Shown here: positions 1-64,000 of the stretch, in pieces | How the letters are laid out: each line of letters begins with the position of its first letter | How positions within the stretch are numbered: the stretch's first letter is position 1 | Source of the DNA: Bacteroidales bacterium | GTDB lineage: Bacteria; Bacteroidota; Bacteroidia; Bacteroidales; M50B96 | Length of the DNA: 64,000 nt | Direction: 5' to 3' | NCBI GenBank assembly: GCA_018401015.1 | Contig: JAGYLP010000004.1 | Coordinates: 83,307-147,306, forward strand | The notes under the pieces: generated by a model | What the model saw: the letters and a program-made list of their open reading frames with translations, nothing else | Database searches by the model: none | What the model was told of the DNA's origin: nothing | Program-made: the position numbers and the translations under genes

Positions 1-381
1 CTCATAGCTCGAAAATTCGGACAAAGCTTTAGCTTACAACTAATGCCTACCTTAGTGCACCGGAATTTAGTCCCCACCGAGCAGGATTTTAATTCGATCT
101 TCGCCATGGGGGTTGGCACTTCGGTTCGTTTAACCGGCTCCTTGCGTTGGAATGTTGAATACTACTATTTACTACCCGACCAAATTGCATCTACCATAGG
201 AGGAGAAACTGTAAGCAACTCCTTATCAATCGGGTTCGACCTTGAAACAGGAGGTCATATTTTTCAACTCCACTTGAGTAATAGCCGAGGCATGACCGAA
301 CCTTTCCTCATTGGACAAACCACAGGAAATTGGCTCGACGGCGATATTCATTTTGGATTTAATGTGAGCCGGGTTTTTTAA
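1..381 (+). CDS. DUF5777-type outer-membrane beta-barrel protein, C-terminal part
   Basis: The reading frame is open from the first base of the window, so the gene begins upstream; the ATG at 43 is internal. About 126 codons remain. They show alternating hydrophobic and polar strands rich in aromatic residues and glycine (for example RWNVEYYYLLPDQ and HIFQLHLSNSRGM) and end in a terminal Phe (VSRVF), typical of outer-membrane barrels. The HIFQLHLSNSRGMTEPF stretch resembles the Bacteroidota DUF5777 family, which is often encoded next to c-type cytochrome lipoproteins, as here. The role is unknown. The family assignment is by motif memory only. Confidence 0.7.
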   Translation, partial: LIARKFGQSFSLQLMPTLVHRNLVPTEQDFNSIFAMGVGTSVRLTGSLRWNVEYYYLLPDQIASTIGGETVSNSLSIGFDLETGGHIFQLHLSNSRGMTEPFLIGQTTGNWLDGDIHFGFNVSRVF

Positions 382-554
382 TTACTGAAAAAACGAAATC
401 ATTGCCTACATCGATTAGGGTAAAACGAAGTATGAACACACCCTTCACACAAGAAAACTTAAGGCACGAAACAGATCCTCCGTTTCGTTTCCTATTGCTT
501 GATTAGGACGATTAATGATCAAAACTCATCACCAGCCTATTGACATATCAACCC

Positions 555-1289
555 ATGAGAAACAAACAAGTAATCCTGAAAGAAAGAAAACACACCACCC
601 ACCCAGCTCTTTTAGCTTTCATTGTGCTACTGGTCAGCCTTAGCAGTTGCGTGCACGATCCGTTCGTAGAACCGGAACCGAACTTACCCATCATCACAGG
701 TGAAATCCCCTGTGATCCGGATACAGCCTATTTTGTCAACGATGTGTATCCAATTCTTAAATCGAGTTGTGCCTTCAGTGGATGCCACGATGCCACCAGT
801 GCCATGGATGGGGTAAACCTTACTTCTTACACCACCATCATGCAAACTGCCGATGTGCGTCCCTTCAATCTCGATGGTTCCGATTTGTATGAGAAAATTA
901 CCGAAACCGATCTCGATAAACGAATGCCGCCGCCACCCTACGATGCATTAACGCCCGACCAAATTGCCACCATTGCCCGGTGGATAAATCAGGGAGCGCT
1001 CGAGAATCGTTGCGACGAATGCGACACAAGCGATGTTTCTTTTGCGTTGCATATCGCTCCTTTAATTGAAAACAACTGCAAAGGGTGCCATAGCGGAAGC
1101 GCTCCATCTGCAGGCATCAACCTCGTTTCACTATCCGATATCCAAGCTGCAGCCAATAACGGAAGTCTCTACGGAGCAGTAGCCGGCTTACCGGGCTATA
1201 CAGCAATGCCGTATAATCAGGCTCCACTCAACGATTGTCAAATTGAACAAATACAGCAGTGGACCGAAGCAGGTGCACCTGACAATTAG
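555..1289 (+). CDS. c-type cytochrome-domain lipoprotein with two haem motifs
   Basis: This is a 244-residue protein with an N-terminal hydrophobic segment (residues ~17-31) and a lipobox LSSC (Cys32), so it should be a lipoprotein. Two haem-attachment motifs are visible: a CX4CH motif (C72, C77, H78) and a normal CX2CH motif (C175, C178, H179). Each is followed by a segment that resembles half of a cytochrome domain with a distal Met (MPPPP after the first, MPYN after the second). This layout matches the planctomycete-type cytochrome domains found in Bacteroidota. The ATG at 555 is preferred over an in-frame TTG at 540 because it gives a normal signal peptide. It follows the DUF5777 gene by about 170 bp. 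A role in periplasmic electron transfer is inferred. Confidence 0.75.
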   Translation: MRNKQVILKERKHTTHPALLAFIVLLVSLSSCVHDPFVEPEPNLPIITGEIPCDPDTAYFVNDVYPILKSSCAFSGCHDATSAMDGVNLTSYTTIMQTADVRPFNLDGSDLYEKITETDLDKRMPPPPYDALTPDQIATIARWINQGALENRCDECDTSDVSFALHIAPLIENNCKGCHSGSAPSAGINLVSLSDIQAAANNGSLYGAVAGLPGYTAMPYNQAPLNDCQIEQIQQWTEAGAPDN

Positions 1290-1395
1290 ACGGAGTGATG
1301 AGAACCTAATCCGCCAGAAAGTCAAGCGTTCTATCTCTCAATATGCTAGTAGGTTAAGTTTTGTTAAAAGCCCCTTCACCCGACAACAGGGGAAT

Positions 1396-1403
1396 TAATT
1401 TTG
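1396..1403 (+). promoter_or_regulatory. candidate promoter -7 box upstream of the HtrA gene
   Basis: TAATTTTG matches the Bacteroidota -7 consensus TAnnTTTG exactly and lies 46 bp before the proposed ATG. No TTTG -33 box stands at the usual distance (the nearest is at 1360-1363, too far), so this is a half-supported promoter. Confidence 0.35.
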
Positions 1404-1449
1404 ACGTTTCAAGCTCGTTAACTATCTGTTGAACTTAACACCTACTGGT

Positions 1450-2898
1450 ATGAATTTCAAACAATTTTCTATCACACTTGCACTCGCCCTCCTTATCAGT
1501 TTAGGAGCAATTGGAATTTACCATCAATCCATTCAGGATCGCCTTAACGAGATCAGCAGAAATACCCTCTACGAAGAGCCAATGTCGCGCTTCACCTCCC
1601 TTCCTGCTATCTCTTCCAGTGGAAACATCGACTTCATTGCCGCCGCCGAAGCTTCGGTTCATAGCGTAGTACACGTAATGACCAAATCGATGAAGGATCA
1701 GGCTTATTACAATCCTCTTTACGATTTCTTTTTTGGAGAAGGCTACCAATTGCGACAAACCCCGGTTACTTCAAGTGGCTCAGGGGTTATCATCTCGAAA
1801 GACGGATACATTGTTACCAATAATCATGTGATTGAAAATGCCGAAGAGGTTTACATCACCTTAAACGATAAGCGCAATTTCAAAGCAAGCCTGGTTGGTG
1901 CCGACCCAACCACCGACATTGCTCTACTCAAAATTGAACAAGAAGATTTACCCTTCCTAAGCTTTGGTAATTCCGACCATATACGAGTGGGTGAATGGGT
2001 ACTCGCTGTAGGGAATCCCTTCAATTTAAACTCTACGGTTACGGCGGGGATTGTTAGCGCCAAAGCACGAAATATCAATATTTTATCCAAAAAATTTGCT
2101 ATTGAATCCTTCATTCAAACCGACGCTGCTGTAAATCCCGGGAACAGTGGAGGTGCACTGGTAAACACCTCCGGTGAACTCATCGGAATCAATACCGCCA
2201 TAGCCTCACGAACCGGTTCATTTGTGGGTTATTCCTTTGCTGTACCGGTCAATATCGTGAAGAAAATTGTTGCCGATATGATCGAATTTGGCGAAGTACA
2301 GCGCGCATACCTGGGAGTAAGCATTCAGGACATCGACGATGCCAAAGCCAAAGAACTTGAGCTCGACGAGATAAAAGGAGTTTACATTGCGGGTATCAGT
2401 GAGTTGGGGGCAGCCGGTGAGGCTGGTATCGAGGAAGGCGACATCATCCTTTTTATTGGACAGAACCCGGTTAATTCCAGTTCCGAATTACAAGAGCAAC
2501 TGAGTAAATACCGTCCGGGCGACGAAATTGACGTAACGATAGACCGACGAGGAAACATCCGGAACTTCCACCTAATTTTGAAAAACATTCGGGGTAATAC
2601 CGACATCATTCAATCGAACCAGGGAGAGATTTTCGGGGCAAGTCTCGAAAAACTGCCAACGGCCGAAGCTCGGAAGTTACGATTGAGTCAAGGTGGGGTA
2701 AAAATAACCAGTCTTGACAAGGGCAAATTTAGCGAAGCCGGCATCCAGGAAGGATTCATCATCACCAGCATTAATAATCAACGTATTAGTGGGGTCGATG
2801 AAGTCATATCCATCCTATCCAACCTGACAGGCGGAGTATTTGTCGAAGGCATTTATCCCAATGGTCGAGTAGCCTATTATGCTTTTGGGGTAGAATAA
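1450..2898 (+). CDS. degP: HtrA/DegP-family periplasmic serine protease with two PDZ domains
   Basis: This is a trypsin-like envelope protease and chaperone that degrades misfolded proteins. Numbered from the ATG at 1450 (482 aa), residues ~5-23 form a signal or anchor helix. The catalytic triad is visible as H126 (TNNHV), D156 (TTDIALLK) and S233 (NPGNSGGAL). A first PDZ domain spans ~280-375 (RAYLGVSIQDID onwards) and a shorter second one ~395-480. Length and order match Do-type proteases of Bacteroidota. An in-frame TTG at 1429 would add seven residues, but the ATG places the hydrophobic helix properly. The gene is monocistronic, with a hairpin terminator downstream and rpoD next. Confidence 0.93.
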   Translation: MNFKQFSITLALALLISLGAIGIYHQSIQDRLNEISRNTLYEEPMSRFTSLPAISSSGNIDFIAAAEASVHSVVHVMTKSMKDQAYYNPLYDFFFGEGYQLRQTPVTSSGSGVIISKDGYIVTNNHVIENAEEVYITLNDKRNFKASLVGADPTTDIALLKIEQEDLPFLSFGNSDHIRVGEWVLAVGNPFNLNSTVTAGIVSAKARNINILSKKFAIESFIQTDAAVNPGNSGGALVNTSGELIGINTAIASRTGSFVGYSFAVPVNIVKKIVADMIEFGEVQRAYLGVSIQDIDDAKAKELELDEIKGVYIAGISELGAAGEAGIEEGDIILFIGQNPVNSSSELQEQLSKYRPGDEIDVTIDRRGNIRNFHLILKNIRGNTDIIQSNQGEIFGASLEKLPTAEARKLRLSQGGVKITSLDKGKFSEAGIQEGFIITSINNQRISGVDEVISILSNLTGGVFVEGIYPNGRVAYYAFGVE

Positions 2899-2933
2899 AA
2901 ATGCTTTTTTTTGACAACCTATAGAAATAGAAG

Positions 2934-2978
2934 ACGTCCGGTATGATAGCAATAGTTAACTAATTACCGGACGTTTAA
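2934..2978 (+). terminator. intrinsic terminator after degP
   Basis: A perfect 10-bp stem (ACGTCCGGTA at 2934-2943 with TACCGGACGT at 2965-2974) encloses a 21-nt AT-rich loop and is followed by a short T run. It sits about 35 bp after the degP stop. The long loop and short T tract make it moderate rather than strong. Confidence 0.6.
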
Positions 2979-3119
2979 TTCATTTATCATCGATTTTTTC
3001 CGTTAGATTTTCCGAGGAGGTTCATTCAATCATGCCTCTGATCGAATAAGAAACAAAAGAGAGAATCAAATTCAGGAAACAAAATTGGCCTGAACTTCGT
3101 TACATTCAAGGATTGAAGC

Positions 3120-3176
3120 TTATTCCTTCCCCTTCAAAAAAAATATTGAATGTGAAGGAATAAACATCTATTTTCG
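3120..3176 (+). promoter_or_regulatory. rpoD promoter with overlapping 10-bp inverted repeat
   Basis: A -7 box TATTTTCG (3169-3176; 7 of 8 to TAnnTTTG) and a -33-like TTG (3146-3148) are separated by 20 bp, close to the Bacteroidota spacing. A perfect inverted repeat, TTATTCCTTC (3120-3129) and GAAGGAATAA (3154-3163), brackets the -33 element and enters the spacer. It could be an operator or an RNA hairpin if transcription starts further upstream. No regulator is identified. Confidence 0.5.
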
Positions 3177-3207
3177 CAAAAATTTTATTTTAAGGGTAAA
3201 TTAAATT

Positions 3208-4068
3208 ATGAGACAGTTAAAGATTACCAAATCTATTACGAACCGTGAGAGTGCATCGCTTGACAAATACCTTCAAGAGATAGGGAAAGAAGAGCTAATT
3301 ACTGTCGAAGAAGAAGTAGAACTTGCCCAACGAATTAAAAAAGGAGATCAAACTGCCCTTGAAAAGTTGACCAGAGCTAATCTAAGATTTGTTGTATCCG
3401 TAGCAAAACAGTATCAAAATCAAGGTCTAAGTCTCCCCGACTTAATTAATGAAGGCAATCTTGGCCTGATTAAAGCAGCAGAAAAGTTCGATGAAACCCG
3501 TGGTTTTAAGTTTATCTCTTATGCCGTGTGGTGGATTCGTCAATCGATTCTGCAAGCTTTAGCCGAACAATCGAGAATCGTACGCTTACCGCTGAACCAG
3601 GTGGGTTCCTTGAACAAAATCAACAAAGCCTTCTCTAAATTTGAGCAAGAGCACGAACGAAAACCATCACCTGAAGAGCTAGCCGAAGTCCTCGATTTAC
3701 CAAAAGAAAAAGTAGCCGATACCCTCCGTGTTTCCGGAAGGCACGTATCGGTCGATGCTCCCTTTGTTGACGGAGAAGAAAACAGCCTGCTCGATGTTTT
3801 GCCGAACAACGATTCGCCAAACGCCGACCGCACACTGATCAACGAATCCTTAAGCAAAGAAATCGATCGGGCATTAGCAACCTTAACCGAAAGAGAACGC
3901 GACATTATCCGCCTCTTCTTCGGAATCTCCAGTCAAGAAATGACCTTGGAAGAAATTGGTGAAAAATTCGGATTAACCAGAGAACGAGTTCGACAAATTA
4001 AAGAAAAAGCGATTCGGCGCTTACGACACACCTCACGAAGTAAATTATTGAAATCGTATTTAGGATAG
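3208..4068 (+). CDS. rpoD: principal RNA polymerase sigma factor (RpoD/SigA), short Bacteroidota form
   Basis: This is the primary sigma-70 factor that directs RNA polymerase to housekeeping promoters. At 286 aa it lacks region 1.1, as is normal in Bacteroidota. Region 1.2 lies at ~10-45, region 2 at ~55-125 ([15 protein letters not shown], then [20 protein letters not shown]), region 3 at ~125-200, and region 4 at ~215-280 with the helix-turn-helix [21 protein letters not shown]. The sequence from MRQLKITKS to SKLLKSYLG is very close to what I recall for Bacteroides RpoD, which separates it from the divergent paralogue at 42925-43791. It is monocistronic, with a strong terminator just after it. 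Confidence 0.95.
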
Positions 4069-4076
4069 ATATCCAT

Positions 4077-4110
4077 AAAAAAAGGAAAGCCGAGGCTTTC
4101 CTTTTTTTTT
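4077..4110 (+). terminator. strong intrinsic terminator, probably bidirectional
   Basis: The stem AAAGGAAAGC (4081-4090) pairs with GCTTTCCTTT (4095-4104) across a tetraloop and runs into a T tract of about nine bases. An A run on the left makes it usable in reverse for the pyrF operon, which ends at 4153. It separates convergent rpoD and pyrF. Confidence 0.85.
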
Positions 4111-4152
4111 GACCTACCATGAAGGTCGATAAGCTTACACTCCACTAAGCTC

Positions 4153-4977
4153 CTAGCAGTAGCGCTCCAACAAGGCTTTCATTTGCCTTTGAAGGTTTAG
4201 AGCTTCACGTTGGGCAGCTTCAGCAAAATCGGCCCCTTGCGAAGCATAAATAATTCCTCGCGAAGAATTAACCAACAATCCGCCTTGTTTATTTAACCCA
4301 AGGGCCGAAACCTCATCAAGACTGCCTCCTTGTGCTCCAACCCCGGGAACCAAGAGAAAATGCTCTGGAACCAGTTCCCTAACCCTGCGAATATAATCGG
4401 CACGGGTTGCTCCTACTACGAACATAAGCGAATCGGTGGAACCATAGCCGCCTACCTCGCTCATCACCTTTTCAAAAAGTAAATCGCCGTTTGCCAATTC
4501 CTGCAACTGAAAATCGGCCGATCCGGAATTGGAAGTGAGCCCCAAAACAATAGCCCATTTATCCGGATAATCTAAAAATGGCTGTATGGAATCGCGTCCC
4601 ATATAGGGCGACAAGGTAATAGCATCGAATGGAAATGCTGTAAAAAAAGCATCGGCATACTTGCGGGCTGTATTTCCAATATCGCCTCGCTTAGCATCGG
4701 CTATCAGAAATAAATCCGGATAATTCTCCCGACAATAAACGACTGTTCTATCTAAACTCTGCCATCCCGCTAGCCCCTCGGCCTCGTAAAAAGCCAAATT
4801 TGGTTTCAAGGCAACAACCGAATCAGCGGTGGCATCTATAATCGCTTTATTGAACTCAAATATCGGATCTTCCGTGCTTAATAAATGAACAGGAAGTTTA
4901 CTCTTTTCTGGGTCGAGGCCCAGGCATAAGTAGGATTGCTTTTTCTGGATCTGTTGAAATAAATCGGCAGCCTTCAT
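4153..4977 (-). CDS. pyrF: orotidine 5'-phosphate decarboxylase, long form
   Basis: PyrF makes UMP from OMP, the last step of de novo pyrimidine synthesis. At 274 aa it belongs to the longer OMP decarboxylase subfamily. The catalytic motif DAKRGD is at residues 94-99 (Lys96), preceded by KPNLAFYEAEG for substrate binding, and the phosphate-binding end is VPGVGAQGG. It is the last gene of a minus-strand set purM-prfA-pyrF, with only 9 bp after prfA, an arrangement common in Bacteroidota. It converges on rpoD. Confidence 0.95.
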   Translation of the reverse strand: MKAADLFQQIQKKQSYLCLGLDPEKSKLPVHLLSTEDPIFEFNKAIIDATADSVVALKPNLAFYEAEGLAGWQSLDRTVVYCRENYPDLFLIADAKRGDIGNTARKYADAFFTAFPFDAITLSPYMGRDSIQPFLDYPDKWAIVLGLTSNSGSADFQLQELANGDLLFEKVMSEVGGYGSTDSLMFVVGATRADYIRRVRELVPEHFLLVPGVGAQGGSLDEVSALGLNKQGGLLVNSSRGIIYASQGADFAEAAQREALNLQRQMKALLERYC

Positions 4978-4986
4978 CGTATTTCC

Positions 4987-6081
4987 TTATGCGTTCACAT
5001 CCATTTCGTTCAAGCGAGCTGAGTTCTCTTCCATTTGTAGCTTTTCGATAATATGATCGATATCACCATCGACAATGGCAGGCAAATTATACAAAGTCAA
5101 ATTAATCCGATGATCGGTAACACGACCTTGAGGCCAATTATACGTACGGATTTTTGCCGAGCGATCGCCCGTAGAAACCATGGTTTTTCGCTTGGAAGCT
5201 ACTTCGTCGATGTATTTTTGGTATTCCAAATTGTAAAGCCGTGTGCGCAATTCGGCTAAGGCTTTATCGTAATTCTTCAACTTCGATTTCTGATCCTGAC
5301 ACTGCACCACAATTCCGGTTGGAATATGCGTTAAGCGAATAGCCGAATACGTTGTATTCACCGACTGTCCGCCAGGCCCCGAGGAGCAAAATTCATCACG
5401 ACGAATATCTTCCATTTTCAGGTCGATATCGAATTCATCGGCTTCGGGCAAAACAGCTACCGAAGCAGCCGAGGTATGCACCCTGCCCTGTGTCTCGGTT
5501 TGCGGCACACGTTGCACACGATGAACACCCGACTCGTATTTCAACACGCCGTAAACTCCGTTGCCCGATACCGTGGAAATAATTTCCTTGTAACCACCTA
5601 CTGTTCCCTCGGTAAAAGAACTCACTTCGAGTTTCCAGCCTTTGCTCTCACAATATTTGGAGTACATCCGGAAAAGATCCCCGGCAAAAATACTAGCCTC
5701 ATCGCCTCCGGTACCGGCACGTATCTCCAATACAGCATTCTTATCGTCCTCGGGATCTTTCGGAATGAGCAGCATTCGAATCTCTTGCTCAATTTCAGCT
5801 TTACGTTCGGTCATCTCATCGATTTCCAACTTAGCCATCTCGCGTAACTCCTCGTCCTTTTCATCTTGTAAAAGCTCGCGGGCAGAACGCAAATTATTAA
5901 GCACTTGTTTATACTCGGTGTAGCTATTCACCAAGGGTTCCAAATTTCGATACTCTTTGTTTAACTGAACAAAGCGTTTCATATCGGAAATCACATTCGG
6001 ATCGGTTATCAGAACACTTACTTCTTCGAACCGAAGTTTAATTGATTCCATTCTATCGAGAAAGGCACTATCTGAACTCAT
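4987..6081 (-). CDS. prfA: peptide chain release factor 1
   Basis: RF1 recognises UAA and UAG and releases the finished peptide. The 364-aa protein has the family layout: N-terminal coiled coil (~10-105), RF domain with [18 protein letters not shown] (123-140), the codon-reading tripeptide in the PQTETQGR region (~193-200; RF1-type context rather than the SPF of RF2), and the GGQ motif at 237-240 (GPGGQSVNT). It is 14 bp downstream of purM and 9 bp upstream of pyrF, so the three are probably cotranscribed. Confidence 0.95.
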
Positions 6082-6095
6082 AGGCTTGTTTATTC

Positions 6096-7283
6096 TTATT
6101 GAAAATATTCAAATTGTCCGTGGGGACTGTATATACTTAATTTTTTCTTGTCTTGCCCATCGCTAAGCGATTCAACCCTGCCCACAAGCTGCGCTTCTAA
6201 CTCGAACGACTTAGCTATTTGGATTACTTCATCGGCTAATTGGGGAGGAAGATAAATCTCGAATCGATGGCCCATGTTAAACACCCGATACATCTCTTTC
6301 CAATCGGTTTTTGATTCATGCTGAATGATTTGAAATAAGGGCGGAACCTCGAACAGCTTATCTTTAATTACATGGACTCCATCAATAAAATGAAGCACTT
6401 TCGTTTGCCCTCCTCCGGAACAATGGACCATTCCGTGAATATCCCTCCGGAAATGCTTCAACACCTCCATAATAACCGGGGCATACGTTCGAGTGGGTGA
6501 GAGAACTAGTTTGCCGGCATCGACGCCAAGTGCTTCAATTTTTTGGGTGAGCGAATACGACCCGGAGTAAACTAAATCGGCGGGCACTTGCGGATCAAAG
6601 CTTTCAGGATAGCGCTCGGCCAAATAATGGGCAAAAACATCGTGCCGCGCCGAGCTTAAACCATTGCTCCCCATCCCACCATTGTATTCGGTTTCGTAGC
6701 TGGCTTTACCCGACGACGAAAGTCCAACAATAACATCGCCCGGCTGAATACGATGGTTGCTAATTACCTCGGAACGCTTCATGCGACTGACTACGGTTGA
6801 ATCGACAATAATGGTTCGAACCAAATCGCCTACATCGGCAGTCTCGCCCCCGGTTGAATGGATATTCATTCCATAAGACCGTAATTGCTCCAGTAGTTCC
6901 TCAGTGCCATTGATAATAGCAGCGATTACCTCGCCCGGTATCAAGTTTTTATTTCGTCCGATGGTCGATGATACGAGAACATTTTGAGTAGCACCAACGC
7001 AGAGTAAATCGTCGATGTTCATGATTAGCGCATCTTGTGCGATCCCTTTCCATACCGACAAATCGCCCGTTTCCTTCCAATAAAGGTAGGCCAACGACGA
7101 CTTTGTACCTGCTCCATCGGCGTGCATAATAATACAGGAATCCGGATCGTTGCTTAGATAGTCCGGTACAATTTTACAGAAAGCCTTGGGGAAAAGCCCC
7201 TTATCGACATTCGAGATAGCTCGATGAACATCCTCTTTCCCTGCGGAAACACCTCGTTGTTGATATCGTTGCTCAATGGTCAT
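6096..7283 (-). CDS. purM: phosphoribosylformylglycinamidine cyclo-ligase (AIR synthase)
   Basis: PurM closes the imidazole ring to form AIR in purine synthesis. The chosen start (ATG at 7283, [20 protein letters not shown]) gives 395 aa, the usual length for the Bacteroidota form; the longer frame to 7358 adds 25 residues (MYFCPPNSRK...) that do not look like the family. The AIRS N-domain contains [14 protein letters not shown] and NMDD-like [21 protein letters not shown] is the characteristic Gly-rich loop. The C-domain has [13 protein letters not shown]. It heads the purM-prfA-pyrF operon. Confidence 0.92.
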
Positions 7284-7390
7284 AAACAATTGTGGTATAA
7301 AAAAACATGTCCTGTTAAGTCTTTTCACCTTCCGGGAATTCGGAGGGCAAAAATACACATTAACAGGACAGGTTTGTGGGTTATGCGAAC

Positions 7391-9436
7391 TTATTCTTCA
7401 GCTCCGGAGTCGCCATCTTCGTAACCAAATTCATCTTTGGGAGCGCGGGTTGAAACAAAATCGGTTCGTTCAACCTGAAATTCCGTTCTACGATTAATCT
7501 GATTACAAGCATCAATTTTTTCCTTATCGTTGAGAGCTTTAATAAAGCTTTCGGTTAACTCATCGCCCAACTTCAAAAACGAATATTCTTCGGCCAACTT
7601 CTCATCGATTTTTCGGGGAGTCGATTCACCAAAACCGCGGCTCGATAAACGTAAATCTTCGATACCTTTAGAGATGAGATAATCCACCACCGATTTTGCA
7701 CGACGCTGCGATAAGTCGTCGTTGTGAGCATTATCGCCCTGATAGTCGGTATGAGCGTTAATTTGAATCACAATTTTAGGGTTATCTTCGAGGAAGGCGA
7801 CCATTTTATCGAGCGAAACCATCGATTCCGGGCGTAAGGTAGCCTTGTTCAGGTCATAATAGATATCGGAAATATCACGAGGGATACCGATAACAATTTT
7901 CTCCATGACCAGATTACTTTCAAACACTTCGTCGTTGGCTGCATCTTTGGTTGAGAAGGTATATTTTCCGGTGTAATAACCATCGAGCATCGCGGTTACG
8001 GTATAATCGGCTCCGGATCGTAATTTAGGGAAGCGATAAGAACCATCGGCCTCCGACTCCATTTCGAGTTGATACCCATTATCACCCAGGATGGCTACCT
8101 TAACTCCGCTCATGGGGGCATCGTTTTCTAAATCGGTAACAAATCCTTTCACTTCGAAATTCAAACCGGGAAGCTCAAAATAGAAAATATCGCTACTCCC
8201 TTTCCCTCCGGGACGATTGGAGGAGAAATATCCCATTTCTTCGTCGCCTTGGAAGATGATTCCAAAATCGTCGTGACTGGAGTTAATCGGATACTTCATA
8301 TTTTCGATTTCCCATTTCCCATCGGGAGTCATGGTTGCCATGAAAATATCCATACCTCCCATGCCATAATGCCCGTCGGATGCGAAGTACATAGTTGAAT
8401 CTCCACGAGTATGCGAGGGCCATTCGTTTCCGAAAGTATTAATCTCTGGTCCTAAATTGATTGGTTCGCCAAAACGTTGTGTTTTTTTAGCTCGTCTAAC
8501 CATCCAAATATCCGACCCACCGTAACCACCGGGTATATCGGCAGCGAAATACAAGGTAAGTTCATTGCTAGAGATAACCGGGAACTTGATATCGACCGAA
8601 TCATGAGCGATATCGATTTTGGTTGGTTCACCCCAACCGCGGCCTTTTCGTTTTGCTTCGTATATATTACAGCCCAGCACTTTGAACTTTTCTTTGGCAC
8701 AGCGGGTAAAATAGAGCACATTAGCCTTTTTGTTCAGGCTACAACCTGCTTCTTCGAACTCGGTATTAACTGGTGGGGGCAGCGGAGTAGGCACGCTCCA
8801 TTTTCCTTTCCGGTCTTGAGAGGTTTCAAAAATATCGTAGAAATTTACTCCTGAAATATTACTTACTTTTCCTCCGGTAACCCCCTCGCGAGATGAAGCA
8901 AAATAGACTACTCGGAAGTCTCGTTTTGCAAAGGCTGGCGAGAAATCGGCCTCCCGGTCATTGAAGAATGCCATGGCTTCTACCTTGTATCGTGTGGGGT
9001 CGTTTTTCCAGATAGCTGCGAGCTCACAAGACTTAACCCCAAAATCGCCACGCTCGTCGCCCGGAACCTTTTCCAAATATTTACGGTATTCAATCAAGGC
9101 CTCATCGTACTTTTCGTTCATTTTGAGCATATCGGCATAGTACAGAATTGCTTCCGGATTTTCGTAACCGCGACGAATAGCCCGATTGTACCAACTTTCG
9201 GCAACCCGATAATTGTAGGTTTTGTTGTAGCACTCGGCAATCTTGAATGTTACTTCGGCCTTCAATTCCTTGTCTTTGATATCGGTGTATCCATCTTTCA
9301 GTAAGTCGCGTGCTTTTGCCCACTCGCCCAAATCGTAAAATTCAAGACCATTTCTAATATCGCGTGGTTGAGCAAAAACACTCAAGGTGCTCACAAGTAG
9401 AATGAAAACTAAGAATACAGACTTTTGATGGTTCAT
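7391..9436 (-). CDS. OmpA-family protein with TPR, PD40 propeller and carboxypeptidase-regulatory-like domain (PorE-like)
   Basis: This 681-aa exported protein has a signal peptide (1-22, ending FAQ), TPR-like repeats (~25-130), a WD40/PD40 beta-propeller (~150-430, with repeats of the type LYFAADIPGGYGGSDIW and MYFASDGHYGMGGMDIF), a carboxypeptidase-regulatory-like fold (~435-510) and an OmpA peptidoglycan-binding domain (~540-665; INAHTDYQGDNAHNDDLSQRR). The same domain order is known in PorE of the type IX secretion system of Porphyromonas, but Bacteroidota carry several proteins with this layout, so a secretion role is inference. No other Por gene is nearby. Confidence 0.85.
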   Translation of the reverse strand: MNHQKSVFLVFILLVSTLSVFAQPRDIRNGLEFYDLGEWAKARDLLKDGYTDIKDKELKAEVTFKIAECYNKTYNYRVAESWYNRAIRRGYENPEAILYYADMLKMNEKYDEALIEYRKYLEKVPGDERGDFGVKSCELAAIWKNDPTRYKVEAMAFFNDREADFSPAFAKRDFRVVYFASSREGVTGGKVSNISGVNFYDIFETSQDRKGKWSVPTPLPPPVNTEFEEAGCSLNKKANVLYFTRCAKEKFKVLGCNIYEAKRKGRGWGEPTKIDIAHDSVDIKFPVISSNELTLYFAADIPGGYGGSDIWMVRRAKKTQRFGEPINLGPEINTFGNEWPSHTRGDSTMYFASDGHYGMGGMDIFMATMTPDGKWEIENMKYPINSSHDDFGIIFQGDEEMGYFSSNRPGGKGSSDIFYFELPGLNFEVKGFVTDLENDAPMSGVKVAILGDNGYQLEMESEADGSYRFPKLRSGADYTVTAMLDGYYTGKYTFSTKDAANDEVFESNLVMEKIVIGIPRDISDIYYDLNKATLRPESMVSLDKMVAFLEDNPKIVIQINAHTDYQGDNAHNDDLSQRRAKSVVDYLISKGIEDLRLSSRGFGESTPRKIDEKLAEEYSFLKLGDELTESFIKALNDKEKIDACNQINRRTEFQVERTDFVSTRAPKDEFGYEDGDSGAEE

Positions 9437-9699
9437 AATAAGTTTTGTTTAATGTTAAAGTCTTCTTTTTGAATGTATTTTATCCTCACTATAGTGTACG
9501 ATGTTACATTTTTTATGAAAAATTAAAGCTCGCACATAGGTCGTAAAAATATGCTTTTTAAAAGACAAAGCGAAGCAACCGACCGGGAATTGAACTAAAA
9601 AGATTTTTACTTCGAGAATTGGTTTTTACTACCCTTGGACAAGTTACTTAGCCCCTGCAGGTGGGTTCGCTAACCTTGTAATTGACTAAAAGAAAGCGG

Positions 9700-10086
9700 T
9701 TAAGGCTTAGAATTGATCACCTTGCTCTCTTGCAAAGATTTTCGAGTAGAAAATAATCGTCCAATCCTTCCCAGAAATTTCTTTTCGTAGTTCCAGAAAA
9801 ACTTAAACTGACCGAAGAAGAACCCAAAAAACAACAACAAGATGTTGTGCATAGGCAGAAAGAAGAGAAAGAACAAAATGAACTTGACCCAAAATCCGGC
9901 ATCTTCCACTCCAATTAAAGCATAGAAATGATCTTTAATAAAAACCACTCCAAATCCAGCCATGGCAAAAACAACATTAATAATGATAATTTGCCAGGTA
10001 GAGGTAATGCCCCACTTCTCTTTCAGATAATTCAAGGTTTTCTTCACAAACTCTAATTTTTGGGGGGCAAAGATGACAAAAATCAT
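9700..10086 (-). CDS. small membrane protein, DUF6787-like
   Basis: This is a 128-aa protein with two strong hydrophobic helices (about residues 33-52 and 68-92) and a positively charged C-terminal tail, so it is probably an inner-membrane protein with both ends in the cytoplasm. The start LNYLKEKWGITSTWQIIIINVVF and the FLPMHNILLLFFGFFFGQF segment resemble a small Bacteroidota family that I recall as DUF6787. No function is known. It is separated from miaA upstream by a terminator, so it should have its own promoter. The 263 bases after it, up to the PorE-like gene, show no gene. Confidence 0.7.
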   Translation of the reverse strand: MIFVIFAPQKLEFVKKTLNYLKEKWGITSTWQIIIINVVFAMAGFGVVFIKDHFYALIGVEDAGFWVKFILFFLFFLPMHNILLLFFGFFFGQFKFFWNYEKKFLGRIGRLFSTRKSLQESKVINSKP

Positions 10087-10093
10087 GGATATG

Positions 10094-10119
10094 AAAAAAC
10101 CCCGCCAGCTTTGACGGGG
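10094..10119 (-). terminator. intrinsic terminator of miaA
   Basis: Read on the minus strand, CCCCGTCA pairs with TGGCGGGG (one G-U pair) over a 4-nt loop and is followed by six T. It lies about 80 bases after the miaA stop and just before the next minus-strand gene. Confidence 0.75.
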
Positions 10120-10201
10120 CTAAAACCTTTAATCATGAAAAAACTAAAATCTTAAAAATTATTAAGTCCTCTCAAATATAGTTTTTTATTCCGTTCAAAA
10201 A

Positions 10202-11137
10202 TCAATCGTGGGATAAAAAATCCTTGCTTTTTTCCAGAACCCGATGAATCGTTTCGTTCCAATCGTCCTCCCCTCTTAACCAATGAATCGGATGACCATC
10301 TTTCTCAAGCTTACGCAAATAGGTCATTTGACGCTTGGCAAATTGATGTATGGCCGTATTCAGTTGGCTGCGCATTTCATCGAATGAAATTTTTCCTAGC
10401 ACGTAAAGAGTCAAATACTTGTACTCAAGGCCATAGAACAATAACTCCTCTTCCTTTAAACCCTGCTCCAACAAGCTTTTTACTTCGTCGATCATGCCTT
10501 GCTGAAGTCGCTCATCCAAGCGTGCGGTAATTCTCCTGCGCTGTTCGGAGCGCTCGAAATGGAGGGCAAAAATAAGCGCCTTGAAGTTCCATGGATCAGG
10601 AGTCAGGTCCGGATTGTCTCGGTAATACTCGGCAATTTCGATGGCTCGGATGGTTCGCTGCGGAGTATCCAAATCGGACTGATTGTGTTGTTTTTTCAAG
10701 GAGATTAAATAGGCTTGAAGTGCCTGATGCGACCAATTCGCTCTCTCCTGTCTAATGGCCTCGTTGACAGGAACCTCAATCATCCGATAGTTATCTAAGA
10801 TACTTTGAATATACATGCCCGTTCCGCCGGCTATCAGAATGGGCACTTCCTTTTGGCTCAATTCCCGGATAAGCTTTTTACAATCGCGGTTAAATTCAAA
10901 TACATTATAATGATAACCCGGTTCACGAATGTCTATGAGGTGATAGGGAACGGTCTGACCCTTGAACTGGTATTCGGCTAAATCCTTGCCGGTTCCCAGG
11001 TCCATGCCCCGATATACTTGCCGCGAATCGGCACTAATCACTTCTCCTCCCAATGCATGAGCCACCAGAACGGCTAACTTCGTTTTCCCTCCGGCTGTCG
11101 GTCCGGTTATGATGATTCCTTTATAAGTTGACTTCAT
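10202..11137 (-). CDS. miaA: tRNA dimethylallyltransferase
   Basis: MiaA attaches the isopentenyl group to A37 of tRNAs that read U-starting codons. The 311-aa protein starts with the P-loop GPTAGGKTK (residues ~12-20), followed by DSRQVYRGMDLGTGKD (the tRNA/substrate motif) and AGGTGMYIQSIL. The C-terminal end QFAKRQMTYLRK corresponds to the conserved RQ-MTW-R segment of the family. It appears to be a single-gene unit, divergent from the membrane-protein/smpB group. Confidence 0.93.
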   Translation of the reverse strand: MKSTYKGIIITGPTAGGKTKLAVLVAHALGGEVISADSRQVYRGMDLGTGKDLAEYQFKGQTVPYHLIDIREPGYHYNVFEFNRDCKKLIRELSQKEVPILIAGGTGMYIQSILDNYRMIEVPVNEAIRQERANWSHQALQAYLISLKKQHNQSDLDTPQRTIRAIEIAEYYRDNPDLTPDPWNFKALIFALHFERSEQRRRITARLDERLQQGMIDEVKSLLEQGLKEEELLFYGLEYKYLTLYVLGKISFDEMRSQLNTAIHQFAKRQMTYLRKLEKDGHPIHWLRGEDDWNETIHRVLEKSKDFLSHD

Positions 11138-11270
11138 GCTGGAAAATTATTTTCAGTTGATATATGGCGGATAATCGAAGTTTTAGGAAGTTAATCCAAT
11201 CGCTTGCGAAAATAACCATCTCAAAACGAATACAGGCAAGAGTGCTCCCATCAACTTAGGTAAAACTTAT

Positions 11271-11278
11271 TAATTTTG
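11271..11278 (+). promoter_or_regulatory. candidate promoter -7 box for the 11311-12347 genes
   Basis: TAATTTTG matches TAnnTTTG exactly, 33 bp before the ATG at 11311. A convincing -33 TTTG is not present at 19-21 bp. Confidence 0.35.
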
Positions 11279-11310
11279 CAGTCTTTCAGTTCATTCACGT
11301 ATATAAGCAG

Positions 11311-11892
11311 ATGGATTATCAGTGGCTTTTTAACCGAATTCGGATTCTTCTCCTTGATTCCCCAAAAGGATGGGAAGAGATTCGATATTTGAATGAACCG
11401 GAACCGCTCTTGAGGAAAAAGTTGTTCTATCCACTCTTGATCTTATTGGGTATCAGTCATTTCATCGGCGTTTTATTTGCCGAAGGAGAAAGAAACTTCG
11501 CCAACTCACTATGGTTCACCTTGGCTCATCTTATATCAATCTTCTTTGGATACTATATCGCCTCCTGGAGCATTCGGCGGGTAGGGATTAGTTTCTCATC
11601 CCAGCTGGGCAAAGAGCGGGCATTCCAGTACATCGCCAACTCCATGTTGCCCTTCCTGCTGGTAACCATATTCATCAATTTCGCTCCATCGTCGCTCTAT
11701 TTCCTGAAGCTATTATATCTCTATTCATTTTACCTGCTCTGGCAAGGGAGTAAAATCTTGCTCGAAGTTCCGGAACAGAAACAACTTAGTTTTGTACTAA
11801 TAGCTTTGTTTATTCTCTACGCCGGTATTCGGATTAGTCTCTTTGTAAGCTTGGAACTTTTCCCTGTAAACACCATTAAACCCGGTTTATAA
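11311..11892 (+). CDS. multi-pass inner-membrane protein, Yip1-like
   Basis: This is a 193-aa protein with a short cytoplasmic N-terminus ([25 protein letters not shown]) and about five hydrophobic segments (roughly 35-53, 66-88, 107-128, 130-147, 157-180). The start, with a W-E-I motif followed by membrane helices, is typical of bacterial Yip1-domain proteins, but the match is weak. No function can be assigned. It ends 8 bp before smpB and probably shares its transcript. Confidence 0.65.
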
Positions 11893-11900
11893 TTCTTGCT

Positions 11901-12347
11901 ATGTCGAAAACACCTGTCATAAAAAATAAAAAAGCGGAATACTTATATCATTTGCTGGATGAGTTTACGGCAGGCATTGTTTTACAAGGAACTGAAATAA
12001 AAGCCATTCGTAAAGGGAAAGCCAGTTTAGTCGATACTTATTGTTATTTCAAGCAAGGTGAGTTGTGGATCAAAGGGATGCACATCAGCGAATATGAATT
12101 TGGTAATTTGAATAATCACGAACCAAAACGCGATCGAAAATTACTACTCAATCGGATTGAACTGAGAAAACTAGAGAAAAAGACCAAAGAAAAAGGATAT
12201 ACCATTGTGGCTACCTCCCTCTTCATTTCCGAAACCGGTTACGCAAAAGTATCCATTGCTCTGGCAAAAGGAAAAACTTTGGGCGACAAACGAGAAACCC
12301 TGAAAAATCGCGATGCCAAGCGCGATTTAGAGCGAAATTCCTACTAG
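11901..12347 (+). CDS. smpB: SsrA-binding protein
   Basis: SmpB delivers tmRNA to stalled ribosomes for trans-translation. The 148-aa protein shows the family signature: [31 protein letters not shown] (residues ~8-38), [24 protein letters not shown] in the middle, and a basic C-terminal tail [18 protein letters not shown], which enters the ribosomal decoding centre. The ssrA gene is not in this window. Confidence 0.95.
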
Positions 12348-12416
12348 TATCCAGCTTTTGACAGCACCAATAAATACATTACTTTTATCCACTGCATAAA
12401 TTTAAAAGATTGAATT

Positions 12417-13229
12417 ATGAACAAACCTATTTCTTCAACCATCATTATTGCCGGAATCGCTCTGGTATTATTAATTTTCTTCGGAAGCAGCATGTTTTTC
12501 AAACTTAACCCAGGTGAACGAGCTGTTATTTTTTATCAGTTTACTAAAGGTTTAGACAAGGAAGATGTGAAAAGACCGGGATTTCATGTGGTAGCACCCT
12601 GGAACGATTTCATTGTTTACAATGTAAAAGAGCAAACCCGGGAAGAAATGATGGACGTGCTCGATAAGAATGGATTGAGTGTGAACGTGGATATTTCCGT
12701 CCGTTTCAATCCTATTCATAATCGAATTGGAGAATTGCACGAAGTATTTGGAACCGATTACATTAGTCGATTAGTTGTTCCCGAGTTGCGTTCGGCAGTG
12801 CGAAAAGTTATGGGTCGCTATTCCGCCGAAGAAATTTATTCGACCCAACGGAAACAAGTGGAAGATGAAATTATTTTGGAAACAACCGAAGTATTTACCA
12901 AGAACAACATCGATATGCGCGCCATGTTGATTCGTTCTATCAACCTTCCGCCGAACATTAAAAACGCCATTGAAACAAAACTAACGCAAGAACAAGAAGC
13001 ACTGGCTTACGAATTCAAATTGACCCGAGAGCAAAGCGAAGCTAAAAGAAAAGAGATTGAAGCAGAAGGGATTGCGAACTACAATCGTATTATCAATCAG
13101 TCGCTTACTAAAAACATCCTGACTCAAAAAGGGATTGATGCCACACTTAAGCTAACCGAATCGAACAACGCCAAAGTAGTTGTGGTTGGTAACAGCGAAG
13201 GCCTACCGCTCATATTGGGCAACAATTAG
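12417..13229 (+). CDS. SPFH/prohibitin-family membrane protein
   Basis: This is a 270-aa protein with an N-terminal transmembrane helix (~8-28), an SPFH domain (~30-200: NPGERAVIFYQFTKG, then VDISVRFNPIHNRIGELHEVFG and VVPELRSAVRKVMG), and a C-terminal alpha-helical coiled coil rich in E, K and Q (~195-235). The family scaffolds membrane microdomains and in other bacteria binds FtsH. It is followed 37 bp later by a lipid acyltransferase. No hydrolase partner of the NfeD type is seen, so a prohibitin-like rather than flotillin-like role is more likely (inference). Confidence 0.88.
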   Translation: MNKPISSTIIIAGIALVLLIFFGSSMFFKLNPGERAVIFYQFTKGLDKEDVKRPGFHVVAPWNDFIVYNVKEQTREEMMDVLDKNGLSVNVDISVRFNPIHNRIGELHEVFGTDYISRLVVPELRSAVRKVMGRYSAEEIYSTQRKQVEDEIILETTEVFTKNNIDMRAMLIRSINLPPNIKNAIETKLTQEQEALAYEFKLTREQSEAKRKEIEAEGIANYNRIINQSLTKNILTQKGIDATLKLTESNNAKVVVVGNSEGLPLILGNN

Positions 13230-13266
13230 CATTGAATAGCCGCTCACGGCAATTGATCCCTATCCC

Positions 13267-15063
13267 ATGAACTTGTTTTCTCCGGAAGATCTCGCCCGAA
13301 CTTCTTACCTGCCCGGCCCGGCAGGTCGATTGGTTGCGCGCATCTTAATGCAGCTACTAGGCTTAAAGAAAGTAAACCGAACCTTTTCTAATTTGCGCGA
13401 CAAGGAAGGGTTGGATTTCATTACCGCTTTGCAGGATCAACTCGAAATTAAAATTGAGATTAGCGAAGAAGACAAAAAACGAATCCCTGCAGCAGGAGCA
13501 TTTATCGCCATTTCGAACCATCCTTTTGGCGGAATCGATAATCTATTGCTGATCAAAATAATCGGAGATATTCGCAAGGATTTCAAATTATTGGGCGATT
13601 CCCTTACGCGAAAAATTGAACCCATTGCCAACCATATCATCCGCGACAATCCGTTCGACTCCGACAGCCCGGGTTCCCGTTTTACCGGACTAAAATGCAG
13701 TTTGAAGCACTTGTCGGAAGGAAATGCGCTCGGCTTGTTTCCTGCACCCGAGGAAGCAGCCTACACCTCCGACAGTTTTCAAGTGCAAGACACACAATGG
13801 AATAACCAAATCATTCAGTTCATCAAAAAAGCAGAAGTGCCGGTTATTCCAGTGTATTTTGCCGGCAGTAACAGCTGGATTTTTCATCTATTGGGAAGAA
13901 TTCATCCCATTCTTAAGTCGGCGAAACTTCCCTCCGAATTGATTAACAAAAAGCGGAAAACAATCCGGATCCGAATAGGAAACCCTATCAGTGTAAAAGA
14001 ACAAAAAGAGTTGGGCGATTATAGTCGCCTGGGCAGGTATTTAAGAGCCAGAACCTATGCCCTTGGGACTCATTTGGAGGTTCGGAAGTTCTTTAAAAAT
14101 CCACTAAAGCGATTACAGCGCGTTGAGCCGATTATCGAAGCGATAAAGCCAAACTTAATACAGCAAGAAATCGATGCACTCGACCAACAATACCTGCTCT
14201 TTGAATCGAAAGCTTATCGCGTTATTTGTGCTCCGGCTGCTGCTATTCCCAATACACTCATCGAGATTGGTCGTTTGCGCGAAATCACTTTTCGCGAGGT
14301 TGGCGAAGGAACGAATCGATCTTTCGACCTCGATGAATTCGATTTATACTACCATCAACTCATTATTTGGGATAGCGAAGCTTCGAAAATTGTCGGAGCC
14401 TATCGGATTGGAAAAGGGAAAGATATTTTCGATTTATACGGTAATAAAGGCTTCTATTTACAATCCTTGTTTCGGATAAAAAAACCCTTCAATAAAATCT
14501 TGCAAGAATCCCTGGAGCTGGGGCGCTCATTCATTGTGAAAGAGTACCAGCGGAAGCCTCTTTCCCTGTTTCTCTTATGGAAAGGAATCCTGTATTTCCT
14601 TATCAAAAATCCAGAATACCGATACATGATTGGACCCGTGAGCATTAGCAACGATTATTCGAAATTTTCGAAAACCCTCATTGTCGAATACCTGAAGCAG
14701 AATCATTACCAAGCAAGCTTAGCAAAACATATTCAGGCCCGGAAAGAATTTGTCGTTCAGGACGATTTAAAAATCGACAAAGCCATCATCCTCGAAAATG
14801 CACAAACCAATATTAATCAATTGGATTCCATTATTAAAGATGTAGAGCAAAAGTTCAGCATGCCGGTATTACTGAAAAAATACCTGAGCATGGGAGGCCA
14901 GTTAATTGGGTTCAATATTGACCCTAAGTTCAATAATGCATTGGATGGATTCATCATCTTAGATATTTTCAATGTACCAACCACCATGATTGAATCCTTA
15001 TCGAAAGAGTTGAACGACCCACAAATGATGGAACGTTTTCTTAAATCGGATTCAAAACCCTAA
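13267..15063 (+). CDS. bifunctional lysophospholipid-type O-acyltransferase / GNAT N-acyltransferase (OlsF-like)
   Basis: This 598-aa protein fuses two domains. The N-terminal PlsC-like acyltransferase (~20-275) has the motif NHPFGGID (H85, D91) and LFPAPEEAAY. The C-terminal part (~300-500) looks like the OlsB-type N-acyltransferase: RVICAPAAAIPNTLIEIGRLREITFRE, a GAYRIGKG strand, ELGRSFIVKEYQRKPLSLFLLWKG, and YMIGPVSISNDYS. In OlsF the two halves form 3-hydroxyacyl ornithine and then O-acylate it; in Bacteroides, separate GlsB and GlsA enzymes do this with glycine. An aminolipid product is therefore likely, but the amino acid cannot be read from sequence. It lies 37 bp after the SPFH gene. 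Confidence 0.85.
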   Translation: MNLFSPEDLARTSYLPGPAGRLVARILMQLLGLKKVNRTFSNLRDKEGLDFITALQDQLEIKIEISEEDKKRIPAAGAFIAISNHPFGGIDNLLLIKIIGDIRKDFKLLGDSLTRKIEPIANHIIRDNPFDSDSPGSRFTGLKCSLKHLSEGNALGLFPAPEEAAYTSDSFQVQDTQWNNQIIQFIKKAEVPVIPVYFAGSNSWIFHLLGRIHPILKSAKLPSELINKKRKTIRIRIGNPISVKEQKELGDYSRLGRYLRARTYALGTHLEVRKFFKNPLKRLQRVEPIIEAIKPNLIQQEIDALDQQYLLFESKAYRVICAPAAAIPNTLIEIGRLREITFREVGEGTNRSFDLDEFDLYYHQLIIWDSEASKIVGAYRIGKGKDIFDLYGNKGFYLQSLFRIKKPFNKILQESLELGRSFIVKEYQRKPLSLFLLWKGILYFLIKNPEYRYMIGPVSISNDYSKFSKTLIVEYLKQNHYQASLAKHIQARKEFVVQDDLKIDKAIILENAQTNINQLDSIIKDVEQKFSMPVLLKKYLSMGGQLIGFNIDPKFNNALDGFIILDIFNVPTTMIESLSKELNDPQMMERFLKSDSKP

Positions 15064-15079
15064 ATATTAAGGAAGCAGC

Positions 15080-15775
15080 GTGGAATTACCTTATCTCCTT
15101 AAAGGCATCATCATTGGCCTGTTTGTCTCGGCACCCTTGGGTCCGATTGCCATTTTTGCCATTCAAAGGGTTCTCAGCAAAGGCCTCTGGATTGGTTTTT
15201 TTTCTGGTCTGGGTGCAGCCGTTGCCGATGGGGTGTTTGCGCTCATAGCCGCCTTCAGTGTGAGCTACGTCATCGATTTCATGAAAGAAAACCAACTTTA
15301 CCTTCGAATCATTGGGGGTGGCTTACTGGTTTTTATGGGGATAAAACTATTCTATTATCAAACCATCAAACACCGGGGAAAGAAAAGCTTATCGACCGGA
15401 AAGCTCATCCGCGATTTCATTTCCGTTTTTGCTCTTACCCTATCTAATCCGATTACCCTTTTTGTCTTTGGGGCTTTATTCGCCGGTATTTTACCCGCTA
15501 CTCAGAATGAAACCAATTCGGAAGAATTCGTTTTAGCCGGAGGAATTTTTCTGGGTGCGATTACCTGGTGGTTTGGCTTATCGTTAATTGTGAGCATTTT
15601 TCGCTCTCGAATTACCCTTCGAACTTTGTGGTGGATCAACAAAATAGCCGGAGTACTGATTGCCATCCTGGGAGCAATTATCCTGCTGGGAACCCTTCTG
15701 TTTAAGGACGATATACCCACTCCGGGTAAGATACCTCCGTTAGAAAAAGTCCTTGAGCAGGAGCCGAGGTTTTAG
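15080..15775 (+). CDS. LysE-family amino-acid exporter
   Basis: This is a 231-aa protein with about six membrane helices. The N-terminal LLKGIIIGLFVSAPLGPIAIFAIQRVLSKG carries the LysE/RhtB signature (SxPLGP) and FALTLSNPITLFVFGALFAG is the second conserved helix, so it probably exports amino acids or similar small compounds. The start is GTG at 15080, with AAGGAAG about 7 bp upstream. The stop of the acyltransferase is 17 bp before it. Its last 74 bp overlap truA on the other strand. Confidence 0.85.
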   Translation: MELPYLLKGIIIGLFVSAPLGPIAIFAIQRVLSKGLWIGFFSGLGAAVADGVFALIAAFSVSYVIDFMKENQLYLRIIGGGLLVFMGIKLFYYQTIKHRGKKSLSTGKLIRDFISVFALTLSNPITLFVFGALFAGILPATQNETNSEEFVLAGGIFLGAITWWFGLSLIVSIFRSRITLRTLWWINKIAGVLIAILGAIILLGTLLFKDDIPTPGKIPPLEKVLEQEPRF

Positions 15776-16469
15776 CTTTTCTTCGATCCCTTGCTTGAAT
15801 AATTTTCACAAAGTCGTCCACACTCAAATTCCCACGTCCTACTTCAACTAAGGTTCCAACGATGGCGCGCACCATGTTTCTGAGGAAGCGATTGGAACGA
15901 ATGCTGAAAACCAACTGCGATTCTTGCTCCTCAAAGTGCGCAGAACTTAGTTTACACCGATGATGCTTTACATCGCTGTTGCTGCGGGCAAAGCTGCTGA
16001 AGTCTTCATAAACTGGCAACAAATTGGCTGCTTCGTTCATCAAAACAACATCCAACGATTTGGACATACGCCACGCTAAATGGCCTGTAAAAGGATTTTT
16101 TTCGTATTCGATATGATATTCGTAAGCCCGTTCGAGAGCGCTAAATCGGGCATGAGCTTCGGGTGAAACGGCATAAATTTGCTTCAATGCAATCGACGAG
16201 GGCAAGAACTTATTCAGCTCATAAACCCATTGAGCCGGATCGGTGAGTGGAAAATCCAAATCGAAATGAGCTACATAAAAGGAGGCATGCACTCCGGCAT
16301 CGGTGCGCCCGCATCCTACTAACTCAACCTTTCGTTGCATTTTCACCCCAAAATGATGCTCCATTTGTTCCTGGACCGACAATCCATTCGGCTGAGTTTG
16401 CCACCCAACATAGCTGGAGCCATTGAACGAAAACTCAACAAAATACCTGTATTTCAACTCGTTAACCAC
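15702..16469 (-). CDS. truA: tRNA pseudouridine(38-40) synthase
   Basis: TruA converts U38-U40 of many tRNA anticodon arms to pseudouridine. The 255-aa protein shows the start YFVEFSFNGSSYVGWQTQPNGLSVQ, the catalytic GCGRTDAGVHA (the Asp is the nucleophile), FSALERAYEYHIEY, and FLRNMVRAIVGTLVEVGRGNLS. The C-terminus LFLTEVSYPEWVY is normal for the family, so the end overlapping the exporter gene (15702-15775) is real coding sequence. It is divergent from the moxR-bat operon. Confidence 0.93.
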   Translation of the reverse strand: MVNELKYRYFVEFSFNGSSYVGWQTQPNGLSVQEQMEHHFGVKMQRKVELVGCGRTDAGVHASFYVAHFDLDFPLTDPAQWVYELNKFLPSSIALKQIYAVSPEAHARFSALERAYEYHIEYEKNPFTGHLAWRMSKSLDVVLMNEAANLLPVYEDFSSFARSNSDVKHHRCKLSSAHFEEQESQLVFSIRSNRFLRNMVRAIVGTLVEVGRGNLSVDDFVKIIQARDRRKAKTSAPAQGLFLTEVSYPEWVYRP

Positions 16470-16596
16470 TTAAGCTTTTTTAACAAAATTATAAACTTCT
16501 TAAGCTCACAAAGCTCTTAATTTGTGTGAGCAAGAAAAAAAAATTGCTCCTTTTTACAGCTAATTTTCTTTAAAAAACCATCAATCATCTAAGGCT

Positions 16597-17592
16597 ATGA
16601 GTTATAATCCGGATATCCGTATTCTGAATGAGCGAATCCAGCAGGAAAGTTTGTTCATCGATCAGATTCAACAAGAAATGAATAAAGTAATTGTGGGTCA
16701 AAAACATCTCGTAGAAAGTCTGATGCTTGGTTTATTGACCAACGGACACATTTTACTCGAAGGAGTTCCCGGACTTGCCAAAACACTCGCAATCAATACG
16801 CTTGCTCAAACAGTCGATGCTAAATTTCACCGAATTCAGTTTACCCCCGACCTGCTGCCTGCCGACCTCTTAGGTACGATGATTTACAGTCAGAAAAAAG
16901 AAGAGTTCATTGTAAAAAAAGGACCTATTTTCTCCAACTTCATCCTGGCCGACGAGATTAACCGAGCACCGGCCAAGGTTCAATCGGCTCTTCTCGAAGC
17001 TATGCAAGAGAAGCAAGTGACCATCGGGCAAGAGACATACCGCCTGGAGGAACCCTTTCTGGTTATGGCAACCCAAAACCCAATAGAACAAGAAGGTACT
17101 TATCCGCTGCCAGAAGCCCAAGTGGATCGGTTCATGCTCAAAGTGGTTATCAGTTATCCCACCAAAGAGGAAGAAAAATCGATCATTCGTCAAAATCTGG
17201 CCATGGCTTTCCCGAAAGCACAAACCATCCTGAAACCCGCCGATATCCTCAATGCCCGACAAGTAGTGAAAGAGGTTTATATGGACGAGAAAATTGAGAA
17301 TTACATTGTCGATATTGTATTTGCCACACGCGAACCCGCCAATTACCGACTGTCGAAATATGCACCCATGATTTCTTATGGAGGATCGCCTCGTGCCAGC
17401 ATCAGTCTCGCAACAGCGGCCAAAGCGTATGCATTTATCAAGCACAGGGGCTATGTTATTCCGGAAGATGTGCGTGCTGTAAGCCACGATGTACTTCGCC
17501 ACCGTATTGGCCTTACCTACGAAGCGGAAGCAGAGAACATAACTACGACAGAAATCATTAATCAGATTCTCAATACCGTAGAAGTACCTTAA
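16597..17592 (+). CDS. MoxR-type AAA+ ATPase, first gene of the bat operon
   Basis: This is a 331-aa MoxR-family ATPase. Walker A is LLEGVPGLAKTLAIN (~54-68), Walker B FILADEINRAPAKVQSALLEAMQE, sensor 1 MATQNPIEQEGTYPLPEAQ, with an arginine-rich lid at the C-terminus. MoxR proteins are thought to act as chaperones that remodel or load metal into partner VWA-domain proteins. The following genes encode a DUF58 protein and two VWA proteins, which fits this. It starts 51 bp before the DUF58 gene and probably opens an eight-gene transcript to 25045. Confidence 0.92.
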   Translation: MSYNPDIRILNERIQQESLFIDQIQQEMNKVIVGQKHLVESLMLGLLTNGHILLEGVPGLAKTLAINTLAQTVDAKFHRIQFTPDLLPADLLGTMIYSQKKEEFIVKKGPIFSNFILADEINRAPAKVQSALLEAMQEKQVTIGQETYRLEEPFLVMATQNPIEQEGTYPLPEAQVDRFMLKVVISYPTKEEEKSIIRQNLAMAFPKAQTILKPADILNARQVVKEVYMDEKIENYIVDIVFATREPANYRLSKYAPMISYGGSPRASISLATAAKAYAFIKHRGYVIPEDVRAVSHDVLRHRIGLTYEAEAENITTTEIINQILNTVEVP

Positions 17593-17643
17593 TCCGTACC
17601 CGACCTCTCCTTCAATTAACTTCAACGGAAACGATACCAAACC

Positions 17644-18516
17644 ATGGAAACCAACGAACTCTTAAAAAAAGTCCGAAAAATTGAGATTAAAACACGACGG
17701 CTTTCCCGGAACCTATTCGCCGGGGAATACCACAGTGCTTTTAAAGGGAAAGGAATGACTTTTTCAGAAGTTCGAGAGTATCAATATGGCGACAGTATCC
17801 GGAACATCGATTGGAATGTTACCGCTCGGTTCAATCATCCTTTTATAAAAGTATTCGAAGAAGAAAGGGAGCTCACCGTCATCTTGATGATTGATGTTTC
17901 GAACTCAAAAATTTTTGGCACACGGATACAAAGTAAAGACGAGCTTATTACCGAACTAGCGGCTGTCCTCTCCTTCTCTGCCATTCAGAATAACGATAAA
18001 ATCGGAGTCATTTTCTTCAGCGATCAAGTGGAAAAATTCATCCCTCCGAAAAAAGGTCGCTCACACATCCTTCGAATTATCCGCGAGCTCATTGAGTTTA
18101 AACCTGAGAATAAGCGAACCAATATGAGCGAGGCTCTCCGGTTTCTTAGCAATGCCATTCGAAAAAAGTGCACCACTTTCATCATTAGCGATTTTATCGA
18201 TAGTGGCTACGATGAAGCACTTCAGATAGCCGCTCGAAAACACGACGTGATTGCCTTGAAAGTGTATGACCAAAGAGAAAGAGAGTTACCCAATGTTGGA
18301 CTGATTAAACTCAAGGATGCTGAAACCGGTCAGTTTCAATGGGTCGATACCTCCAGCAAGCGAATTCGCCAAGCGTATCAGCAATGGTGGAACCAACAAC
18401 AACAGCGCGAAAAAGAACTCTTTAATAAAGCCGGAATCGATTCCACTTCGCTGGAAACAGGAAAAGATTACGTATTGAGTATGATGCAGTTATTCAAAAA
18501 ACGCGACACCCGATAA
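17644..18516 (+). CDS. DUF58-domain protein with VWA-like fold
   Basis: This is a 290-aa cytoplasmic protein. The DUF58 signature YQYGDSIRNIDWNVTARFNHPFIKVFEEERE lies at ~47-78 and is followed by a MIDAS-like metal site DVSNS (IDVSNSKIF) of a VWA-type fold. It regularly follows moxR in this type of operon and probably binds the MoxR ATPase (family knowledge). It is 3 bp from the next gene. Confidence 0.9.
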   Translation: METNELLKKVRKIEIKTRRLSRNLFAGEYHSAFKGKGMTFSEVREYQYGDSIRNIDWNVTARFNHPFIKVFEEERELTVILMIDVSNSKIFGTRIQSKDELITELAAVLSFSAIQNNDKIGVIFFSDQVEKFIPPKKGRSHILRIIRELIEFKPENKRTNMSEALRFLSNAIRKKCTTFIISDFIDSGYDEALQIAARKHDVIALKVYDQRERELPNVGLIKLKDAETGQFQWVDTSSKRIRQAYQQWWNQQQQREKELFNKAGIDSTSLETGKDYVLSMMQLFKKRDTR

Positions 18517-18519
18517 GCT

Positions 18520-19497
18520 ATGACCATCAAAACCGCCATCGGATTCATCCTGCTATTCCTTTCGTCACTCGCGATGCAAAGTCAGTCGATTGTGGTGAAA
18601 GCCGATTTAGATACCAATCAAATCTTAATAGGCGACCAAATCGTCTATCGGCTCGAAGCTGAGGTTCATAAGGACTTTCAGCTCCAATTTCCCTCTTTTG
18701 CCGATACAATCATGAAAGGAATCGAAATTCTGGAGCAAAGCCCGATTGATACTACTTTCCTAAGCGCCGACCTCCTATCTTTAACCCAGACCTTATTGCT
18801 TACCTCCTTCGATTCGGGCATTTACATTCTGCCCGGACAAGCCTTTGTATTCACTTCGTCCAACTTTTCCGACACCCTACTTACCGAGCCAAACTTCCTG
18901 GCAGTCACAACTTTTCAAATTGATTCTATTCAGGGCATAATGGATATCAAGCCGCCTATCGACACCCCTTTTGTGCTGCAGGAAGCACTTCCGGCAACCG
19001 GAATTGGCCTATTGATAGCAGCTCTCCTTCTGCTTTCATATTGGGGTTGGAAGAAGCTGCAACAAAGACCGAAGCCTGCACAAGAAGCAAAACCTCAACC
19101 CAAACGACCGGCCCATCGAATTGCCCTCGAAGCACTCGACCAATTAGAACAAAAAAAGCTTTGGCAACAAAGTGAGTTCAAAGCATTCTACTCAGAATTA
19201 AGCTTCATCTTTCGACAGTATCTCGAAAACCGTTTCGATACCGAAGCCTTGGAGCAAACTACGCCTGAGATTGTTGATTGGACGAGTCGGCGAACCGAAA
19301 TATCATCGAGCCTTCATCAAGAGCTACGGGAAATTCTGGAGCTATCGGATCTTGTGAAGTTTGCCAAACTAGAGCCATTAGCTACAGAAAATGAAAACGT
19401 ACTCAAACGCGCTTACCATTGGGTGCATCAAACGAAACTGAGCGAAAATTTGCGCGAACCCGAATTGTTGAATACTAAATCGGAATCACATGCTTAA
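18520..19497 (+). CDS. exported, single-pass membrane protein of the bat operon
   Basis: This is a 325-aa protein with a signal peptide (~1-21, ending MQSQS), a beta-rich periplasmic region (~22-160) resembling a short BatD-like domain (LIGDQIVYRLEAEVHKDFQLQFPSF), a transmembrane helix (~160-178), then a cytoplasmic part with basic/proline linker and helices (LEQKKLWQQSEFKAFYSELSFIFRQYLENRF). The last part resembles the C-terminal tail of BatD at 22418. It overlaps batA by 8 bp. It has no gene name; a stator-like or accessory role in the complex is inference. Confidence 0.8.
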   Translation: MTIKTAIGFILLFLSSLAMQSQSIVVKADLDTNQILIGDQIVYRLEAEVHKDFQLQFPSFADTIMKGIEILEQSPIDTTFLSADLLSLTQTLLLTSFDSGIYILPGQAFVFTSSNFSDTLLTEPNFLAVTTFQIDSIQGIMDIKPPIDTPFVLQEALPATGIGLLIAALLLLSYWGWKKLQQRPKPAQEAKPQPKRPAHRIALEALDQLEQKKLWQQSEFKAFYSELSFIFRQYLENRFDTEALEQTTPEIVDWTSRRTEISSSLHQELREILELSDLVKFAKLEPLATENENVLKRAYHWVHQTKLSENLREPELLNTKSESHA

Positions 19498-20491
19498 TGC
19501 TGCTGTTCAATTTGCGCAACCGGAGTTTTTCTACCTGTTAATCGTGCCAGCAGGAATGCTGGTCTATTATTTTCTTCGGCGGAATCATATCCATGCCGAT
19601 CTTACCGGATCGACCATCAGCATGTTTAAAGGAATCAAACCCGGTTGGAGAACTTACGGACGACACCTTCCATACATTTTCAGAGCCATCGCCCTTTCAC
19701 TCATGATTATTGCCTTGGCTCGTCCTCAATCTTCTCTAAATTGGGAAAATGTTAGCACCGAAGGAATCGACATTGCGCTCTCGCTCGACATTAGCAGTTC
19801 AATGCTGGCCGAAGATTTTCAACCGAATCGACTTGAGGCAGCCAAAGATGTTGCTATTCAGTTCATTAATAATCGACCCAACGATCGAATTGGATTGGTT
19901 GTTTATAGTAAAGAATCCTTCACCCAATGCCCGCTAACCACCGATCATGCGGTGCTGATTAATCTCTTTCAGGATGTAAAACAAGGAATGATCGAAGATG
20001 GAACAGCCATTGGCTATGGAATCGCAACGGCAGCCTCTCGGCTGAAAGAGAGCGATGCCAAATCGAAAGTGATTATTCTCCTTACCGACGGAGAAAACAA
20101 TGCCGGCGACATTTCGCCAGCTACCGCAGCCGAAATTGCGCAGGCTCTTGGCATTCGAATATACACCATTGGGGTTGGAACTATCGGGAAAGCTCCTTAC
20201 CCTGGGACCGACTTCTTTGGTCGAAAAATTTACCACGAGGTAGAGGTTAAAATTGATGAAGAAACCTTGCAACGAATTGCCGATATAACCGGAGGTCGAT
20301 ACTTCCGGGCCATCAATAAGAATAGTTTAAAACAAATTTACGAGGAGATCGACCAGCTGGAAAAATCGAAAATCGAAGTAAAAGAGTATTCACGCAAAAA
20401 AGAAGAATACTTTCCTTTTGCTCTGGGAGCCAGCCTGTTCATTTTACTCGAGTTTCTCCTCCGTTTATTCGTTTTTCGAAAAATACCTTAA
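19490..20491 (+). CDS. batA: BatA: membrane-anchored von Willebrand A-domain protein
   Basis: This is a 333-aa protein with N-terminal hydrophobic helices (~12-28 and ~62-78), a VWA domain (~88-290) with an intact MIDAS (DISSS at ~95, then a Thr and LTDGEN), and a C-terminal membrane helix (~308-328). The Bat proteins were described in Bacteroides fragilis as aerotolerance factors; their molecular action is still unclear. Translation is coupled to the preceding gene by an 8-bp overlap, and batB follows after 2 bp. Confidence 0.9.
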   Translation: MLNAAVQFAQPEFFYLLIVPAGMLVYYFLRRNHIHADLTGSTISMFKGIKPGWRTYGRHLPYIFRAIALSLMIIALARPQSSLNWENVSTEGIDIALSLDISSSMLAEDFQPNRLEAAKDVAIQFINNRPNDRIGLVVYSKESFTQCPLTTDHAVLINLFQDVKQGMIEDGTAIGYGIATAASRLKESDAKSKVIILLTDGENNAGDISPATAAEIAQALGIRIYTIGVGTIGKAPYPGTDFFGRKIYHEVEVKIDEETLQRIADITGGRYFRAINKNSLKQIYEEIDQLEKSKIEVKEYSRKKEEYFPFALGASLFILLEFLLRLFVFRKIP

Positions 20492-20493
20492 CC

Positions 20494-21513
20494 ATGTACC
20501 AATTCGCACAGCCGGAAATATTAAACCTACTTTACCTTATACCGGTATTGCTTTTCCTTTTCTGGGTTAGCCTTAAACTGGCAAAAAAGGCGCAAAACCA
20601 ATTTGCCGATAAAGAACTTTTGCAGAAGCTAATGCCCGATCACTCATCTTTTCGTAAACACCTGAAATTCTACCTGATGATCCTCGCAACAGCCTTCCTG
20701 ATTTTCGGAACATCGGGTTTTCAGGTCGGATCGAAAATGGAAGAAGTAAACCAGGAAGGGGTCGAACTCATTATCGCTCTCGACATTAGCAACAGCATGA
20801 TGGCTGAGGATATTTTACCCAATCGCATGGATCGGGCCAAGCAAGCCATTTCCCGATTACTGGATGAGCTGCAGTACGATCGTTTCGGACTCATTGTATT
20901 TGCCGGCGAAGCATATACCCAATTACCTATTACAACCGACTATGCTGCTGCCAAAATGATGCTTCAAACTGTCGATACCCGGATTGCCCCAATTCAGGGA
21001 ACTGCCATCGGATCTGCCTTGGAACTGGCAGCCAAATCGTTTACTCAAAACGAAGCAAAAAACAGGGCTATTATCATCATCACCGACGGAGAAAACCACG
21101 AAGATGATGCCATTAAGGCTGCCCGCGAAGCAAAAGAAAAGGGAATTGTGGTGCATACTATCGGAATGGGCTTACCCAAAGGAGCACCCATTCCGGCAGG
21201 AACGGGTAAAGGAAATTACCGAACCAACCTCAAGGGAGAAGTAGTTATCTCAAAACTCGATGAAACATCACTCATCCAAATTGCTCAGGAAGGCGGCGGC
21301 AGTTACATTCGCGCTACAAACACATCCACCGGACTAAAAGAACTTTTCAACGAAATTAATAAACTCGAAAAACAAGAACTCGAATCGAAAATTTTTGCCG
21401 AATACGAAGACCAGTTTCAACTCCTTATTGGATTGGCCGCTCTTTTATATCTTCTGGAATTCATGCTGCTCGAAAGAAAAAATAAGTACCTCCGCAAAAT
21501 CAAACTCTTTTAA
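20494..21513 (+). CDS. batB: BatB: membrane-anchored von Willebrand A-domain protein
   Basis: This is a 339-aa paralogue of BatA. N-terminal membrane helices at ~8-28 and ~55-75, a VWA domain (~88-290) with MIDAS DISNS (LDISNSMMAEDILPNRMDRAK), GTAIGSALELA and ITDGENHEDDA, and a C-terminal helix (~310-330). It is likely to form a complex with BatA in the inner membrane with the VWA domains in the periplasm (family knowledge). It is 5 bp upstream of batC. Confidence 0.9.
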   Translation: MYQFAQPEILNLLYLIPVLLFLFWVSLKLAKKAQNQFADKELLQKLMPDHSSFRKHLKFYLMILATAFLIFGTSGFQVGSKMEEVNQEGVELIIALDISNSMMAEDILPNRMDRAKQAISRLLDELQYDRFGLIVFAGEAYTQLPITTDYAAAKMMLQTVDTRIAPIQGTAIGSALELAAKSFTQNEAKNRAIIIITDGENHEDDAIKAAREAKEKGIVVHTIGMGLPKGAPIPAGTGKGNYRTNLKGEVVISKLDETSLIQIAQEGGGSYIRATNTSTGLKELFNEINKLEKQELESKIFAEYEDQFQLLIGLAALLYLLEFMLLERKNKYLRKIKLF

Positions 21514-21518
21514 GCCCA

Positions 21519-22349
21519 ATGAATATGAATCCAATTAAGCTTTTAGCGCTTCTATTGTTAATAGGTTTGAATCAGGAACTTGCATACGCTCAGCAGGAGC
21601 GTAAACCCATCCGTCAGGGCAATCGACTCTATGAACAAGCCGTGAACGATTCGACTGCTGCCGATACCCTCTTACTCCAATCGGCCGAAGAAAAATATCG
21701 CAATGCCATCGAAGAAAATCCATCTTCGTTCGAGGCAGGGTTTAACCTGGGGAATGCCCTATTCAAGCAAGAAAAATTTCCCGAAGCGAGCGGTCAATAT
21801 CAGCTTCTATTGAATCGAACCGAGGATAAAAAGGAGCTATCGAAAGTACATTATAACCTGGGAAATGCGCTATTGGCTCAAGGCAAAATCGAAGAGAGTA
21901 TTGAATCCTACAAAGAGAGTTTACGAAAGAACCCCAGCGATACGGCTGCCAAATATAATCTGGCTGTAGCTCAGAAAATGCTGCAAGAAAGTCAGCAAAA
22001 TCAGCAAGAGCAACAGCAACAGCAGGAGGAGAATCAGCAAGAGCAGGAGAATCAGCAAGAGCAACAGCAACAGCAGGAGGAGAATCAGCAAGAGCAGCAG
22101 AATCAGCAAGACCAAGATCAAGAGCAGCAGGAGCAACAGCAGGAGCAAAATCAGCAAGAGCAAGAACAAGAGCAGCAGCAAGGGCAAGAACAAGAGCAGC
22201 AGCAAGGGCAAGCTGGAGAGGAGGAGATGTCGGAAGAGGATGCTGAACGAATCTTGAAGATGCTGGAAAATGAAGAGCAAAAAGTGCTACAACGATTACA
22301 GGAAGAAAAAGCAAAACAGAAAAAACGACGGGTAGAAAAGGATTGGTAG
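21519..22349 (+). CDS. batC: BatC: TPR protein with Gln/Glu-rich low-complexity tail
   Basis: This is a 276-aa exported protein: signal peptide (~1-24, ending AYAQ), three TPR-like units (~45-155, for example FEAGFNLGNALFKQEKF and YNLGNALLAQGKIEES), then a tract of about 75 residues made almost only of Q, E and N (~161-236), and a charged helix at the end. The tract is encoded by a near-perfect 51-bp tandem duplication and related repeats. TPR proteins of Bat operons are thought to bridge complex partners. A Met at codon 3 is an alternative start. batD starts 68 bp later, the only sizable gap in the operon. Confidence 0.88.
   Translation: MNMNPIKLLALLLLIGLNQELAYAQQERKPIRQGNRLYEQAVNDSTAADTLLLQSAEEKYRNAIEENPSSFEAGFNLGNALFKQEKFPEASGQYQLLLNRTEDKKELSKVHYNLGNALLAQGKIEESIESYKESLRKNPSDTAAKYNLAVAQKMLQESQQNQQEQQQQQEENQQEQENQQEQQQQQEENQQEQQNQQDQDQEQQEQQQEQNQQEQEQEQQQGQEQEQQQGQAGEEEMSEEDAERILKMLENEEQKVLQRLQEEKAKQKKRRVEKDW
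21999..22100 (+). repeat. 51-bp tandem duplication inside batC
   Basis: Two adjacent 51-bp copies (21999-22049 and 22050-22100) differ by about one base and encode a 17-residue Gln/Glu/Asn unit. Further degenerate CAGCAAGAGCA-type repeats continue to about 22210. The length is a multiple of three, so copy-number change would keep the frame. Confidence 0.9.
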
Positions 22350-22417
22350 CTTTCAATCGACTGCTCATTGGATTGATACAATCGAAGTAAAATGCACCAC
22401 AAGAAAAGGGAATTACA

Positions 22418-24229
22418 ATGATACGCAGAAGGTCAACATACTGGAAAGAGATTGCTTTAGTCTTGGGAGTCTTATGGCTTTCTATTCTGACAATGCAGGC
22501 TCAGAACATAAGCTTTAAGGCAGATGCCCCGCGAGTGGTTGCTATTGGCGAGCAGTTTCAACTTACTTGGGAAGTAAATGCTCGAGGTTCAAATTTCAGC
22601 CCACCCGATTTCAGTCCCTTCCGGAAATTACAAGGCCCTGCTACCGGCTCGAGTAGCAGCGTAAACATAATAAATGGTAAAACCGAACGCATCGACCGAT
22701 TTACTTACAGCTATGTCCTGGTAGGTCAAACAGAAGGAAAGTTCACGCTGCCAGCCGCCTCTATTCAGGTTAATGGAAAAAATTATCAATCGAACACCGT
22801 CACGATCGAAGTAGTTAAAGGGAATACTGGCAATAGAGGCAAATCCGGAGCAGGTGCGACCGGTATTGCCGACGACGACCTATTTGTTCGAGTCGATTTA
22901 TCGCGAACGAAAATTTTTCAGGGGGAGCAAATAGTTGCCACCCTAAAAGTGTATAGCCGCACCAACAACATCGAATTCACCGATGCTAAATTTCCATCGT
23001 TCGATGGATTTTACACCTCCGAAATTGAGAACACACCCAAACAACTTTTCCGGGAAAACTATCGAAACGAAGTGTATTATGTTGGTATTTTCAAGCAATT
23101 GGTTCTGATCCCGCAGCGTTCGGGAACCATCGAAATAGAACCCTTTCACTTATCAAGTAAAGTGAATGTTCAAGCAGGTTACGGACGTGATTTTTTTGGA
23201 AGAACGGTACCACAATACAAGACCTTAATCATTGATCGGGTTAGCGCTATTCGAACAATCGAAGTGCTGCCGCTACCATCCGGCAAGCCCGCCAATTTCT
23301 CCGGAGCTGTGGGGAATTTTAGCCTGCGTTCTCAAATCGACAAAACCGAACTAAGTGCAAACGAAGCGATTAACCTTCGATACACCCTTCAAGGACAAGG
23401 CAACTTAAAATTGATTAATCCTTTTGAAATTGCCTTCCCCAGCGACCTCGACCCATTCGACCCGAAAGTGACGGATAAAATTACCACCAACGAAAATGGA
23501 ATTAGCGGTAGTAAAACCTTCGAATACCTGGTTATTCCTCGCTATGCAGGGGAATTTACCATCCCGGCCATTCAATTCTCCTACTTCGACACCCAAAGCA
23601 AATCGTATAAAACCCTCACCACCGATTCCTATACCATTCTGGTAACCAAAGGAGAAGAGGAAACCATATCCTATAGCAGCCGAAGTTTAAACAAAAAAGA
23701 AATTGCTTTTGTGGGCGAAGACATTCGGTACATCAAAACACAAAATGATTTGCGCCTTCGACAAAGCAATGTTTGGAATCGAACCACTTACCTCCTCACC
23801 TACCCGATTGTGCTCGTTTTATTTCTCGTACTCTTCCTGTTGCTGCGGAGTTTGGCAAAACAAAAAGGGAACACCCAGCTAATGCGACAAAAAATGGCCA
23901 ACCGAAAAGCACTGAAGCGCTTGAAACTGGCCTCAAAAGCGATGCAAGCCAATCAGGAAAGTCAATTCTACGACGAGCTGCTGCAAGCCGTTTATGGATT
24001 CCTTAGCGATAAACTATCCATTCCCCTTGCCGATTTGAACAAAGAAAGGATCCGGAATCAGCTCGAAAAACATCAAATAGCCCACGAGCTCCAGGAAAAC
24101 CTGTATAACTTGCTCGATACCTGCGAATTTACCCGATACGCACCCACGGCAGGTTCGAATCAAATGAATGAGCTTTTGAAAGAAGCAGAACAATTACTCC
24201 TCACGTTCGAAAAACAGTTAAAAGCCTAG
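22418..24229 (+). CDS. batD: BatD: large periplasmic protein with C-terminal membrane anchor
   Basis: This is a 603-aa protein with a signal peptide (~1-28, ending MQAQN), repeated Ig-like beta domains (~30-440; ISFKADAPRVVAIGEQFQLTWEVNA, LFVRVDLSRTKIFQGEQIVATLKVYS, LRSQIDKTELSANEAINLRYTL), a transmembrane helix (~452-473) and a cytoplasmic helical tail (~475-603). The repeated phrase of the type D.t.l..ge.v..t..v is the BatD/DUF11-like pattern. It joins the Bat complex with its bulk in the periplasm. batE follows after 3 bp. Confidence 0.9.
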   Translation: MIRRRSTYWKEIALVLGVLWLSILTMQAQNISFKADAPRVVAIGEQFQLTWEVNARGSNFSPPDFSPFRKLQGPATGSSSSVNIINGKTERIDRFTYSYVLVGQTEGKFTLPAASIQVNGKNYQSNTVTIEVVKGNTGNRGKSGAGATGIADDDLFVRVDLSRTKIFQGEQIVATLKVYSRTNNIEFTDAKFPSFDGFYTSEIENTPKQLFRENYRNEVYYVGIFKQLVLIPQRSGTIEIEPFHLSSKVNVQAGYGRDFFGRTVPQYKTLIIDRVSAIRTIEVLPLPSGKPANFSGAVGNFSLRSQIDKTELSANEAINLRYTLQGQGNLKLINPFEIAFPSDLDPFDPKVTDKITTNENGISGSKTFEYLVIPRYAGEFTIPAIQFSYFDTQSKSYKTLTTDSYTILVTKGEEETISYSSRSLNKKEIAFVGEDIRYIKTQNDLRLRQSNVWNRTTYLLTYPIVLVLFLVLFLLLRSLAKQKGNTQLMRQKMANRKALKRLKLASKAMQANQESQFYDELLQAVYGFLSDKLSIPLADLNKERIRNQLEKHQIAHELQENLYNLLDTCEFTRYAPTAGSNQMNELLKEAEQLLLTFEKQLKA

Positions 24230-24232
24230 CCC

Positions 24233-25045
24233 ATGAACACCCATCCATTCACCAACACAATCGTGCATGCGGCAATTAAAAAAACAGCCGCGCTCCTCGC
24301 CTTAAGCCTCTGGGCATTAATCATTACCGTTTTACCTGCCCGGGCCGATAGCAGCGAATCGCTTTTCGAACAAGCCAATCGACTCTATTCCGAGAAAGAA
24401 TTTAAGGAAGCGGCCCAAGCTTATGAGTCGATTCTCAAAAACGGATACGAATCGGCCAATCTGTATTTCAATCTGGGTAACAGCTATTTTAAACTGGGCG
24501 AGTTGCCTTCGGCCATTTTAAACTACGAAAGAGCCCGCAAATTGAATCCGAACGATCCCGATATCGAATTCAACCTCAATCTTTCCTATTCCCAAACCAT
24601 CGATCAGTTGGAACAAGTGCCGGAATTGTTTCTGCGCAAGTGGTATCGGGGAGCGATGGAAAAACTATCTTCCAATTCCTGGGGTTGGATTAGCTTAAGC
24701 AGTTTCATCCTTTTCTTATCTTTTTTACTAATCTATTTGCTAGCGAACCGCAGTTCAGTCAAGAAAATCGGGTTCATCCTGAGCGTCGTCCTACTAATTT
24801 CCTGGATTAGCTCCGGAAGCTTGTCTCTTTCAGCCTATAAAAATCAGGAGCATCGCTTAAGTGCAATCATTTTCTCGCCCTCGGCAATGGTTAAAGGTTC
24901 CCCGGATAAAAAAGGTACCGACCTCTTTCTACTGCACGAGGGAACTAAAGTACAAGTAAGCGATAGCCTCGATAATTGGTATCAAATCGAATTAAGCGAT
25001 GGGAACGAAGGGTGGCTGGAAAAAGATCGCATGGAAGTTATTTAG
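24233..25045 (+). CDS. batE: BatE: TPR and SH3-like membrane protein, last gene of the bat operon
   Basis: This is a 270-aa protein: signal peptide (~15-38, ending ARA), two TPR-like units (~42-115; ANLYFNLGNSYFKLGELPSAILNYERA), two membrane helices (~150-168 and ~176-196), and a C-terminal SH3-like domain (~205-268; LSAIIFSPSAMVKGSPDKKGTDLFLLHEGTKV, ending NEGWLEKDRMEVI). This domain order is the known BatE layout. The stop is only 2 bp from the stop of the convergent MORN-like gene, and I see no hairpin between them. Confidence 0.9.
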   Translation: MNTHPFTNTIVHAAIKKTAALLALSLWALIITVLPARADSSESLFEQANRLYSEKEFKEAAQAYESILKNGYESANLYFNLGNSYFKLGELPSAILNYERARKLNPNDPDIEFNLNLSYSQTIDQLEQVPELFLRKWYRGAMEKLSSNSWGWISLSSFILFLSFLLIYLLANRSSVKKIGFILSVVLLISWISSGSLSLSAYKNQEHRLSAIIFSPSAMVKGSPDKKGTDLFLLHEGTKVQVSDSLDNWYQIELSDGNEGWLEKDRMEVI

Positions 25046-25047
25046 GT

Positions 25048-25860
25048 CTAATAACCATCGTACATAAACTTTTTGCGAACATAGTCGGCAGGCTCTTCAA
25101 ACTTCCCTTTATTTTGCTCGAATTCAAGCAATTGCTGTTTCTGCAATTCGTACAACTCAGCCTCGTTTTCAGCCTTCCCTTTTACATAATCGATGTTGAT
25201 GAGCTCTTTGCCTGTGTCGTCGTAAAAAATCCATCGCTTATCGCGCAAATCATTTAAGTATCGACCCAACACCATCAAACGACCTGAATCGTAATACATA
25301 TAAAACTTCCCATTCCGCTTCCCATTCTTGAACTCTGCCTCCAACTTTTTCTTCCCGTTTTCATAGTATTGAATCCACAATCCTTCTTTTCGGTCTTGAA
25401 TAAAATTTTCTTCCTCGGCCTTTTCCCCATTGGGATAAAAACTGATGAAAACACCATGTTTTAGCCCATGAGCATAGTTTTCGACCTTGATTAAGCCACC
25501 ATTTCGGTCGTAAAAATTCCAGGTACTATCTTTCAGTTGATCTGCATAATTTCCCTCTGCAGCCAACTTTTTGTTCGTATGAAACAATCGGGTTCGACAG
25601 TACCGCAAATCGGCATCGCAATCCTGAATCGACTTTACCTCGCCGGTCTCATGGTAGCGGGTGAATACACCATGAGGATAATTATCTTTAAAATACCCTT
25701 CGAAAGCGACCTTTCCGCTGGGATAAACCTTTTTCCAATACCCTTGTTTCATACCGTTAATATCTTCGTAATTAACGAGCGTATCACCAGGTTGTCCAAT
25801 ATTTTGTGCTTGTGTCCACCAGGAAAATAGCCATAAAAACAGGAAAAGCAGAATGCGCAT
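25048..25860 (-). CDS. exported MORN-like repeat protein (YwqK family)
   Basis: This is a 270-aa protein with a signal peptide (~1-18, ending TQAQ) and about seven MORN-like repeats of about 22 residues (G.w..yy.nGk...e..f.ng...G), for example GYWKKVYPSGKVAFEGYFKD and GLWIQYYENGKKKLEAEFKN. Databases often label such proteins YwqK-family antitoxin, but the signal peptide and lack of a toxin gene argue against a toxin-antitoxin role here. Bacteroidota carry many such proteins; the function is unknown. The C-terminal ~45 residues are helical and charged. Confidence 0.8.
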   Translation of the reverse strand: MRILLFLFLWLFSWWTQAQNIGQPGDTLVNYEDINGMKQGYWKKVYPSGKVAFEGYFKDNYPHGVFTRYHETGEVKSIQDCDADLRYCRTRLFHTNKKLAAEGNYADQLKDSTWNFYDRNGGLIKVENYAHGLKHGVFISFYPNGEKAEEENFIQDRKEGLWIQYYENGKKKLEAEFKNGKRNGKFYMYYDSGRLMVLGRYLNDLRDKRWIFYDDTGKELINIDYVKGKAENEAELYELQKQQLLEFEQNKGKFEEPADYVRKKFMYDGY

Positions 25861-25929
25861 AAGAAGAATGATTTGTTGTAAGAACGAACAAAAATAGAAG
25901 AAACTTATTAGGGCCGGGAAGATGTGTAT

Positions 25930-25960
25930 TTTGATTTGAACTTTTTTTAGTTAAAATTTG
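25930..25960 (+). promoter_or_regulatory. candidate fabI promoter
   Basis: A TTTG (25930-25933) stands 19 bp before AAAATTTG (25953-25960), which keeps the TTTG half of the Bacteroidota -7 box but has the TA one base too far left. The ATG of fabI is 38 bp downstream. Confidence 0.35.
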
Positions 25961-25998
25961 CCCGGCTTTTTTATCAGTATAAACCTTAAGAAACCATC

Positions 25999-26850
25999 AT
26001 GGCCTATAATTTATTGAAAGGAAAGAAAGGGATCATATTCGGTGCCCTGAACGATATGTCGATTGCGTGGAAAGTTGCCGAACTAGCGCATGCCGAAGGT
26101 GCCGAATTCTCGCTTACCAATACTCCGGTTTCCATGCGTTTTGGCGAAATTCATGAATTGTCGAAAAAATGCAACAACGCACCGGTCATTGCTGCCGATG
26201 CAACCAGTATAAGCGACCTGGAAAACCTCTTTACCCAAACCATGGAACATTTTGGCGGTAAAATCGATTTTGTGCTTCACTCAATCGGGATGTCGCTAAA
26301 CGTAAGGAAAGGACGCACTTACGATGATCTGGATTATAATTTTCTGCAAAAAACTATCGATATTTCTGCTATCTCTTTCCATAAAGTGATGCAAGTAGCC
26401 CGTAAGCTCGATGCCATTAATGAATGGGGTTCGGTCGTCGCGCTAAGTTACGTTGCCGCCCAAAGAACCCTTTACGGTTACAACGACATGGCCGATGCAA
26501 AAGCCATGCTCGAATCGATTGCCCGAAGCTTCGGTTACATCTATGGTCGCGATAAGAAAATCCGAGTCAACACCATCTCTCAATCACCAACCATGACTAC
26601 TGCCGGTAGCGGAGTGAAAGGAATTGACGGCCTCATGGATTTTACCGAACGAATGTCGCCCCTGGGCAATGCAACGGCCGAAGAATGTGCCTCCTACTGC
26701 ATAACCCTCTTTTCCGACCTTACCCGAAAAGTGACCATGCAAAACCTCTATCACGACGGAGGATTTTCTAACATGGGTATGAGTCTCAAAGCCATGAACA
26801 TGTACAACATGGGCCTCGAGAATGTCGAAAATCCGGAAGAACTGGATTAG
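25999..26850 (+). CDS. fabI: enoyl-[acyl-carrier-protein] reductase (NADH type)
   Basis: FabI performs the last reduction of each fatty-acid elongation round. The 283-aa SDR-fold protein begins LLKGKKGIIFGALNDMSIAW (cofactor-binding loop), has the HSIGMSLN segment, Tyr151 (SYVAAQRT) and the catalytic pair Tyr161/Lys168 (YNDMADAK, YX6K), then the NTISQSPTMTTAGSGVKG substrate loop. It is 283 aa, some 20 aa longer than E. coli FabI at the C-terminus, as in other Bacteroidota. The stop is 1 bp from the stop of the convergent DUF721 gene. Confidence 0.93.
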   Translation: MAYNLLKGKKGIIFGALNDMSIAWKVAELAHAEGAEFSLTNTPVSMRFGEIHELSKKCNNAPVIAADATSISDLENLFTQTMEHFGGKIDFVLHSIGMSLNVRKGRTYDDLDYNFLQKTIDISAISFHKVMQVARKLDAINEWGSVVALSYVAAQRTLYGYNDMADAKAMLESIARSFGYIYGRDKKIRVNTISQSPTMTTAGSGVKGIDGLMDFTERMSPLGNATAEECASYCITLFSDLTRKVTMQNLYHDGGFSNMGMSLKAMNMYNMGLENVENPEELD

Positions 26851-26851
26851 C

Positions 26852-27178
26852 CTAAAAAATCTGAATATCGTCTATTACGGGTTGCTCAAAGGGTTCATTC
26901 AATCGTTTGAGCAATCCCTCTTTTATAAGATTCAATTCCCTCTTCACAAGGGGCGATTGGATCTGAACATACAATACCCGATTCCGAATATAAATTTTTC
27001 GGGTCTGACCGGCTATATACTTCCCCGTAACCGATTCCCACGACAAAATGAGTCGATTCTCAGACAAGGGTCGCTCTAATCCCATACCGCGTATATACGA
27101 CTGAATGAGTTGATCGATGGGTTCAGTTTTACTCTTTCTCATAGGTATTCGCATCAAAGGTGGAAAATTCAAATCCAA
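26852..27178 (-). CDS. DUF721 (DciA-like) protein
   Basis: This is a 108-aa protein with the DUF721 pattern: a start with MRKSKTEPIDQLIQSYIRGMG, WESVTGKYIAGQTRKIYIRN, then VLYVQIQSPLVKRELNLIKEGLLKRLNE. In other bacteria DUF721 proteins (DciA) load the replicative helicase; Bacteroidota homologues lack direct proof. Two further Met codons upstream of MRKSK (12 residues in total, MDLNFPPLMRIP) leave the exact start open; MRKSKTEP or MRIPMRKSK is likelier. It is divergent from priA, a replication-restart gene. Confidence 0.82.
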   Translation of the reverse strand: MDLNFPPLMRIPMRKSKTEPIDQLIQSYIRGMGLERPLSENRLILSWESVTGKYIAGQTRKIYIRNRVLYVQIQSPLVKRELNLIKEGLLKRLNEPFEQPVIDDIQIF

Positions 27179-27289
27179 GCATAAAGAAAGGCTTTCTTCC
27201 TCAATCCTAAAAACCGATATTTACACTGTTAATCAATTCGCGGTTTATATTACTTCAAGCTTACTTTTTGCTCCACATTTGCCTGTAAA

Positions 27290-29758
27290 ATGAAATACCT
27301 CAAAATTGTTTTACCCATTTATCTTCCAACAAGCCTAACCTATGCTGTGCCCAACGAACTGGTAAGCGAAGTGGCCATTGGGAAACGTGCGATCGTTCCC
27401 TTGGGTAAATCGAAACTCTACACAGGAATCATCTGGGATTGGGACGATAAGCCTGTGCCGGATATTAAGTATAAATCCATCCTCGAAATAATCGACCCGG
27501 AACCGCTCATTCATGAAAATCAACGAAAATTTTGGGAGTGGATAGCCGAATACTACCTATGCTCGCTGGGGGAAGTGATGAAAGCTGCCATGCCGGCCCC
27601 ATTTAAGCTAAGCTCCGATACCTTTGTTAAACTGACCCCGCAATTCGAAATGGACTTCGCGGAAGATATGCATTCGCTATCGCCGGCGGAAGAAGGGACG
27701 CTCGCTTTGCTTCGACAGGAAGCAGTAACTTTAGCAAAACTGGGCAAATACCTGAACCTCAAAAACCCTCTAAGCATTGTAAAAAAACTGATGGAACGAA
27801 ACTGGGTGGAGACCATAGAAGAAGTGAGGCCTCCCTTTAAACCGAAATCCATCAAAATAATTAGCCTAAATATCCCCCCGGACGACGAACAGCTTTCCCC
27901 TCTGATCGAATCCATGAATAAGGCAAAAAAACAACAACAAATCCTCTTACACCTACTCGACCCGGAGCATTGGGAATTCAATGGAAGTGAGCCAACAATT
28001 AGTCAAAAGGAATTATTGATTCGCTTCCCCGGCTCTCTGGGAGCCATTAATGGATTGATTAAAAAAGGAATTCTGGCACGCACCGAAATTCCCGAATCGC
28101 AATTAATCCAAACGGAAACGAATCAGCTTACCCTCCCTCAGCTTTCAGATGAACAGCAACAGGCGCTCGAAAAAATTACTGCCTCTTTTACAGAAAACAA
28201 ACCCGTTCTACTTCATGGCATTACAGGTAGTGGTAAAACCGAAATCTACATTCAACTCATCCGCGAAGCACTCGCATTGAATAAACAAGTCCTTTACCTG
28301 CTGCCGGAAATAGGACTCACCACACAAATTATCGGGAGGCTGGAACAGGTTTTTGGGAATACTATTTTGGTTTACCATTCTCGTAATTCCGAAAATCAAC
28401 GAGCCGAGATTTATCAAAAAGTGGCCAAAAATCACTCCCATCCTCAGCTCATTGTAGGAGCTCGCTCGGCCCTCTTTCTGCCTTTCAACCAATTAGCCCT
28501 ATTGATTATCGACGAGGAACACGACAGCAGCTACAAACAACAATCGCCTGCTCCACGGTATCAAGGTCGCGATATGGCTCTCGTGCTGGCAAAACGACAT
28601 CAAGCCGGCATCGTTATGGGTAGCGCTACTCCATCGCTGGAATCCTATGCCCTTTCCCTTGCGAAGCGGTTCACCTACATTCAGCTTAACGAACGCTACC
28701 ACCAAAGCAAGTTACCCAGCGTTCAACTTATCGACCTAAAGAAGGAAAGACTGAAAAAAAAGCTTCAAGGTAGTTTTAGCCTCAAACTAATCGATACCAT
28801 GAAGGAAACCCTTGAAAACCAAGAACAGGTAATGCTCTTCCAAAACCGTCGGGGTTTTAATCCTTACCTCATTTGTCCCGATTGCGGACATATCCCAAAA
28901 TGCAAGAACTGCGATGTGAGCCTCACCTATCACCGATTTCAGCATGCGATGGTTTGCCATTATTGCGGACACCGCGAAGCTCCTATAAAGGAATGCAAAG
29001 CCTGTGGTTTTCATCCGATTCAGTTCAAAGGATTAGGAACTGAAAAGATCGAAGAAGAGATACAGGAATTGTTTCCAAAGGCTAAAGTGGCCCGTCTCGA
29101 TCTCGACACCGCCCGAAGCAAAAAAAATTACGAGCGGATCCTGGAGGAGTTTGCGAATCGGAATATCGACATCTTAGTTGGCACTCAAATGATTAGCAAA
29201 GGACTTGATTTCAGTGCCGTAAGCCTTGTTGGGATTATAGATGCCGATTTACTGCTCAATTATCCCGATTTCCGATCGGCCGAGCGAAGTTTTCAACTCA
29301 TGGTGCAGGTTGGAGGCCGATCGGGTCGCAGAGAAAAGCAAGGTCAGGTTCTCATTCAAAGCTCCAATCCGGATCATCCGGTGCTGGAATGGGTAATAAA
29401 AACAGATTATCAGCAGATGGCTGACCACTTATTACACGAACGCAAACTCTTCCATTATCCACCCTATACCAGGCTCGTCCAAATTATACTTCGTCACCGA
29501 AACGAAAACGCCGTGGTCGAGGCGGCCGATTTCTTTGCGCAAATCCTCCGACAGGAATTTCACGAATACCTCCTGGGGCCGGAAATTCCTGCAGTTTCCC
29601 GGATACAAAACTTCTACATCAGGAATTTAATCCTAAAAATCCCCCGGAGTAAACCCAATCAATCCATCAAAGAATTTCTCCAACAGCAACGAAATTGGAT
29701 GCTTGAAAAACCTCGTTTCAAAAACCTTCAAATCTACTTCGATGCCGATCCACAATAA
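27290..29758 (+). CDS. priA: primosomal protein N' (PriA helicase)
   Basis: PriA restarts collapsed replication forks. The 822-aa protein has the N-terminal 3'-DNA-binding domain (start KYLKIVLPIYLPTSLTYAVPNEL), Walker A GITGSGKTEIY, the DEEHD box (IIDEEHDSSYKQQ), GSATPSLES, two zinc-binding clusters in CPDCGHIPKCKNCDVSLTYH and CHYCGHREAPIKECKACG (eight Cys), and the helicase motifs GTQMISKGLDF and QVGGRSGR. Length is normal. It converges on the TonB-dependent receptor gene across a hairpin. Confidence 0.95.
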   Translation: MKYLKIVLPIYLPTSLTYAVPNELVSEVAIGKRAIVPLGKSKLYTGIIWDWDDKPVPDIKYKSILEIIDPEPLIHENQRKFWEWIAEYYLCSLGEVMKAAMPAPFKLSSDTFVKLTPQFEMDFAEDMHSLSPAEEGTLALLRQEAVTLAKLGKYLNLKNPLSIVKKLMERNWVETIEEVRPPFKPKSIKIISLNIPPDDEQLSPLIESMNKAKKQQQILLHLLDPEHWEFNGSEPTISQKELLIRFPGSLGAINGLIKKGILARTEIPESQLIQTETNQLTLPQLSDEQQQALEKITASFTENKPVLLHGITGSGKTEIYIQLIREALALNKQVLYLLPEIGLTTQIIGRLEQVFGNTILVYHSRNSENQRAEIYQKVAKNHSHPQLIVGARSALFLPFNQLALLIIDEEHDSSYKQQSPAPRYQGRDMALVLAKRHQAGIVMGSATPSLESYALSLAKRFTYIQLNERYHQSKLPSVQLIDLKKERLKKKLQGSFSLKLIDTMKETLENQEQVMLFQNRRGFNPYLICPDCGHIPKCKNCDVSLTYHRFQHAMVCHYCGHREAPIKECKACGFHPIQFKGLGTEKIEEEIQELFPKAKVARLDLDTARSKKNYERILEEFANRNIDILVGTQMISKGLDFSAVSLVGIIDADLLLNYPDFRSAERSFQLMVQVGGRSGRREKQGQVLIQSSNPDHPVLEWVIKTDYQQMADHLLHERKLFHYPPYTRLVQIILRHRNENAVVEAADFFAQILRQEFHEYLLGPEIPAVSRIQNFYIRNLILKIPRSKPNQSIKEFLQQQRNWMLEKPRFKNLQIYFDADPQ

Positions 29759-29810
29759 AAAAGGGAACTATCCTGGCTAGGTTTTAACCTGGATACTTCC
29801 CTTCTTTTCA
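29757..29810 (+). terminator. hairpin terminator between priA and the TonB receptor gene
   Basis: AAGGGAACTATCC (29761-29773) pairs with GGATACTTCCCTT (29791-29803) with one mismatch; an inner AGG/CCT extends the stem. The T tract on the plus side is interrupted by C and the A run on the left favours the minus direction as well, so it may serve both convergent genes. Confidence 0.6.
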
Positions 29811-29854
29811 GCAAGATTTGGCCTAAGAAATTACCTAGTCAGAGCGACGATTCG

Positions 29855-32293
29855 TTAAAAATGAACCGTAATACCTCCCATAAAGTGAATGCCTGCTTGC
29901 GGGAAATAATAAGCCCAGGTCCGCTCATCGTAGTTCTCCGGCTGCCCTTGTGTCAAGGTGGCATTTTCATACCAAACTCCACCGTAGGCATTGCTAACAT
30001 AAGTGGCATTGAACAGGTTCTTTACCTGGAAGCGAAAATCAATTTGCTTAAACACCCAGTTTTCAACCGAATAATTCAAAAACAAATGATTCACCCAGTA
30101 ATCCGGCAACATTCTGTCCGGACTTGAAGAGTTATCGAAATACTGCTCCCCAACGTATTTGCTTAAAAAGCTAACCTGAAAATTTCGAAACGGTCGATAA
30201 TCAAGCTTACTATTGAAAATAATTTCCGGCGAGTAAGATATGTGTGTGGAGCCTAGTTCGCGACCTACAAAATATTCATCCCAGTTCTCATCATAGTAAG
30301 CGGCATATTCGGTAAAATTCAAGATTCGATTCCGACTCAGGGTTACATTTCCCTCCCACGATAAGTTAGCAGGAAGTTTAACCCCTCCAATCACCTCAAT
30401 TCCCACTCGATACGACTCAGCCACATTGGTCTTAATATCGTAACCCACAGCACTCTTCTCTCCGGTAAGTACCAATTGGTCGGTATAATCCATGTAATAG
30501 GCATTTAATCCAAGACTGAACCGAGAATGATTCATGCGGTAGCCCAGCTCATAATCATCCAAGCGCTCGGCACGTGGGGTTGCCAATAAATCGCCAGTCG
30601 CCTCTTTAAAATCGGCACGGGTCGGCTCACGATGTGCCACACTATAAGAGGCATAAACCTGATTAGCCGAATTTAACTGATAACTAAATCCGACTTTGGG
30701 ATTGAAGAAAGCATAAGCATGGTGCTGAGCTAAATCTTTTAAATCATCGTCGATCCCACTCATGGTATATTCGATGCTTCGATACTGAAGGTCGCCAAAT
30801 AGGTTTAATCCCTTGTATATAGTGTAAGTTGCTTTTACGTAACTACTGAACTCCGTTTTTAATCCATTATTGAAATACCATTCATAATCTTTCGGCACCC
30901 CCGGATTATTTTCAAGCCAAATGAGTTTTCCAAAGTGGTCGCCATCGTACTGACTCCATGCCGCTCCAGCGTTCATTTCTAAAGCATCCCGCCTAAAAAT
31001 TAAATTGGCCGTTCCTCCATAAAAATAATTCTTCATCCATTTTTGACGAATCACATCGCTTATAACCTCGATATAACCCGGAAAATAGTGCCCGATGCCG
31101 TAATCGCTCAAGGTTTCATCGTCGCGAACCTGCTCATAATACCCTTCGCCCGGAGTGAGGTGCAAGGCTGTATTGAACGACCACTGATGATTCAACTGCT
31201 GCGAATAATGAAGCTGATAATGAGTCTGACGATAATTATCGGTTGCTCCACGATGGTATTGCTCATTTCCTTCGGCATCGTAATAAACGCCTGCCGGATT
31301 AAACTGCGGATTCACCTCGAGCGAATCGGCGGGAACCCCCCACCAGGTAATTCCAGTCCGCTGATCACCATGAATGACTGTTGCTTTGAGTAAACTGTTT
31401 TTTCCATGATAATTGGCACTCAAATAAAGCGACTGATGGTCGGCAAATCCATAATTAACGTAACTATCTGCATTCAAGCGAGAATAACGTCCTTCGAGGG
31501 AAAAACGATTGTTAATCAAACCGGTACCCATAGCCAGGTTGTTTCGAAAGGTATTGAACGAACCCATGCTGGAGCTCACACGCGCATAAGCTTCTTTGCT
31601 CGACTGCGACGTTTGGAAATTGATGCTGGCTCCAAAAGCAGCAGCTCCATTCGAGGAGGTTCCTACACCTCGTTGTACCTGAATATTATCGACCGATTCG
31701 GTAAAATCCGGCATGTTAACCCAAAAAACAGTGTGCGACTCGGAATCGTTTAGCGGAATCCCATTAATCGTCACATTGATGCGACTAGCATCGGTTCCCC
31801 GAATACGAAAAGCAGTATTGCCAACCCCAAATCCCGACTCGGAATTTTCGACCAGGCCGGGAACCATCGTCAGCAGAAAAGGAATGTCCTCGCCCACATA
31901 AGCCTCACGGATGGTTTTCTTCGATAATTCAGTGTAAGATACCGGCATTTTTTCATTTGCCCGCGTACCTTGTACAATCACTTCATCGGTAAGAAAAGTG
32001 CGCTCCGGAAGGGTTATGGTCAACTCGACGTCTTCCTGCAAATCGACCACAACAGCATGATCCTGATAACCCACAAAGCTCACCTGCAACTCATAGCTGC
32101 CAGGCCTGAGATTATCCAACACAAAACGCCCTTGAGCATCGGTAGAACTACCGACATAGGTGTTTTTTAAAATAACACTGGCTCCGGGCAATGTCTTGCC
32201 ACTCGACTCCAGTACCGTTCCAACAATTTGCAATTGAGATAAAACAGTTAATCCAATCAATTGCAATACGAACAATAATCCAATTCGTTTCAT
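29855..32293 (-). CDS. TonB-dependent outer-membrane receptor, probably for thiamin compounds
   Basis: This is an 812-aa receptor: signal peptide (~1-19), carboxypeptidase-regulatory-like domain (~22-100; VGTVLESSGKTLPGASVILKNTYVGSSTD), plug domain (~115-225; ETIRGTD-like FRIRGTDASRINVTINGIPLND), and a 22-strand-type barrel to the terminal Phe (MGGITVHF). No SusD gene is adjacent, so it is not a glycan-type SusC. A TPP riboswitch lies in its leader (32341-32422), so the gene is controlled by thiamin pyrophosphate and the substrate is probably thiamin or a precursor. This substrate call rests on the riboswitch, not the protein sequence. TPP riboswitch-linked TonB receptors are known in Bacteroidota. 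Confidence 0.92.
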   Translation of the reverse strand: MKRIGLLFVLQLIGLTVLSQLQIVGTVLESSGKTLPGASVILKNTYVGSSTDAQGRFVLDNLRPGSYELQVSFVGYQDHAVVVDLQEDVELTITLPERTFLTDEVIVQGTRANEKMPVSYTELSKKTIREAYVGEDIPFLLTMVPGLVENSESGFGVGNTAFRIRGTDASRINVTINGIPLNDSESHTVFWVNMPDFTESVDNIQVQRGVGTSSNGAAAFGASINFQTSQSSKEAYARVSSSMGSFNTFRNNLAMGTGLINNRFSLEGRYSRLNADSYVNYGFADHQSLYLSANYHGKNSLLKATVIHGDQRTGITWWGVPADSLEVNPQFNPAGVYYDAEGNEQYHRGATDNYRQTHYQLHYSQQLNHQWSFNTALHLTPGEGYYEQVRDDETLSDYGIGHYFPGYIEVISDVIRQKWMKNYFYGGTANLIFRRDALEMNAGAAWSQYDGDHFGKLIWLENNPGVPKDYEWYFNNGLKTEFSSYVKATYTIYKGLNLFGDLQYRSIEYTMSGIDDDLKDLAQHHAYAFFNPKVGFSYQLNSANQVYASYSVAHREPTRADFKEATGDLLATPRAERLDDYELGYRMNHSRFSLGLNAYYMDYTDQLVLTGEKSAVGYDIKTNVAESYRVGIEVIGGVKLPANLSWEGNVTLSRNRILNFTEYAAYYDENWDEYFVGRELGSTHISYSPEIIFNSKLDYRPFRNFQVSFLSKYVGEQYFDNSSSPDRMLPDYWVNHLFLNYSVENWVFKQIDFRFQVKNLFNATYVSNAYGGVWYENATLTQGQPENYDERTWAYYFPQAGIHFMGGITVHF

Positions 32294-32340
32294 ACAAAAA
32301 TGGTTTAAAGATTATTACTATTGCAATGAAGGGCGATCAT

Positions 32341-32422
32341 GTGCATGTTCCCTGCGCCGGCATTATCCGTATCAGGTTCAAAGGGTATGATCTCAGCCTG
32401 AAAGTAAGGCACCCCCATCGAC
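32341..32422 (-). promoter_or_regulatory. TPP riboswitch (THI element)
   Basis: Read on the minus strand, all conserved blocks of the thiamin pyrophosphate aptamer are present in order: GGGGGTGCC, GGCTGAGATCATACCC, GAACCTGATACGGATAATGCC and GGCGCAGGGAACATG. These are the P2/J/P3 pyrimidine-sensor and P4/P5 diphosphate-sensor elements. The aptamer ends about 50 nt before the receptor ATG, and no T-tailed hairpin is seen between them, so control of translation start is more likely than early termination (inference). Confidence 0.95.
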
Positions 32423-32426
32423 GTGG

Positions 32427-32459
32427 CAAAGGTAAGCACTTTGTTTTACCACATCCAAA
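32427..32459 (-). promoter_or_regulatory. promoter of the riboswitch-receptor transcript
   Basis: On the minus strand a perfect -7 box TACCTTTG (plus-strand 32427-32434) stands 21 bp after TTTG (plus-strand 32456-32459). Transcription would start at about 32420, exactly where the TPP aptamer begins. It lies in the short gap after pdxH, so the receptor has its own promoter. Confidence 0.7.
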
Positions 32460-32475
32460 AAAATTTAAACAAAAA

Positions 32476-33123
32476 TTAAGGTGCCAAGCGACGATTTTTC
32501 CAAATACCCGCCGACAAGTAAAATTCAATGCGGTCGTGCAACCTGTTCTCTCTTCCTTTCCAAAATTCAATACGCGAAGGCTGAATAAAATATCCACCCC
32601 AGAAATCGGGACGTTTGAGCGTTTCGGCCGTAAACCGTTCTTCCATTTCTTTTACCCGATGCTCTAAAAATGCTCTGTCGGGTATCATTTTACTTTGAGG
32701 AGAAGCCCATGCACCAATTCGGCTCCCGTGTTGACGCGATTCGAAATAATCGTCGGAAACTTCCGGCTCGGCCTTTACGGTCAACCCTTCAATCCGAATT
32801 TGCCTTTCAAGCTCCGGCCAGTGAATGTTCACCGCAACCCTCGGATTAACGGATAATTCATGAGCCTTCCGACTAGTGTAATTGGTGAAGAAATAGATCC
32901 CTTCGCTTCCAATTTTCTTTAACAAAACAACCCGCGACGAAGGATTCCCTTTAGAATCGACCGTGGATAAAACCATGCTATTGGGTTCAGGCTGACCGGA
33001 TGCAACCGCCTCGTCGAGCCACTGTTGAAAAAGATCCATCGGCTGAACCGAAGAAGACAAATCCTCTAAGCTACTCTGCTTGATTGCTTGAATCAAGGTT
33101 AATCTATCTGTATTACTGCTCAT
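32476..33123 (-). CDS. pdxH: pyridoxamine 5'-phosphate oxidase
   Basis: PdxH oxidises PNP or PMP to pyridoxal phosphate using FMN. The 215-aa protein shows the family pattern: PNSMVLSTVDSKGNPSSRVVLLK, FFTNYTSRKAHELSVNPRVAVNIHWPELERQIRIEG (FMN binding), YFESRQHGSRIGAWASPQS, and the C-terminal block RPDFWGGYFIQPSRIEFWKGRENRLHDRIEF. The length is normal. It lies just upstream of the TPP riboswitch, with 17 bp from its stop to the -33 box of the next transcript. Confidence 0.95.
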   Translation of the reverse strand: MSSNTDRLTLIQAIKQSSLEDLSSSVQPMDLFQQWLDEAVASGQPEPNSMVLSTVDSKGNPSSRVVLLKKIGSEGIYFFTNYTSRKAHELSVNPRVAVNIHWPELERQIRIEGLTVKAEPEVSDDYFESRQHGSRIGAWASPQSKMIPDRAFLEHRVKEMEERFTAETLKRPDFWGGYFIQPSRIEFWKGRENRLHDRIEFYLSAGIWKNRRLAP

Positions 33124-33166
33124 TTTTAATCCATTATTAAGGTTTTCAGTTTTAAAAGCTATTGCT

Positions 33167-33197
33167 TTTCAAGTGTGTTAAAATCTTCTTACATTTG
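33167..33197 (+). promoter_or_regulatory. candidate hemD promoter
   Basis: TACATTTG (33190-33197) is a perfect Bacteroidota -7 box, 19 bp after TTTC (33167-33170), a one-mismatch -33 box. It would give a leader of about 255 nt before hemD. Confidence 0.55.
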
Positions 33198-33254
33198 CAC
33201 GCTAAAATGATCGAATAACCAAACCATACTGATTTACCATAAAATCAGGCGTTT

Positions 33255-33389
33255 ATGAAACATGTTTCAACTTACATTCGGCAATACCTAGCTCCAAAAG
33301 CGGACGCGAAAATAACCATCCTTCAGCAATTATCCCTCAACAATTTTGGAAGAAAAATGCTCACACAATATTGTCTCAACGAATCTTAA
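33255..33389 (+). CDS. possible 44-aa leader ORF upstream of hemD
   Basis: ATG to TAA encodes 44 residues (starts MKHVSTYIRQYLAPKADAKI, ends QYCLNES). The amino-acid mix looks protein-like (basic, no low complexity), but length alone is not evidence and there is no clear Shine-Dalgarno. It starts inside a 14-bp palindrome. It may be a small protein, a regulatory leader peptide, or chance. I do not recognise it. Confidence 0.25.
   Translation: MKHVSTYIRQYLAPKADAKITILQQLSLNNFGRKMLTQYCLNES
33256..33269. promoter_or_regulatory. 14-bp perfect palindrome in the hemD leader
   Basis: TGAAACATGTTTCA is its own reverse complement. It lies about 60 bp downstream of the hemD -7 box. The form TGAAA-N4-TTTCA is what a dimeric helix-turn-helix regulator would bind, but no known operator fits precisely. 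Confidence 0.4.
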
Positions 33390-33460
33390 TCCCAGAAAAT
33401 AATCTTTAACTGCCTATTCTGAAACCTTAAAGCTACTAACTAATAAAACTCAAAAAAACC

Positions 33461-34228
33461 TTGGAAAAAATTAAAAAGATTCTGGTTTCTCAACCAAAAC
33501 CAGAAACCGACAAAAATCCTTATTCCGAACTCGCCGAAAAACATAATCTGAAAATCGATTTCTTCAAGTTTATTCGCATCGAAGGAGTAAGTTCCAAAGA
33601 GTACAGAGAGTCTAAAGTGCGAATACTCGATCACAGTGCAGTAGTATTCACTAGTAAAATTGCGATCGATAACTTCTTCCGAATTTGCGACGAATGTCGT
33701 ATCTCCGTGCCCGATACCATGAAGTATTTTTGCACTTCGGAAAGCATTGCCCTTTACCTCCAAGTTTACATTGTGTACCGCAAACGAAAAATCTTCTTCG
33801 GACAAAAAACCGTTCAAGACCTTATCCAGGTTATCAAATCAAAACATACTTCGGGTAAAATCCTCCTCACCCTCTCCGACGTTCCCAACGAATCGCTCAT
33901 CTCAGCTATGGACGAAGCTAAAATCCCCTACTCACTCATGACCCTTTTCTCTACCGTGAGTTGCGATTTAAAAGCTTCAGTCGATGTATACGATGAAGAA
34001 TACGACATGATTGTCCTTTTTACTCCAGCTGGTGTGAAATCGCTTATGGATAATTACCCCGACTTTAAGCAGGAGGAAATTAAAATTGCTGCCTTCGGAC
34101 AAGGAACACAACAAGCAGCTATCGAGGCCGGTCTGCGTATCGACATAGCCGCACCTACTCCCGAAGCTCCCAGTATGACCATGGCCATTGATCAATTCGT
34201 AACCGAATTCAATAAGAAAAAACGATAA
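33461..34228 (+). CDS. hemD: uroporphyrinogen-III synthase, Bacteroidota type
   Basis: HemD cyclises hydroxymethylbilane to uroporphyrinogen III for haem, sirohaem and cobamide synthesis. The 255-aa protein has the typical start KIKKILVSQPKPETDKNPY and YSELAEKHNLKIDFFKFIRIEG, then IVLFTPAGVKSLMDNYPDF and AAFGQGTQQAAIEAGLRIDIAAPTPEAPSM near the C-terminus, all standard for the family. The start codon is TTG at 33461; the frame has a stop at 33437 and no ATG before the conserved KILVSQPKP, so a TTG start is required. The lipoprotein gene follows after 51 bp. Confidence 0.9.
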   Translation: MEKIKKILVSQPKPETDKNPYSELAEKHNLKIDFFKFIRIEGVSSKEYRESKVRILDHSAVVFTSKIAIDNFFRICDECRISVPDTMKYFCTSESIALYLQVYIVYRKRKIFFGQKTVQDLIQVIKSKHTSGKILLTLSDVPNESLISAMDEAKIPYSLMTLFSTVSCDLKASVDVYDEEYDMIVLFTPAGVKSLMDNYPDFKQEEIKIAAFGQGTQQAAIEAGLRIDIAAPTPEAPSMTMAIDQFVTEFNKKKR

Positions 34229-34279
34229 CTAAAATGAACATTCCTCCGGGAGGGATGCTTTCCTTTAAAAATTAATACC

Positions 34280-34723
34280 ATGCCGAACTTGAAACTCTTT
34301 ATCGCCGCATTGATGCTATCTGCGCTTGCTTTTTCCGCTTGCAACCAATCCGACCCCGACCCATGCGAAGCAACCCAAAGTGCCGAAAAAGTAGTAAACA
34401 TTCAGGCCGATTTAATCATCCAATCTACCGAATCGGTTCCAGTAGCAAACGAACCTTTTACGATTACCATCAAATTGATTCCCTGTAGCCAGGAAGAAAT
34501 AATCCACACCTTCACCGGCGAAACAGACGAAAATGGATCTTACAACACCGATATCGTTAACCTGGTGCTGAATAATACAGTCGATAAAGTAGAAATCCTC
34601 GCTGTGGCTCCAGATTTAACCAATTACCTGACTCAAGAATTTCATCTCGTAACCAAAAGATACGAAGACCTTCAAAGCTTCGGCCTGGAAAACATTGAAC
34701 TTGAAATTTTAACCATCGATTAA
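34280..34723 (+). CDS. small lipoprotein with a beta-sandwich-like domain, function unknown
   Basis: This is a 147-aa protein with a signal sequence (~3-20) and a lipobox ending FSAC (Cys21). The rest (~35-147) is beta-rich with [29 protein letters not shown], similar in flavour to a carboxypeptidase-regulatory or Ig-like fold. No specific family is recognised. It is followed after 8 bp by a thioredoxin-fold gene, so the two may be cotranscribed. Confidence 0.7.
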
Positions 34724-34731
34724 TTCGTATT

Positions 34732-35310
34732 ATGGCATTTACACTCCCAATTGGCGCACAAGCAATCGATTTTAATCTCCCGGCAACAAACGGTAATGCA
34801 TACACCCTCAAGGATTTCAAAGAGGACTTCCTGGTAATCTTCTTTACCTGCAATCATTGTCCTTATGTTATTGGATCCGACGAACATACCAGAGCTACCG
34901 CAAATCGATTTTCCAATAAATCAGTCCGATTCGTAGCAATCAATTCAAATAGCAAAAACACATACGAAGAGGATAGCTTCGAAAACATGGTCAAACGAAT
35001 GGAACAAGAACAATTCCCCTGGCTCTATTTGTACGACGAAAGCCAAGAAGTAGCTTTAGCCTACGGAGCGCTTAGAACCCCTCACTTTTTCGTATTCAAT
35101 GCAGATCGCAAACTCGTTTACACCGGACGAGCAATCGACTTCCCTCGCGATTACACCAAACATACACAAGACGACTTGTCGCAGGCGCTCGAGGAACTTC
35201 TCGCAGGAAAGCAAATTACCAACCCGGTTACCAATCCGATTGGATGCAATGTTAAATGGGACGGTAAAGATAAACATTGGATGCCAGCCGATGCCTGCGA
35301 TCTAGTCTAG
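34732..35310 (+). CDS. thioredoxin-fold peroxiredoxin-like protein
   Basis: This is a 192-aa AhpC/TSA-like protein without a signal peptide. The redox motif is CNHC ([24 protein letters not shown], residues ~37-60). The [20 protein letters not shown] stretch with its cis-Pro context and the C-terminal [18 protein letters not shown] are typical of a widespread thioredoxin-family protein of unknown substrate. It probably reduces peroxides or protein disulphides in the cytoplasm (inference). A strong shared terminator lies between it and glmM. Confidence 0.85.
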
Positions 35311-35416
35311 GCATTTCAGTCGACAGAAATTCAGTAATTCAAGAATCGTTGCTTCCATTGCTACCTCCGATGGCTGTCGGTAAGGAAGCAATCGTTCTTC
35401 CAATCCTTTCTGAAAT

Positions 35417-35465
35417 AAAAAAAAGGCGCAGAGTAGCATAAGAATGCTCGCTGCGCCTTTTTTTC
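35417..35465. terminator. bidirectional terminator between the thioredoxin-fold gene and glmM
   Basis: AAAAAAAAGGCGCAG (35417-35431) pairs with CTGCGCCTTTTTTTT (35451-35465), with an inner AGCAT/ATGCT stem. A and T tracts on both sides allow use in both directions by the convergent genes. Confidence 0.9.
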
Positions 35466-35484
35466 ATGAAATACCCTCTCTTGC

Positions 35485-36885
35485 TTACGCAAATTTACTG
35501 TTAGCAAAAGAAATAATCTCCTGGGCAAGAACCTCGGCTTCTCGCTGAGTGGGTGCCTCCGCATAGATGCGAATAATCGCCTCAGTATTGGATTTGCGCA
35601 AATGAACCCAACGATCGGGAAAATCGATTTTTATTCCGTCAATGGTCGTAAACGAAGCCTCGGCATAATGATCCTCCAAGGCGTGCTGTAAGGCAGCCAT
35701 ATCCATCTTAACCGGAATGTCCATTTTATTTTTGGAAATGAAATAGCTGGGTAATCCAGCCTTAATCTGCGTTGGCCGTAGTTGTTTTTCTGCCATGTAG
35801 CTCAGAAACAAGGCGATTCCAACCAATGCATCACGCCCGTAATGCAGTTCCGGTAAAATGACACCTCCGTTTCCTTCGCCTCCAATCAGAGCATTCGTTT
35901 CTTTCATCACTTTAACCACATTCACCTCACCTACTGCCGCTGCGGCATAATCGACCCCATGCTTGCGGCAAATATCCCGCAATCCACGCGACGACGACAA
36001 ATTCGACACCGCATTACCTTTACGCTGCTCCAGCAAATAATCGGCTATCGCAATCAAGGTATTTTCTTCGCCGAACATGGTTCCATCTTCATTGATGATT
36101 GCCAACCGATCGGCATCCGGATCGACCACAAATCCGACATGAGCTTCCGAGTCTTTCACTACCTGAGATATTTCGGTCAAATGCTCTGGCAAGGGTTCCG
36201 GATTATGAGCGAAAATTCCCGTTGGCTCACAATGCAGCTCCACAATATTCTTTACTCCCAGGGCAACCAACAACGCAGGAACGGCTATCCCTCCAACCGA
36301 GTTTACACCATCGACCGCAACGGTAAACTGAGCGGCCTCAATGGCCTGTAAATTCAAATAAGGTAGAGTCTTTATTAATTGAATATGATAATCGAGCATT
36401 TGATGCTGAATACTTACATTGCCCAGGGAATGAACATCGGCAAAAGCATACTTAGCCAGAAAATCCTCCTCTGCAGCCAAAGCATAAAGGGCCTGTCCTT
36501 CGCTATCGGATAAAAACTCGCCGGAACTATTCAAAAGCTTCAATGCATTCCATTGCATCGGATTATGGCTGGCAGTTAGGATAATCCCACCATCGGCCGA
36601 TAACTCGGTTACAGCCAGCTCGGTAGTAGGAGTGCTGGAAAGACCAATATCGACCACATCGATTCCAATAGAAGTAAACGACGACACCAAAAGATCTCGT
36701 AACATTAAACCCGAAACACGAGCATCGCGCCCTATCACTACTTTTAATCGTTTATTCGGACGTTCCTGCTTTAACCAGGCACCATAAGCCAACGAAAATT
36801 TTAGTAAATCGTAAGGGGTTAAATTGGAACCGCTTACCCCACCGATCGTTCCACGAATTCCAGAAATTGATTTAATTAAGGTCAT
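35485..36885 (-). CDS. glmM: phosphoglucosamine mutase
   Basis: GlmM converts glucosamine-6-P to glucosamine-1-P for peptidoglycan and LPS precursors. The 466-aa protein has SGIRGTIGG near the N-terminus, the phosphoserine loop TASHNP (Ser106), the metal loop DPDADRLAI (~258), GEGNGGVI for sugar specificity, and the phosphate-binding end RKSNTEAIIRIYAEAPT. Phosphomannomutases of the same superfamily are close, so the exact sugar is by family similarity. It is divergent from the hydG pair, with about 180 bp between the starts. Confidence 0.88.
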   Translation of the reverse strand: MTLIKSISGIRGTIGGVSGSNLTPYDLLKFSLAYGAWLKQERPNKRLKVVIGRDARVSGLMLRDLLVSSFTSIGIDVVDIGLSSTPTTELAVTELSADGGIILTASHNPMQWNALKLLNSSGEFLSDSEGQALYALAAEEDFLAKYAFADVHSLGNVSIQHQMLDYHIQLIKTLPYLNLQAIEAAQFTVAVDGVNSVGGIAVPALLVALGVKNIVELHCEPTGIFAHNPEPLPEHLTEISQVVKDSEAHVGFVVDPDADRLAIINEDGTMFGEENTLIAIADYLLEQRKGNAVSNLSSSRGLRDICRKHGVDYAAAAVGEVNVVKVMKETNALIGGEGNGGVILPELHYGRDALVGIALFLSYMAEKQLRPTQIKAGLPSYFISKNKMDIPVKMDMAALQHALEDHYAEASFTTIDGIKIDFPDRWVHLRKSNTEAIIRIYAEAPTQREAEVLAQEIISFANSKFA

Positions 36886-37069
36886 TGTTTTTTTCTTTCA
36901 AAAATACCTGAAAAAGCCGAAAATCCCGCCCAAATCGAAAAAAGCAAATCAACTGATTTATCTCATCCTTTTTCTTTTCGAAACCGGCTATTTTAGCCAT
37001 CTATCTGAGGAGAGAGTCTCACAGCCCCTTTCCAAGGATTTTTTTAAATCTAATCCGGAGGATTTTCTA

Positions 37070-37336
37070 ATGGAAAAGAGAATAGGTACTGCCATTATCG
37101 TTATTGAACAATCGGAATCGGTCGCTCTCGTGAACCATGCCCTTTCCCGGCATAATCCGATCATTTTTGGCCGTCAGGGAATCCCTCTCCATTCCAAATT
37201 ACTGAACATCATTTCTGTCGTTCTAATCGGTACAACCGACGAAATCGGCTCACTTACCGGTCAGCTAGGTAAAATCGCCGGAGTGCATGTGAAATCTGCC
37301 CTCATCAAAAACTCCGATTTACAAGAAAAACTTTAA
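37070..37336 (+). CDS. TM1266-like iron-only hydrogenase system regulator
   Basis: This is an 88-aa ACT-like protein starting at ATG 37070 (MEKRIGTAIIVIEQSESVALVNHALSR), with GRQGIPLHSKLLNIISVVLIGTTDEIGSLTGQLGKIAGVHVKS. This is the signature of the small putative regulator encoded beside [FeFe]-hydrogenase maturation genes. A longer frame opens at 36824 but runs over the start of glmM and is not convincing. A GGAGG Shine-Dalgarno (37057-37061), rare in this phylum, supports the chosen start. hydG follows after 11 bp. Confidence 0.85.
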   Translation: MEKRIGTAIIVIEQSESVALVNHALSRHNPIIFGRQGIPLHSKLLNIISVVLIGTTDEIGSLTGQLGKIAGVHVKSALIKNSDLQEKL

Positions 37337-37347
37337 GCCATAACACC

Positions 37348-38775
37348 ATGATCTTTAATCCCGAAAAATGTCGCATCGCCGACCGTCCACATCAAGCATT
37401 TATCGACCCACAAGAAATTGCCGACCACCTCGGTGAAGCCAAACCAACCAAAGAAAATATCGAAGCCATTCTCGATAAATCCCGAAATAAAAAACGCCTA
37501 ACCTTAGCCGAAACAGCTACCCTGCTACAAGCCGACGACCTGGAAATGATTGAATTAATAAAAGAAACGGCCCGCGAACTGAAAAAAACAGTTTACGGCA
37601 ACCGGATTGTTCTTTTTGCTCCTCTCTATATCGGAAATAAATGCACCAACGATTGCACTTACTGCGGATTTCGGGTGAGTAACAAAGAGGCCGAACGCAA
37701 AACTCTCAACGAAGAGGAAATCATCCACGAAGTAGAAGCACTTGAGGATGAAGGGCATAAACGACTCGTTCTAGTTTATGGTGAGCATCCCGAATACGAT
37801 GCCGAATACATTGCTCATACTACCCGATTGGTTTATTCCGTCAAGAAAGGGAAAGGTGAAATTCGCCGCGTGAATATAAATGCAGCTCCTCTCGATGTGG
37901 ACGGTTTTAAGGTTGTGAAGGAGGCTGGAATTGGAACCTATCAAATTTTTCAGGAAACGTATCATCCCGAGGCCTATAAAAAATACCACCCGCGTGGACG
38001 AAAAAGCAACTACGAATACCGACTCACAGCACTCGACCGTGCTCAGGAAGCCGGAGTGGACGATGTGGGAATAGGAGCTCTTTTCGGCCTCTACGACTGG
38101 AAATTCGAAGTAATGGCCCTCGTTCGACACACCATCCACCTGGAAGCTTGTTACCAGGTTGGTCCCCATACCATTTCCTTCCCCCGCATTCAAAATGCTT
38201 CCTCCTTAAGCGATAAAGGAAAATATCTTGTAAACGACCACGACTTCATTCGGCTCATTGCCATTTTACGACTTGCCGTTCCATACACAGGACTAATCCT
38301 TACTGCCCGCGAAAACCCCTTCGTTCGACGAGAAGTAATTCAATTCGGCGTTTCCCAAATCGATGGAGGAACTAAACTGGAGCTGGGTGCTTATTCAAAA
38401 TCAAAAAATGAACAACAAGATTTAAACAAAGAACAGTTTCAAATAAACGATTCGCGTTCCCTCAACGAAATTATCGATGAGCTAATCAGCGATGGTTTTC
38501 TTCCTTCCTTCTGCACCTCATGCTACCGGAAAGGACGAACCGGAGAACATTTCATGGAGTTTTCGATTCCAGGTTTTATCAAACGATACTGTACTCCCAA
38601 TGCAATCCTTACCCTAGCCGAATACCTCGAAGATTACGCTTCGGAAGAAACAAAGGAAAAAGGATACCGCATCATTCAACGAGAACTCCAACAACTCAAT
38701 AACCCAAAACTAATGACTCAAATGGATAAACGGCTTGGAAGCATTAAAAATGGGGTGCGCGATTTAAACTACTAA
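37348..38775 (+). CDS. hydG: [FeFe] hydrogenase maturation radical-SAM enzyme HydG
   Basis: HydG splits tyrosine into p-cresol, CO and cyanide, the source of the CO/CN ligands of the H-cluster. The 475-aa protein shows the radical-SAM motif CX3CX2C (C99, C103, C106) and, at the C-terminus, the HydG-specific CX2CX22C (C389, C392, C415) for the second 4Fe-4S cluster. The rest follows the family (QETYHPEAYKKYHPRGRKSNYEYR). This pair of motifs separates HydG from its relative ThiH. hydE and hydF are not in this window; the preceding gene is the TM1266-like regulator. Confidence 0.95.
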   Translation: MIFNPEKCRIADRPHQAFIDPQEIADHLGEAKPTKENIEAILDKSRNKKRLTLAETATLLQADDLEMIELIKETARELKKTVYGNRIVLFAPLYIGNKCTNDCTYCGFRVSNKEAERKTLNEEEIIHEVEALEDEGHKRLVLVYGEHPEYDAEYIAHTTRLVYSVKKGKGEIRRVNINAAPLDVDGFKVVKEAGIGTYQIFQETYHPEAYKKYHPRGRKSNYEYRLTALDRAQEAGVDDVGIGALFGLYDWKFEVMALVRHTIHLEACYQVGPHTISFPRIQNASSLSDKGKYLVNDHDFIRLIAILRLAVPYTGLILTARENPFVRREVIQFGVSQIDGGTKLELGAYSKSKNEQQDLNKEQFQINDSRSLNEIIDELISDGFLPSFCTSCYRKGRTGEHFMEFSIPGFIKRYCTPNAILTLAEYLEDYASEETKEKGYRIIQRELQQLNNPKLMTQMDKRLGSIKNGVRDLNY

Positions 38776-38889
38776 GCCCATTTTTACCCTGCATCGGGGG
38801 TTACAGCAAATCGTTTTATGGTCTATCTTCGTGCGCGGATTCAACGCAACGAATCCACCTCATTCAAATTGATAATCCTTTCATTCATC

Positions 38890-40311
38890 ATGGGTAAAAG
38901 CCGTAGAAAAACCATCATCCACGAAAAACTATTAATCACCGATATTGCCTCTGAAGGGAAAGCAATCGCCCGGCTCGACGACCTGGTCGTGTTCGTTACG
39001 AATTGTATTCCAGGCGATGTGGTCGATGTAAGAATTCAAAAAAAACAAAAAAACTTCCAGGAAGGAATCCCAACCCGTTTTCACCAGTTATCGCCTCTGA
39101 GAACTGAAGCATTTTGTTCCCATTTCGGAACCTGCGGCGGCTGCAAATGGCAATCGCTTCCATACACCAAACAATTGGAATTCAAACAGAAACAAGTTGC
39201 CGATCAATTCTCACGGATAGGACACTTGCAATTCCCTGAAATTGAACAAATTCTTCCATCGGAGAAAACAATCCATTACCGCAATAAACTGGAATTTACC
39301 TTTTCTAATTTGCGCTGGCTCACGGCCGAAGAAATTAACCTCGATGAACCTTATGGTCGCGAAGCCCTCGGATTCCATGTACCCCGCATGTTCGACCGAA
39401 TAGTCGATATCGATACCTGCTACCTGCAAAAAGAACCGAGCAATGAACTCCGACTTTTTATTAAAAAAAGAGCACTGGAACTGAATATTGCCTTTTATAA
39501 TCAACGAACACACGAAGGCGAAATCAGAAATCTGATTGTGCGCACTACCACCACTAATCAGCTCATGCTCATCGTAGTATTTGCGGCCATCGATGACACA
39601 AAACGCGAAGCGCTGCTTAGCTCCATTCACACCAATTATCCGGATATTACCAGCCTCAATTTTGTTATCAACACCAAACGAAACGACTCTATCCACGACC
39701 TCGATGTAGTTAACTATGCAGGAATGCCCTACATTCTCGAACAAATGGAGGAGCGCAAGTTTCGTATCGGACCGAAATCCTTCTATCAAACCAACTCCGA
39801 GCAAGCCTACGAACTATATAAAAAGGTAAGGGATTTCGCCGGATTAACAGGTCAGGAAGTTCTTTTCGACTTATATGCCGGTACCGGAACCATCGGACTC
39901 TTCCTCGCCGATCGAGCCAAAGTGGTCGTTGGAATCGAATATGTGCCTGAAGCAATTGAAGATGCCAAAATAAACGCCGAATTAAATCAAATTGAACACG
40001 CCCATTTTTATGCCGGCGACATCAAAGATTTACTCACTCCCATCATGACCCAACACGGAAAACCAGACGTGGTCGTAGTCGATCCTCCTCGAGCCGGATT
40101 GCACAAAGATGTGGCTGAAACGCTACTTACTACCGATGCTAAAACGCTGGTTTACGTGAGTTGCAATCCGGCCACCCAAGCTCGGGACTTAGAAATTTTA
40201 TGTCGAAACTATCAAATTGAAAAGGTTCAACCGGTCGATATGTTTCCGCATACCCATCATGTGGAAAATATCGTTTTACTGAAAAAAATGGATACATTTG
40301 AGAAACCTTGA
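38890..40311 (+). CDS. rlmD: 23S rRNA (uracil-5-)-methyltransferase RlmD-type
   Basis: The enzyme methylates a uridine of 23S rRNA with SAM. The 473-aa protein (start at ATG 38890, MGKSRRKTIIHEKLLITDI; a longer frame from 38818 is unlikely) has a TRAM domain (~1-60), an Fe-S cluster motif CX5CX2C (HFGTCGGCKWQ) with a fourth Cys later, SAM motif YAGTGTIGLFLADRAK, DPPRAGLH, and the catalytic VSCNPATQARDL. RlmC/TrmA-type relatives are possible; the Fe-S cluster supports RlmD-like. It starts about 115 bp after hydG. Confidence 0.88.
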   Translation: MGKSRRKTIIHEKLLITDIASEGKAIARLDDLVVFVTNCIPGDVVDVRIQKKQKNFQEGIPTRFHQLSPLRTEAFCSHFGTCGGCKWQSLPYTKQLEFKQKQVADQFSRIGHLQFPEIEQILPSEKTIHYRNKLEFTFSNLRWLTAEEINLDEPYGREALGFHVPRMFDRIVDIDTCYLQKEPSNELRLFIKKRALELNIAFYNQRTHEGEIRNLIVRTTTTNQLMLIVVFAAIDDTKREALLSSIHTNYPDITSLNFVINTKRNDSIHDLDVVNYAGMPYILEQMEERKFRIGPKSFYQTNSEQAYELYKKVRDFAGLTGQEVLFDLYAGTGTIGLFLADRAKVVVGIEYVPEAIEDAKINAELNQIEHAHFYAGDIKDLLTPIMTQHGKPDVVVVDPPRAGLHKDVAETLLTTDAKTLVYVSCNPATQARDLEILCRNYQIEKVQPVDMFPHTHHVENIVLLKKMDTFEKP

Positions 40312-40376
40312 GAGAATCCCTTCCTAAGCGATGGGCTCTCATGTTAATCCATGTTTCATCCTAAATCCTGAACACT

Positions 40377-41072
40377 ATGGCCAGTTTTGAAGCTCTCGGA
40401 AGCATTATCAAAGAAGAAAGTTTGTATTCCATTACGGAACACTCCATCCCTAACTCATTGGTTCTCGAAACCAAAGAACCATTCCCCGGTTATCATCACG
40501 ACCTACCTAAGGATTCGGTACCCCGATCGGTCTTCCTAGTATTGAACCATCATACCAGCCGTGAACAAGTAACCCGCGCCCGGAAAAACATTCTCCGATA
40601 TGCCGATTTCGATTTCGATGCCGCCTTCGCCGATGTATTTTTCTTTAACGAAACCTATTCCTGCATACGAATTAAGAACTTAAACCGATACGAATACATC
40701 GAAGACCTTCAATCGCACTTTATTAACGAAGGATTTTCGTTCCGGAAAGCTGAAAAAATCGACACCAAGGCTATCATCAAAGTGAAAAAGACCTTCATTC
40801 TCGACGAAATAAAACCCAGTATCTTTACCGATCAACTCGAAAATTATCAGGGTTATGTGGCCATCCCAAAATCCCTCTCCTGGAAACTTTTCGAAAAAAT
40901 TACCCGATCGGTCAAAAACAATTGGGAAGGAAAACATTTCGATGCCGCTTATGGATTCTTCTACCGAAACTTCGATATCCACGAAGTAGTTCGAATTTTC
41001 CACCATACCGACAACAACCAAATATTAAGCGACTTACAAGCGCTATACCTCAAAGAAATAGCCAAATACTAA
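40377..41072 (+). CDS. conserved protein of unknown function
   Basis: This is a 231-aa soluble protein without signal peptide or membrane helix. It is rich in aromatic and charged residues (for example DFDFDAAFADVFFFNETYSCIRIKNLNRY and KITRSVKNNWEGKHFDAAYGFFYRNFD). I recognise no domain. It starts 65 bp after rlmD and ends 19 bp before the YggS-type gene, so it probably shares that transcript. Nothing more can be said. Confidence 0.7.
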   Translation: MASFEALGSIIKEESLYSITEHSIPNSLVLETKEPFPGYHHDLPKDSVPRSVFLVLNHHTSREQVTRARKNILRYADFDFDAAFADVFFFNETYSCIRIKNLNRYEYIEDLQSHFINEGFSFRKAEKIDTKAIIKVKKTFILDEIKPSIFTDQLENYQGYVAIPKSLSWKLFEKITRSVKNNWEGKHFDAAYGFFYRNFDIHEVVRIFHHTDNNQILSDLQALYLKEIAKY

Positions 41073-41091
41073 ACACAAAAGCATCTATTTC

Positions 41092-41751
41092 ATGATTCAA
41101 AAAAATCTGGCCGGTATACTCCAACAAATCCCAAACTTCGTCAAATTAGTGGTGGTAACTAAAATGCATTCGCCCGAGGAAATGATGGAAGTGTACCGCG
41201 CCGGCCATAAAGTGATGGGAGAAAATAAACCCCAGGAACTCCTTGCAAAGATCGACGCCATGCCCCAAGATGTAGAATGGCATTTTATCGGTCACCTCCA
41301 AACCAATAAAGTAAAATACATCGCTCCTCATGTCCATTTAATCCATGCTGTCGATTCGCTTAAATTGCTCAAAACGATTAATAAAGAGGCATTGAAGAAC
41401 GAAAGAACCATCCAATGCCTCCTTCAGTTTCATATCGCTAAAGAAGATACCAAATTCGGTCTTGACCGTAAAGAAGCTTCGACCCTCTTGGACAGCGATG
41501 ATTTCCAGGCCATGCTCAACATTGAAATAGTTGGAGTGATGGGAATGGCAACCTTCACCGAAAATACCCAACAAGTTCGAGCCGAGTTTCAAGAACTCAA
41601 AGAGCATTTTGGCTTCCTGAAGGAAACCTACTTCAGAAATCAAGACTCGTTCAGGGAAATTAGCATGGGTATGTCGAACGATTTCAACATCGCTATCGAA
41701 GAAGGAGCAACCATCGTTAGAATTGGAAGTGCTGTTTTTCAGGAAAATTAG
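41092..41751 (+). CDS. YggS/PLPBP-family pyridoxal-phosphate homeostasis protein
   Basis: This 219-aa PLP-binding protein is a fold-type III single-barrel protein with the PLP lysine K24 in LVVVTKMHS, followed by GENKPQELLAKIDAMPQDVEWHFIGHLQTNKVKYI and the C-terminal SMGMSNDFNIAIEEGATIVRIGSAVF. Family members keep PLP and amino-acid pools balanced; no enzyme activity is known. The gene is 19 bp downstream of the unknown gene at 40377-41072. Confidence 0.93.
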   Translation: MIQKNLAGILQQIPNFVKLVVVTKMHSPEEMMEVYRAGHKVMGENKPQELLAKIDAMPQDVEWHFIGHLQTNKVKYIAPHVHLIHAVDSLKLLKTINKEALKNERTIQCLLQFHIAKEDTKFGLDRKEASTLLDSDDFQAMLNIEIVGVMGMATFTENTQQVRAEFQELKEHFGFLKETYFRNQDSFREISMGMSNDFNIAIEEGATIVRIGSAVFQEN

Positions 41752-41809
41752 TATGCTGAACAAGTACTTTACAGGATTTATTTGTAAAAATTCTAAATTC
41801 CTAATTCTC

Positions 41810-41817
41810 TATCTTTG
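41810..41817 (+). promoter_or_regulatory. candidate -7 box upstream of the dihydroorotate-dehydrogenase-like gene
   Basis: TATCTTTG matches TAnnTTTG exactly, 28 bp before the ATG. A TTTG at 41781-41784 is 25 bp upstream, longer than usual. Confidence 0.4.
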
Positions 41818-41845
41818 AGCAAAATCAACAGACCAATCAATTGCT

Positions 41846-42826
41846 ATGATAAACCTGGAAACTAACTACTTAGGACTCAAACTACGCAACCCGCTAATCA
41901 TTAGCAGCTCCGGAATGACCAACTCCCTGGAGAAACTAAAAAAACTGGAAGAAGCAGGCGCCGGAGCCATCGTGCTTAAATCGCTTTTCGAAGAACAAAT
42001 TAATTTCGAAGCAGGCAAAATCTTAAACGAAAGTCATGCCTACCCCGAAGCAGAAGACTATATCCGCACCTACTCCAAAAGCAATACGGTCGACGATTAT
42101 TTGGAACTTATCCAAGAGGCAAAAAAAACCATTTCTATCCCGGTTATCGCTAGCATTAACTGCGTTTCCGACATCGACTGGACCGGTTTTGCCAGCAAAA
42201 TAGCTCAAGCTGGTGCCGATGCATTGGAACTAAACATTCACATCGTTTCAGTCGATCCGTTGCAAGATGCTAGCAAGCTGGAAGAGAAATACCTATCCAT
42301 CGTGGAAAAAGTAAAAGAGGCGACCAAACTTCCATTGGCGGTTAAAATTGGAAGCCATTTCTCAAACCTAACCCACTTTGTAGCAAAACTTTACCACCGG
42401 AAGGTAGAAGCGGTAGTCCTATTTAACCGATTTTACCAACCCGATATCGATATCCATCACCTGAACTTTACTTCGGCCGGAGTATTTAGCTCTCCCGACG
42501 ATTTAAGGAACACCCTCCGATGGATTGGTATTGTTAGCTCGAAAGTAGAACACATCGAACTGTCGGCATCAACCGGAATTCACGATGGAACAGCGCTCAT
42601 CAAATGTTTACTGGCGGGAGCACAAACCGGACAAATCTGCTCGGTGCTCTACAAAAATGGATTCGATGAGATTGGAAAAATTCTTCAGGAATTAAAAGAC
42701 TGGATGGAAGAAATGAATTACGATACCATCGACGATTTTCAAGGAATAATGAATTATAGCCGCATTAAAAATCCTGCCGTTTACGAACGGTCGCAATTCA
42801 TGCGCTATTTCTCCAGCCACGAATAG
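41846..42826 (+). CDS. dihydroorotate dehydrogenase-like flavoprotein
   Basis: This is a 326-aa TIM-barrel FMN protein: NPLIISSSGMTNSLEKLKKLEEAGAGAIVLKSLFEEQI at the N-terminus, SINCVSDIDWTGFASKIAQAGADALELNIH, KIGSHFSNLTHFVAKLYHRKVEAVVLFNRF, and the phosphate-binding end LSASTGIHDGTALIKCLLAGAQTGQICS. The sequence is like class-1 PyrD but divergent, so the substrate may not be dihydroorotate. It has its own terminator downstream, facing the second sigma factor. Confidence 0.85.
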   Translation: MINLETNYLGLKLRNPLIISSSGMTNSLEKLKKLEEAGAGAIVLKSLFEEQINFEAGKILNESHAYPEAEDYIRTYSKSNTVDDYLELIQEAKKTISIPVIASINCVSDIDWTGFASKIAQAGADALELNIHIVSVDPLQDASKLEEKYLSIVEKVKEATKLPLAVKIGSHFSNLTHFVAKLYHRKVEAVVLFNRFYQPDIDIHHLNFTSAGVFSSPDDLRNTLRWIGIVSSKVEHIELSASTGIHDGTALIKCLLAGAQTGQICSVLYKNGFDEIGKILQELKDWMEEMNYDTIDDFQGIMNYSRIKNPAVYERSQFMRYFSSHE

Positions 42827-42845
42827 AACCTATTATAAAGACCAT

Positions 42846-42883
42846 AAAAAGAGGGTGTTACATCATTACAACACCCTCTTTTT
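42846..42883. terminator. bidirectional terminator between convergent genes
   Basis: AAAAAGAGGGTGTT (42846-42859) pairs perfectly with AACACCCTCTTTTT (42870-42883) over a 10-nt loop and is followed by more T. It serves the flavoprotein gene and probably, in reverse, the sigma factor ending at 42925. Confidence 0.92.
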
Positions 42884-42924
42884 TTTTGCTTTATTAAAAT
42901 CATATACCTTAAAGGTTAGAAGCT

Positions 42925-43791
42925 TTAATCACCTAAAAATGACTTCAGCTGGTTCCCTCTATTCGTGTTCTTAATGCGCCGTAGTGCGCGCTCCTTTATC
43001 TGCCTTACCCGCTCACGGGTTAACTCAAGGCGTTCTCCAATCTCTTCCAGGGTGGAAGGCTTCCTCCCGTTTAATCCATAATAATGCCTTAGTACATAGG
43101 CTTCACGAAAGGTTAAGGTATGAATAGCCCGATCTATTTCCTTCTGCAAACTTTGCATGATCAAATTTCGGTCGGGCAACCTATTTTCATCGACCAATAA
43201 AAGATCGTACAAAGTCCCATCCTCGTCGGAAAGTAAGGGCGCATCGAGCGAAAGGTGCCTTCCACTACTACGCAAAATCAATTTAATATCCTTCGGTAAC
43301 ATATCCAGAACCAAGCCTACCTCCTCACTCGTGGGCTCCCGCTCAAACTGCTGCTCTAAAATGGAAAGGGTCCGATTGATTTTATTGATGGAGCTGATTT
43401 TATTCAAAGGTAAACGCACTATGCGAGCCTGTTCTGCAAGCGCTTGCAAAATGGATTGCCTAATCCACCAAACCGCATAAGAAATGAACTTGAAACCACG
43501 TGTTTCGTCAAACCGCTTCGCAGCTTTAATGAGCCCTAAATTCCCTTCGTTTATCAAATCCTGCAAGCTAAGCCCCTGATTCTGATATTGTTTTGCGACA
43601 GATATAACAAACCGCAAATTGGCATTGATCAATCGTTCCAAGGCAGCATCATCTCCACCCCTAATTCGTTTGGCTAATTGAACCTCCTCCTCTACTGAAA
43701 TCAACTCCATCTTACTAATATCCTGCAAATACTTATCGAGCGAAGGGGCTTCGCGGTTGGTTACTTGTTTGGAAATTTTGAGTTGACGCAT
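42925..43791 (-). CDS. second RpoD-like sigma-70 factor
   Basis: From ATG 43791 ([22 protein letters not shown]) the protein is 288 aa, nearly the same length as RpoD at 3208. Regions 1.2, 2 ([57 protein letters not shown]), 3 and 4 ([21 protein letters not shown]) are complete. It diverges mainly in region 3 and the linker ([28 protein letters not shown]), so it is a paralogue rather than the primary factor (inference from similarity to Bacteroides RpoD). An alternative start seven codons upstream adds MKNKHFN. It is divergent from rho. Confidence 0.9.
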
Positions 43792-43913
43792 ATTAAAGTG
43801 CTTATTTTTCATAAACCCCTAATTACCAACGCATTTAGAGGGATTTCGACTATTCGTAAAAATAAGGATATATTCTCCCTAAAAAAATACTTCCACAATC
43901 TTTTTCTTTTTTT

Positions 43914-43944
43914 TTTGCTAAGTGACTCGAAATGTTTATACTTG
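43914..43944 (+). promoter_or_regulatory. rho promoter
   Basis: TTTG (43914-43917) and TATACTTG (43937-43944; 7 of 8 to TAnnTTTG) are spaced by 19 bp, the normal Bacteroidota geometry. The leader to the rho ATG would be about 85 nt. Confidence 0.6.
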
Positions 43945-44036
43945 CAGCAATTAGTGTGCGCAGAAAAACCTTTTCACTTCTTTTCTGCCTTCTGAATTCC
44001 AACAATAGATTCTTATTATCTTAATCCAATCTTTTT

Positions 44037-45791
44037 ATGTACGATATTCTTGAACTTAACCAAAAATTGGTTGATGAATTAAGAGAAATCGCTGTATCAC
44101 TTGAAATAGGAGACTCCGACTCTCTGAGTAAGCAAGATCTCATTTATCGAATCCTCGATCAGCAAGCCATTCTCGCTTCGGTTAAACCAACTCGAAAAAC
44201 CAACGCTGCATCTTCCGATGACGATGCCAGAAAACGACGAAAACGTCGGCCTAAAACCGAAAAAGTAGAATTCTCAAAACCAGCAGCAAAACCAACTGAA
44301 AAACAGGCTGAAACCGAACCAGCCCCGAAGCCTGAAAAAGCAGCAGCTCCAGAAGTGCCAAAAACGGAAGCAGAAGCAGAAGTAAAAGCGGGCAAAAAAC
44401 GTCGCGGACGCCCTCGGAAAAATAAACCAGAAGATGCTCAGCCAATTGCATCCTCACAGGAAACTCCGCAACCAGTAAAAGAATCAACCCCAACTCCACC
44501 CAAAGAAACAGCCCAACCTACCGAGATTAAAGCCGCAGAGCCCACTCCCCCACAAGCTAAAAAACAGCACCAACCACAAAACAATCAAAACCCCAGACCG
44601 AATAACGATAATAACCGGGACAACAAAAAGCAAAACCGACCAGCCGAACAAAACGAAATCTTCATCAGCGAAGAAAGTTATGTCGAAGCTAGCGGTGTCC
44701 TTGAAATTATGCCCGATGGCTACGGCTTCCTTCGCTCCTCCGACTTCAATTACTTGAACTCTCCCGACGATATTTATGTGAGTCAATCGCAAATTAAACT
44801 CTTCGGCCTCAAAACCGGCGATACCATTACCGGATCCATCCGACCACCCAAAGACAATGAAAAGTATTTCCCACTCATTAAAGTAATCGATATCAATGGG
44901 AAACTGCCGGAAATTGTGCGCGACCGAATTCCTTTCGACCATTTAACCCCACTTTTCCCGAACGAAAAATTCCGGATTAGCGGCGGACGACGAAGCAGCC
45001 TCTCTACGCGCATAGTCGATATGTTCTCACCGATCGGGAAAGGTCAACGTGGCCTAATTGTGGCTCAACCAAAAACCGGTAAAACTGTCCTGCTAAAAGA
45101 AATTGCTAATGCAATCGCCGACAATCACCCGGAGGTTTACCTCATGATTTTATTAATCGATGAACGCCCTGAAGAAGTTACCGATATGGCACGCTCGGTT
45201 AATGGCGAAGTAATCGCATCGACCTTTGACGAACCCGCAGAAAAACATGTTAAAGTAGCCAATATCGTTTTAGAAAAAGCGAAACGGTTGGTTGAATGTG
45301 GACACGATGTGGTTATCCTTCTCGACTCGATAACTCGTTTAGCAAGAGCTTATAACACCGTTTCACCCGCATCCGGAAAAGTCCTTTCCGGTGGAGTTGA
45401 TGCAAACGCCTTACACAAACCTAAACGGTTCTTTGGTGCTGCTCGAAACATCGAAAACGGTGGTTCGCTCACGATCCTTGCTACCGCTTTAACAGAAACC
45501 GGATCAAAAATGGACGATGTAATTTTCGAAGAGTTTAAAGGAACAGGTAATATGGAACTTCAGCTCGACCGCAAACTATCCAACAAACGAATCTATCCAG
45601 CTGTCGATATTAATGCTTCCAGCACTCGTCGCGAAGATTTATTACTTGATAAAGATGTAATGAATCGAATTTGGATCCTTCGAAATTATTTATCCGATAT
45701 GAATTCCATCGAAGCCATGAGCTTCCTTATCGACCGACTCAGAAAAACCGAATCCAACGAAGAATTTCTGATCTCAATGAACGATCAATAA
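44037..45791 (+). CDS. rho: transcription termination factor Rho with a long disordered insertion
   Basis: This 584-aa hexameric RNA helicase ends untranslated transcripts. The Rho N-domain (~1-45; [24 protein letters not shown]) is followed by a low-complexity insertion rich in K, P, E, Q and N (~50-210), then the RNA-binding cold-shock-like domain (~210-285; [17 protein letters not shown]-type), and the ATPase with Walker A QPKTGKT, the Q loop and the R loop. E. coli Rho is about 419 aa, so the insertion explains the extra length. In Bacteroides thetaiotaomicron a similar disordered region has been reported to drive phase separation; function here is inference. Confidence 0.95.
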
Positions 45792-45810
45792 ATCTCTCTT
45801 TTATAAATGA

Positions 45811-45850
45811 AAAAAGGCTTATTCCAACTGGTGGATAAGCCTTTTTTTTT
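45811..45850. terminator. terminator after rho
   Basis: AAAAAGGCTTAT (45811-45822) pairs with ATAAGCCTTTTT (45835-45846), followed by T. It lies between convergent rho and the outer-membrane protein gene and can work both ways. Confidence 0.9.
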
Positions 45851-45865
45851 ACTTCTATTCCTGAA

Positions 45866-47302
45866 TTAAAACCTAAATCCTAGTGTAAACAACAATTGAT
45901 GTTGCGTGCTTTCAATGGTAGCTATGTTCAGTGGCTGTTGATAAAGAACATACTCACTCTGATTAAAGCGATTCGTGTAGGAGAAATCGAGGAAATACGA
46001 GCTATTATTAATTCCAAAACCAAAAGAATATCCTAGCATATCGGACCCGGCGTTAATTTCCCCTTCAGCAAAGGGACTTTCATAATAAAAAGCTCCTCCT
46101 CTTAAACTCACAGCAGCGATACGATATTCAGCTCCTAATCGAAGATTGCGCGTATTGCGATACATGGCTTGGATGCCTTCATTCTCAATATCAAACATAT
46201 AAGTATCACTCCGAAGTCGGGCAAATGAGTAATTTACCATCTCGTAATCCAAGCTAACCAAAGCATTTCGTCCCAAAACAAAGGCAGTGCTTAAAATTAA
46301 GCGCGGAGGAGTAATGACTTCATAATCAAATTGACCCGAATTACTTCCCGATAAATCACCCAAAGAATCCGAGGAAGCGGCCATGGTGCCACTATAAGAT
46401 TCACGCAAAGAATAAAAAACAGGACTGTGAACACTCGCACCTAATCGAATCCAATAAATAGGAGTATAAATGGCTCCCACTTTCAGATTAACACCGGTTC
46501 CACGAGTATCAATTTCTTCGGTATGAGTAAATTGATTCAATCCAAAATAATTATCCGGAATATTGGATTCATTATGAATCAATGTCGACTCATAGCGCAA
46601 GGATTGGATACCTAAATTTGCTCCTAGGAACAACTCATTATTATAGTTAGCGCCCAAGCTGAAAACATATTCCCCGTTACTGCCTTTTTCAGTAATGGTA
46701 CGTCGAATGGATTGACCATATTCCGAATTGATGAAATCATGGCTATAGACTCCAGCATTGGAATCGAAAAAAATCACATCCGAAAGCAAGGCTACTTCAT
46801 TCCATAAGTAAGCCCAATTGTTTTGATTCGCATCATACACAAAATCATCCAGCAAGGAACTATTGGCATCTAAAATCCGAACACTGGTTCGTTGGTCGAA
46901 TTGATTCAGCACATTGTAACCAATCCCAATATTCGTTGAGATCCAACCACTTTCATTCCCGGTCGCAAAGACACCAACCAGACCTCCATTAGCAAGGCGA
47001 AAATCGTATTGAAAATCCGTATAAGAACTACCATCGCTTGGAATCGATGTGGTTTGATTAAAACCCAACAAAGGTGAAAGTGTAAACTCAGACTTTCGGT
47101 AAACTGCGACCGAAGCCGGGTTAATGGAAAGAGCTCCAAAATCGGCACCCAAAGCACCCATGGCACCACCCAAGGCATTCGATCGGGCGGTTGATCCAAA
47201 ATACATTTGTGAATAGCGCAAGGCATCAACAGCATTTTGTGCTTGAATCAAGAATGGTAAACCCATCACCATTCCGATTATGAAAAACATCGTCTTTTTC
47301 AT
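45866..47302 (-). CDS. outer-membrane beta-barrel protein, OMPP1/FadL-like
   Basis: This is a 478-aa protein with a signal peptide (~1-22, ending IQAQ) followed by YSQMYFGSTARSNALGGAMGALGADFGALSINPASVAVYRKSEFTLSP, the N-terminal plug-like start of FadL-type barrels that carry hydrophobic molecules across the outer membrane. The remainder is alternating strands and ends in a Phe (LGFRF). The substrate is unknown. No matching transporter gene is nearby. Confidence 0.75.
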   Translation of the reverse strand: MKKTMFFIIGMVMGLPFLIQAQNAVDALRYSQMYFGSTARSNALGGAMGALGADFGALSINPASVAVYRKSEFTLSPLLGFNQTTSIPSDGSSYTDFQYDFRLANGGLVGVFATGNESGWISTNIGIGYNVLNQFDQRTSVRILDANSSLLDDFVYDANQNNWAYLWNEVALLSDVIFFDSNAGVYSHDFINSEYGQSIRRTITEKGSNGEYVFSLGANYNNELFLGANLGIQSLRYESTLIHNESNIPDNYFGLNQFTHTEEIDTRGTGVNLKVGAIYTPIYWIRLGASVHSPVFYSLRESYSGTMAASSDSLGDLSGSNSGQFDYEVITPPRLILSTAFVLGRNALVSLDYEMVNYSFARLRSDTYMFDIENEGIQAMYRNTRNLRLGAEYRIAAVSLRGGAFYYESPFAEGEINAGSDMLGYSFGFGINNSSYFLDFSYTNRFNQSEYVLYQQPLNIATIESTQHQLLFTLGFRF

Positions 47303-47429
47303 GATTTTTATTTTAGTAAACGATTGATCTATTGCACTGCAACATAAACAATGTGATTGAGAACGATTAGTGCAATAAGAAGTGTTTTATTAATTTCTAT
47401 TTAATCAGACCAAAACCATCAGGAATGAA

Positions 47430-49373
47430 CTATCGGCGGCTTCCTCCTGAGGATGAACTACTTGAACTACTTGAACTACTTGAACTACTTGAACGAGAGC
47501 TTCCTCCAGAGAAAGAACTTCCCGATGAGCGGCTCGACGACGAAGGTGGAGAATAGGAGCTACGGCTAGGACTCGAAGAACGAGAGGGAGCAGAGTAATT
47601 GCTTCTACTTGGACTCGATGAGCTAGGTGCCCGATAGGAGGAGCCACTTGGACGCGAAGTGCCTGAGGGGCTTCTATAATTACTATTGGACGAAGCAGGA
47701 GGTCGTACATTTGGAGTACGCGTGCTTCGTGTCGATTCCGGACGACTATATGAACTGCTGGATCCGGGACGAGAATACACCTGACCTGTTTTACTTTCCG
47801 GACGAACATTTCCGGAACTCTGACCTGCCGATGGTTTGGTCGGAACCCGGCGATAACTATCGTTGTAAACCGGGCGTTGACGGCTGGGCGAGTTGTCGTA
47901 GGTATAACGACTCCGGGAAGAAGGAGATGAAGTAGTTCCTGGCTTTCTGTTCACCGATTCGGAATTTGGTCTTACATTCGAAGCATCGGAACGATTAGTT
48001 CTATTAGGGCTAACTGCCCTCGAATTGGTAGGCGTTTCAGGTTGAACACGACGGTTATCCAGTCGTTGGCTTGGGTTATAAGGTTCCTTCGCTGCCGGTT
48101 TTTGAGGCGTATCAGTTATACGACTAGGGCTTGTCCTGTTGGTGTTACTTGGACGCTCGGGTCGGTTTACTGTGGAAGGTTGCCTTTCTACTCGAGATGA
48201 GGACGGTTCACGACTTACGGTTCCTCTGTCTTTGTTTAAGTCTTGTCGCGATGGACTAACTTGATTGGAAACAGAGCCGGACTCTCCTCTAGCCGGAGCA
48301 GTGGATAGACCAGAGCCAGACTCCGTGCGAGAGGTCCTGCTATCTCTTTTCGATTGAACCAAAGCGTCTGTTTTACTGGCAAATTCGCGGCCTTCTCGAG
48401 TACTATTACTAAAGCTACCGCTGGTTTCACGGTAGGCAATATCGCGTCCTACCACCGATGCTTCTTGTTCGTAACGGCTACCTAGATCGCGCGCTGTTCC
48501 AACAGAGTTAGTCAGTTTGGATTCACGAGGACCATATCGAAAGTTATTGGTTCCGTCGTAGCTGTTATAGTAGTAATCGTTGGCATTGTAGATTGCCGAG
48601 GCGGTATAGAATCCATCCCAATATCCTTGGTTGTAACCTATTCCGTAAGTGTTCCAGCCCCAGCCACTGTACCAGCCCCCCCAGGGTGATCCCCAGCTGC
48701 CATACCAGCCACTGTTCCAGCCCCAGGGAGAACCCCAGCCGCCATACCAACCGCCACCAAAGCCCCAGTTGTAAGTAGGCCACCAGTTATAACCCATATA
48801 GATACTTGTTCCCCAAAAGAATGGATCGTAGTTATACCAGTACATATTCGTGTAATAATTATCGAAGTAACCACAACCAATATAGGGGTCGTGAAATCTG
48901 CGCAAACGAGCTGAGTATGAATAGTCGTAGTAATCGTCGGCATTATAACCGTAGTTGTTTACATCGCCGTAATAATAATTGTACTCATTTCCGTTTTCGT
49001 CGTAATAACCTTCTTCGTAATACTCATCTTCGGGATAATAATATTGCTCATCGGAGTAATACGCTTCTTCTTGATAGTTGGGAGCTTCTTCCTGATAGTA
49101 TTGATTTTCGGATTCAGGATAGTAGCGTTCTTCGCTCTTTTCATCTAAATAGGAATCATAAGGAACTCGACTTTGCCGAGGCACAGTTGGTTCGTAACGA
49201 TAAGGAGTTTCTGATGATTGCTTGAGGGTGTAATCAGGAATATCCTGTTCAAAGACCTTTTCGTCGCCGGGGCGGTAGTAAATATCGTCGTAAACAGTGC
49301 TCACTTGCTTTCCGGTAGTGCAGGAAGACAGGAGGATTGTCATCGCAATGAGTAATTTGATGGAAGTTTTCAT
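47430..49373 (-). CDS. large low-complexity lipoprotein (Tyr/Glu, Gly/Trp/Tyr and Ser/Arg-rich)
   Basis: This is a 647-aa protein with a signal sequence and lipobox (LLSSC, Cys18). Three zones follow: a Tyr/Glu-rich acidic zone (~60-160), a Gly/Trp/Tyr-rich zone (~175-270, with repeats of the type [13 protein letters not shown]), and a long Ser/Arg/Pro-rich basic zone (~290-647) ending in a run of Ser residues and GGSRR. The layout suggests a surface or periplasmic disordered protein; no catalytic domain is visible. A GGAG Shine-Dalgarno is seen before the start at 49373. Function unknown. Confidence 0.75.
47455..47494. repeat. 9-bp minisatellite (GAACTACTT)4 coding for the poly-Ser tail
   Basis: Four perfect copies of GAACTACTT (47455-47490) plus a partial copy on the plus strand; on the coding strand they read as Ser codons (TCA AGT AGT). 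The unit is a multiple of three, so copy-number change keeps the frame. Confidence 0.9.
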
Positions 49374-49401
49374 GACTTTATCTCCTTTATTGGTTTATTT
49401 A

Positions 49402-49409
49402 TATTTTTG
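49402..49409 (+). promoter_or_regulatory. candidate proS promoter -7 box
   Basis: TATTTTTG fits TAnnTTTG. Transcription from it would begin near 49416, after the upstream ATG at 49407, which supports the shorter proS start at 49464. Confidence 0.4.
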
Positions 49410-49463
49410 TGCTGCTTTCACACGGGCACGAAAAATTCAATTTTCATACCAAACTTTCAAATA

Positions 49464-50936
49464 ATGGCTAAAGCACTTACAAAAAGGAGCGAAAATTACG
49501 CACAATGGTATAACGACCTGGTAATCAAGGCGGATCTAGCGGAAAATTCTGCGGTTCGCGGTAGTATGGTTATCAAACCTTATGGTTATGCTATCTGGGA
49601 AAAAATGCAAGCCCAGCTCGATAAAATGTTTAAAGAAACCGGTCACGAAAACGCTTATTTCCCGCTCTTTATACCTAAAAGTTACTTTTCGAAAGAGGCT
49701 AGTCATGTTGAGGGCTTTGCCAAAGAGTGTGCCGTAGTTACCCACTATCGGTTAAAAAATGACCCCAATGGTAAAGGAGTAATTGTTGATCCGGATGCAA
49801 AACTGGAAGAAGAACTGATTGTTCGACCTACCTCCGAAACAATTATTTGGGATACCTATAAGAACTGGATACAATCTTATCGCGATTTACCCATTTTAAT
49901 TAATCAGTGGGCCAATGTTGTTCGCTGGGAGATGCGAACCAGATTATTCCTCCGCACAGCCGAGTTTCTTTGGCAGGAAGGGCATACGGCTCATGCAACC
50001 CGCCAGGAAGCCATTGCCGAAACACAGCAAATGATTGAGATTTACGCTCAGTTTGCTCAGGACTTCATGGCAATGCCTGTAATTATAGGTAACAAAACCG
50101 AGACAGAACGGTTTGCCGGAGCGCTCGACACCTACACCATTGAAGCCTTGATGCAAGACGGGAAGGCGCTTCAATCGGGTACTTCTCATTTCTTAGGGCA
50201 AAATTTCGCTAAAGCTTTCGATGTAAAATTTGCTTCCAAGGAAGGCAAATTAGAATATGTGTGGGCCACATCCTGGGGTGTTTCAACTCGCTTGATGGGA
50301 GCATTGATCATGGCGCATTCCGACGACAATGGCTTGGTTCTTCCTCCCAAACTGGCTCCGATCCAAGTAGTGATAGTTCCTATTTACAAAGGGTTCGATG
50401 AACTTGACAACATTAGGCCGGTTGCTCAAAAAATAAAATCAGAGCTACAAAAAGTAGGAATATCGGTTAAATTCGACGATCGCGACACCCATAAACCGGG
50501 ATTCAAATTTGCAGAATACGAACTCAAGGGTGTACCCATTCGTTTGGCCATGGGACCACGCGACTTTGAAAACGGCACCATCGAATTAGCCCGAAGAGAT
50601 ACCCTCGAAAAATCGACCGTCCCTCAAGAAGGCATCGTGGAGCGAATCCAAGTTTTGCTCGACGAAATTCAAACGAACATTTATCAAAAAGCCTTTCGTT
50701 TCAGAGAAGAAAACACTTTTCAGGTGGAAACTTGGGAGGAGTTTAAAACACAAATCGAAAAAGGTGGTTTTATACTGGCTCATTGGGATGGTAGTTCAGA
50801 GACAGAAGAAAAGATTAAGAATGAGACCAAAGCAACTATTCGTTGCATTCCAATCGATGCTAAAGAAGAAGACGGGCTTTGTGTTTATTCCGGGAAACCC
50901 TCAAAGCAACGCGTCTTATTCGCACGAGCCTACTAG
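49464..50936 (+). CDS. proS: prolyl-tRNA synthetase, archaeal/eukaryotic-like type
   Basis: ProRS charges tRNA-Pro. From ATG 49464 ([20 protein letters not shown]) it is 490 aa, the short type without the bacterial editing insertion. Class II motifs are visible: motif 2 [26 protein letters not shown] and motif 3 [16 protein letters not shown]. The C-terminal anticodon-binding domain and extra zinc-like domain follow. A 19-residue upstream extension to 49407 is not conserved-looking. It is divergent from the low-complexity lipoprotein. Confidence 0.93.
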
Positions 50937-50970
50937 GCTAAAGAACAGCTTTCACTTAACGGATTTTAGT

Positions 50971-51000
50971 AAATGGCGACCTGCGAGTTGCCATTTATTT
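50971..51000 (+). terminator. possible terminator after proS
   Basis: AAATGGC (50971-50977) and GCCATTT (50990-50996) form a 7-bp stem, followed by a short T stretch. It lies 34 bp after the proS stop. Moderate support. Confidence 0.5.
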
Positions 51001-51055
51001 TAATAAATTGGTCGGTGTAAAAAAAACAAACGATTTTCCTTAATTTTTTTGACCC

Positions 51056-51745
51056 ATGCCAGAAGAAAGCTCTAAAAAAGACCTCATCCTCCAGTCGATG
51101 AGCGAAAAATCAAGCACAAAACAAAACGTCTATCATACAACCCTCGAAGTTTTTCACGAACTGAAATCCATTTTGCAGGAAATTGAAAATGAGTACAATC
51201 AGGTTTTACAAGGGGCCGATAGCCGCGTTTTATTCTCCTATAAAGACAATGGAATTTTCGAAGCCGAGCTTAAGTTCTCCGGCGACATCCTCATTTTTCA
51301 AATGCATTCCAACGTGTTTGAATTCAATCGGGAGCACAACATTTGGAAACTTAGCTATGTAAAGGACAATTACCTTAACTCCTTTGTAGGTATTATCAAT
51401 GTGTACAATTTCCTTTCCGATTCGTTTAAATACAAACGCTACGAAGATTTAGGCTATTTAGTTGGGCGAATTTTCATTAATCGCGATAGGCATTATTTTG
51501 TTGAAGGGAAAAAGCAGCTTTCTTTCCTCTTTAACGACTTTGGAAAATCGATTATCACACGAGAGGCGCTCAAAGAAATCGTTGAAACGACCATTTCCTA
51601 TGCACTCGACTTCGATTTATTAGTTCCGCCCTACGAGCATGTTAAGCTTACCTCGGTTGGACAAGTGGCCCAAAAACGACAATTTTCTAAGCAAGTGACC
51701 GGGAAACGCTTGGGTTTCCAATTCAACACCGACGACATCGACTAA
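51056..51745 (+). CDS. conserved protein of unknown function
   Basis: This is a 229-aa cytoplasmic protein with no signal peptide or membrane segment. A helical N-terminus (KDLILQSMSEKSSTKQNVYHTTLEVFHELKSILQEIENEY) is followed by a mixed alpha/beta region with the phrase YKRYEDLGYLVGRIFINRDRHYFVEGKKQLSFLFNDFG. I recognise no domain. It lies 25 bp before an M49-like peptidase gene and may be cotranscribed with it, without implying a shared task. Confidence 0.7.
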   Translation: MPEESSKKDLILQSMSEKSSTKQNVYHTTLEVFHELKSILQEIENEYNQVLQGADSRVLFSYKDNGIFEAELKFSGDILIFQMHSNVFEFNREHNIWKLSYVKDNYLNSFVGIINVYNFLSDSFKYKRYEDLGYLVGRIFINRDRHYFVEGKKQLSFLFNDFGKSIITREALKEIVETTISYALDFDLLVPPYEHVKLTSVGQVAQKRQFSKQVTGKRLGFQFNTDDID

Positions 51746-51769
51746 TTTTCATCCTAATCTATTTTTATC

Positions 51770-53431
51770 ATGAAACTGATTGCATTCCTTTTATTATTTA
51801 CCCTTCAATTCCAGGCAATGGCTCAAAAAGAACAATACGCCTCAAAGCTATACGATTACAGTAAGATTGAGGAGTTTGACAAAGCATTTTACGCTACCAA
51901 GGCACAACAATATGAATCCTTTGCACTCGATGCCGATATTTCTCATTTATCGGAAGATGAACGAAAAATGCTCATGCTTTTATTTGAAGTTGCCCGCATT
52001 ATGGACGAGCTTTTTTGGTATGAGTCCAATGGCAACAAAGAAGATTTTTTAAATGCCATACAAAACAAGGATGCACAAAAAATCGCCACCATTAATTACG
52101 GAGCCTGGAACCGATTAGATGGCAATAAACCCCTGTTCAATAATGTGCCCGAAAAACCCCTTGGCGCAAATTTCTACCCATCCGACATGACGAAAGAAGA
52201 ATTTGAAAAATTCGACGACCCAAGCAAAACCAGCCTTTATACCATGATACGCCGCGACGAAGCAGGAAATTTAGTCTCAATTCCTTATCATGAGTATTTT
52301 AAAAAGGAAATGGGACGTGCAGCTGTACTTTTACGAACAGCCGCCGACTTAGCACCCGATGCAGGACTAAAAAACTATCTTTCCTTGCGTGCCGATGCCT
52401 TATTGACCGATAATTACCAACCAAGCGACCTAGCCTGGATGGATATGAAAAATAATACGGTTGACTTTGTCGTGGGCCCTATTGAAAATTATGAAGATCG
52501 ACTATACGGATACAAAGCAGCACACGAATCGTTTATTCTAATAAAAGATTTGGAATGGAGTAAAAAACTCGACCGATATGCCAAGCTCCTCCCCGATTTA
52601 CAGAAAAGCTTACCGGTTGAAAAGAAATACAAGGAAGAAGTTCCAGGAAGCGATAGCGATTTAGGGGTTTACAATGCTATCTTTTATGCAGGCGATTGCA
52701 ATGCAGGAAGCAAAACAATTGCAATCAACTTGCCAAACGACCCGGAAGTACACATTCAAAAGGGCAGCCGCAAGCTTCAGTTGAAAAATTCGATGCAAGC
52801 CAAATTTGATAAAATCCTCGTACCAATTGCGAAAGAGTTGATTCATCCTTCGCAAATTAAACACGTTCAGTTCAACGCCTTTTTCGATAACACCATGTTC
52901 CATGAAGTTGCTCACGGACTCGGCATTAAGAACACGTTGAATGGACAGGGCGATGTAAGAACAGCCTTAAAGGAAACCTATACCGCCATCGAAGAAAGTA
53001 AAGCCGACATCGTAGGATTGTATTTAGTAAAACAACTGTATGAAATGAAGGAAATTGAAACCGATCTGATGGATAATTATGTGACTTTTATGGCCGGGAT
53101 CTTCCGCAGCATTCGCTTTGGAGCAACCAGTGCGCATGGTGTCGCCAATCTGGCTCGATACCAGTTTTTCAAGGAAAAAGGAGCTTTTACCCAATCGACC
53201 GATGGTAAATATCGAATCGATTTCGACAAAATGACCCTGGCTATGAATGAGCTTTCCGCTCTCATTATCCAAATGCAAGGCGATGGTAACTACGAAGCAG
53301 CACAAAAATACATCGAAACCTATGGTAAAATCACCCCGGACCTGGAAGCGTCGCTCAGTAAACTCAGTGAAGCAAATATTCCGGTAGATATCGTATTTGA
53401 GCAAAGCAATAAAATTATTACCCGCAGATAA
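51770..53431 (+). CDS. exported zinc peptidase, dipeptidyl-peptidase III (M49)-like with HEXXH
   Basis: This is a 553-aa protein with a signal peptide (~1-18, ending AMA). The zinc-binding motif is HEVAH at H378-H382, followed 26 residues later by EESKAD (E408-D413), the second M49-type motif (EEXXAD). Classical M49 enzymes have the six-residue HEXXGH, so this has the five-residue variant, which I recall from a thermophile enzyme with HEISH. It probably removes dipeptides in the periplasm or at the surface. The N-terminal two-thirds matches the general DPP III-like layout. Confidence 0.82.
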   Translation: MKLIAFLLLFTLQFQAMAQKEQYASKLYDYSKIEEFDKAFYATKAQQYESFALDADISHLSEDERKMLMLLFEVARIMDELFWYESNGNKEDFLNAIQNKDAQKIATINYGAWNRLDGNKPLFNNVPEKPLGANFYPSDMTKEEFEKFDDPSKTSLYTMIRRDEAGNLVSIPYHEYFKKEMGRAAVLLRTAADLAPDAGLKNYLSLRADALLTDNYQPSDLAWMDMKNNTVDFVVGPIENYEDRLYGYKAAHESFILIKDLEWSKKLDRYAKLLPDLQKSLPVEKKYKEEVPGSDSDLGVYNAIFYAGDCNAGSKTIAINLPNDPEVHIQKGSRKLQLKNSMQAKFDKILVPIAKELIHPSQIKHVQFNAFFDNTMFHEVAHGLGIKNTLNGQGDVRTALKETYTAIEESKADIVGLYLVKQLYEMKEIETDLMDNYVTFMAGIFRSIRFGATSAHGVANLARYQFFKEKGAFTQSTDGKYRIDFDKMTLAMNELSALIIQMQGDGNYEAAQKYIETYGKITPDLEASLSKLSEANIPVDIVFEQSNKIITRR

Positions 53432-53478
53432 TCGTACAGGGGTTCGGCTTGAAAGTCGGACCCCACTTTTATAATCGT

Positions 53479-54030
53479 ATGAAATTCCTATTTCAGCCTA
53501 AAACGCGCAAACCAGCCAATATCTTCATTGTGGACGACAATGAGTTGGACACTAAAATGCTGCATCAGGAATTTGAATTACGGACTAAATACAATGTTCG
53601 GAGTTTTCATTCCGGCGAAACCTTCTTAAAATATCTAATTTCGAATCCTCCGTCCCGGAAACAATCCACCATAATTATCCTCGATTATAACTTGAGTATG
53701 TTAAATGTGGATGCAAAGAATGGCATCGAATTACTGAAAACCATTCGGGAAATTAATCGCGACTACGAGGTGATTATTACCACGAAGTACAGCGACAATG
53801 AAATCATAACCGATGCGCTGCATTTTGGGGCGGTGAATGTGGTTAAGAAAAACGAGAACAGTTTTATCCGCCTCGACAGTAATATAAAATGGATTTTATT
53901 GCAACGAGGTTTGCGGCGTAAACGCCGCAATGCCATTTCCATGTTGGTCTTTTTCTTTAGCTTAACCATCTTACTCAGTTTGTTGGCATTCTTCTCGTAC
54001 CAAAACTACCCTCAACTGTTTGACAGGTAA
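53479..54030 (+). CDS. response-regulator receiver domain with a C-terminal membrane helix
   Basis: This is a 183-aa protein. A CheY-like receiver (~13-130) has the acidic pair D19/D20, the phospho-acceptor D69 (IILDYNLS), T101/T102 and the lysine at ~123-124. No output domain follows. Instead a basic stretch (LRRKRR) leads to a hydrophobic helix (~152-173) and a short tail, so the receiver should be held at the inner membrane. The ATG at 53479 is preferred over the TTG at 53449. No histidine kinase is encoded nearby. It follows the peptidase gene by about 47 bp. Confidence 0.8.
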   Translation: MKFLFQPKTRKPANIFIVDDNELDTKMLHQEFELRTKYNVRSFHSGETFLKYLISNPPSRKQSTIIILDYNLSMLNVDAKNGIELLKTIREINRDYEVIITTKYSDNEIITDALHFGAVNVVKKNENSFIRLDSNIKWILLQRGLRRKRRNAISMLVFFFSLTILLSLLAFFSYQNYPQLFDR

Positions 54031-54131
54031 TTGAAGGGTCAAGGTGACTTATTGACATATTCCGCGCCATGGCATATTGTTTGAAAAATCGGCTGCGATT
54101 AAAACAACATGTCTAACTAAAATCAACGAAT

Positions 54132-56189
54132 ATGCAAAGTGGCAAAATTGGTGTTACCACCGAGAATATTTTTCCTATCATCAAGAAGTTCTTGTACTCC
54201 GACCATGAGATTTTTCTTCGTGAGTTGGTAAGTAATGCAGTAGATGCGACCCAAAAAATGAAAACCCTCAACTCCATTGGTGAACACCAAGGTGAGTTAG
54301 GCGACTTGACCGTTCGTGTTATTTTAGACAAAAAGAAAAAGACCCTCACTATTTCCGATGCCGGAATCGGCATGACGGCCGAGGAAGTGGATAAATACAT
54401 CAATCAGATTGCATTCTCGAGTGCTGAAGAATTTTTGGGTAAGTATAAAGATAAAGCCAATGCCATCATTGGACATTTTGGGTTAGGATTCTATTCGTCC
54501 TTTATGGTATCGGAGAAAGTTGAGATCATTACCCGCTCTTACAAAGAAGGTGCGCCAGCCGTTCAGTGGTCGTGCGATGGAAGTCCTGAATACCAGCTAG
54601 ATGAAGTAACAAAAGAAAAACGCGGAACCGATATCGTTTTACACATTGATAAAGAATCGGAAGAATTCCTCGAGGAGCACCGAATCAATGAATTACTCAC
54701 CAAGTATTGCAAGTTTCTACCCGTCGAAATTGCTTTTGGAAAAGAAACTGAATGGAAAGATGGCAAAGAAGTAGAGACAGGCAAAGACCGTATTATTAAT
54801 GAAACCAAACCAGCTTGGGTAAAAAAACCAAATGATTTAAAAGACGAAGATTATAAATCGTTCTACAAAAATCTATATCCCCTGGTTTTCGACGATCCAC
54901 TGTTTTGGATTCACTTAAATGTGGATCATCCATTTCGTTTAACGGGAATTTTATATTTCCCTAAGATTAAAAACAACCTGGAGATTCAGCGGAATAAAAT
55001 TCAGCTATATAGCAATCAAGTATTCGTTACCGATTCAGTAGAAGGAATTGTTCCTGAATTCCTTACACTGCTGCATGGTGTAATAGATTCGCCCGATATT
55101 CCCTTGAATGTTTCTCGCAGCTATTTACAAAGCGATAGCAACGTAAAAAAGATTTCAGGTCACATTACGAAGAAAGTTGCCGACCGTTTGCTGGAAATTT
55201 TCAATAAGAGCCGCGAAGAGTTTGAAAAGAAATGGGACGACTTAAAGATTTTCATTCAATACGGAATGCTTACCGACGAAAAATTCTATGAACGAGCACA
55301 GAAATTCTGCTTGGTTAAGAATACCGAAGGCAAGTATTTTACGCTGGATGAATATCAGGAGTTGATTAAAGAAAATCAAACGGACAAAAACAAGAAGAAG
55401 GTTGTTATCTACACCAACGATGAGAAAGCTCAATACAGCTACATCACCGAAGCCAAGGCAAAAGCCTACGATGTGCTGGTAATGGACGGTCAGTTAGATG
55501 CACACTTCATCAATCATTTGGAGCAGAAGCTCGATTCAGTTTCGTTTGTGCGCGTTGATGCAGAGGTAGTTGATAAACTAATTGAAAAAGACGATGTTTT
55601 AGTCTGCTCTTTACCCGCCGAGGAACAAGATGAGCTAAATCCTGTGTTCCAAAGTCATTTACCTTCGGGGAAAGTGAATTTCCACGTTTCGTTTGAAGAT
55701 TTATCGGAAACATCCTCCCCAATGATCATCACTCAGAATGAATTCATGCGTCGCATGAAAGATATGTCGGCCATAAGCGGGGGTTCAGCTAGTTTTTATG
55801 GTGATTTGCCCGATAGTTTCACCTTAGTTGTAAACACCAAACATCCTTTAATCAATCGCATTATTGAGGATAAAAACCAACAGCTCAACGACTCACTTTC
55901 CCAGTTGAGAGCCGAAATTGCTTCTAAGGAAACGGAGAAAGGGAGTCTGGAAAAATTAAGAGAGGGGAAAAAAGAAGAAGAAATCGATCAAGCTGAAAAG
56001 GATAAAATGGAAGAAGTTAATCAAGCCATTGAAGCCTTAAAGAACAAAAAGGCCGACGAGCTCAAAGCATTTGCTAAAGAGCACGATTTGAGCAAACAGC
56101 TTATCGATTTGGCTTTACTCGCGAACAACATGTTGGAAGGTGAAGATTTAAATCGCTTTGTTAAGCGCAGCCTCGATCTGATAAAATAA
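54132..56189 (+). CDS. htpG: molecular chaperone HtpG (Hsp90)
   Basis: Hsp90 of bacteria. The 685-aa protein has the GHKL ATPase domain (~1-220) with FLRELVSNAVDA, DAGIGMT and GHFGLGFYSSFMV, a middle domain with NVSRSYLQSDSNVKKI, and a C-terminal dimer domain. The middle to C-terminal part has Bacteroidota-type spacing, including a coiled, charged tail (REGKKEEEIDQAEKDKMEEVN). It is followed by a clear terminator. No CIRCE or sigma-32-like element was recognised. Confidence 0.95.
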   Translation: MQSGKIGVTTENIFPIIKKFLYSDHEIFLRELVSNAVDATQKMKTLNSIGEHQGELGDLTVRVILDKKKKTLTISDAGIGMTAEEVDKYINQIAFSSAEEFLGKYKDKANAIIGHFGLGFYSSFMVSEKVEIITRSYKEGAPAVQWSCDGSPEYQLDEVTKEKRGTDIVLHIDKESEEFLEEHRINELLTKYCKFLPVEIAFGKETEWKDGKEVETGKDRIINETKPAWVKKPNDLKDEDYKSFYKNLYPLVFDDPLFWIHLNVDHPFRLTGILYFPKIKNNLEIQRNKIQLYSNQVFVTDSVEGIVPEFLTLLHGVIDSPDIPLNVSRSYLQSDSNVKKISGHITKKVADRLLEIFNKSREEFEKKWDDLKIFIQYGMLTDEKFYERAQKFCLVKNTEGKYFTLDEYQELIKENQTDKNKKKVVIYTNDEKAQYSYITEAKAKAYDVLVMDGQLDAHFINHLEQKLDSVSFVRVDAEVVDKLIEKDDVLVCSLPAEEQDELNPVFQSHLPSGKVNFHVSFEDLSETSSPMIITQNEFMRRMKDMSAISGGSASFYGDLPDSFTLVVNTKHPLINRIIEDKNQQLNDSLSQLRAEIASKETEKGSLEKLREGKKEEEIDQAEKDKMEEVNQAIEALKNKKADELKAFAKEHDLSKQLIDLALLANNMLEGEDLNRFVKRSLDLIK

Positions 56190-56210
56190 TTACTTGTTTA
56201 TTTTACTTTT

Positions 56211-56247
56211 AAAAACGCTCCCCGCTTTGTCGGAAGGAGCGTTTTTT
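56211..56247 (+). terminator. terminator after htpG
   Basis: AAAAACGCTCC (56211-56221) pairs with GGAGCGTTTTT (56236-56246) and continues in T. The stem is perfect and the loop is 14 nt. Confidence 0.88.
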
Positions 56248-56410
56248 ATTTGACCAACTGCGCTTTTTTTATGCTTTTCAGAATCGTAATTTTGAACTTA
56301 ATACGACGGAACTATTGCGAGCCTGAATAAGTGTTCAATAAGACCCACAAATAATCCGTTTAAAAACTGAGAATGCTTATTTCTACTGACCATTTATAAA
56401 GATTTAACCC

Positions 56411-57193
56411 ATGAAAAACCACTTCTGGCTTCTGATGATGCTATTTTTTTTCGCGGCCTCCATGATTCACCTTTCGGTCCTTTCGAAAGATCAGCCTAAT
56501 CCTAGTGAAACTAATTTGAGAGGATTAAGAGCCAAAAGCCTGGAAGCAAGGAATCCGGAATTCTTTCCTCGGGGCCATGTTGCTTATGGGCAGCCTTCCT
56601 TCCATCTTATCGGATCGGGCGGAATTGGACTAGCCTGGGTCAAAGACGGAAGTGATGAATTGAAATCAATTGTTCATTTTCAAAGCGGGCTGGAATTTCT
56701 CTATCCGCTCGCCCCAAATTTCAGCCTACGTTCGGGAATAAACCTGATTCAAAAAGGCTATCGGGTAGCTTATGAAGAAGATGACCTGAATAGTTTAACG
56801 TATCAGAATCACTTTTACTACTTGAGTGTGCCCTTGTTAGCCCACGTTTATTTCGGCAATCATTGGCAAGGTTTTTTTCATGGAGGAACGGAGCTTTCCT
56901 ATTTTGCAGGAGGGACTCAACAAGGTGAGAGCAAACTCAATGGAGAAGTAAGCCAAATTGATCAAAACTTAGGAGAAGGGATTAAATCCATGGATATTGG
57001 ATGGCGACTGGGCGGAGGATTGAGCATTCCTCTCAAGGAAGTAAAACGCGGCATTTCTTACCGAATGATGGTTCAATTGGATTATCGTTCCAGTTGGACT
57101 CGCTTTTTTGAGCCGGTTGGCGATGCAGTGGATATTCCTCTAAAACATGCCGGAGTCAGTCTCAGCGTAGGGATAGAATTCGTGTTACCCTAG
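56411..57193 (+). CDS. exported outer-membrane beta-barrel protein (PorT-like family)
   Basis: This is a 260-aa protein with a signal-like N-terminus (~5-25) and an eight-stranded-barrel style sequence (for example FSLRSGINLIQKGYRVAYEED, YYLSVPLLAHVYFGNHWQGFFHGGTELSYFAGG and MMVQLDYRSSWTRFFEPVGD), ending in FVLP. The YLSVPLLA-YFG pattern is the hallmark of the OMP_b-brl_2/PorT-like family of Bacteroidota. The function is unknown. It follows htpG but is separated by a terminator. Confidence 0.75.
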   Translation: MKNHFWLLMMLFFFAASMIHLSVLSKDQPNPSETNLRGLRAKSLEARNPEFFPRGHVAYGQPSFHLIGSGGIGLAWVKDGSDELKSIVHFQSGLEFLYPLAPNFSLRSGINLIQKGYRVAYEEDDLNSLTYQNHFYYLSVPLLAHVYFGNHWQGFFHGGTELSYFAGGTQQGESKLNGEVSQIDQNLGEGIKSMDIGWRLGGGLSIPLKEVKRGISYRMMVQLDYRSSWTRFFEPVGDAVDIPLKHAGVSLSVGIEFVLP

Positions 57194-57213
57194 GTGAATC
57201 AGTATTAACTTCT

Positions 57214-57726
57214 CTAGAACAACAAGCGAAGCTCCTTCTTAATCAACCCAATAGCATACTTAGTTGATTTCACATCGTTGGTAACATGCAGGCCACCCAG
57301 TAAGGCTTTACTTAATTCCATGGCCGGAGCATCGGGTTTCAATTCAATAACCGTAGTATTAATTTCCTTCACCAATAATTCTTTAGCTTCGGTAATTTTT
57401 GTCCAAAGTTCGGAGCTAACATACACCTGCTGAGCAATATTATGGTCGAATTCCTGGCGAATGGACGACAGCAATTCAACCTGTAGTTGCTTAACCGACA
57501 TTCCGGGATGCTGAATTCGAATGAGCAGATTCTCTAAGGATATTCGTTCCAGCAGCAAAACCAAACGCTCGTAGGCTTGTAAACGAAGCGGCAGCACTTG
57601 TTCCGAGTTTTTCATTCTGATTTCCTGCTGACGTTTTTTATCCTCGTTTCTAAAAAACAGCGCGGTTATTAAAATGCTTGAGAGAAAGACCAGTATTGCC
57701 GGAATGATGTATGCGTATGTGCTCAT
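57214..57726 (-). CDS. membrane-anchored protein of unknown function (DUF7935-like)
   Basis: This is a 170-aa protein with one N-terminal membrane helix (~5-25), then a soluble helical region (LPLRLQAYERLVLLLERISLENLLIRI...). The motif LRLQAYERL...LERI resembles a Bacteroidota family that I recall as DUF7935. The function is unknown. It is divergent from the aminotransferase gene at 57961. Confidence 0.65.
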   Translation of the reverse strand: MSTYAYIIPAILVFLSSILITALFFRNEDKKRQQEIRMKNSEQVLPLRLQAYERLVLLLERISLENLLIRIQHPGMSVKQLQVELLSSIRQEFDHNIAQQVYVSSELWTKITEAKELLVKEINTTVIELKPDAPAMELSKALLGGLHVTNDVKSTKYAIGLIKKELRLLF

Positions 57727-57920
57727 GAGAAAAAATTGAAGTTTACCGGGCTAAAATAATAAAATGGGAAGCATCCGTTCTTTTGAACCGGAATAAAAAT
57801 CAGGCCTTTCCCATCCGACTCCATTCGCTTAACAGGACACGGTTCATTGTTCAACATCGGTTTTATGGTTTGAAATCCCTGTTGTACAATATAACCGCAT
57901 TTTAATCGGCGGGGAATATG

Positions 57921-57928
57921 TAAATTTG
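57921..57928 (+). promoter_or_regulatory. aminotransferase promoter -7 box
   Basis: TAAATTTG is a perfect match to TAnnTTTG, 33 bp before the ATG at 57961. The -33 is only TTTA-like (about 57901-57904). Confidence 0.45.
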
Positions 57929-57960
57929 AATACTTTTTCAATCATTTAAGTATTTTGGGG

Positions 57961-59154
57961 ATGACTAGAATTGCTAATCGAATTTTAAATTTGGCCGATT
58001 CGCAGACCTTGGCAATGGCCGAATTAAGTCGCGAATTAAAAGCAAAAGGGATCGACATTATTAGTTTGAGCATTGGCGAACCAGACTTTAATACGCCCGA
58101 TGCAGCAAAGGAAGCCGGTAAACGAGCGATCGATAATAACTTCTCGCACTATACTCCTGTAAGTGGTTACGAAGATTTAAAAAGAGCCATTGCTGATAAG
58201 CTTCAGAAGGAGAATCAGTTGGAATATACTACCAAGGAGATTATTGTTTCCAATGGAGCCAAACAATCCCTGGCTAATGCCTTGTTGTCGTTGGTAAATC
58301 CGGGCGACGAAGTGATTATCCCCGCGCCTTATTGGGTTAGTTACCTGGAATTGGTAAAACTGGCCGAAGGGATTCCGGTTATAGTAGAAGGAAGTTACGA
58401 GAACGACTATAAGATTCGCCCGGAAGATTTAGAAGCTGCCATTAGTGAAAAGACCGTGGCTATTTTGTTCAATTCACCGAGTAACCCGACGGGTAGCATC
58501 TACAGCCAATCGGAAATGAAAGCTCTCGCTGAAGTTCTTTACAAGCATCCGCAGGTTTTTGTTATTTCCGATGAAATTTATGAGCACATCAATTTCATGG
58601 GAGAGCATATCAGTATGGCTAATTTACCGGGCATGAAAGAACGGACAGCCGTTATCAATGGTGTATCGAAAGGTTACGCCATGACAGGTTGGCGAATTGG
58701 TTATATGGCTGCTCCGCTTTGGTTGACAAAAGCTTGCGATAAACTTCAGGGGCAAATGACCTCGGGTGCTTCATCCATTTCGCAGAAGGCCGCACTGGCC
58801 GCTTTGCAACAGTGCAAAGAGGATAGCATTCGTATGAACAACATCTTCGAAAAACGTTGTCAATTGGTTTATGAGCGATTGGTTCAAATACCCGGGTTTG
58901 AGGTAAAGAAACCGGGTGGTGCTTTCTATTTATTCCCCAAGATCGATTCCTTTTTTGGAAAGAAATACGATAAGTGGCATATCCAAAACGACATGGATTT
59001 TAGTATGTTTTTGCTCGACCAGGCACATGTTGGAGTGGTAGCCGGATCGGCCTTTGGTGCCGATCAGTGCATTCGAATCTCCTATGCTACCTCGGAGGAG
59101 GATTTAATCGAAGCCCTGAACCGAATTGAGCAAGCGGTAATGAAATTGCAATAA
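57961..59154 (+). CDS. class I/II aspartate-type aminotransferase
   Basis: This is a 397-aa PLP-dependent aminotransferase. The start ATG 57961 (MTRIANRILNLADSQTLAMAEL) is preferred over TTG at 57955. SLSIGEPDFNTPDAAKEA, NSPSNPTGSIYS, the PLP lysine K237 (GVSKGYAMTGWRIGYMAAP) and the C-terminal RISYATS Arg are present. These are typical of the aspartate aminotransferase Ib family that acts on aspartate, and sometimes prephenate. The stop is 2 bp from the convergent SDR gene. Confidence 0.9.
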   Translation: MTRIANRILNLADSQTLAMAELSRELKAKGIDIISLSIGEPDFNTPDAAKEAGKRAIDNNFSHYTPVSGYEDLKRAIADKLQKENQLEYTTKEIIVSNGAKQSLANALLSLVNPGDEVIIPAPYWVSYLELVKLAEGIPVIVEGSYENDYKIRPEDLEAAISEKTVAILFNSPSNPTGSIYSQSEMKALAEVLYKHPQVFVISDEIYEHINFMGEHISMANLPGMKERTAVINGVSKGYAMTGWRIGYMAAPLWLTKACDKLQGQMTSGASSISQKAALAALQQCKEDSIRMNNIFEKRCQLVYERLVQIPGFEVKKPGGAFYLFPKIDSFFGKKYDKWHIQNDMDFSMFLLDQAHVGVVAGSAFGADQCIRISYATSEEDLIEALNRIEQAVMKLQ

Positions 59155-59156
59155 CT

Positions 59157-59864
59157 TTAGACGGATAGCCCACTCAAAGGCAATACTTTTCCATTAAATA
59201 TTCGATGGCCATTCAGCAAGAAATCGGCTACAAATGCTGCCATTTCTTCGGGCTTGTTACTCGCTTGATAGCCAGGGAAAGCCTCGGCGAGCATTTCGGT
59301 TTGAACCGAACCAAGCGCTAAACAATTAAAGCGAAGATTCGAGCTCTTATACTCCTCGGCTAAACATTCGGTCAAGGATGCCAACGCTGCTTTACTCGCA
59401 CTGTAGTGAGCAAGTCCCGGGAACTTAGCACTACCCTGAAATCCTCCCATGCTGCCGATATTAATGATATGTGCCTCGGCATCGTTCCTGAAATGAGGAA
59501 TCAGCAGTTTGATTAAGCGGGAAGGGGCATGATAATTCACTTCAAAAATTTTTCTTATCAGTTCCTCATCAGCCTCTTCGAACAAAGACTTTCCTAAAAA
59601 CCCGGCATTATTGACCAAACCATCTAAAGGCCCCCATTCACGAAGTTTTGTCTCAAAGGAATCGCATTGTTCCTTTCGCTGGAGTTCTTCCAAATCAAGT
59701 ACCCAATAATCGGCACCCGTTTCGCTTTTTAGTGTCATTAGAGCCTTTTCGTTCCTGGCAACGGCCAGAACCCGATGTCCCTGCTGCGTTAAATGCCTGG
59801 TTAACGCAGCACCCAATCCGCGGGAAGCGCCTGTTATTAGATAGTTTTTCATAGTTGCTTTCAA
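59157..59864 (-). CDS. short-chain dehydrogenase/reductase
   Basis: This is a 235-aa SDR with the nucleotide-binding motif TGASRGLG (~residues 10-17), NNAGFLG, the active-site YSASKAAL (YX3K) and the Asn/Ser context of classical SDRs. The substrate is unknown. A Met at codon 5 is an alternative start (59852). A possible regulatory repeat lies about 70-100 bp upstream of the start. Confidence 0.88.
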   Translation of the reverse strand: MKATMKNYLITGASRGLGAALTRHLTQQGHRVLAVARNEKALMTLKSETGADYWVLDLEELQRKEQCDSFETKLREWGPLDGLVNNAGFLGKSLFEEADEELIRKIFEVNYHAPSRLIKLLIPHFRNDAEAHIINIGSMGGFQGSAKFPGLAHYSASKAALASLTECLAEEYKSSNLRFNCLALGSVQTEMLAEAFPGYQASNKPEEMAAFVADFLLNGHRIFNGKVLPLSGLSV

Positions 59865-59930
59865 TTAATACTCATTTAGATTTCTGGAACGAACAACTTG
59901 CTACGCTGCATTATGTTCAATCCTGTTTTG

Positions 59931-59967
59931 TACCTACGATCAAAAGGGATGATACCTACTATCAAAA
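59931..59967. repeat. direct repeat upstream of the SDR gene
   Basis: TACCTACGATCAAAA (59931-59945) and TACCTACTATCAAAA (59953-59967) match in 14 of 15 bases with a 22-bp period, two helical turns apart. They sit 67-103 bp upstream of the SDR start and could bind a regulator side by side on one DNA face. Confidence 0.5.
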
Positions 59968-60154
59968 CGAGGACAGCCACTTATTAATGAGCACTTGGAG
60001 CCCTTGATGCCCAACAAGTGCAGCTCAGCCACGATCTTCGAGCTCCAGCTATCCAGTCGAAGTGAATGAGTAGTTGGTTTCGCTCGAAAACTTGTAAAGT
60101 AATTGGCTCGGTTAAAAATCAACCAATTTAGATCTCGTTTTTATAAAAACCTCC

Positions 60155-60198
60155 GGATAAAAAATCGGTTCGAAAGGAAGCCCCATCGAACCGATTTT
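60155..60198 (-). terminator. terminator after the rubrerythrin-like gene
   Basis: A perfect 13-bp stem (AAAATCGGTTCGA 60161-60173, TCGAACCGATTTT 60186-60198) encloses a 12-nt loop. Read on the minus strand it is followed by a T tract, so it ends the minus-strand transcript. Confidence 0.9.
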
Positions 60199-60215
60199 AC
60201 AAGAAGGTAGATTTT

Positions 60216-60716
60216 TTAGAATGGCCAGAAATTATTATCGAACCAAACTTTCTCTTTCAATTCTTTGTCGATATCGTTTAACAATTTGTGATGCCCTTTT
60301 TCCCAGTCGGCAAGGAATTGATAAAAGTGCTTTTCCTCCGGGTCGGTAGCCGTTTCGGCACGTTCGGAGTAAACAGCCACTGCGCGTGTTTCGAAATCGA
60401 TAGCCGCCGAGATGGCAGCCGCTTCGAAACTGGCAGCTGTAATTTGCTTTTTCACTTTTTCGGAAAGGATTTGCTCCGTGGTAGAATCTTCATCTTTAGG
60501 AGCATGAGTTTCTTTAAACTTTTGATGCGAAGTGTAATGAGCAAATTGTTCGGTTAAGAAACGAATATGATCATCTTCCTCATCGGCCATTAGTTGAAAG
60601 AATTTTTTTACATCCGGGTCATCGGCTTTATCGGCCACGCTCGAATAAAATGCTTTTCCTCTTCGTTCCAGCAATATGGCTGTTTTGAGGATTTCCATGC
60701 TTTTGTTTTCGTCCAT
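60216..60716 (-). CDS. rubrerythrin/ferritin-like diiron protein
   Basis: This is a 166-aa all-helical protein. The metal-binding helices are recognisable: ILLERRGKAFYSSVADKA, FQLMADEEDDHIRFLTEQF (EEXXH-type), AIDFETRAVAVYSERAE, and LADWEKGHHKLLNDI. This is the ferritin-like/rubrerythrin fold that handles peroxide in anaerobes. No C-terminal rubredoxin CXXC pair is visible, so it lacks the electron-transfer domain of classical rubrerythrin. It is 43 bp downstream of etfA. Confidence 0.85.
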   Translation of the reverse strand: MDENKSMEILKTAILLERRGKAFYSSVADKADDPDVKKFFQLMADEEDDHIRFLTEQFAHYTSHQKFKETHAPKDEDSTTEQILSEKVKKQITAASFEAAAISAAIDFETRAVAVYSERAETATDPEEKHFYQFLADWEKGHHKLLNDIDKELKEKVWFDNNFWPF

Positions 60717-60759
60717 CGTTCGTTGATTTTAGTTCTGCGGTGGGATTCACGCAAAAGGA

Positions 60760-61719
60760 TTATTGTTTCAGTTCTTTGTATGCAACTATTAGCTGAGGGA
60801 TAAGCTTTTGAACATCGCCCACAATCCCGTAATCGGCGGCGGCGAAAATGGGTGCTTCCGGATCCTTGTTAATGGCTACAATCACTTTGGAGGAACTCAC
60901 ACCAGCCAAATGTTGTATAGCGCCGGAGATTCCAAGAGCAATATACAAGGTAGGCCCGATAATTTTACCGGTTTGTCCAACATGCTCATGATGCGGACGC
61001 CATCCCTCGTCGGAAACCGGACGGGAACAGGCAGTAGCGGCTCCCATTGCCTCCGCCAGTTCTTCGAGCGGACCCCAATTATCGGCCGATTTCATGCCCC
61101 GGCCACCGCTGACTACTATATCGGCCTCGGAAAGTAGTAATTTACCCGTTTGCTTATCGGCCTGAACTACCTTGGTTTTGGGAGTTGGAAGTGTAGGTTC
61201 AAAAGCTTCAAGCTGCACATTACCCGAACTTTCCTTTATTTCGAAGGAATTGGGAGAGAGTGTAAGCACCTTCAAATCGGAGTTAACTTTCACGTGCGCA
61301 AAAGCTTTTCCACTGTAGGCTCTTTTCTTTCCAATAAAAGGCTCATAGCTAATTGGTAAGCCCAGAATACCGGAAACTATTCCTGCGCGGTATTTAACCG
61401 AAACTCGCGGTGCAAGTGCTTTTCCGGTATTATTATCCGATAAAATGAGGTATTTGGGTTGAACGAGTTCGATGGCTGCAAAAAGAGCTTGAGCAAATAC
61501 TTCGTTATCGATTTGATTGGGAAGATTCTCGCCATTTAAAACACGGGTGGCACCATGGGCCGATAACCGAGCCCATTCTTCTTCCTTCACGTTTCCAATG
61601 CTCAGGGTAACTATATCCTGATTCGACGCTTCGCTTATTTTTTTGGCATACGACATCAATTCCAATTGATTTTTCTTGAACTGACCATCGCGGTTTTCTA
61701 TGTAAACAAGTACAGACAT
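60760..61719 (-). CDS. etfA: electron-transfer flavoprotein alpha subunit
   Basis: EtfA (319 aa) carries FAD and passes electrons from acyl-CoA dehydrogenases. The C-terminal FAD motif YIALGISGAIQHLAGVSSSKVIVAINKDPEAPIFAAADYGIVGD is complete, and VSGGRGMKSADNWGPLEELAEAMGAATACSRPVSDEGW is the hallmark loop. Whether this EtfAB is of the electron-bifurcating type cannot be decided by eye. It follows etfB by 17 bp. Confidence 0.93.
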   Translation of the reverse strand: MSVLVYIENRDGQFKKNQLELMSYAKKISEASNQDIVTLSIGNVKEEEWARLSAHGATRVLNGENLPNQIDNEVFAQALFAAIELVQPKYLILSDNNTGKALAPRVSVKYRAGIVSGILGLPISYEPFIGKKRAYSGKAFAHVKVNSDLKVLTLSPNSFEIKESSGNVQLEAFEPTLPTPKTKVVQADKQTGKLLLSEADIVVSGGRGMKSADNWGPLEELAEAMGAATACSRPVSDEGWRPHHEHVGQTGKIIGPTLYIALGISGAIQHLAGVSSSKVIVAINKDPEAPIFAAADYGIVGDVQKLIPQLIVAYKELKQ

Positions 61720-61736
61720 TGCTTTTCTTTTAGAGG

Positions 61737-62486
61737 TTAGATAACTTTTGCTTCTTCGTGTAGGAGGCGAATGAGTTCTTTCGCATTATCTTCCGGAATC
61801 ATTTTGCAAGCTGATTTAGCTTCGGGGAGTTCTAATTCGATCCATTCGCTTAGCGGTTCAACGGCCACCGGCTCGACTACTTTAAGTGGTTTGCTGCGAG
61901 CCATCATGATACCTCGCATAGCGGGAATTCTAGGTTCTAAGGCAATTCCTTTTTGTACACTTAAGATTGCAGGAAGGGGGCATTCCAATTGTTCCGTTCC
62001 TCCTTCTACTTCTCGCTTAATGGTGAGTCCTGAGGAGGATAATTCGAGCGAGGAAACCGACGAAGCGGATGCAAACCCGAGTAATTCAGCCAACATGGCT
62101 CCTACTCCTGAGCTATTGAAATCGCTCGATTCGATTCCTAAGAGAACTAAATCGGGGTTTTCTTGCTTCACTACCTCGGCTAATTGAACTGCGACCGAAT
62201 AGGAATCGGCCGGAACCAGGTTTACCCGAATTGCTTCGTTTGCTCCAACGGCCAGTGCTTTTCTGAGGGTTGGTTCGACCGAAGCATCGCCTACACTCAC
62301 CACCGAAATGGATTGGATGCTTCCGGCGTTTTGCTCGGACAACTCCATGGCACGGGTTAAAGCAAGTTCATCCCAGGGATTGATAATCCATTGCACCCCA
62401 TTGGTTTCAACAGATTTTTTGTCGCCCGCCAATTTAATTCGCGTAGTGGTATCGGGGACATTACTGATACAAACAAGTATTTTCAT
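61737..62486 (-). CDS. etfB: electron-transfer flavoprotein beta subunit
   Basis: EtfB (249 aa from the ATG at 62486, MKILVCISNVPDTTTRI) binds AMP or FAD and pairs with EtfA. A 22-residue extension to 62552 is discarded because it is not family-like and hides the normal MKILVC start. The INPWDELALTRAMEL segment is characteristic. The gene is downstream of an acyl-CoA dehydrogenase and upstream of etfA on the same strand. Confidence 0.93.
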   Translation of the reverse strand: MKILVCISNVPDTTTRIKLAGDKKSVETNGVQWIINPWDELALTRAMELSEQNAGSIQSISVVSVGDASVEPTLRKALAVGANEAIRVNLVPADSYSVAVQLAEVVKQENPDLVLLGIESSDFNSSGVGAMLAELLGFASASSVSSLELSSSGLTIKREVEGGTEQLECPLPAILSVQKGIALEPRIPAMRGIMMARSKPLKVVEPVAVEPLSEWIELELPEAKSACKMIPEDNAKELIRLLHEEAKVI

Positions 62487-62613
62487 GAGTAATAGTTTTT
62501 TTTTGAGAGCATTTGTGGAAGCAAGTTGCACTCTTACTTGGAAGATGAACATGCACCTGGCAAATACTCGTTTCTACAATGAAATCAAATAAACACAGGA
62601 TTGTTTCCGAAGC

Positions 62614-63756
62614 TTAATCTTTTAACAATGATCGTGAGATGACAATTTTCTGAATCTCGGAAGTTCCTTCATAGATCTGTGTAAGTTTCGCTTCGCGCAT
62701 GAGTCGTTCAACGTGATACTCTTTCACGTAACCGTAACCTCCGTGGATTTGGACTGCCTCGGTAGTTACTTCCATGGCGATATCGGCAGCATATTGTTTG
62801 GCCATGGCAGAGGTAGTTCCATATTCCATTCCCTGATCCTTTAGCCATGCCGCTTTCAACACTAGGTTACGAGCATTTTCAACTTTAACGGCCATATCGG
62901 ACAACTTGAATGCGATGGCCTGATGGTTAGCTATTTCGGTTCCAAAAGCTTTTCGTTCTTTAGCATATTGAATAGAGCGTTCGAGTGCTCCACTCGCTAA
63001 TCCAAGCGCTTGTGCAGCAATTCCAATTCGGCCTCCTTCGAGCGTTTTCATGGCGAATTTAAATCCAAATCCATCCTCTCCAATCCGGTTCTCTTTGGGA
63101 ACTTTTACATCGGTAAACATCACTGAGTGCGTATCGGAGGAGCGCATTCCCATTTTATTCTCGTGCGGACCAACTGAAATTCCTTCGGCATGACGGTCAA
63201 CGATAAAGGCATTGATTCCTTTATGTCGCTTTTCCGGATGAGTTTGCGCAATTACCAGATAAGTGCCGGCTGTATAACCATTGGTAATCCAGTTCTTAGT
63301 ACCATTTAGTAAGTAATAATCACCTTTATCCTCGGCAGTAGTTCGTTGGCTTGTTGCATCGGAACCAGCTTCGGGTTCGGAAAGTAGAAAGGCTCCAATT
63401 TTTTCACCGCGTGCGAGTGGTTTCAAGAACTTCTCTTTTTGCTCCTCGGTACCATATTTCTCAATTCCATAACAAACCAAGGAATTATTTACCGACATGA
63501 TAACGGAAACCGATGCATCCACTTTTGAAATTTCTTCCATAGCCAACACATAAGAAATGGTATCCATTCCACCACCATCGTATTTCGGATCGACCAGCAT
63601 TCCCATAAAACCTAATTCGCTCAATGCTTTTACATGCTGGGTAGGATAAGTTGCTGTTTCGTCGCGCTCAATGACATCCTTAATCAGTTCTCGTTGGGCA
63701 TAGTCACGAGCTGCCTGACGAATCATTTCATGTTCTTCGGTTAATTGAAAATTCAT
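62614..63756 (-). CDS. acyl-CoA dehydrogenase, short-chain (butyryl-CoA) type
   Basis: This 380-aa FAD enzyme oxidises acyl-CoA or, working with EtfAB, reduces enoyl-CoA. Signatures are ADYAQ-like start [40 protein letters not shown], the FAD loop [21 protein letters not shown] and the catalytic Glu363 in IYEGTSEIQ. It is first in the acd-etfB-etfA transcript on the minus strand, with 127 bp before etfB. A butyrate or crotonyl-CoA link is a plausible inference. Confidence 0.93.
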
Positions 63757-63844
63757 AGCTTTAGTTTTTATGTTTAATATTTATATAATCAAATGATAAT
63801 AAGCAACTTAACGCAGCTCCAATCAAAGAAGTCCCGAGGGATTA

Positions 63845-63852
63845 CAAAATTA
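63845..63852 (-). promoter_or_regulatory. candidate -7 box for the acyl-CoA dehydrogenase transcript
   Basis: Minus-strand TAATTTTG (plus 63845-63852) matches TAnnTTTG. It is 89 bp before the ATG and no clear -33 is present. Confidence 0.35.
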
Positions 63853-63900
63853 ATTTTATTTTTCAGAAAGTAGTCTTGAAAAGCGTGAGAAAGCCCTATC

Positions 63901-64000
63901 TCAATGCTTTTCGAAGCGACTTTTCTGCCAAAATTTTTTCACTTCGCTCACGGTAATTTCCTGCTGTTCCAAATGAGGTATATGACCACAATCGTCGAGC
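63901..64000 (-). CDS. alpha/beta hydrolase, C-terminal fragment
   Basis: The last 33 codons of a minus-strand gene reach the window edge: LDDCGHIPHLEQQEITVSEV and KKFWQKSRFEKH, then TGA at 63901. CGHIPHLEQ is the catalytic-His motif of alpha/beta hydrolases (GHxPxxE). Most of the gene lies beyond the window, so no substrate can be given. Confidence 0.7.
   Translation of the reverse strand, partial: LDDCGHIPHLEQQEITVSEVKKFWQKSRFEKH

Follow-up and report, generated by a model that had tools for sequence, protein, structure and literature searches.

Does a single protein of a Bacteroidales bacterium carry both of the acyltransferases needed to build an aminolipid and, if so, which lipid would it make? 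The question is raised by a forward-strand gene at 13267–15063 of the window (the whole 64,000-nucleotide stretch of DNA that was analysed), an open reading frame of 598 amino acids running from an ATG at 13267 to a stop codon at 15063, for which a first-pass annotation had proposed an O-acyltransferase and an N-acyltransferase fused in that order, as in OlsF. Both domains were recovered in one chain and in the proposed order: Pfam places an N-terminal O-acyltransferase domain, Acyltransf_2 (PF19576), at residues 13–270 (13303–14076, forward strand; E 2e-16) and Acetyltransf_5 (PF13444) at residues 337–438 (E 5e-23), each above its curated cut-off, the classical PlsC family PF01553 remains under its own (17.5 vs 23 bits), and the NCBIfam OlsF model NF052615 extends across residues 21–570 with 386.3 bits. 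These Pfam domains, together with 63 relatives in genome contigs, most of which cover nearly the whole length, rule out a chance open reading frame; a phage-borne gene was also ruled out, since no relative was found in viral contigs.

Both folds are also predicted. From a 44-row alignment, AlphaFold2 models two well-folded parts (mean pLDDT 85.9 for the whole model) joined by a disordered linker at residues 272–281 (14080–14109, forward strand; pLDDT <50), and in VIA-align comparisons model residues 24–272 of the N half resemble the PlsC of T. maritima (Z 16.0, rmsd 4.5 over 207 residues), while the C half resembles acylhomoserine-lactone (AHL) synthases (Z 12–14.0, rmsd 3.1 over 180 residues) and the N-acyl amino acid synthase FeeM (Z 12.9, rmsd 3.0 over 171 residues). 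By sequence alone, a search of solved structures returned one match of no use, with E 0.37. The GNAT domain that had been expected at about residues 300–500 does have the GNAT fold in the model, so that the lack of such a fold, named beforehand as a refuting outcome, did not arise. As the C part aligns over about 315–586, the domain, placed at residues 316–586 (14212–15024, forward strand), is somewhat longer and later than proposed. Sequence and model together show both domains to be present and folded, and the activity of each is a prediction.

With good confidence, the protein can be regarded as the Bacteroidota form of OlsF, a predicted two-domain aminolipid synthase; homology, modelled fold and lineage all speak for the OlsF-type, one-protein synthesis first put forward. 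Bacteroidota OlsF proteins are Fjoh_0833 of Flavobacterium johnsoniae and PEDSA_2277 of Pseudopedobacter saltans (names in PMC11631085), and passages in two further papers place it in the CFB group (PMC12186959; PMC12493201). The kind of enzyme is already known from Bacteroidota and one-protein synthesis of ornithine or lysine lipids there is published, which makes the finding ordinary in kind and the fusion less surprising than the first-pass annotation held. The window's protein shares with these enzymes the two domains, their order, a range of NF052615 scores that is likewise sub-threshold, and a place in one tree with Flavobacteriaceae; what sets it apart is a motif III that reads FPAPEEA and a LysE-type gene alongside.

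The score deserves attention, because 386.3 bits is under the 620-bit equivalog cut-off of NF052615 and the protein, like those of its whole sampled order, is not filed under that equivalog. All five named Bacteroidota homologues that were scanned score 394–433 bits, all below 620 (among them Galbibacter marinus of the Flavobacteriaceae with 409 bits, Labilibaculum and Marinifilum), and the cut-off is reached in 0 of the 119 genomes sampled from the order and in 11 of the 296 sampled from the phylum. The cut-off is narrow and, as it omits every sampled Bacteroidales fused homologue (37 genes in 36 of the 119 genomes), these proteins will probably go without the name OlsF in automatic annotation. 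The protein has full-length homology to the model and the bifunctional layout in common with the OlsF of Serratia proteamaculans (NF052615), but in the phylogeny of the 113 fused proteins the sequences over the cut-off form one separate clade with 100% support, and the window's protein groups with other Bacteroidota sequences, including Flavobacteriaceae homologues (Galbibacter marinus, ~41% identical to it, standing in for F. johnsoniae OlsF); this tree was built quickly, with poor support at 34 of its 110 inner branches and long branches for three rows.

What, then, would the enzyme make? The product would be an ornithine or lysine lipid, a phosphorus-free membrane lipid with ornithine as the most likely head group and lysine as a further possibility, by analogy with the F. 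johnsoniae enzyme and the lipids of Labilibaculum. E. coli expressing F. johnsoniae OlsF is reported to form lipids of both ornithine and lysine (a passage of PMC4484230, citing Vences-Guzman et al.), and the relevant passages on Labilibaculum euxinus give 25–27% ornithine lipids (peak area) and 8–10% glycine lipids, along with homologues of both OlsF and GlsAB (PMC12927429); a homologue from a Labilibaculum MAG (L007) is 57% identical to the fused protein and has a LysE-type gene adjoining it. I infer acyl carrier protein as the acyl donor, as I do the order of the steps, the head group and the activity itself, and in the second step the PlsC-fold domain would acylate the 3-hydroxyl with His85 as the base. 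The genome's two genes of the OTCase superfamily suggest ornithine or acylated ornithine as an intermediate there.

Other products have to be weighed against this one. Bacteroidales glycine-lipid enzymes possess both domain types, the Bacteroides GlsA and GlsB (NF053697, NF053696) comprising a PF19576-type O-acyltransferase and a GNAT N-acyltransferase, and the protein might be read as a fusion of the two that makes glycine lipid, the more so as its halves do match both profiles (98.3 bits for GlsA, 125.5 bits for GlsB). However, these scores are far under the respective cut-offs of 260 and 300, and the 2.88 Mb assembly (84 contigs) encodes a separate GlsA–GlsB pair on contig 6 (330.8 and 466.8 bits, both over the curated cut-offs), whose GlsA is the only stand-alone one in the genome, as well as a second GlsB on contig 1 (L002, 420.2 bits, over the cut-off), an orphan with no GlsA beside it; the pair and the second GlsB make a glycine-lipid role of the fused protein unlikely. 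GlsB over the cut-off is in fact present in 33 of the 36 genomes with a fused gene, this one included, and in a GNAT-domain tree 31 of 32 GlsB rows fall together in a clade with 100% support and no fused protein inside, the remaining row (L124, on a branch of 5.4) having probably been cut out in the wrong frame. Given the genome's own GlsAB and a GNAT tree that sets the fused protein apart, I reject a glycine-lipid synthase as very improbable, and the separate pair is the most likely source of this organism's glycine lipids. It is true, as the first-pass annotation noted, that the glycine-lipid enzymes of Bacteroides are separate proteins, but the contrast it drew with the fused gene is moot when the same genome contains GlsA–GlsB and an extra GlsB. 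The orphan GlsB adjoins a polyprenyl-synthetase-like gene. A related acyltransferase with a different head group or acceptor, such as some other amino acid or the dipeptide precursor of a flavolipin-type lipid, would be compatible with the fact that head-group choice is unreadable from sequence and with the flavolipins also noted for Labilibaculum in part of PMC12927429; the nearest tested relative is nevertheless the F. johnsoniae OlsF with its ornithine and lysine lipids, as told in that passage of PMC4484230, and I regard such a departure as distinctly unlikely.

A different doubt attaches to the O-acyltransferase half of the proposed OlsF. Its motif I, NHPFGGID (residues 84–91; 13516–13539, forward strand), retains His85 and Asp91 in HX5D spacing, the putative catalytic pair of the domain by analogy with PlsC-type families, the consensus of its relatives being NHPxGGxD/E with Glu at the Asp91 position in 27 of 113. 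Motif III (residues 158–164; 13738–13758, forward strand) reads FPAGEVS in 65 of the 113 relatives and FPAPEEA in no other row among them, residue 161 being Pro in this protein and Gly in 98 of the 113, and this change lowers confidence in the O-acylation step. Counting against the proposed OlsF as well is the score of the N domain with the GlsA profile, 100 bits, which ranks 31st among the 37 fused proteins sampled. In addition, the motif I His position is occupied by another residue in 11 of 113 relatives (F in 5, Q in 3, Y in 2 and R in 1; L019, L029, L033, L042, L056, L059, L082, L087, L159, L166 and L167), the outcome of at least 5–6 separate changes on the tree; these relatives keep the GNAT core, and eight of the eleven belong to the fused protein's own 13-row clade (97% support), so that O-acylation by the N domain appears dispensable nearby. 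The GNAT core is strongly kept across all 113 relatives and the N half is more variable, with a mean pairwise identity of 0.436 vs 0.539 for the C domain (5151 pairs, 102 rows). Finally, at least two stand-alone GlsA-like genes are found in 5 of 6 His-less genomes vs 7 of 30 genomes whose fused gene keeps the His (Fisher p 0.010, uncorrected for kinship and counting matches >200 bits, which takes in three copies below the 260-bit cut-off and leaves out two weak copies of 121–123 bits in G006 and G101, both His-bearing genomes), and the NHP motif is present in 19 of the 20 extra stand-alone copies (L218–L237, L219 being the one without) in the part of their sequences viewed. These findings suggest that a separate GlsA-like enzyme can take over O-acylation from the fused one. 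Comparing dN/dS between the two halves supports such a handover neither way: most pairs are saturated at synonymous sites, which makes the comparison uninformative, and the N/C ratio of dN runs from 0.5 to 8.5, with no clear difference in the two pairs made up of His-less members only (1.15 and 1.71).

The protein could accordingly be seen as a working N-acyltransferase whose O-acyl half is weak or dead, so that it makes mainly a one-chain (lyso) lipid or an N-acyl amino acid, leaving any second chain to another enzyme, for instance the genome's GlsA. The motif III altered in this copy only, the His losses concentrated in its clade, the less conserved N domain and the commoner additional GlsA-like genes of His-less genomes all lean this way, but this copy has both His85 and Asp91, its O-acyl domain is modelled with confidence, no frame damage is seen, and the single stand-alone GlsA is paired with GlsB. 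I consider this reading unlikely and retain the two-domain OlsF.

Does the neighbourhood of the gene add anything to its function? As had been noted, the fused gene follows an SPFH membrane-domain gene (SPFH/Band_7, PF01145; 12417–13229, forward strand, 37 bp upstream), but an SPFH homologue is found in just one of 63 related loci (L005) and there more than 1 kb from the fused gene, which rules it out as a functional partner. On the other side, 16 bp downstream, lies the gene for a LysE-type translocator of 231 amino acids (PF01810; 15080–15775, forward strand), the best NCBIfam match of which is a homoserine/threonine efflux subfamily, far under its cut-off. The two genes are probably co-transcribed; promoter and terminator scans over 11800–16000 gave no excess over shuffles (7 vs 8.0 and 5 vs 4.8), so the case for co-transcription with the SPFH and LysE-type genes is made from strand and gaps. 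Farther out in the window, 11901–12347 is presumably smpB, named from its sequence, with a Yip1-domain membrane protein (PF04893; 11311–11892) encoded upstream of it, and at 16597–20491 MoxR-like ATPase, DUF58-like and von Willebrand-type genes, named from their open reading frames, stand in a row that I take to be like the Bacteroides aerotolerance (Bat) operon.

The LysE-type gene, unlike the SPFH gene, recurs. A homologue is present in 17 of 63 related loci (2.1 kb away in L019 and adjoining in the others), and in the order sample, where every genome represents a different genus, 15 of 36 genomes place it no more than 400 bp from the fused gene. The two genes share a strand in all 15, and the LysE-type gene is the downstream one in 11 and the upstream one in 4; none of the 111 GlsB genes of that sample has it nearby. 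Of the 113 fused genes in the non-redundant set, 24 have it as their direct neighbour, with 10 changes on the tree, and strong LysE-type matches are found in 26 of 36 genomes with a fused gene vs 35 of 83 without (Fisher p 0.003, at a score threshold that was not preset). Common neighbours can of course be inherited without a functional link, as is evident from a control gene that I take, from its sequence, to be a YgiQ-like radical SAM gene and that is found in 29 of 113 loci. This gene lies upstream in every case, on the opposite strand and with 5 changes on the tree, whereas the LysE-type gene, with its 10 changes, is found on either side and always on the same strand. The YgiQ-like neighbour occurs mostly in Prolixibacteraceae and Marinifilaceae (for example L014, L018, L031 and L052). 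Twenty non-adjacent LysE loci, when examined, had no obvious common partner, and for an independent-pairs test of LysE adjacency vs His loss the informative pairs were too few.

Judged from gene order, the LysE link is a probable functional association. In the plainest reading the LysE-type protein may act as an outlet and so adjust how much of the head-group amino acid is available to the enzyme; in the boldest it would be a lipid carrier. The LysE superfamily is described, in a passage of PMC4608589, as including lysine and arginine exporters and a GAP family reported to move peptidoglycolipids. No paper among the search results that were read names a membrane partner of an OlsF-type enzyme or reports the LysE link. 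The recurring LysE-type gene is a directly testable candidate for such a membrane partner, which would be new.

These observations can also be joined into a bolder proposal, which I offer as speculative and rather improbable: that in a Bacteroidales branch OlsF is becoming an N-acyl amino acid (lyso-aminolipid) synthase, its O-acyl half eroding piecemeal as stand-alone GlsA-like enzymes take over and a LysE-superfamily partner handles the basic head group or the lipid product. The window's copy would then be at an early stage, with His85 and Asp91 kept and motif III changed. Aminolipids constitute a large share of some Bacteroidota membranes, that of L. euxinus being an example in the passages of PMC12927429, and the repeated loss of the His among relatives of the fused protein means that OlsF homology alone is no guarantee of a two-chain product, a point that matters for genome-based predictions of aminolipids.

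Follow-up and report, generated by a model that had tools for sequence, protein, structure and literature searches.

A TPP riboswitch-linked receptor of the OMthi type in a Bacteroidales bacterium and a candidate TPK-free route of thiamin salvage

What does a TonB-dependent receptor gene import when it lies behind a TPP riboswitch, and how would its substrate become TPP in a genome where ThiC, ThiE and TPK are not found? This question was raised by a locus in the window (the whole 64-kb stretch of Bacteroidales DNA analysed in this study). The features of the locus are listed in Table 1. An earlier note, made by reading the sequence, had described a complete TPP aptamer directly behind a promoter box with TTTG 21 bp upstream, and both parts of this description were confirmed. 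The covariance-model search (cmscan) returned a full-length match to RF00059 (model positions 1-105), whose 62.7 bits exceed the gathering score of 54.3, and this aptamer was the sole Rfam match in the window. Its P1 is weak, with non-standard pairs marked there by the Rfam alignment.

Table 1. Features of the receptor locus and its neighbours (window coordinates)
Feature	Position	Strand	Basis or remark
priA	27290..29758	+	Convergent downstream neighbour; translation recognised by eye
TonB-dependent receptor, 812 aa, OMthi-type	29855..32293	-	Pfam domains, TPP link of orthologues, structure model
Leader, 37 nt, from aptamer to ATG	32294..32330	-	Without intrinsic terminator
3' flank AUGAUCGCCCUUCAUUG	32324..32340	-	Candidate anti-aptamer strand, prediction only
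TPP riboswitch aptamer RF00059	32331..32426	-	cmscan 62.7 bits, E 6.2e-10
Promoter, Bacteroidota-type	32427..32459	-	TTTG 32456-32459, spacer 21 nt, TACCTTTG 32427-32434
pdxH, pyridoxamine 5'-phosphate oxidase	32476..33123	-	Upstream neighbour on the same strand; membership in the unit not claimed

The pattern TTTG-N19-21-TAnnTTTG occurs once on the two strands of the window, directly before the aptamer. Because about 1.4 chance matches are expected per 64 kb, the sequence of the box alone means little, and its placement before the aptamer is the informative part. TAnnTTTG was present upstream in 32 of 36 TPP-receptor sites (the window site and 35 from relatives), compared with 3.0 in shuffles, and in 31 of those 32 sites it ends 0-12 nt before the aptamer. 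Since the position of the box is conserved, the transcript probably begins within the 5' side of the aptamer.

The leader between the aptamer and the ATG contains no terminator-like site, which speaks against control by intrinsic termination. Folding predicted that the 3' flank of the free leader can pair with the 5' side of the aptamer and with J2-3; AUGAUCGCCCUUCAUUG complements both the 5' GAUGGGG and the GAUCAU of J2-3. RNA folding of the bound and free aptamer gave no clear difference in access to the start codon. In Bacteroides thetaiotaomicron, the OMthi mRNA is unaffected by thiamin (PMC5613172). Because the leader lacks a terminator and the OMthi mRNA is unchanged in that species, regulation of translation is a likelier reading than regulation by termination. 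The switch would presumably act in the OFF direction, with TPP shutting the receptor gene.

The receptor carries a CarbopepD_reg domain (aa 23-107), a Plug domain (114-222) and a barrel (333-760), all over the Pfam cut-offs. The earlier description of a TonB-dependent receptor without a SusD partner agrees with these domains: no SusD gene stands beside the receptor gene, and the next gene downstream is the convergent priA. The gene stands alone in the window, with neither pnuT nor TPK as a neighbour. Three known receptor classes were considered and rejected. A SusC/RagA glycan receptor was excluded by a TIGR04056 score of 70 against a 368-bit cut-off and by the absent SusD neighbour, a BtuB cobamide receptor by a TIGR01779 score of 37 against a 600-bit cut-off, and a haem receptor by model scores well under the cut-off.

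Elsewhere in the window, two RpoD-like sigma-70 factors of 286 and 295 aa are encoded at 3208-4068(+) and 42925-43812(-). HydG, an [FeFe]-hydrogenase maturase, is encoded at 37348-38775(+) (TIGR03955, 516 bits), and the small ORF ending at 37336 just upstream of it was recognised by eye as a TM1266-like regulator. Neither HydE nor HydF was seen among the listed ORFs.

A scan of genome contigs yielded 80 orthologous receptors, 39-51% identical to the window receptor. A TPP element was found just upstream in 78 of them, from several Bacteroidota orders. The other two (L015 and L021) are cut by contig ends, so that all 78 testable orthologues are linked. The covariance model used for these loci was made with the window sequence and four loci as seeds. 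Those four match by construction; none of the other 74 contributed to the model. A strict aptamer regex, which hit 4 of the 80 loci, had given the picture of a family mostly not linked to TPP, and the covariance model exposed this as an artefact of sensitivity. Conversely, most of 40 TPP sites of order-level relatives lead to this receptor family 10-110 nt downstream, and the remaining sites precede mainly thiamin synthesis genes. At L023, tandem matches to the TPP model (5617-5727 and 5858-5966) lie ahead of one receptor.

The neighbourhoods of the orthologues also point to thiamin. Both pnuT and TPK lie near the receptor at L002-L007, L016, L018, L019, L021 and L118. The order is TPP-receptor-PnuT-TPK at L118 and again in Marinifilum, Labilibaculum and Puteibacter loci, and TPP-receptor-PnuT at L117. 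Costliow and Degnan reported that a B. thetaiotaomicron biosynthesis mutant needs more thiamin once OMthi (BT2390) is deleted (PMC5613172). Because the TPP link, the PnuT-TPK operons and this phenotype agree, there is good support for uptake of thiamin through the outer membrane by the window receptor, as judged from gene sequence and context.

Structure prediction gave the receptor an unremarkable barrel of the TonB-dependent kind (pLDDT 85). The nearest solved barrel folds are cofactor and siderophore receptors, with PqqU/YncD first at about 16% identity. PqqU/YncD is a receptor for PQQ, another cofactor, and its likeness to the model may serve as a lead to function at most. These folds would also suit a receptor for a siderophore or cobamide, whose TPP element merely coordinates import with central metabolism. 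We consider this highly improbable, however, in view of the complete TPP link among testable orthologues and the operons with PnuT and TPK.

The rest of the pathway was then sought in the genome to which the window belongs (2.88 Mb, 99% complete). No match to ThiC (PF01964), ThiE (PF02581) or TPK (PF04263) was found in it, and the organism appears to be unable to make vitamin B1. The earlier note had held that the receptor most likely imports thiamin or a precursor. The thiamin part of this claim stands; import of a precursor is less likely, because, with ThiC and ThiE not found, the normal means of coupling an imported pyrimidine or thiazole would be missing. YjbQ/UPF0047 proteins can act as TMP synthase, and one such gene (G000:C2:32400-32747) is present. 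It was set aside as the source of TMP since the family is widespread and ThiC is absent; a weak TMP synthase from YjbQ may exist, and it would need imported pyrimidine.

ThiL was found on contig C10 (302 bits). Contig C2 carries one PnuC-family (PnuT-like) gene, directly followed, with an overlap of 4 nt, by a gene for a 173-aa AAA_28 kinase of the NadR-like P-loop type; the YjbQ gene lies about 8 kb from this pair. The remaining pathway is thus located away from the receptor, as had been expected. The accompanying idea of a TPP-linked inner-membrane transporter elsewhere failed: no second TPP element was detected at E 0.001 across the genome, and the PnuT-like gene and the kinase are not under such an element.

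From these parts we propose a salvage route with riboswitch feedback, to which we assign a probability of roughly 0.6; within it, the substrate of the receptor and the activity of the kinase are what we infer from sequence. When TPP is scarce, the riboswitch would permit synthesis of the receptor. Powered by TonB, the receptor would move thiamin (or TMP) into the periplasm, and the PnuT-like facilitator on C2, which carries the name PnuC, would admit thiamin to the cytoplasm. The NadR-like kinase would trap thiamin there as TMP, and ThiL would convert TMP to TPP. TPP would then bind the riboswitch and turn the receptor gene off.

The kinase step is the part that departs from annotation. The kinase is a relative of the NadR ribosylnicotinamide kinase by sequence and predicted fold (family profile against 8X7F, E 3e-28; predicted-fold TM 0.87), and NCBIfam names the carrier PnuC; on both counts the default annotation is NAD salvage. 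An OMthi-type receptor could indeed coexist with a PnuC-like gene and a NadR-like kinase that serve nicotinamide riboside salvage, thiamin being phosphorylated by another, unrecognised kinase. The best structural and sequence relatives of the kinase, the NadR RNK domains, favour this explanation, as does the name of the carrier. However, TIGR01528 ("nicotinamide riboside transporter PnuC") is assigned both to the carrier gene at L082:1480-2058(+), which the kinase gene at L082:2055-2573 follows, and to the PnuTs of TPP-linked operons (L161 and L117). The name therefore does not discriminate, because both kinds receive it. In the tree, whose deeper branches are partly supported, the C2 carrier groups with the PnuTs of TPP-receptor/TPK operons and apart from the solved PnuC 4QTN.

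The distribution of the kinase was examined in 60 relatives from 59 genera, with the kinase counted at E 1e-20 or better. It was present in 31 of the 60 genomes and TPK in 8, and the two never occurred together (Fisher p 0.0017). The kinase was also depleted where ThiE was present (odds ratio 0.056, Fisher p 9e-6, 60 genomes); both tests ignore kinship. A test on a ThiL tree gave the same direction in 4 well-supported independent pairs (median p 0.5), on a poorly resolved tree with too few pairs for significance. All 31 kinase genomes contain a PnuC-family gene, and 22 of the 60 genomes combine the TPP-receptor and the kinase without ThiE or TPK. A point against the proposed route is that neither kinase nor TPK was found in five auxotrophic genomes at least 90% complete (G005, G006, G046, G056 and G059); the missing TPP element at the PnuT-like gene and kinase of this genome is another.

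Gene order gave a further indication. At seven loci in other lineages, PnuC and the kinase end 30-114 nt before a TPP-receptor unit on the same strand, and at eight further loci the pair lies within about 4 kb of such a unit. Together with the mutual exclusion of kinase and TPK and the depletion beside ThiE, this adjacency in several lineages speaks against nicotinamide riboside salvage, which we regard as unlikely. Related ORFs of about 355-375 codons, most of them with an MRPPRF motif at the N terminus, separate the PnuC-kinase pair from the TPP-receptor unit at L034, L037, L038, L044, L053, L054 and L069.

ThiL was present in all 60 relatives, TPK in the 8 counted above, and ThiC and ThiE were not found in the organism's own genome. 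These data would also fit import of TMP itself, which would pass straight to ThiL and make a thiamin kinase unnecessary. This explanation, however, leaves the distribution of the kinase unexplained, and PnuT transports free thiamine in a heterologous host, as cited in PMC5613172. We judge import of TMP to be improbable.

Our preferred reading remains salvage of thiamin through the PnuT-like carrier and the kinase. No NadR-like thiamin kinase was named in the literature searched, which lay mostly outside subscription journals. We put the odds at about even that, in thiamin-auxotrophic Bacteroidota, the step of the missing thiamin kinase is carried out by the stand-alone NadR-like kinase, paired with the PnuT-type carrier; it would replace TPK and supply TMP for ThiL. 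The genome comparison thus offers a testable answer to how Bacteroidota without thiamin synthesis and TPK make TPP. If it is true, genes named PnuC and NadR-like are vitamin B1 genes. Their annotation would then change in many environmental Bacteroidota, for which B1 auxotrophy and NAD salvage would also be predicted differently.

Compared with known systems, the riboswitch-receptor unit is, on its sequence features, a further member of the OMthi type and of a known kind. A TPP-linked thiamin TonB-dependent receptor of the omr1 type was reportedly predicted by Rodionov et al. in 2002. The unit shares with the OMthi (BT2390)/PnuT/Tnr3 system of B. thetaiotaomicron the TPP riboswitch, the TonB-dependent receptor and, at a separate place in the genome, an inner-membrane carrier of the PnuT type. 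As for differences, the window receptor, likened to BT2390 by type, has an N-terminal carboxypeptidase-regulatory domain. B. thetaiotaomicron makes thiamin and has TPK (tnr3) behind pnuT (PMC5613172), whereas here ThiC, ThiE and TPK were not found, the PnuT-like gene lacks a TPP element, and a kinase of the NadR-like type stands in the place of TPK. With the NadR ribosylnicotinamide kinase domain (1LW7, 8X7F and 6GYE), the C2 kinase shares the fold (TM 0.80-0.87) and the P-loop motif, but it is a stand-alone protein without the NMNAT domain, and its neighbourhood and distribution track thiamin salvage. The C2 carrier shares PF04973 (E 1.8e-8) with the nicotinamide riboside transporter PnuC (4QTN), but it falls on the side of the TPP/TPK-operon PnuTs, with a support of 98/99 for the separating branch. 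What these comparisons suggest beyond the known OMthi type is a TPK-free salvage route with a candidate NadR-like thiamin kinase.
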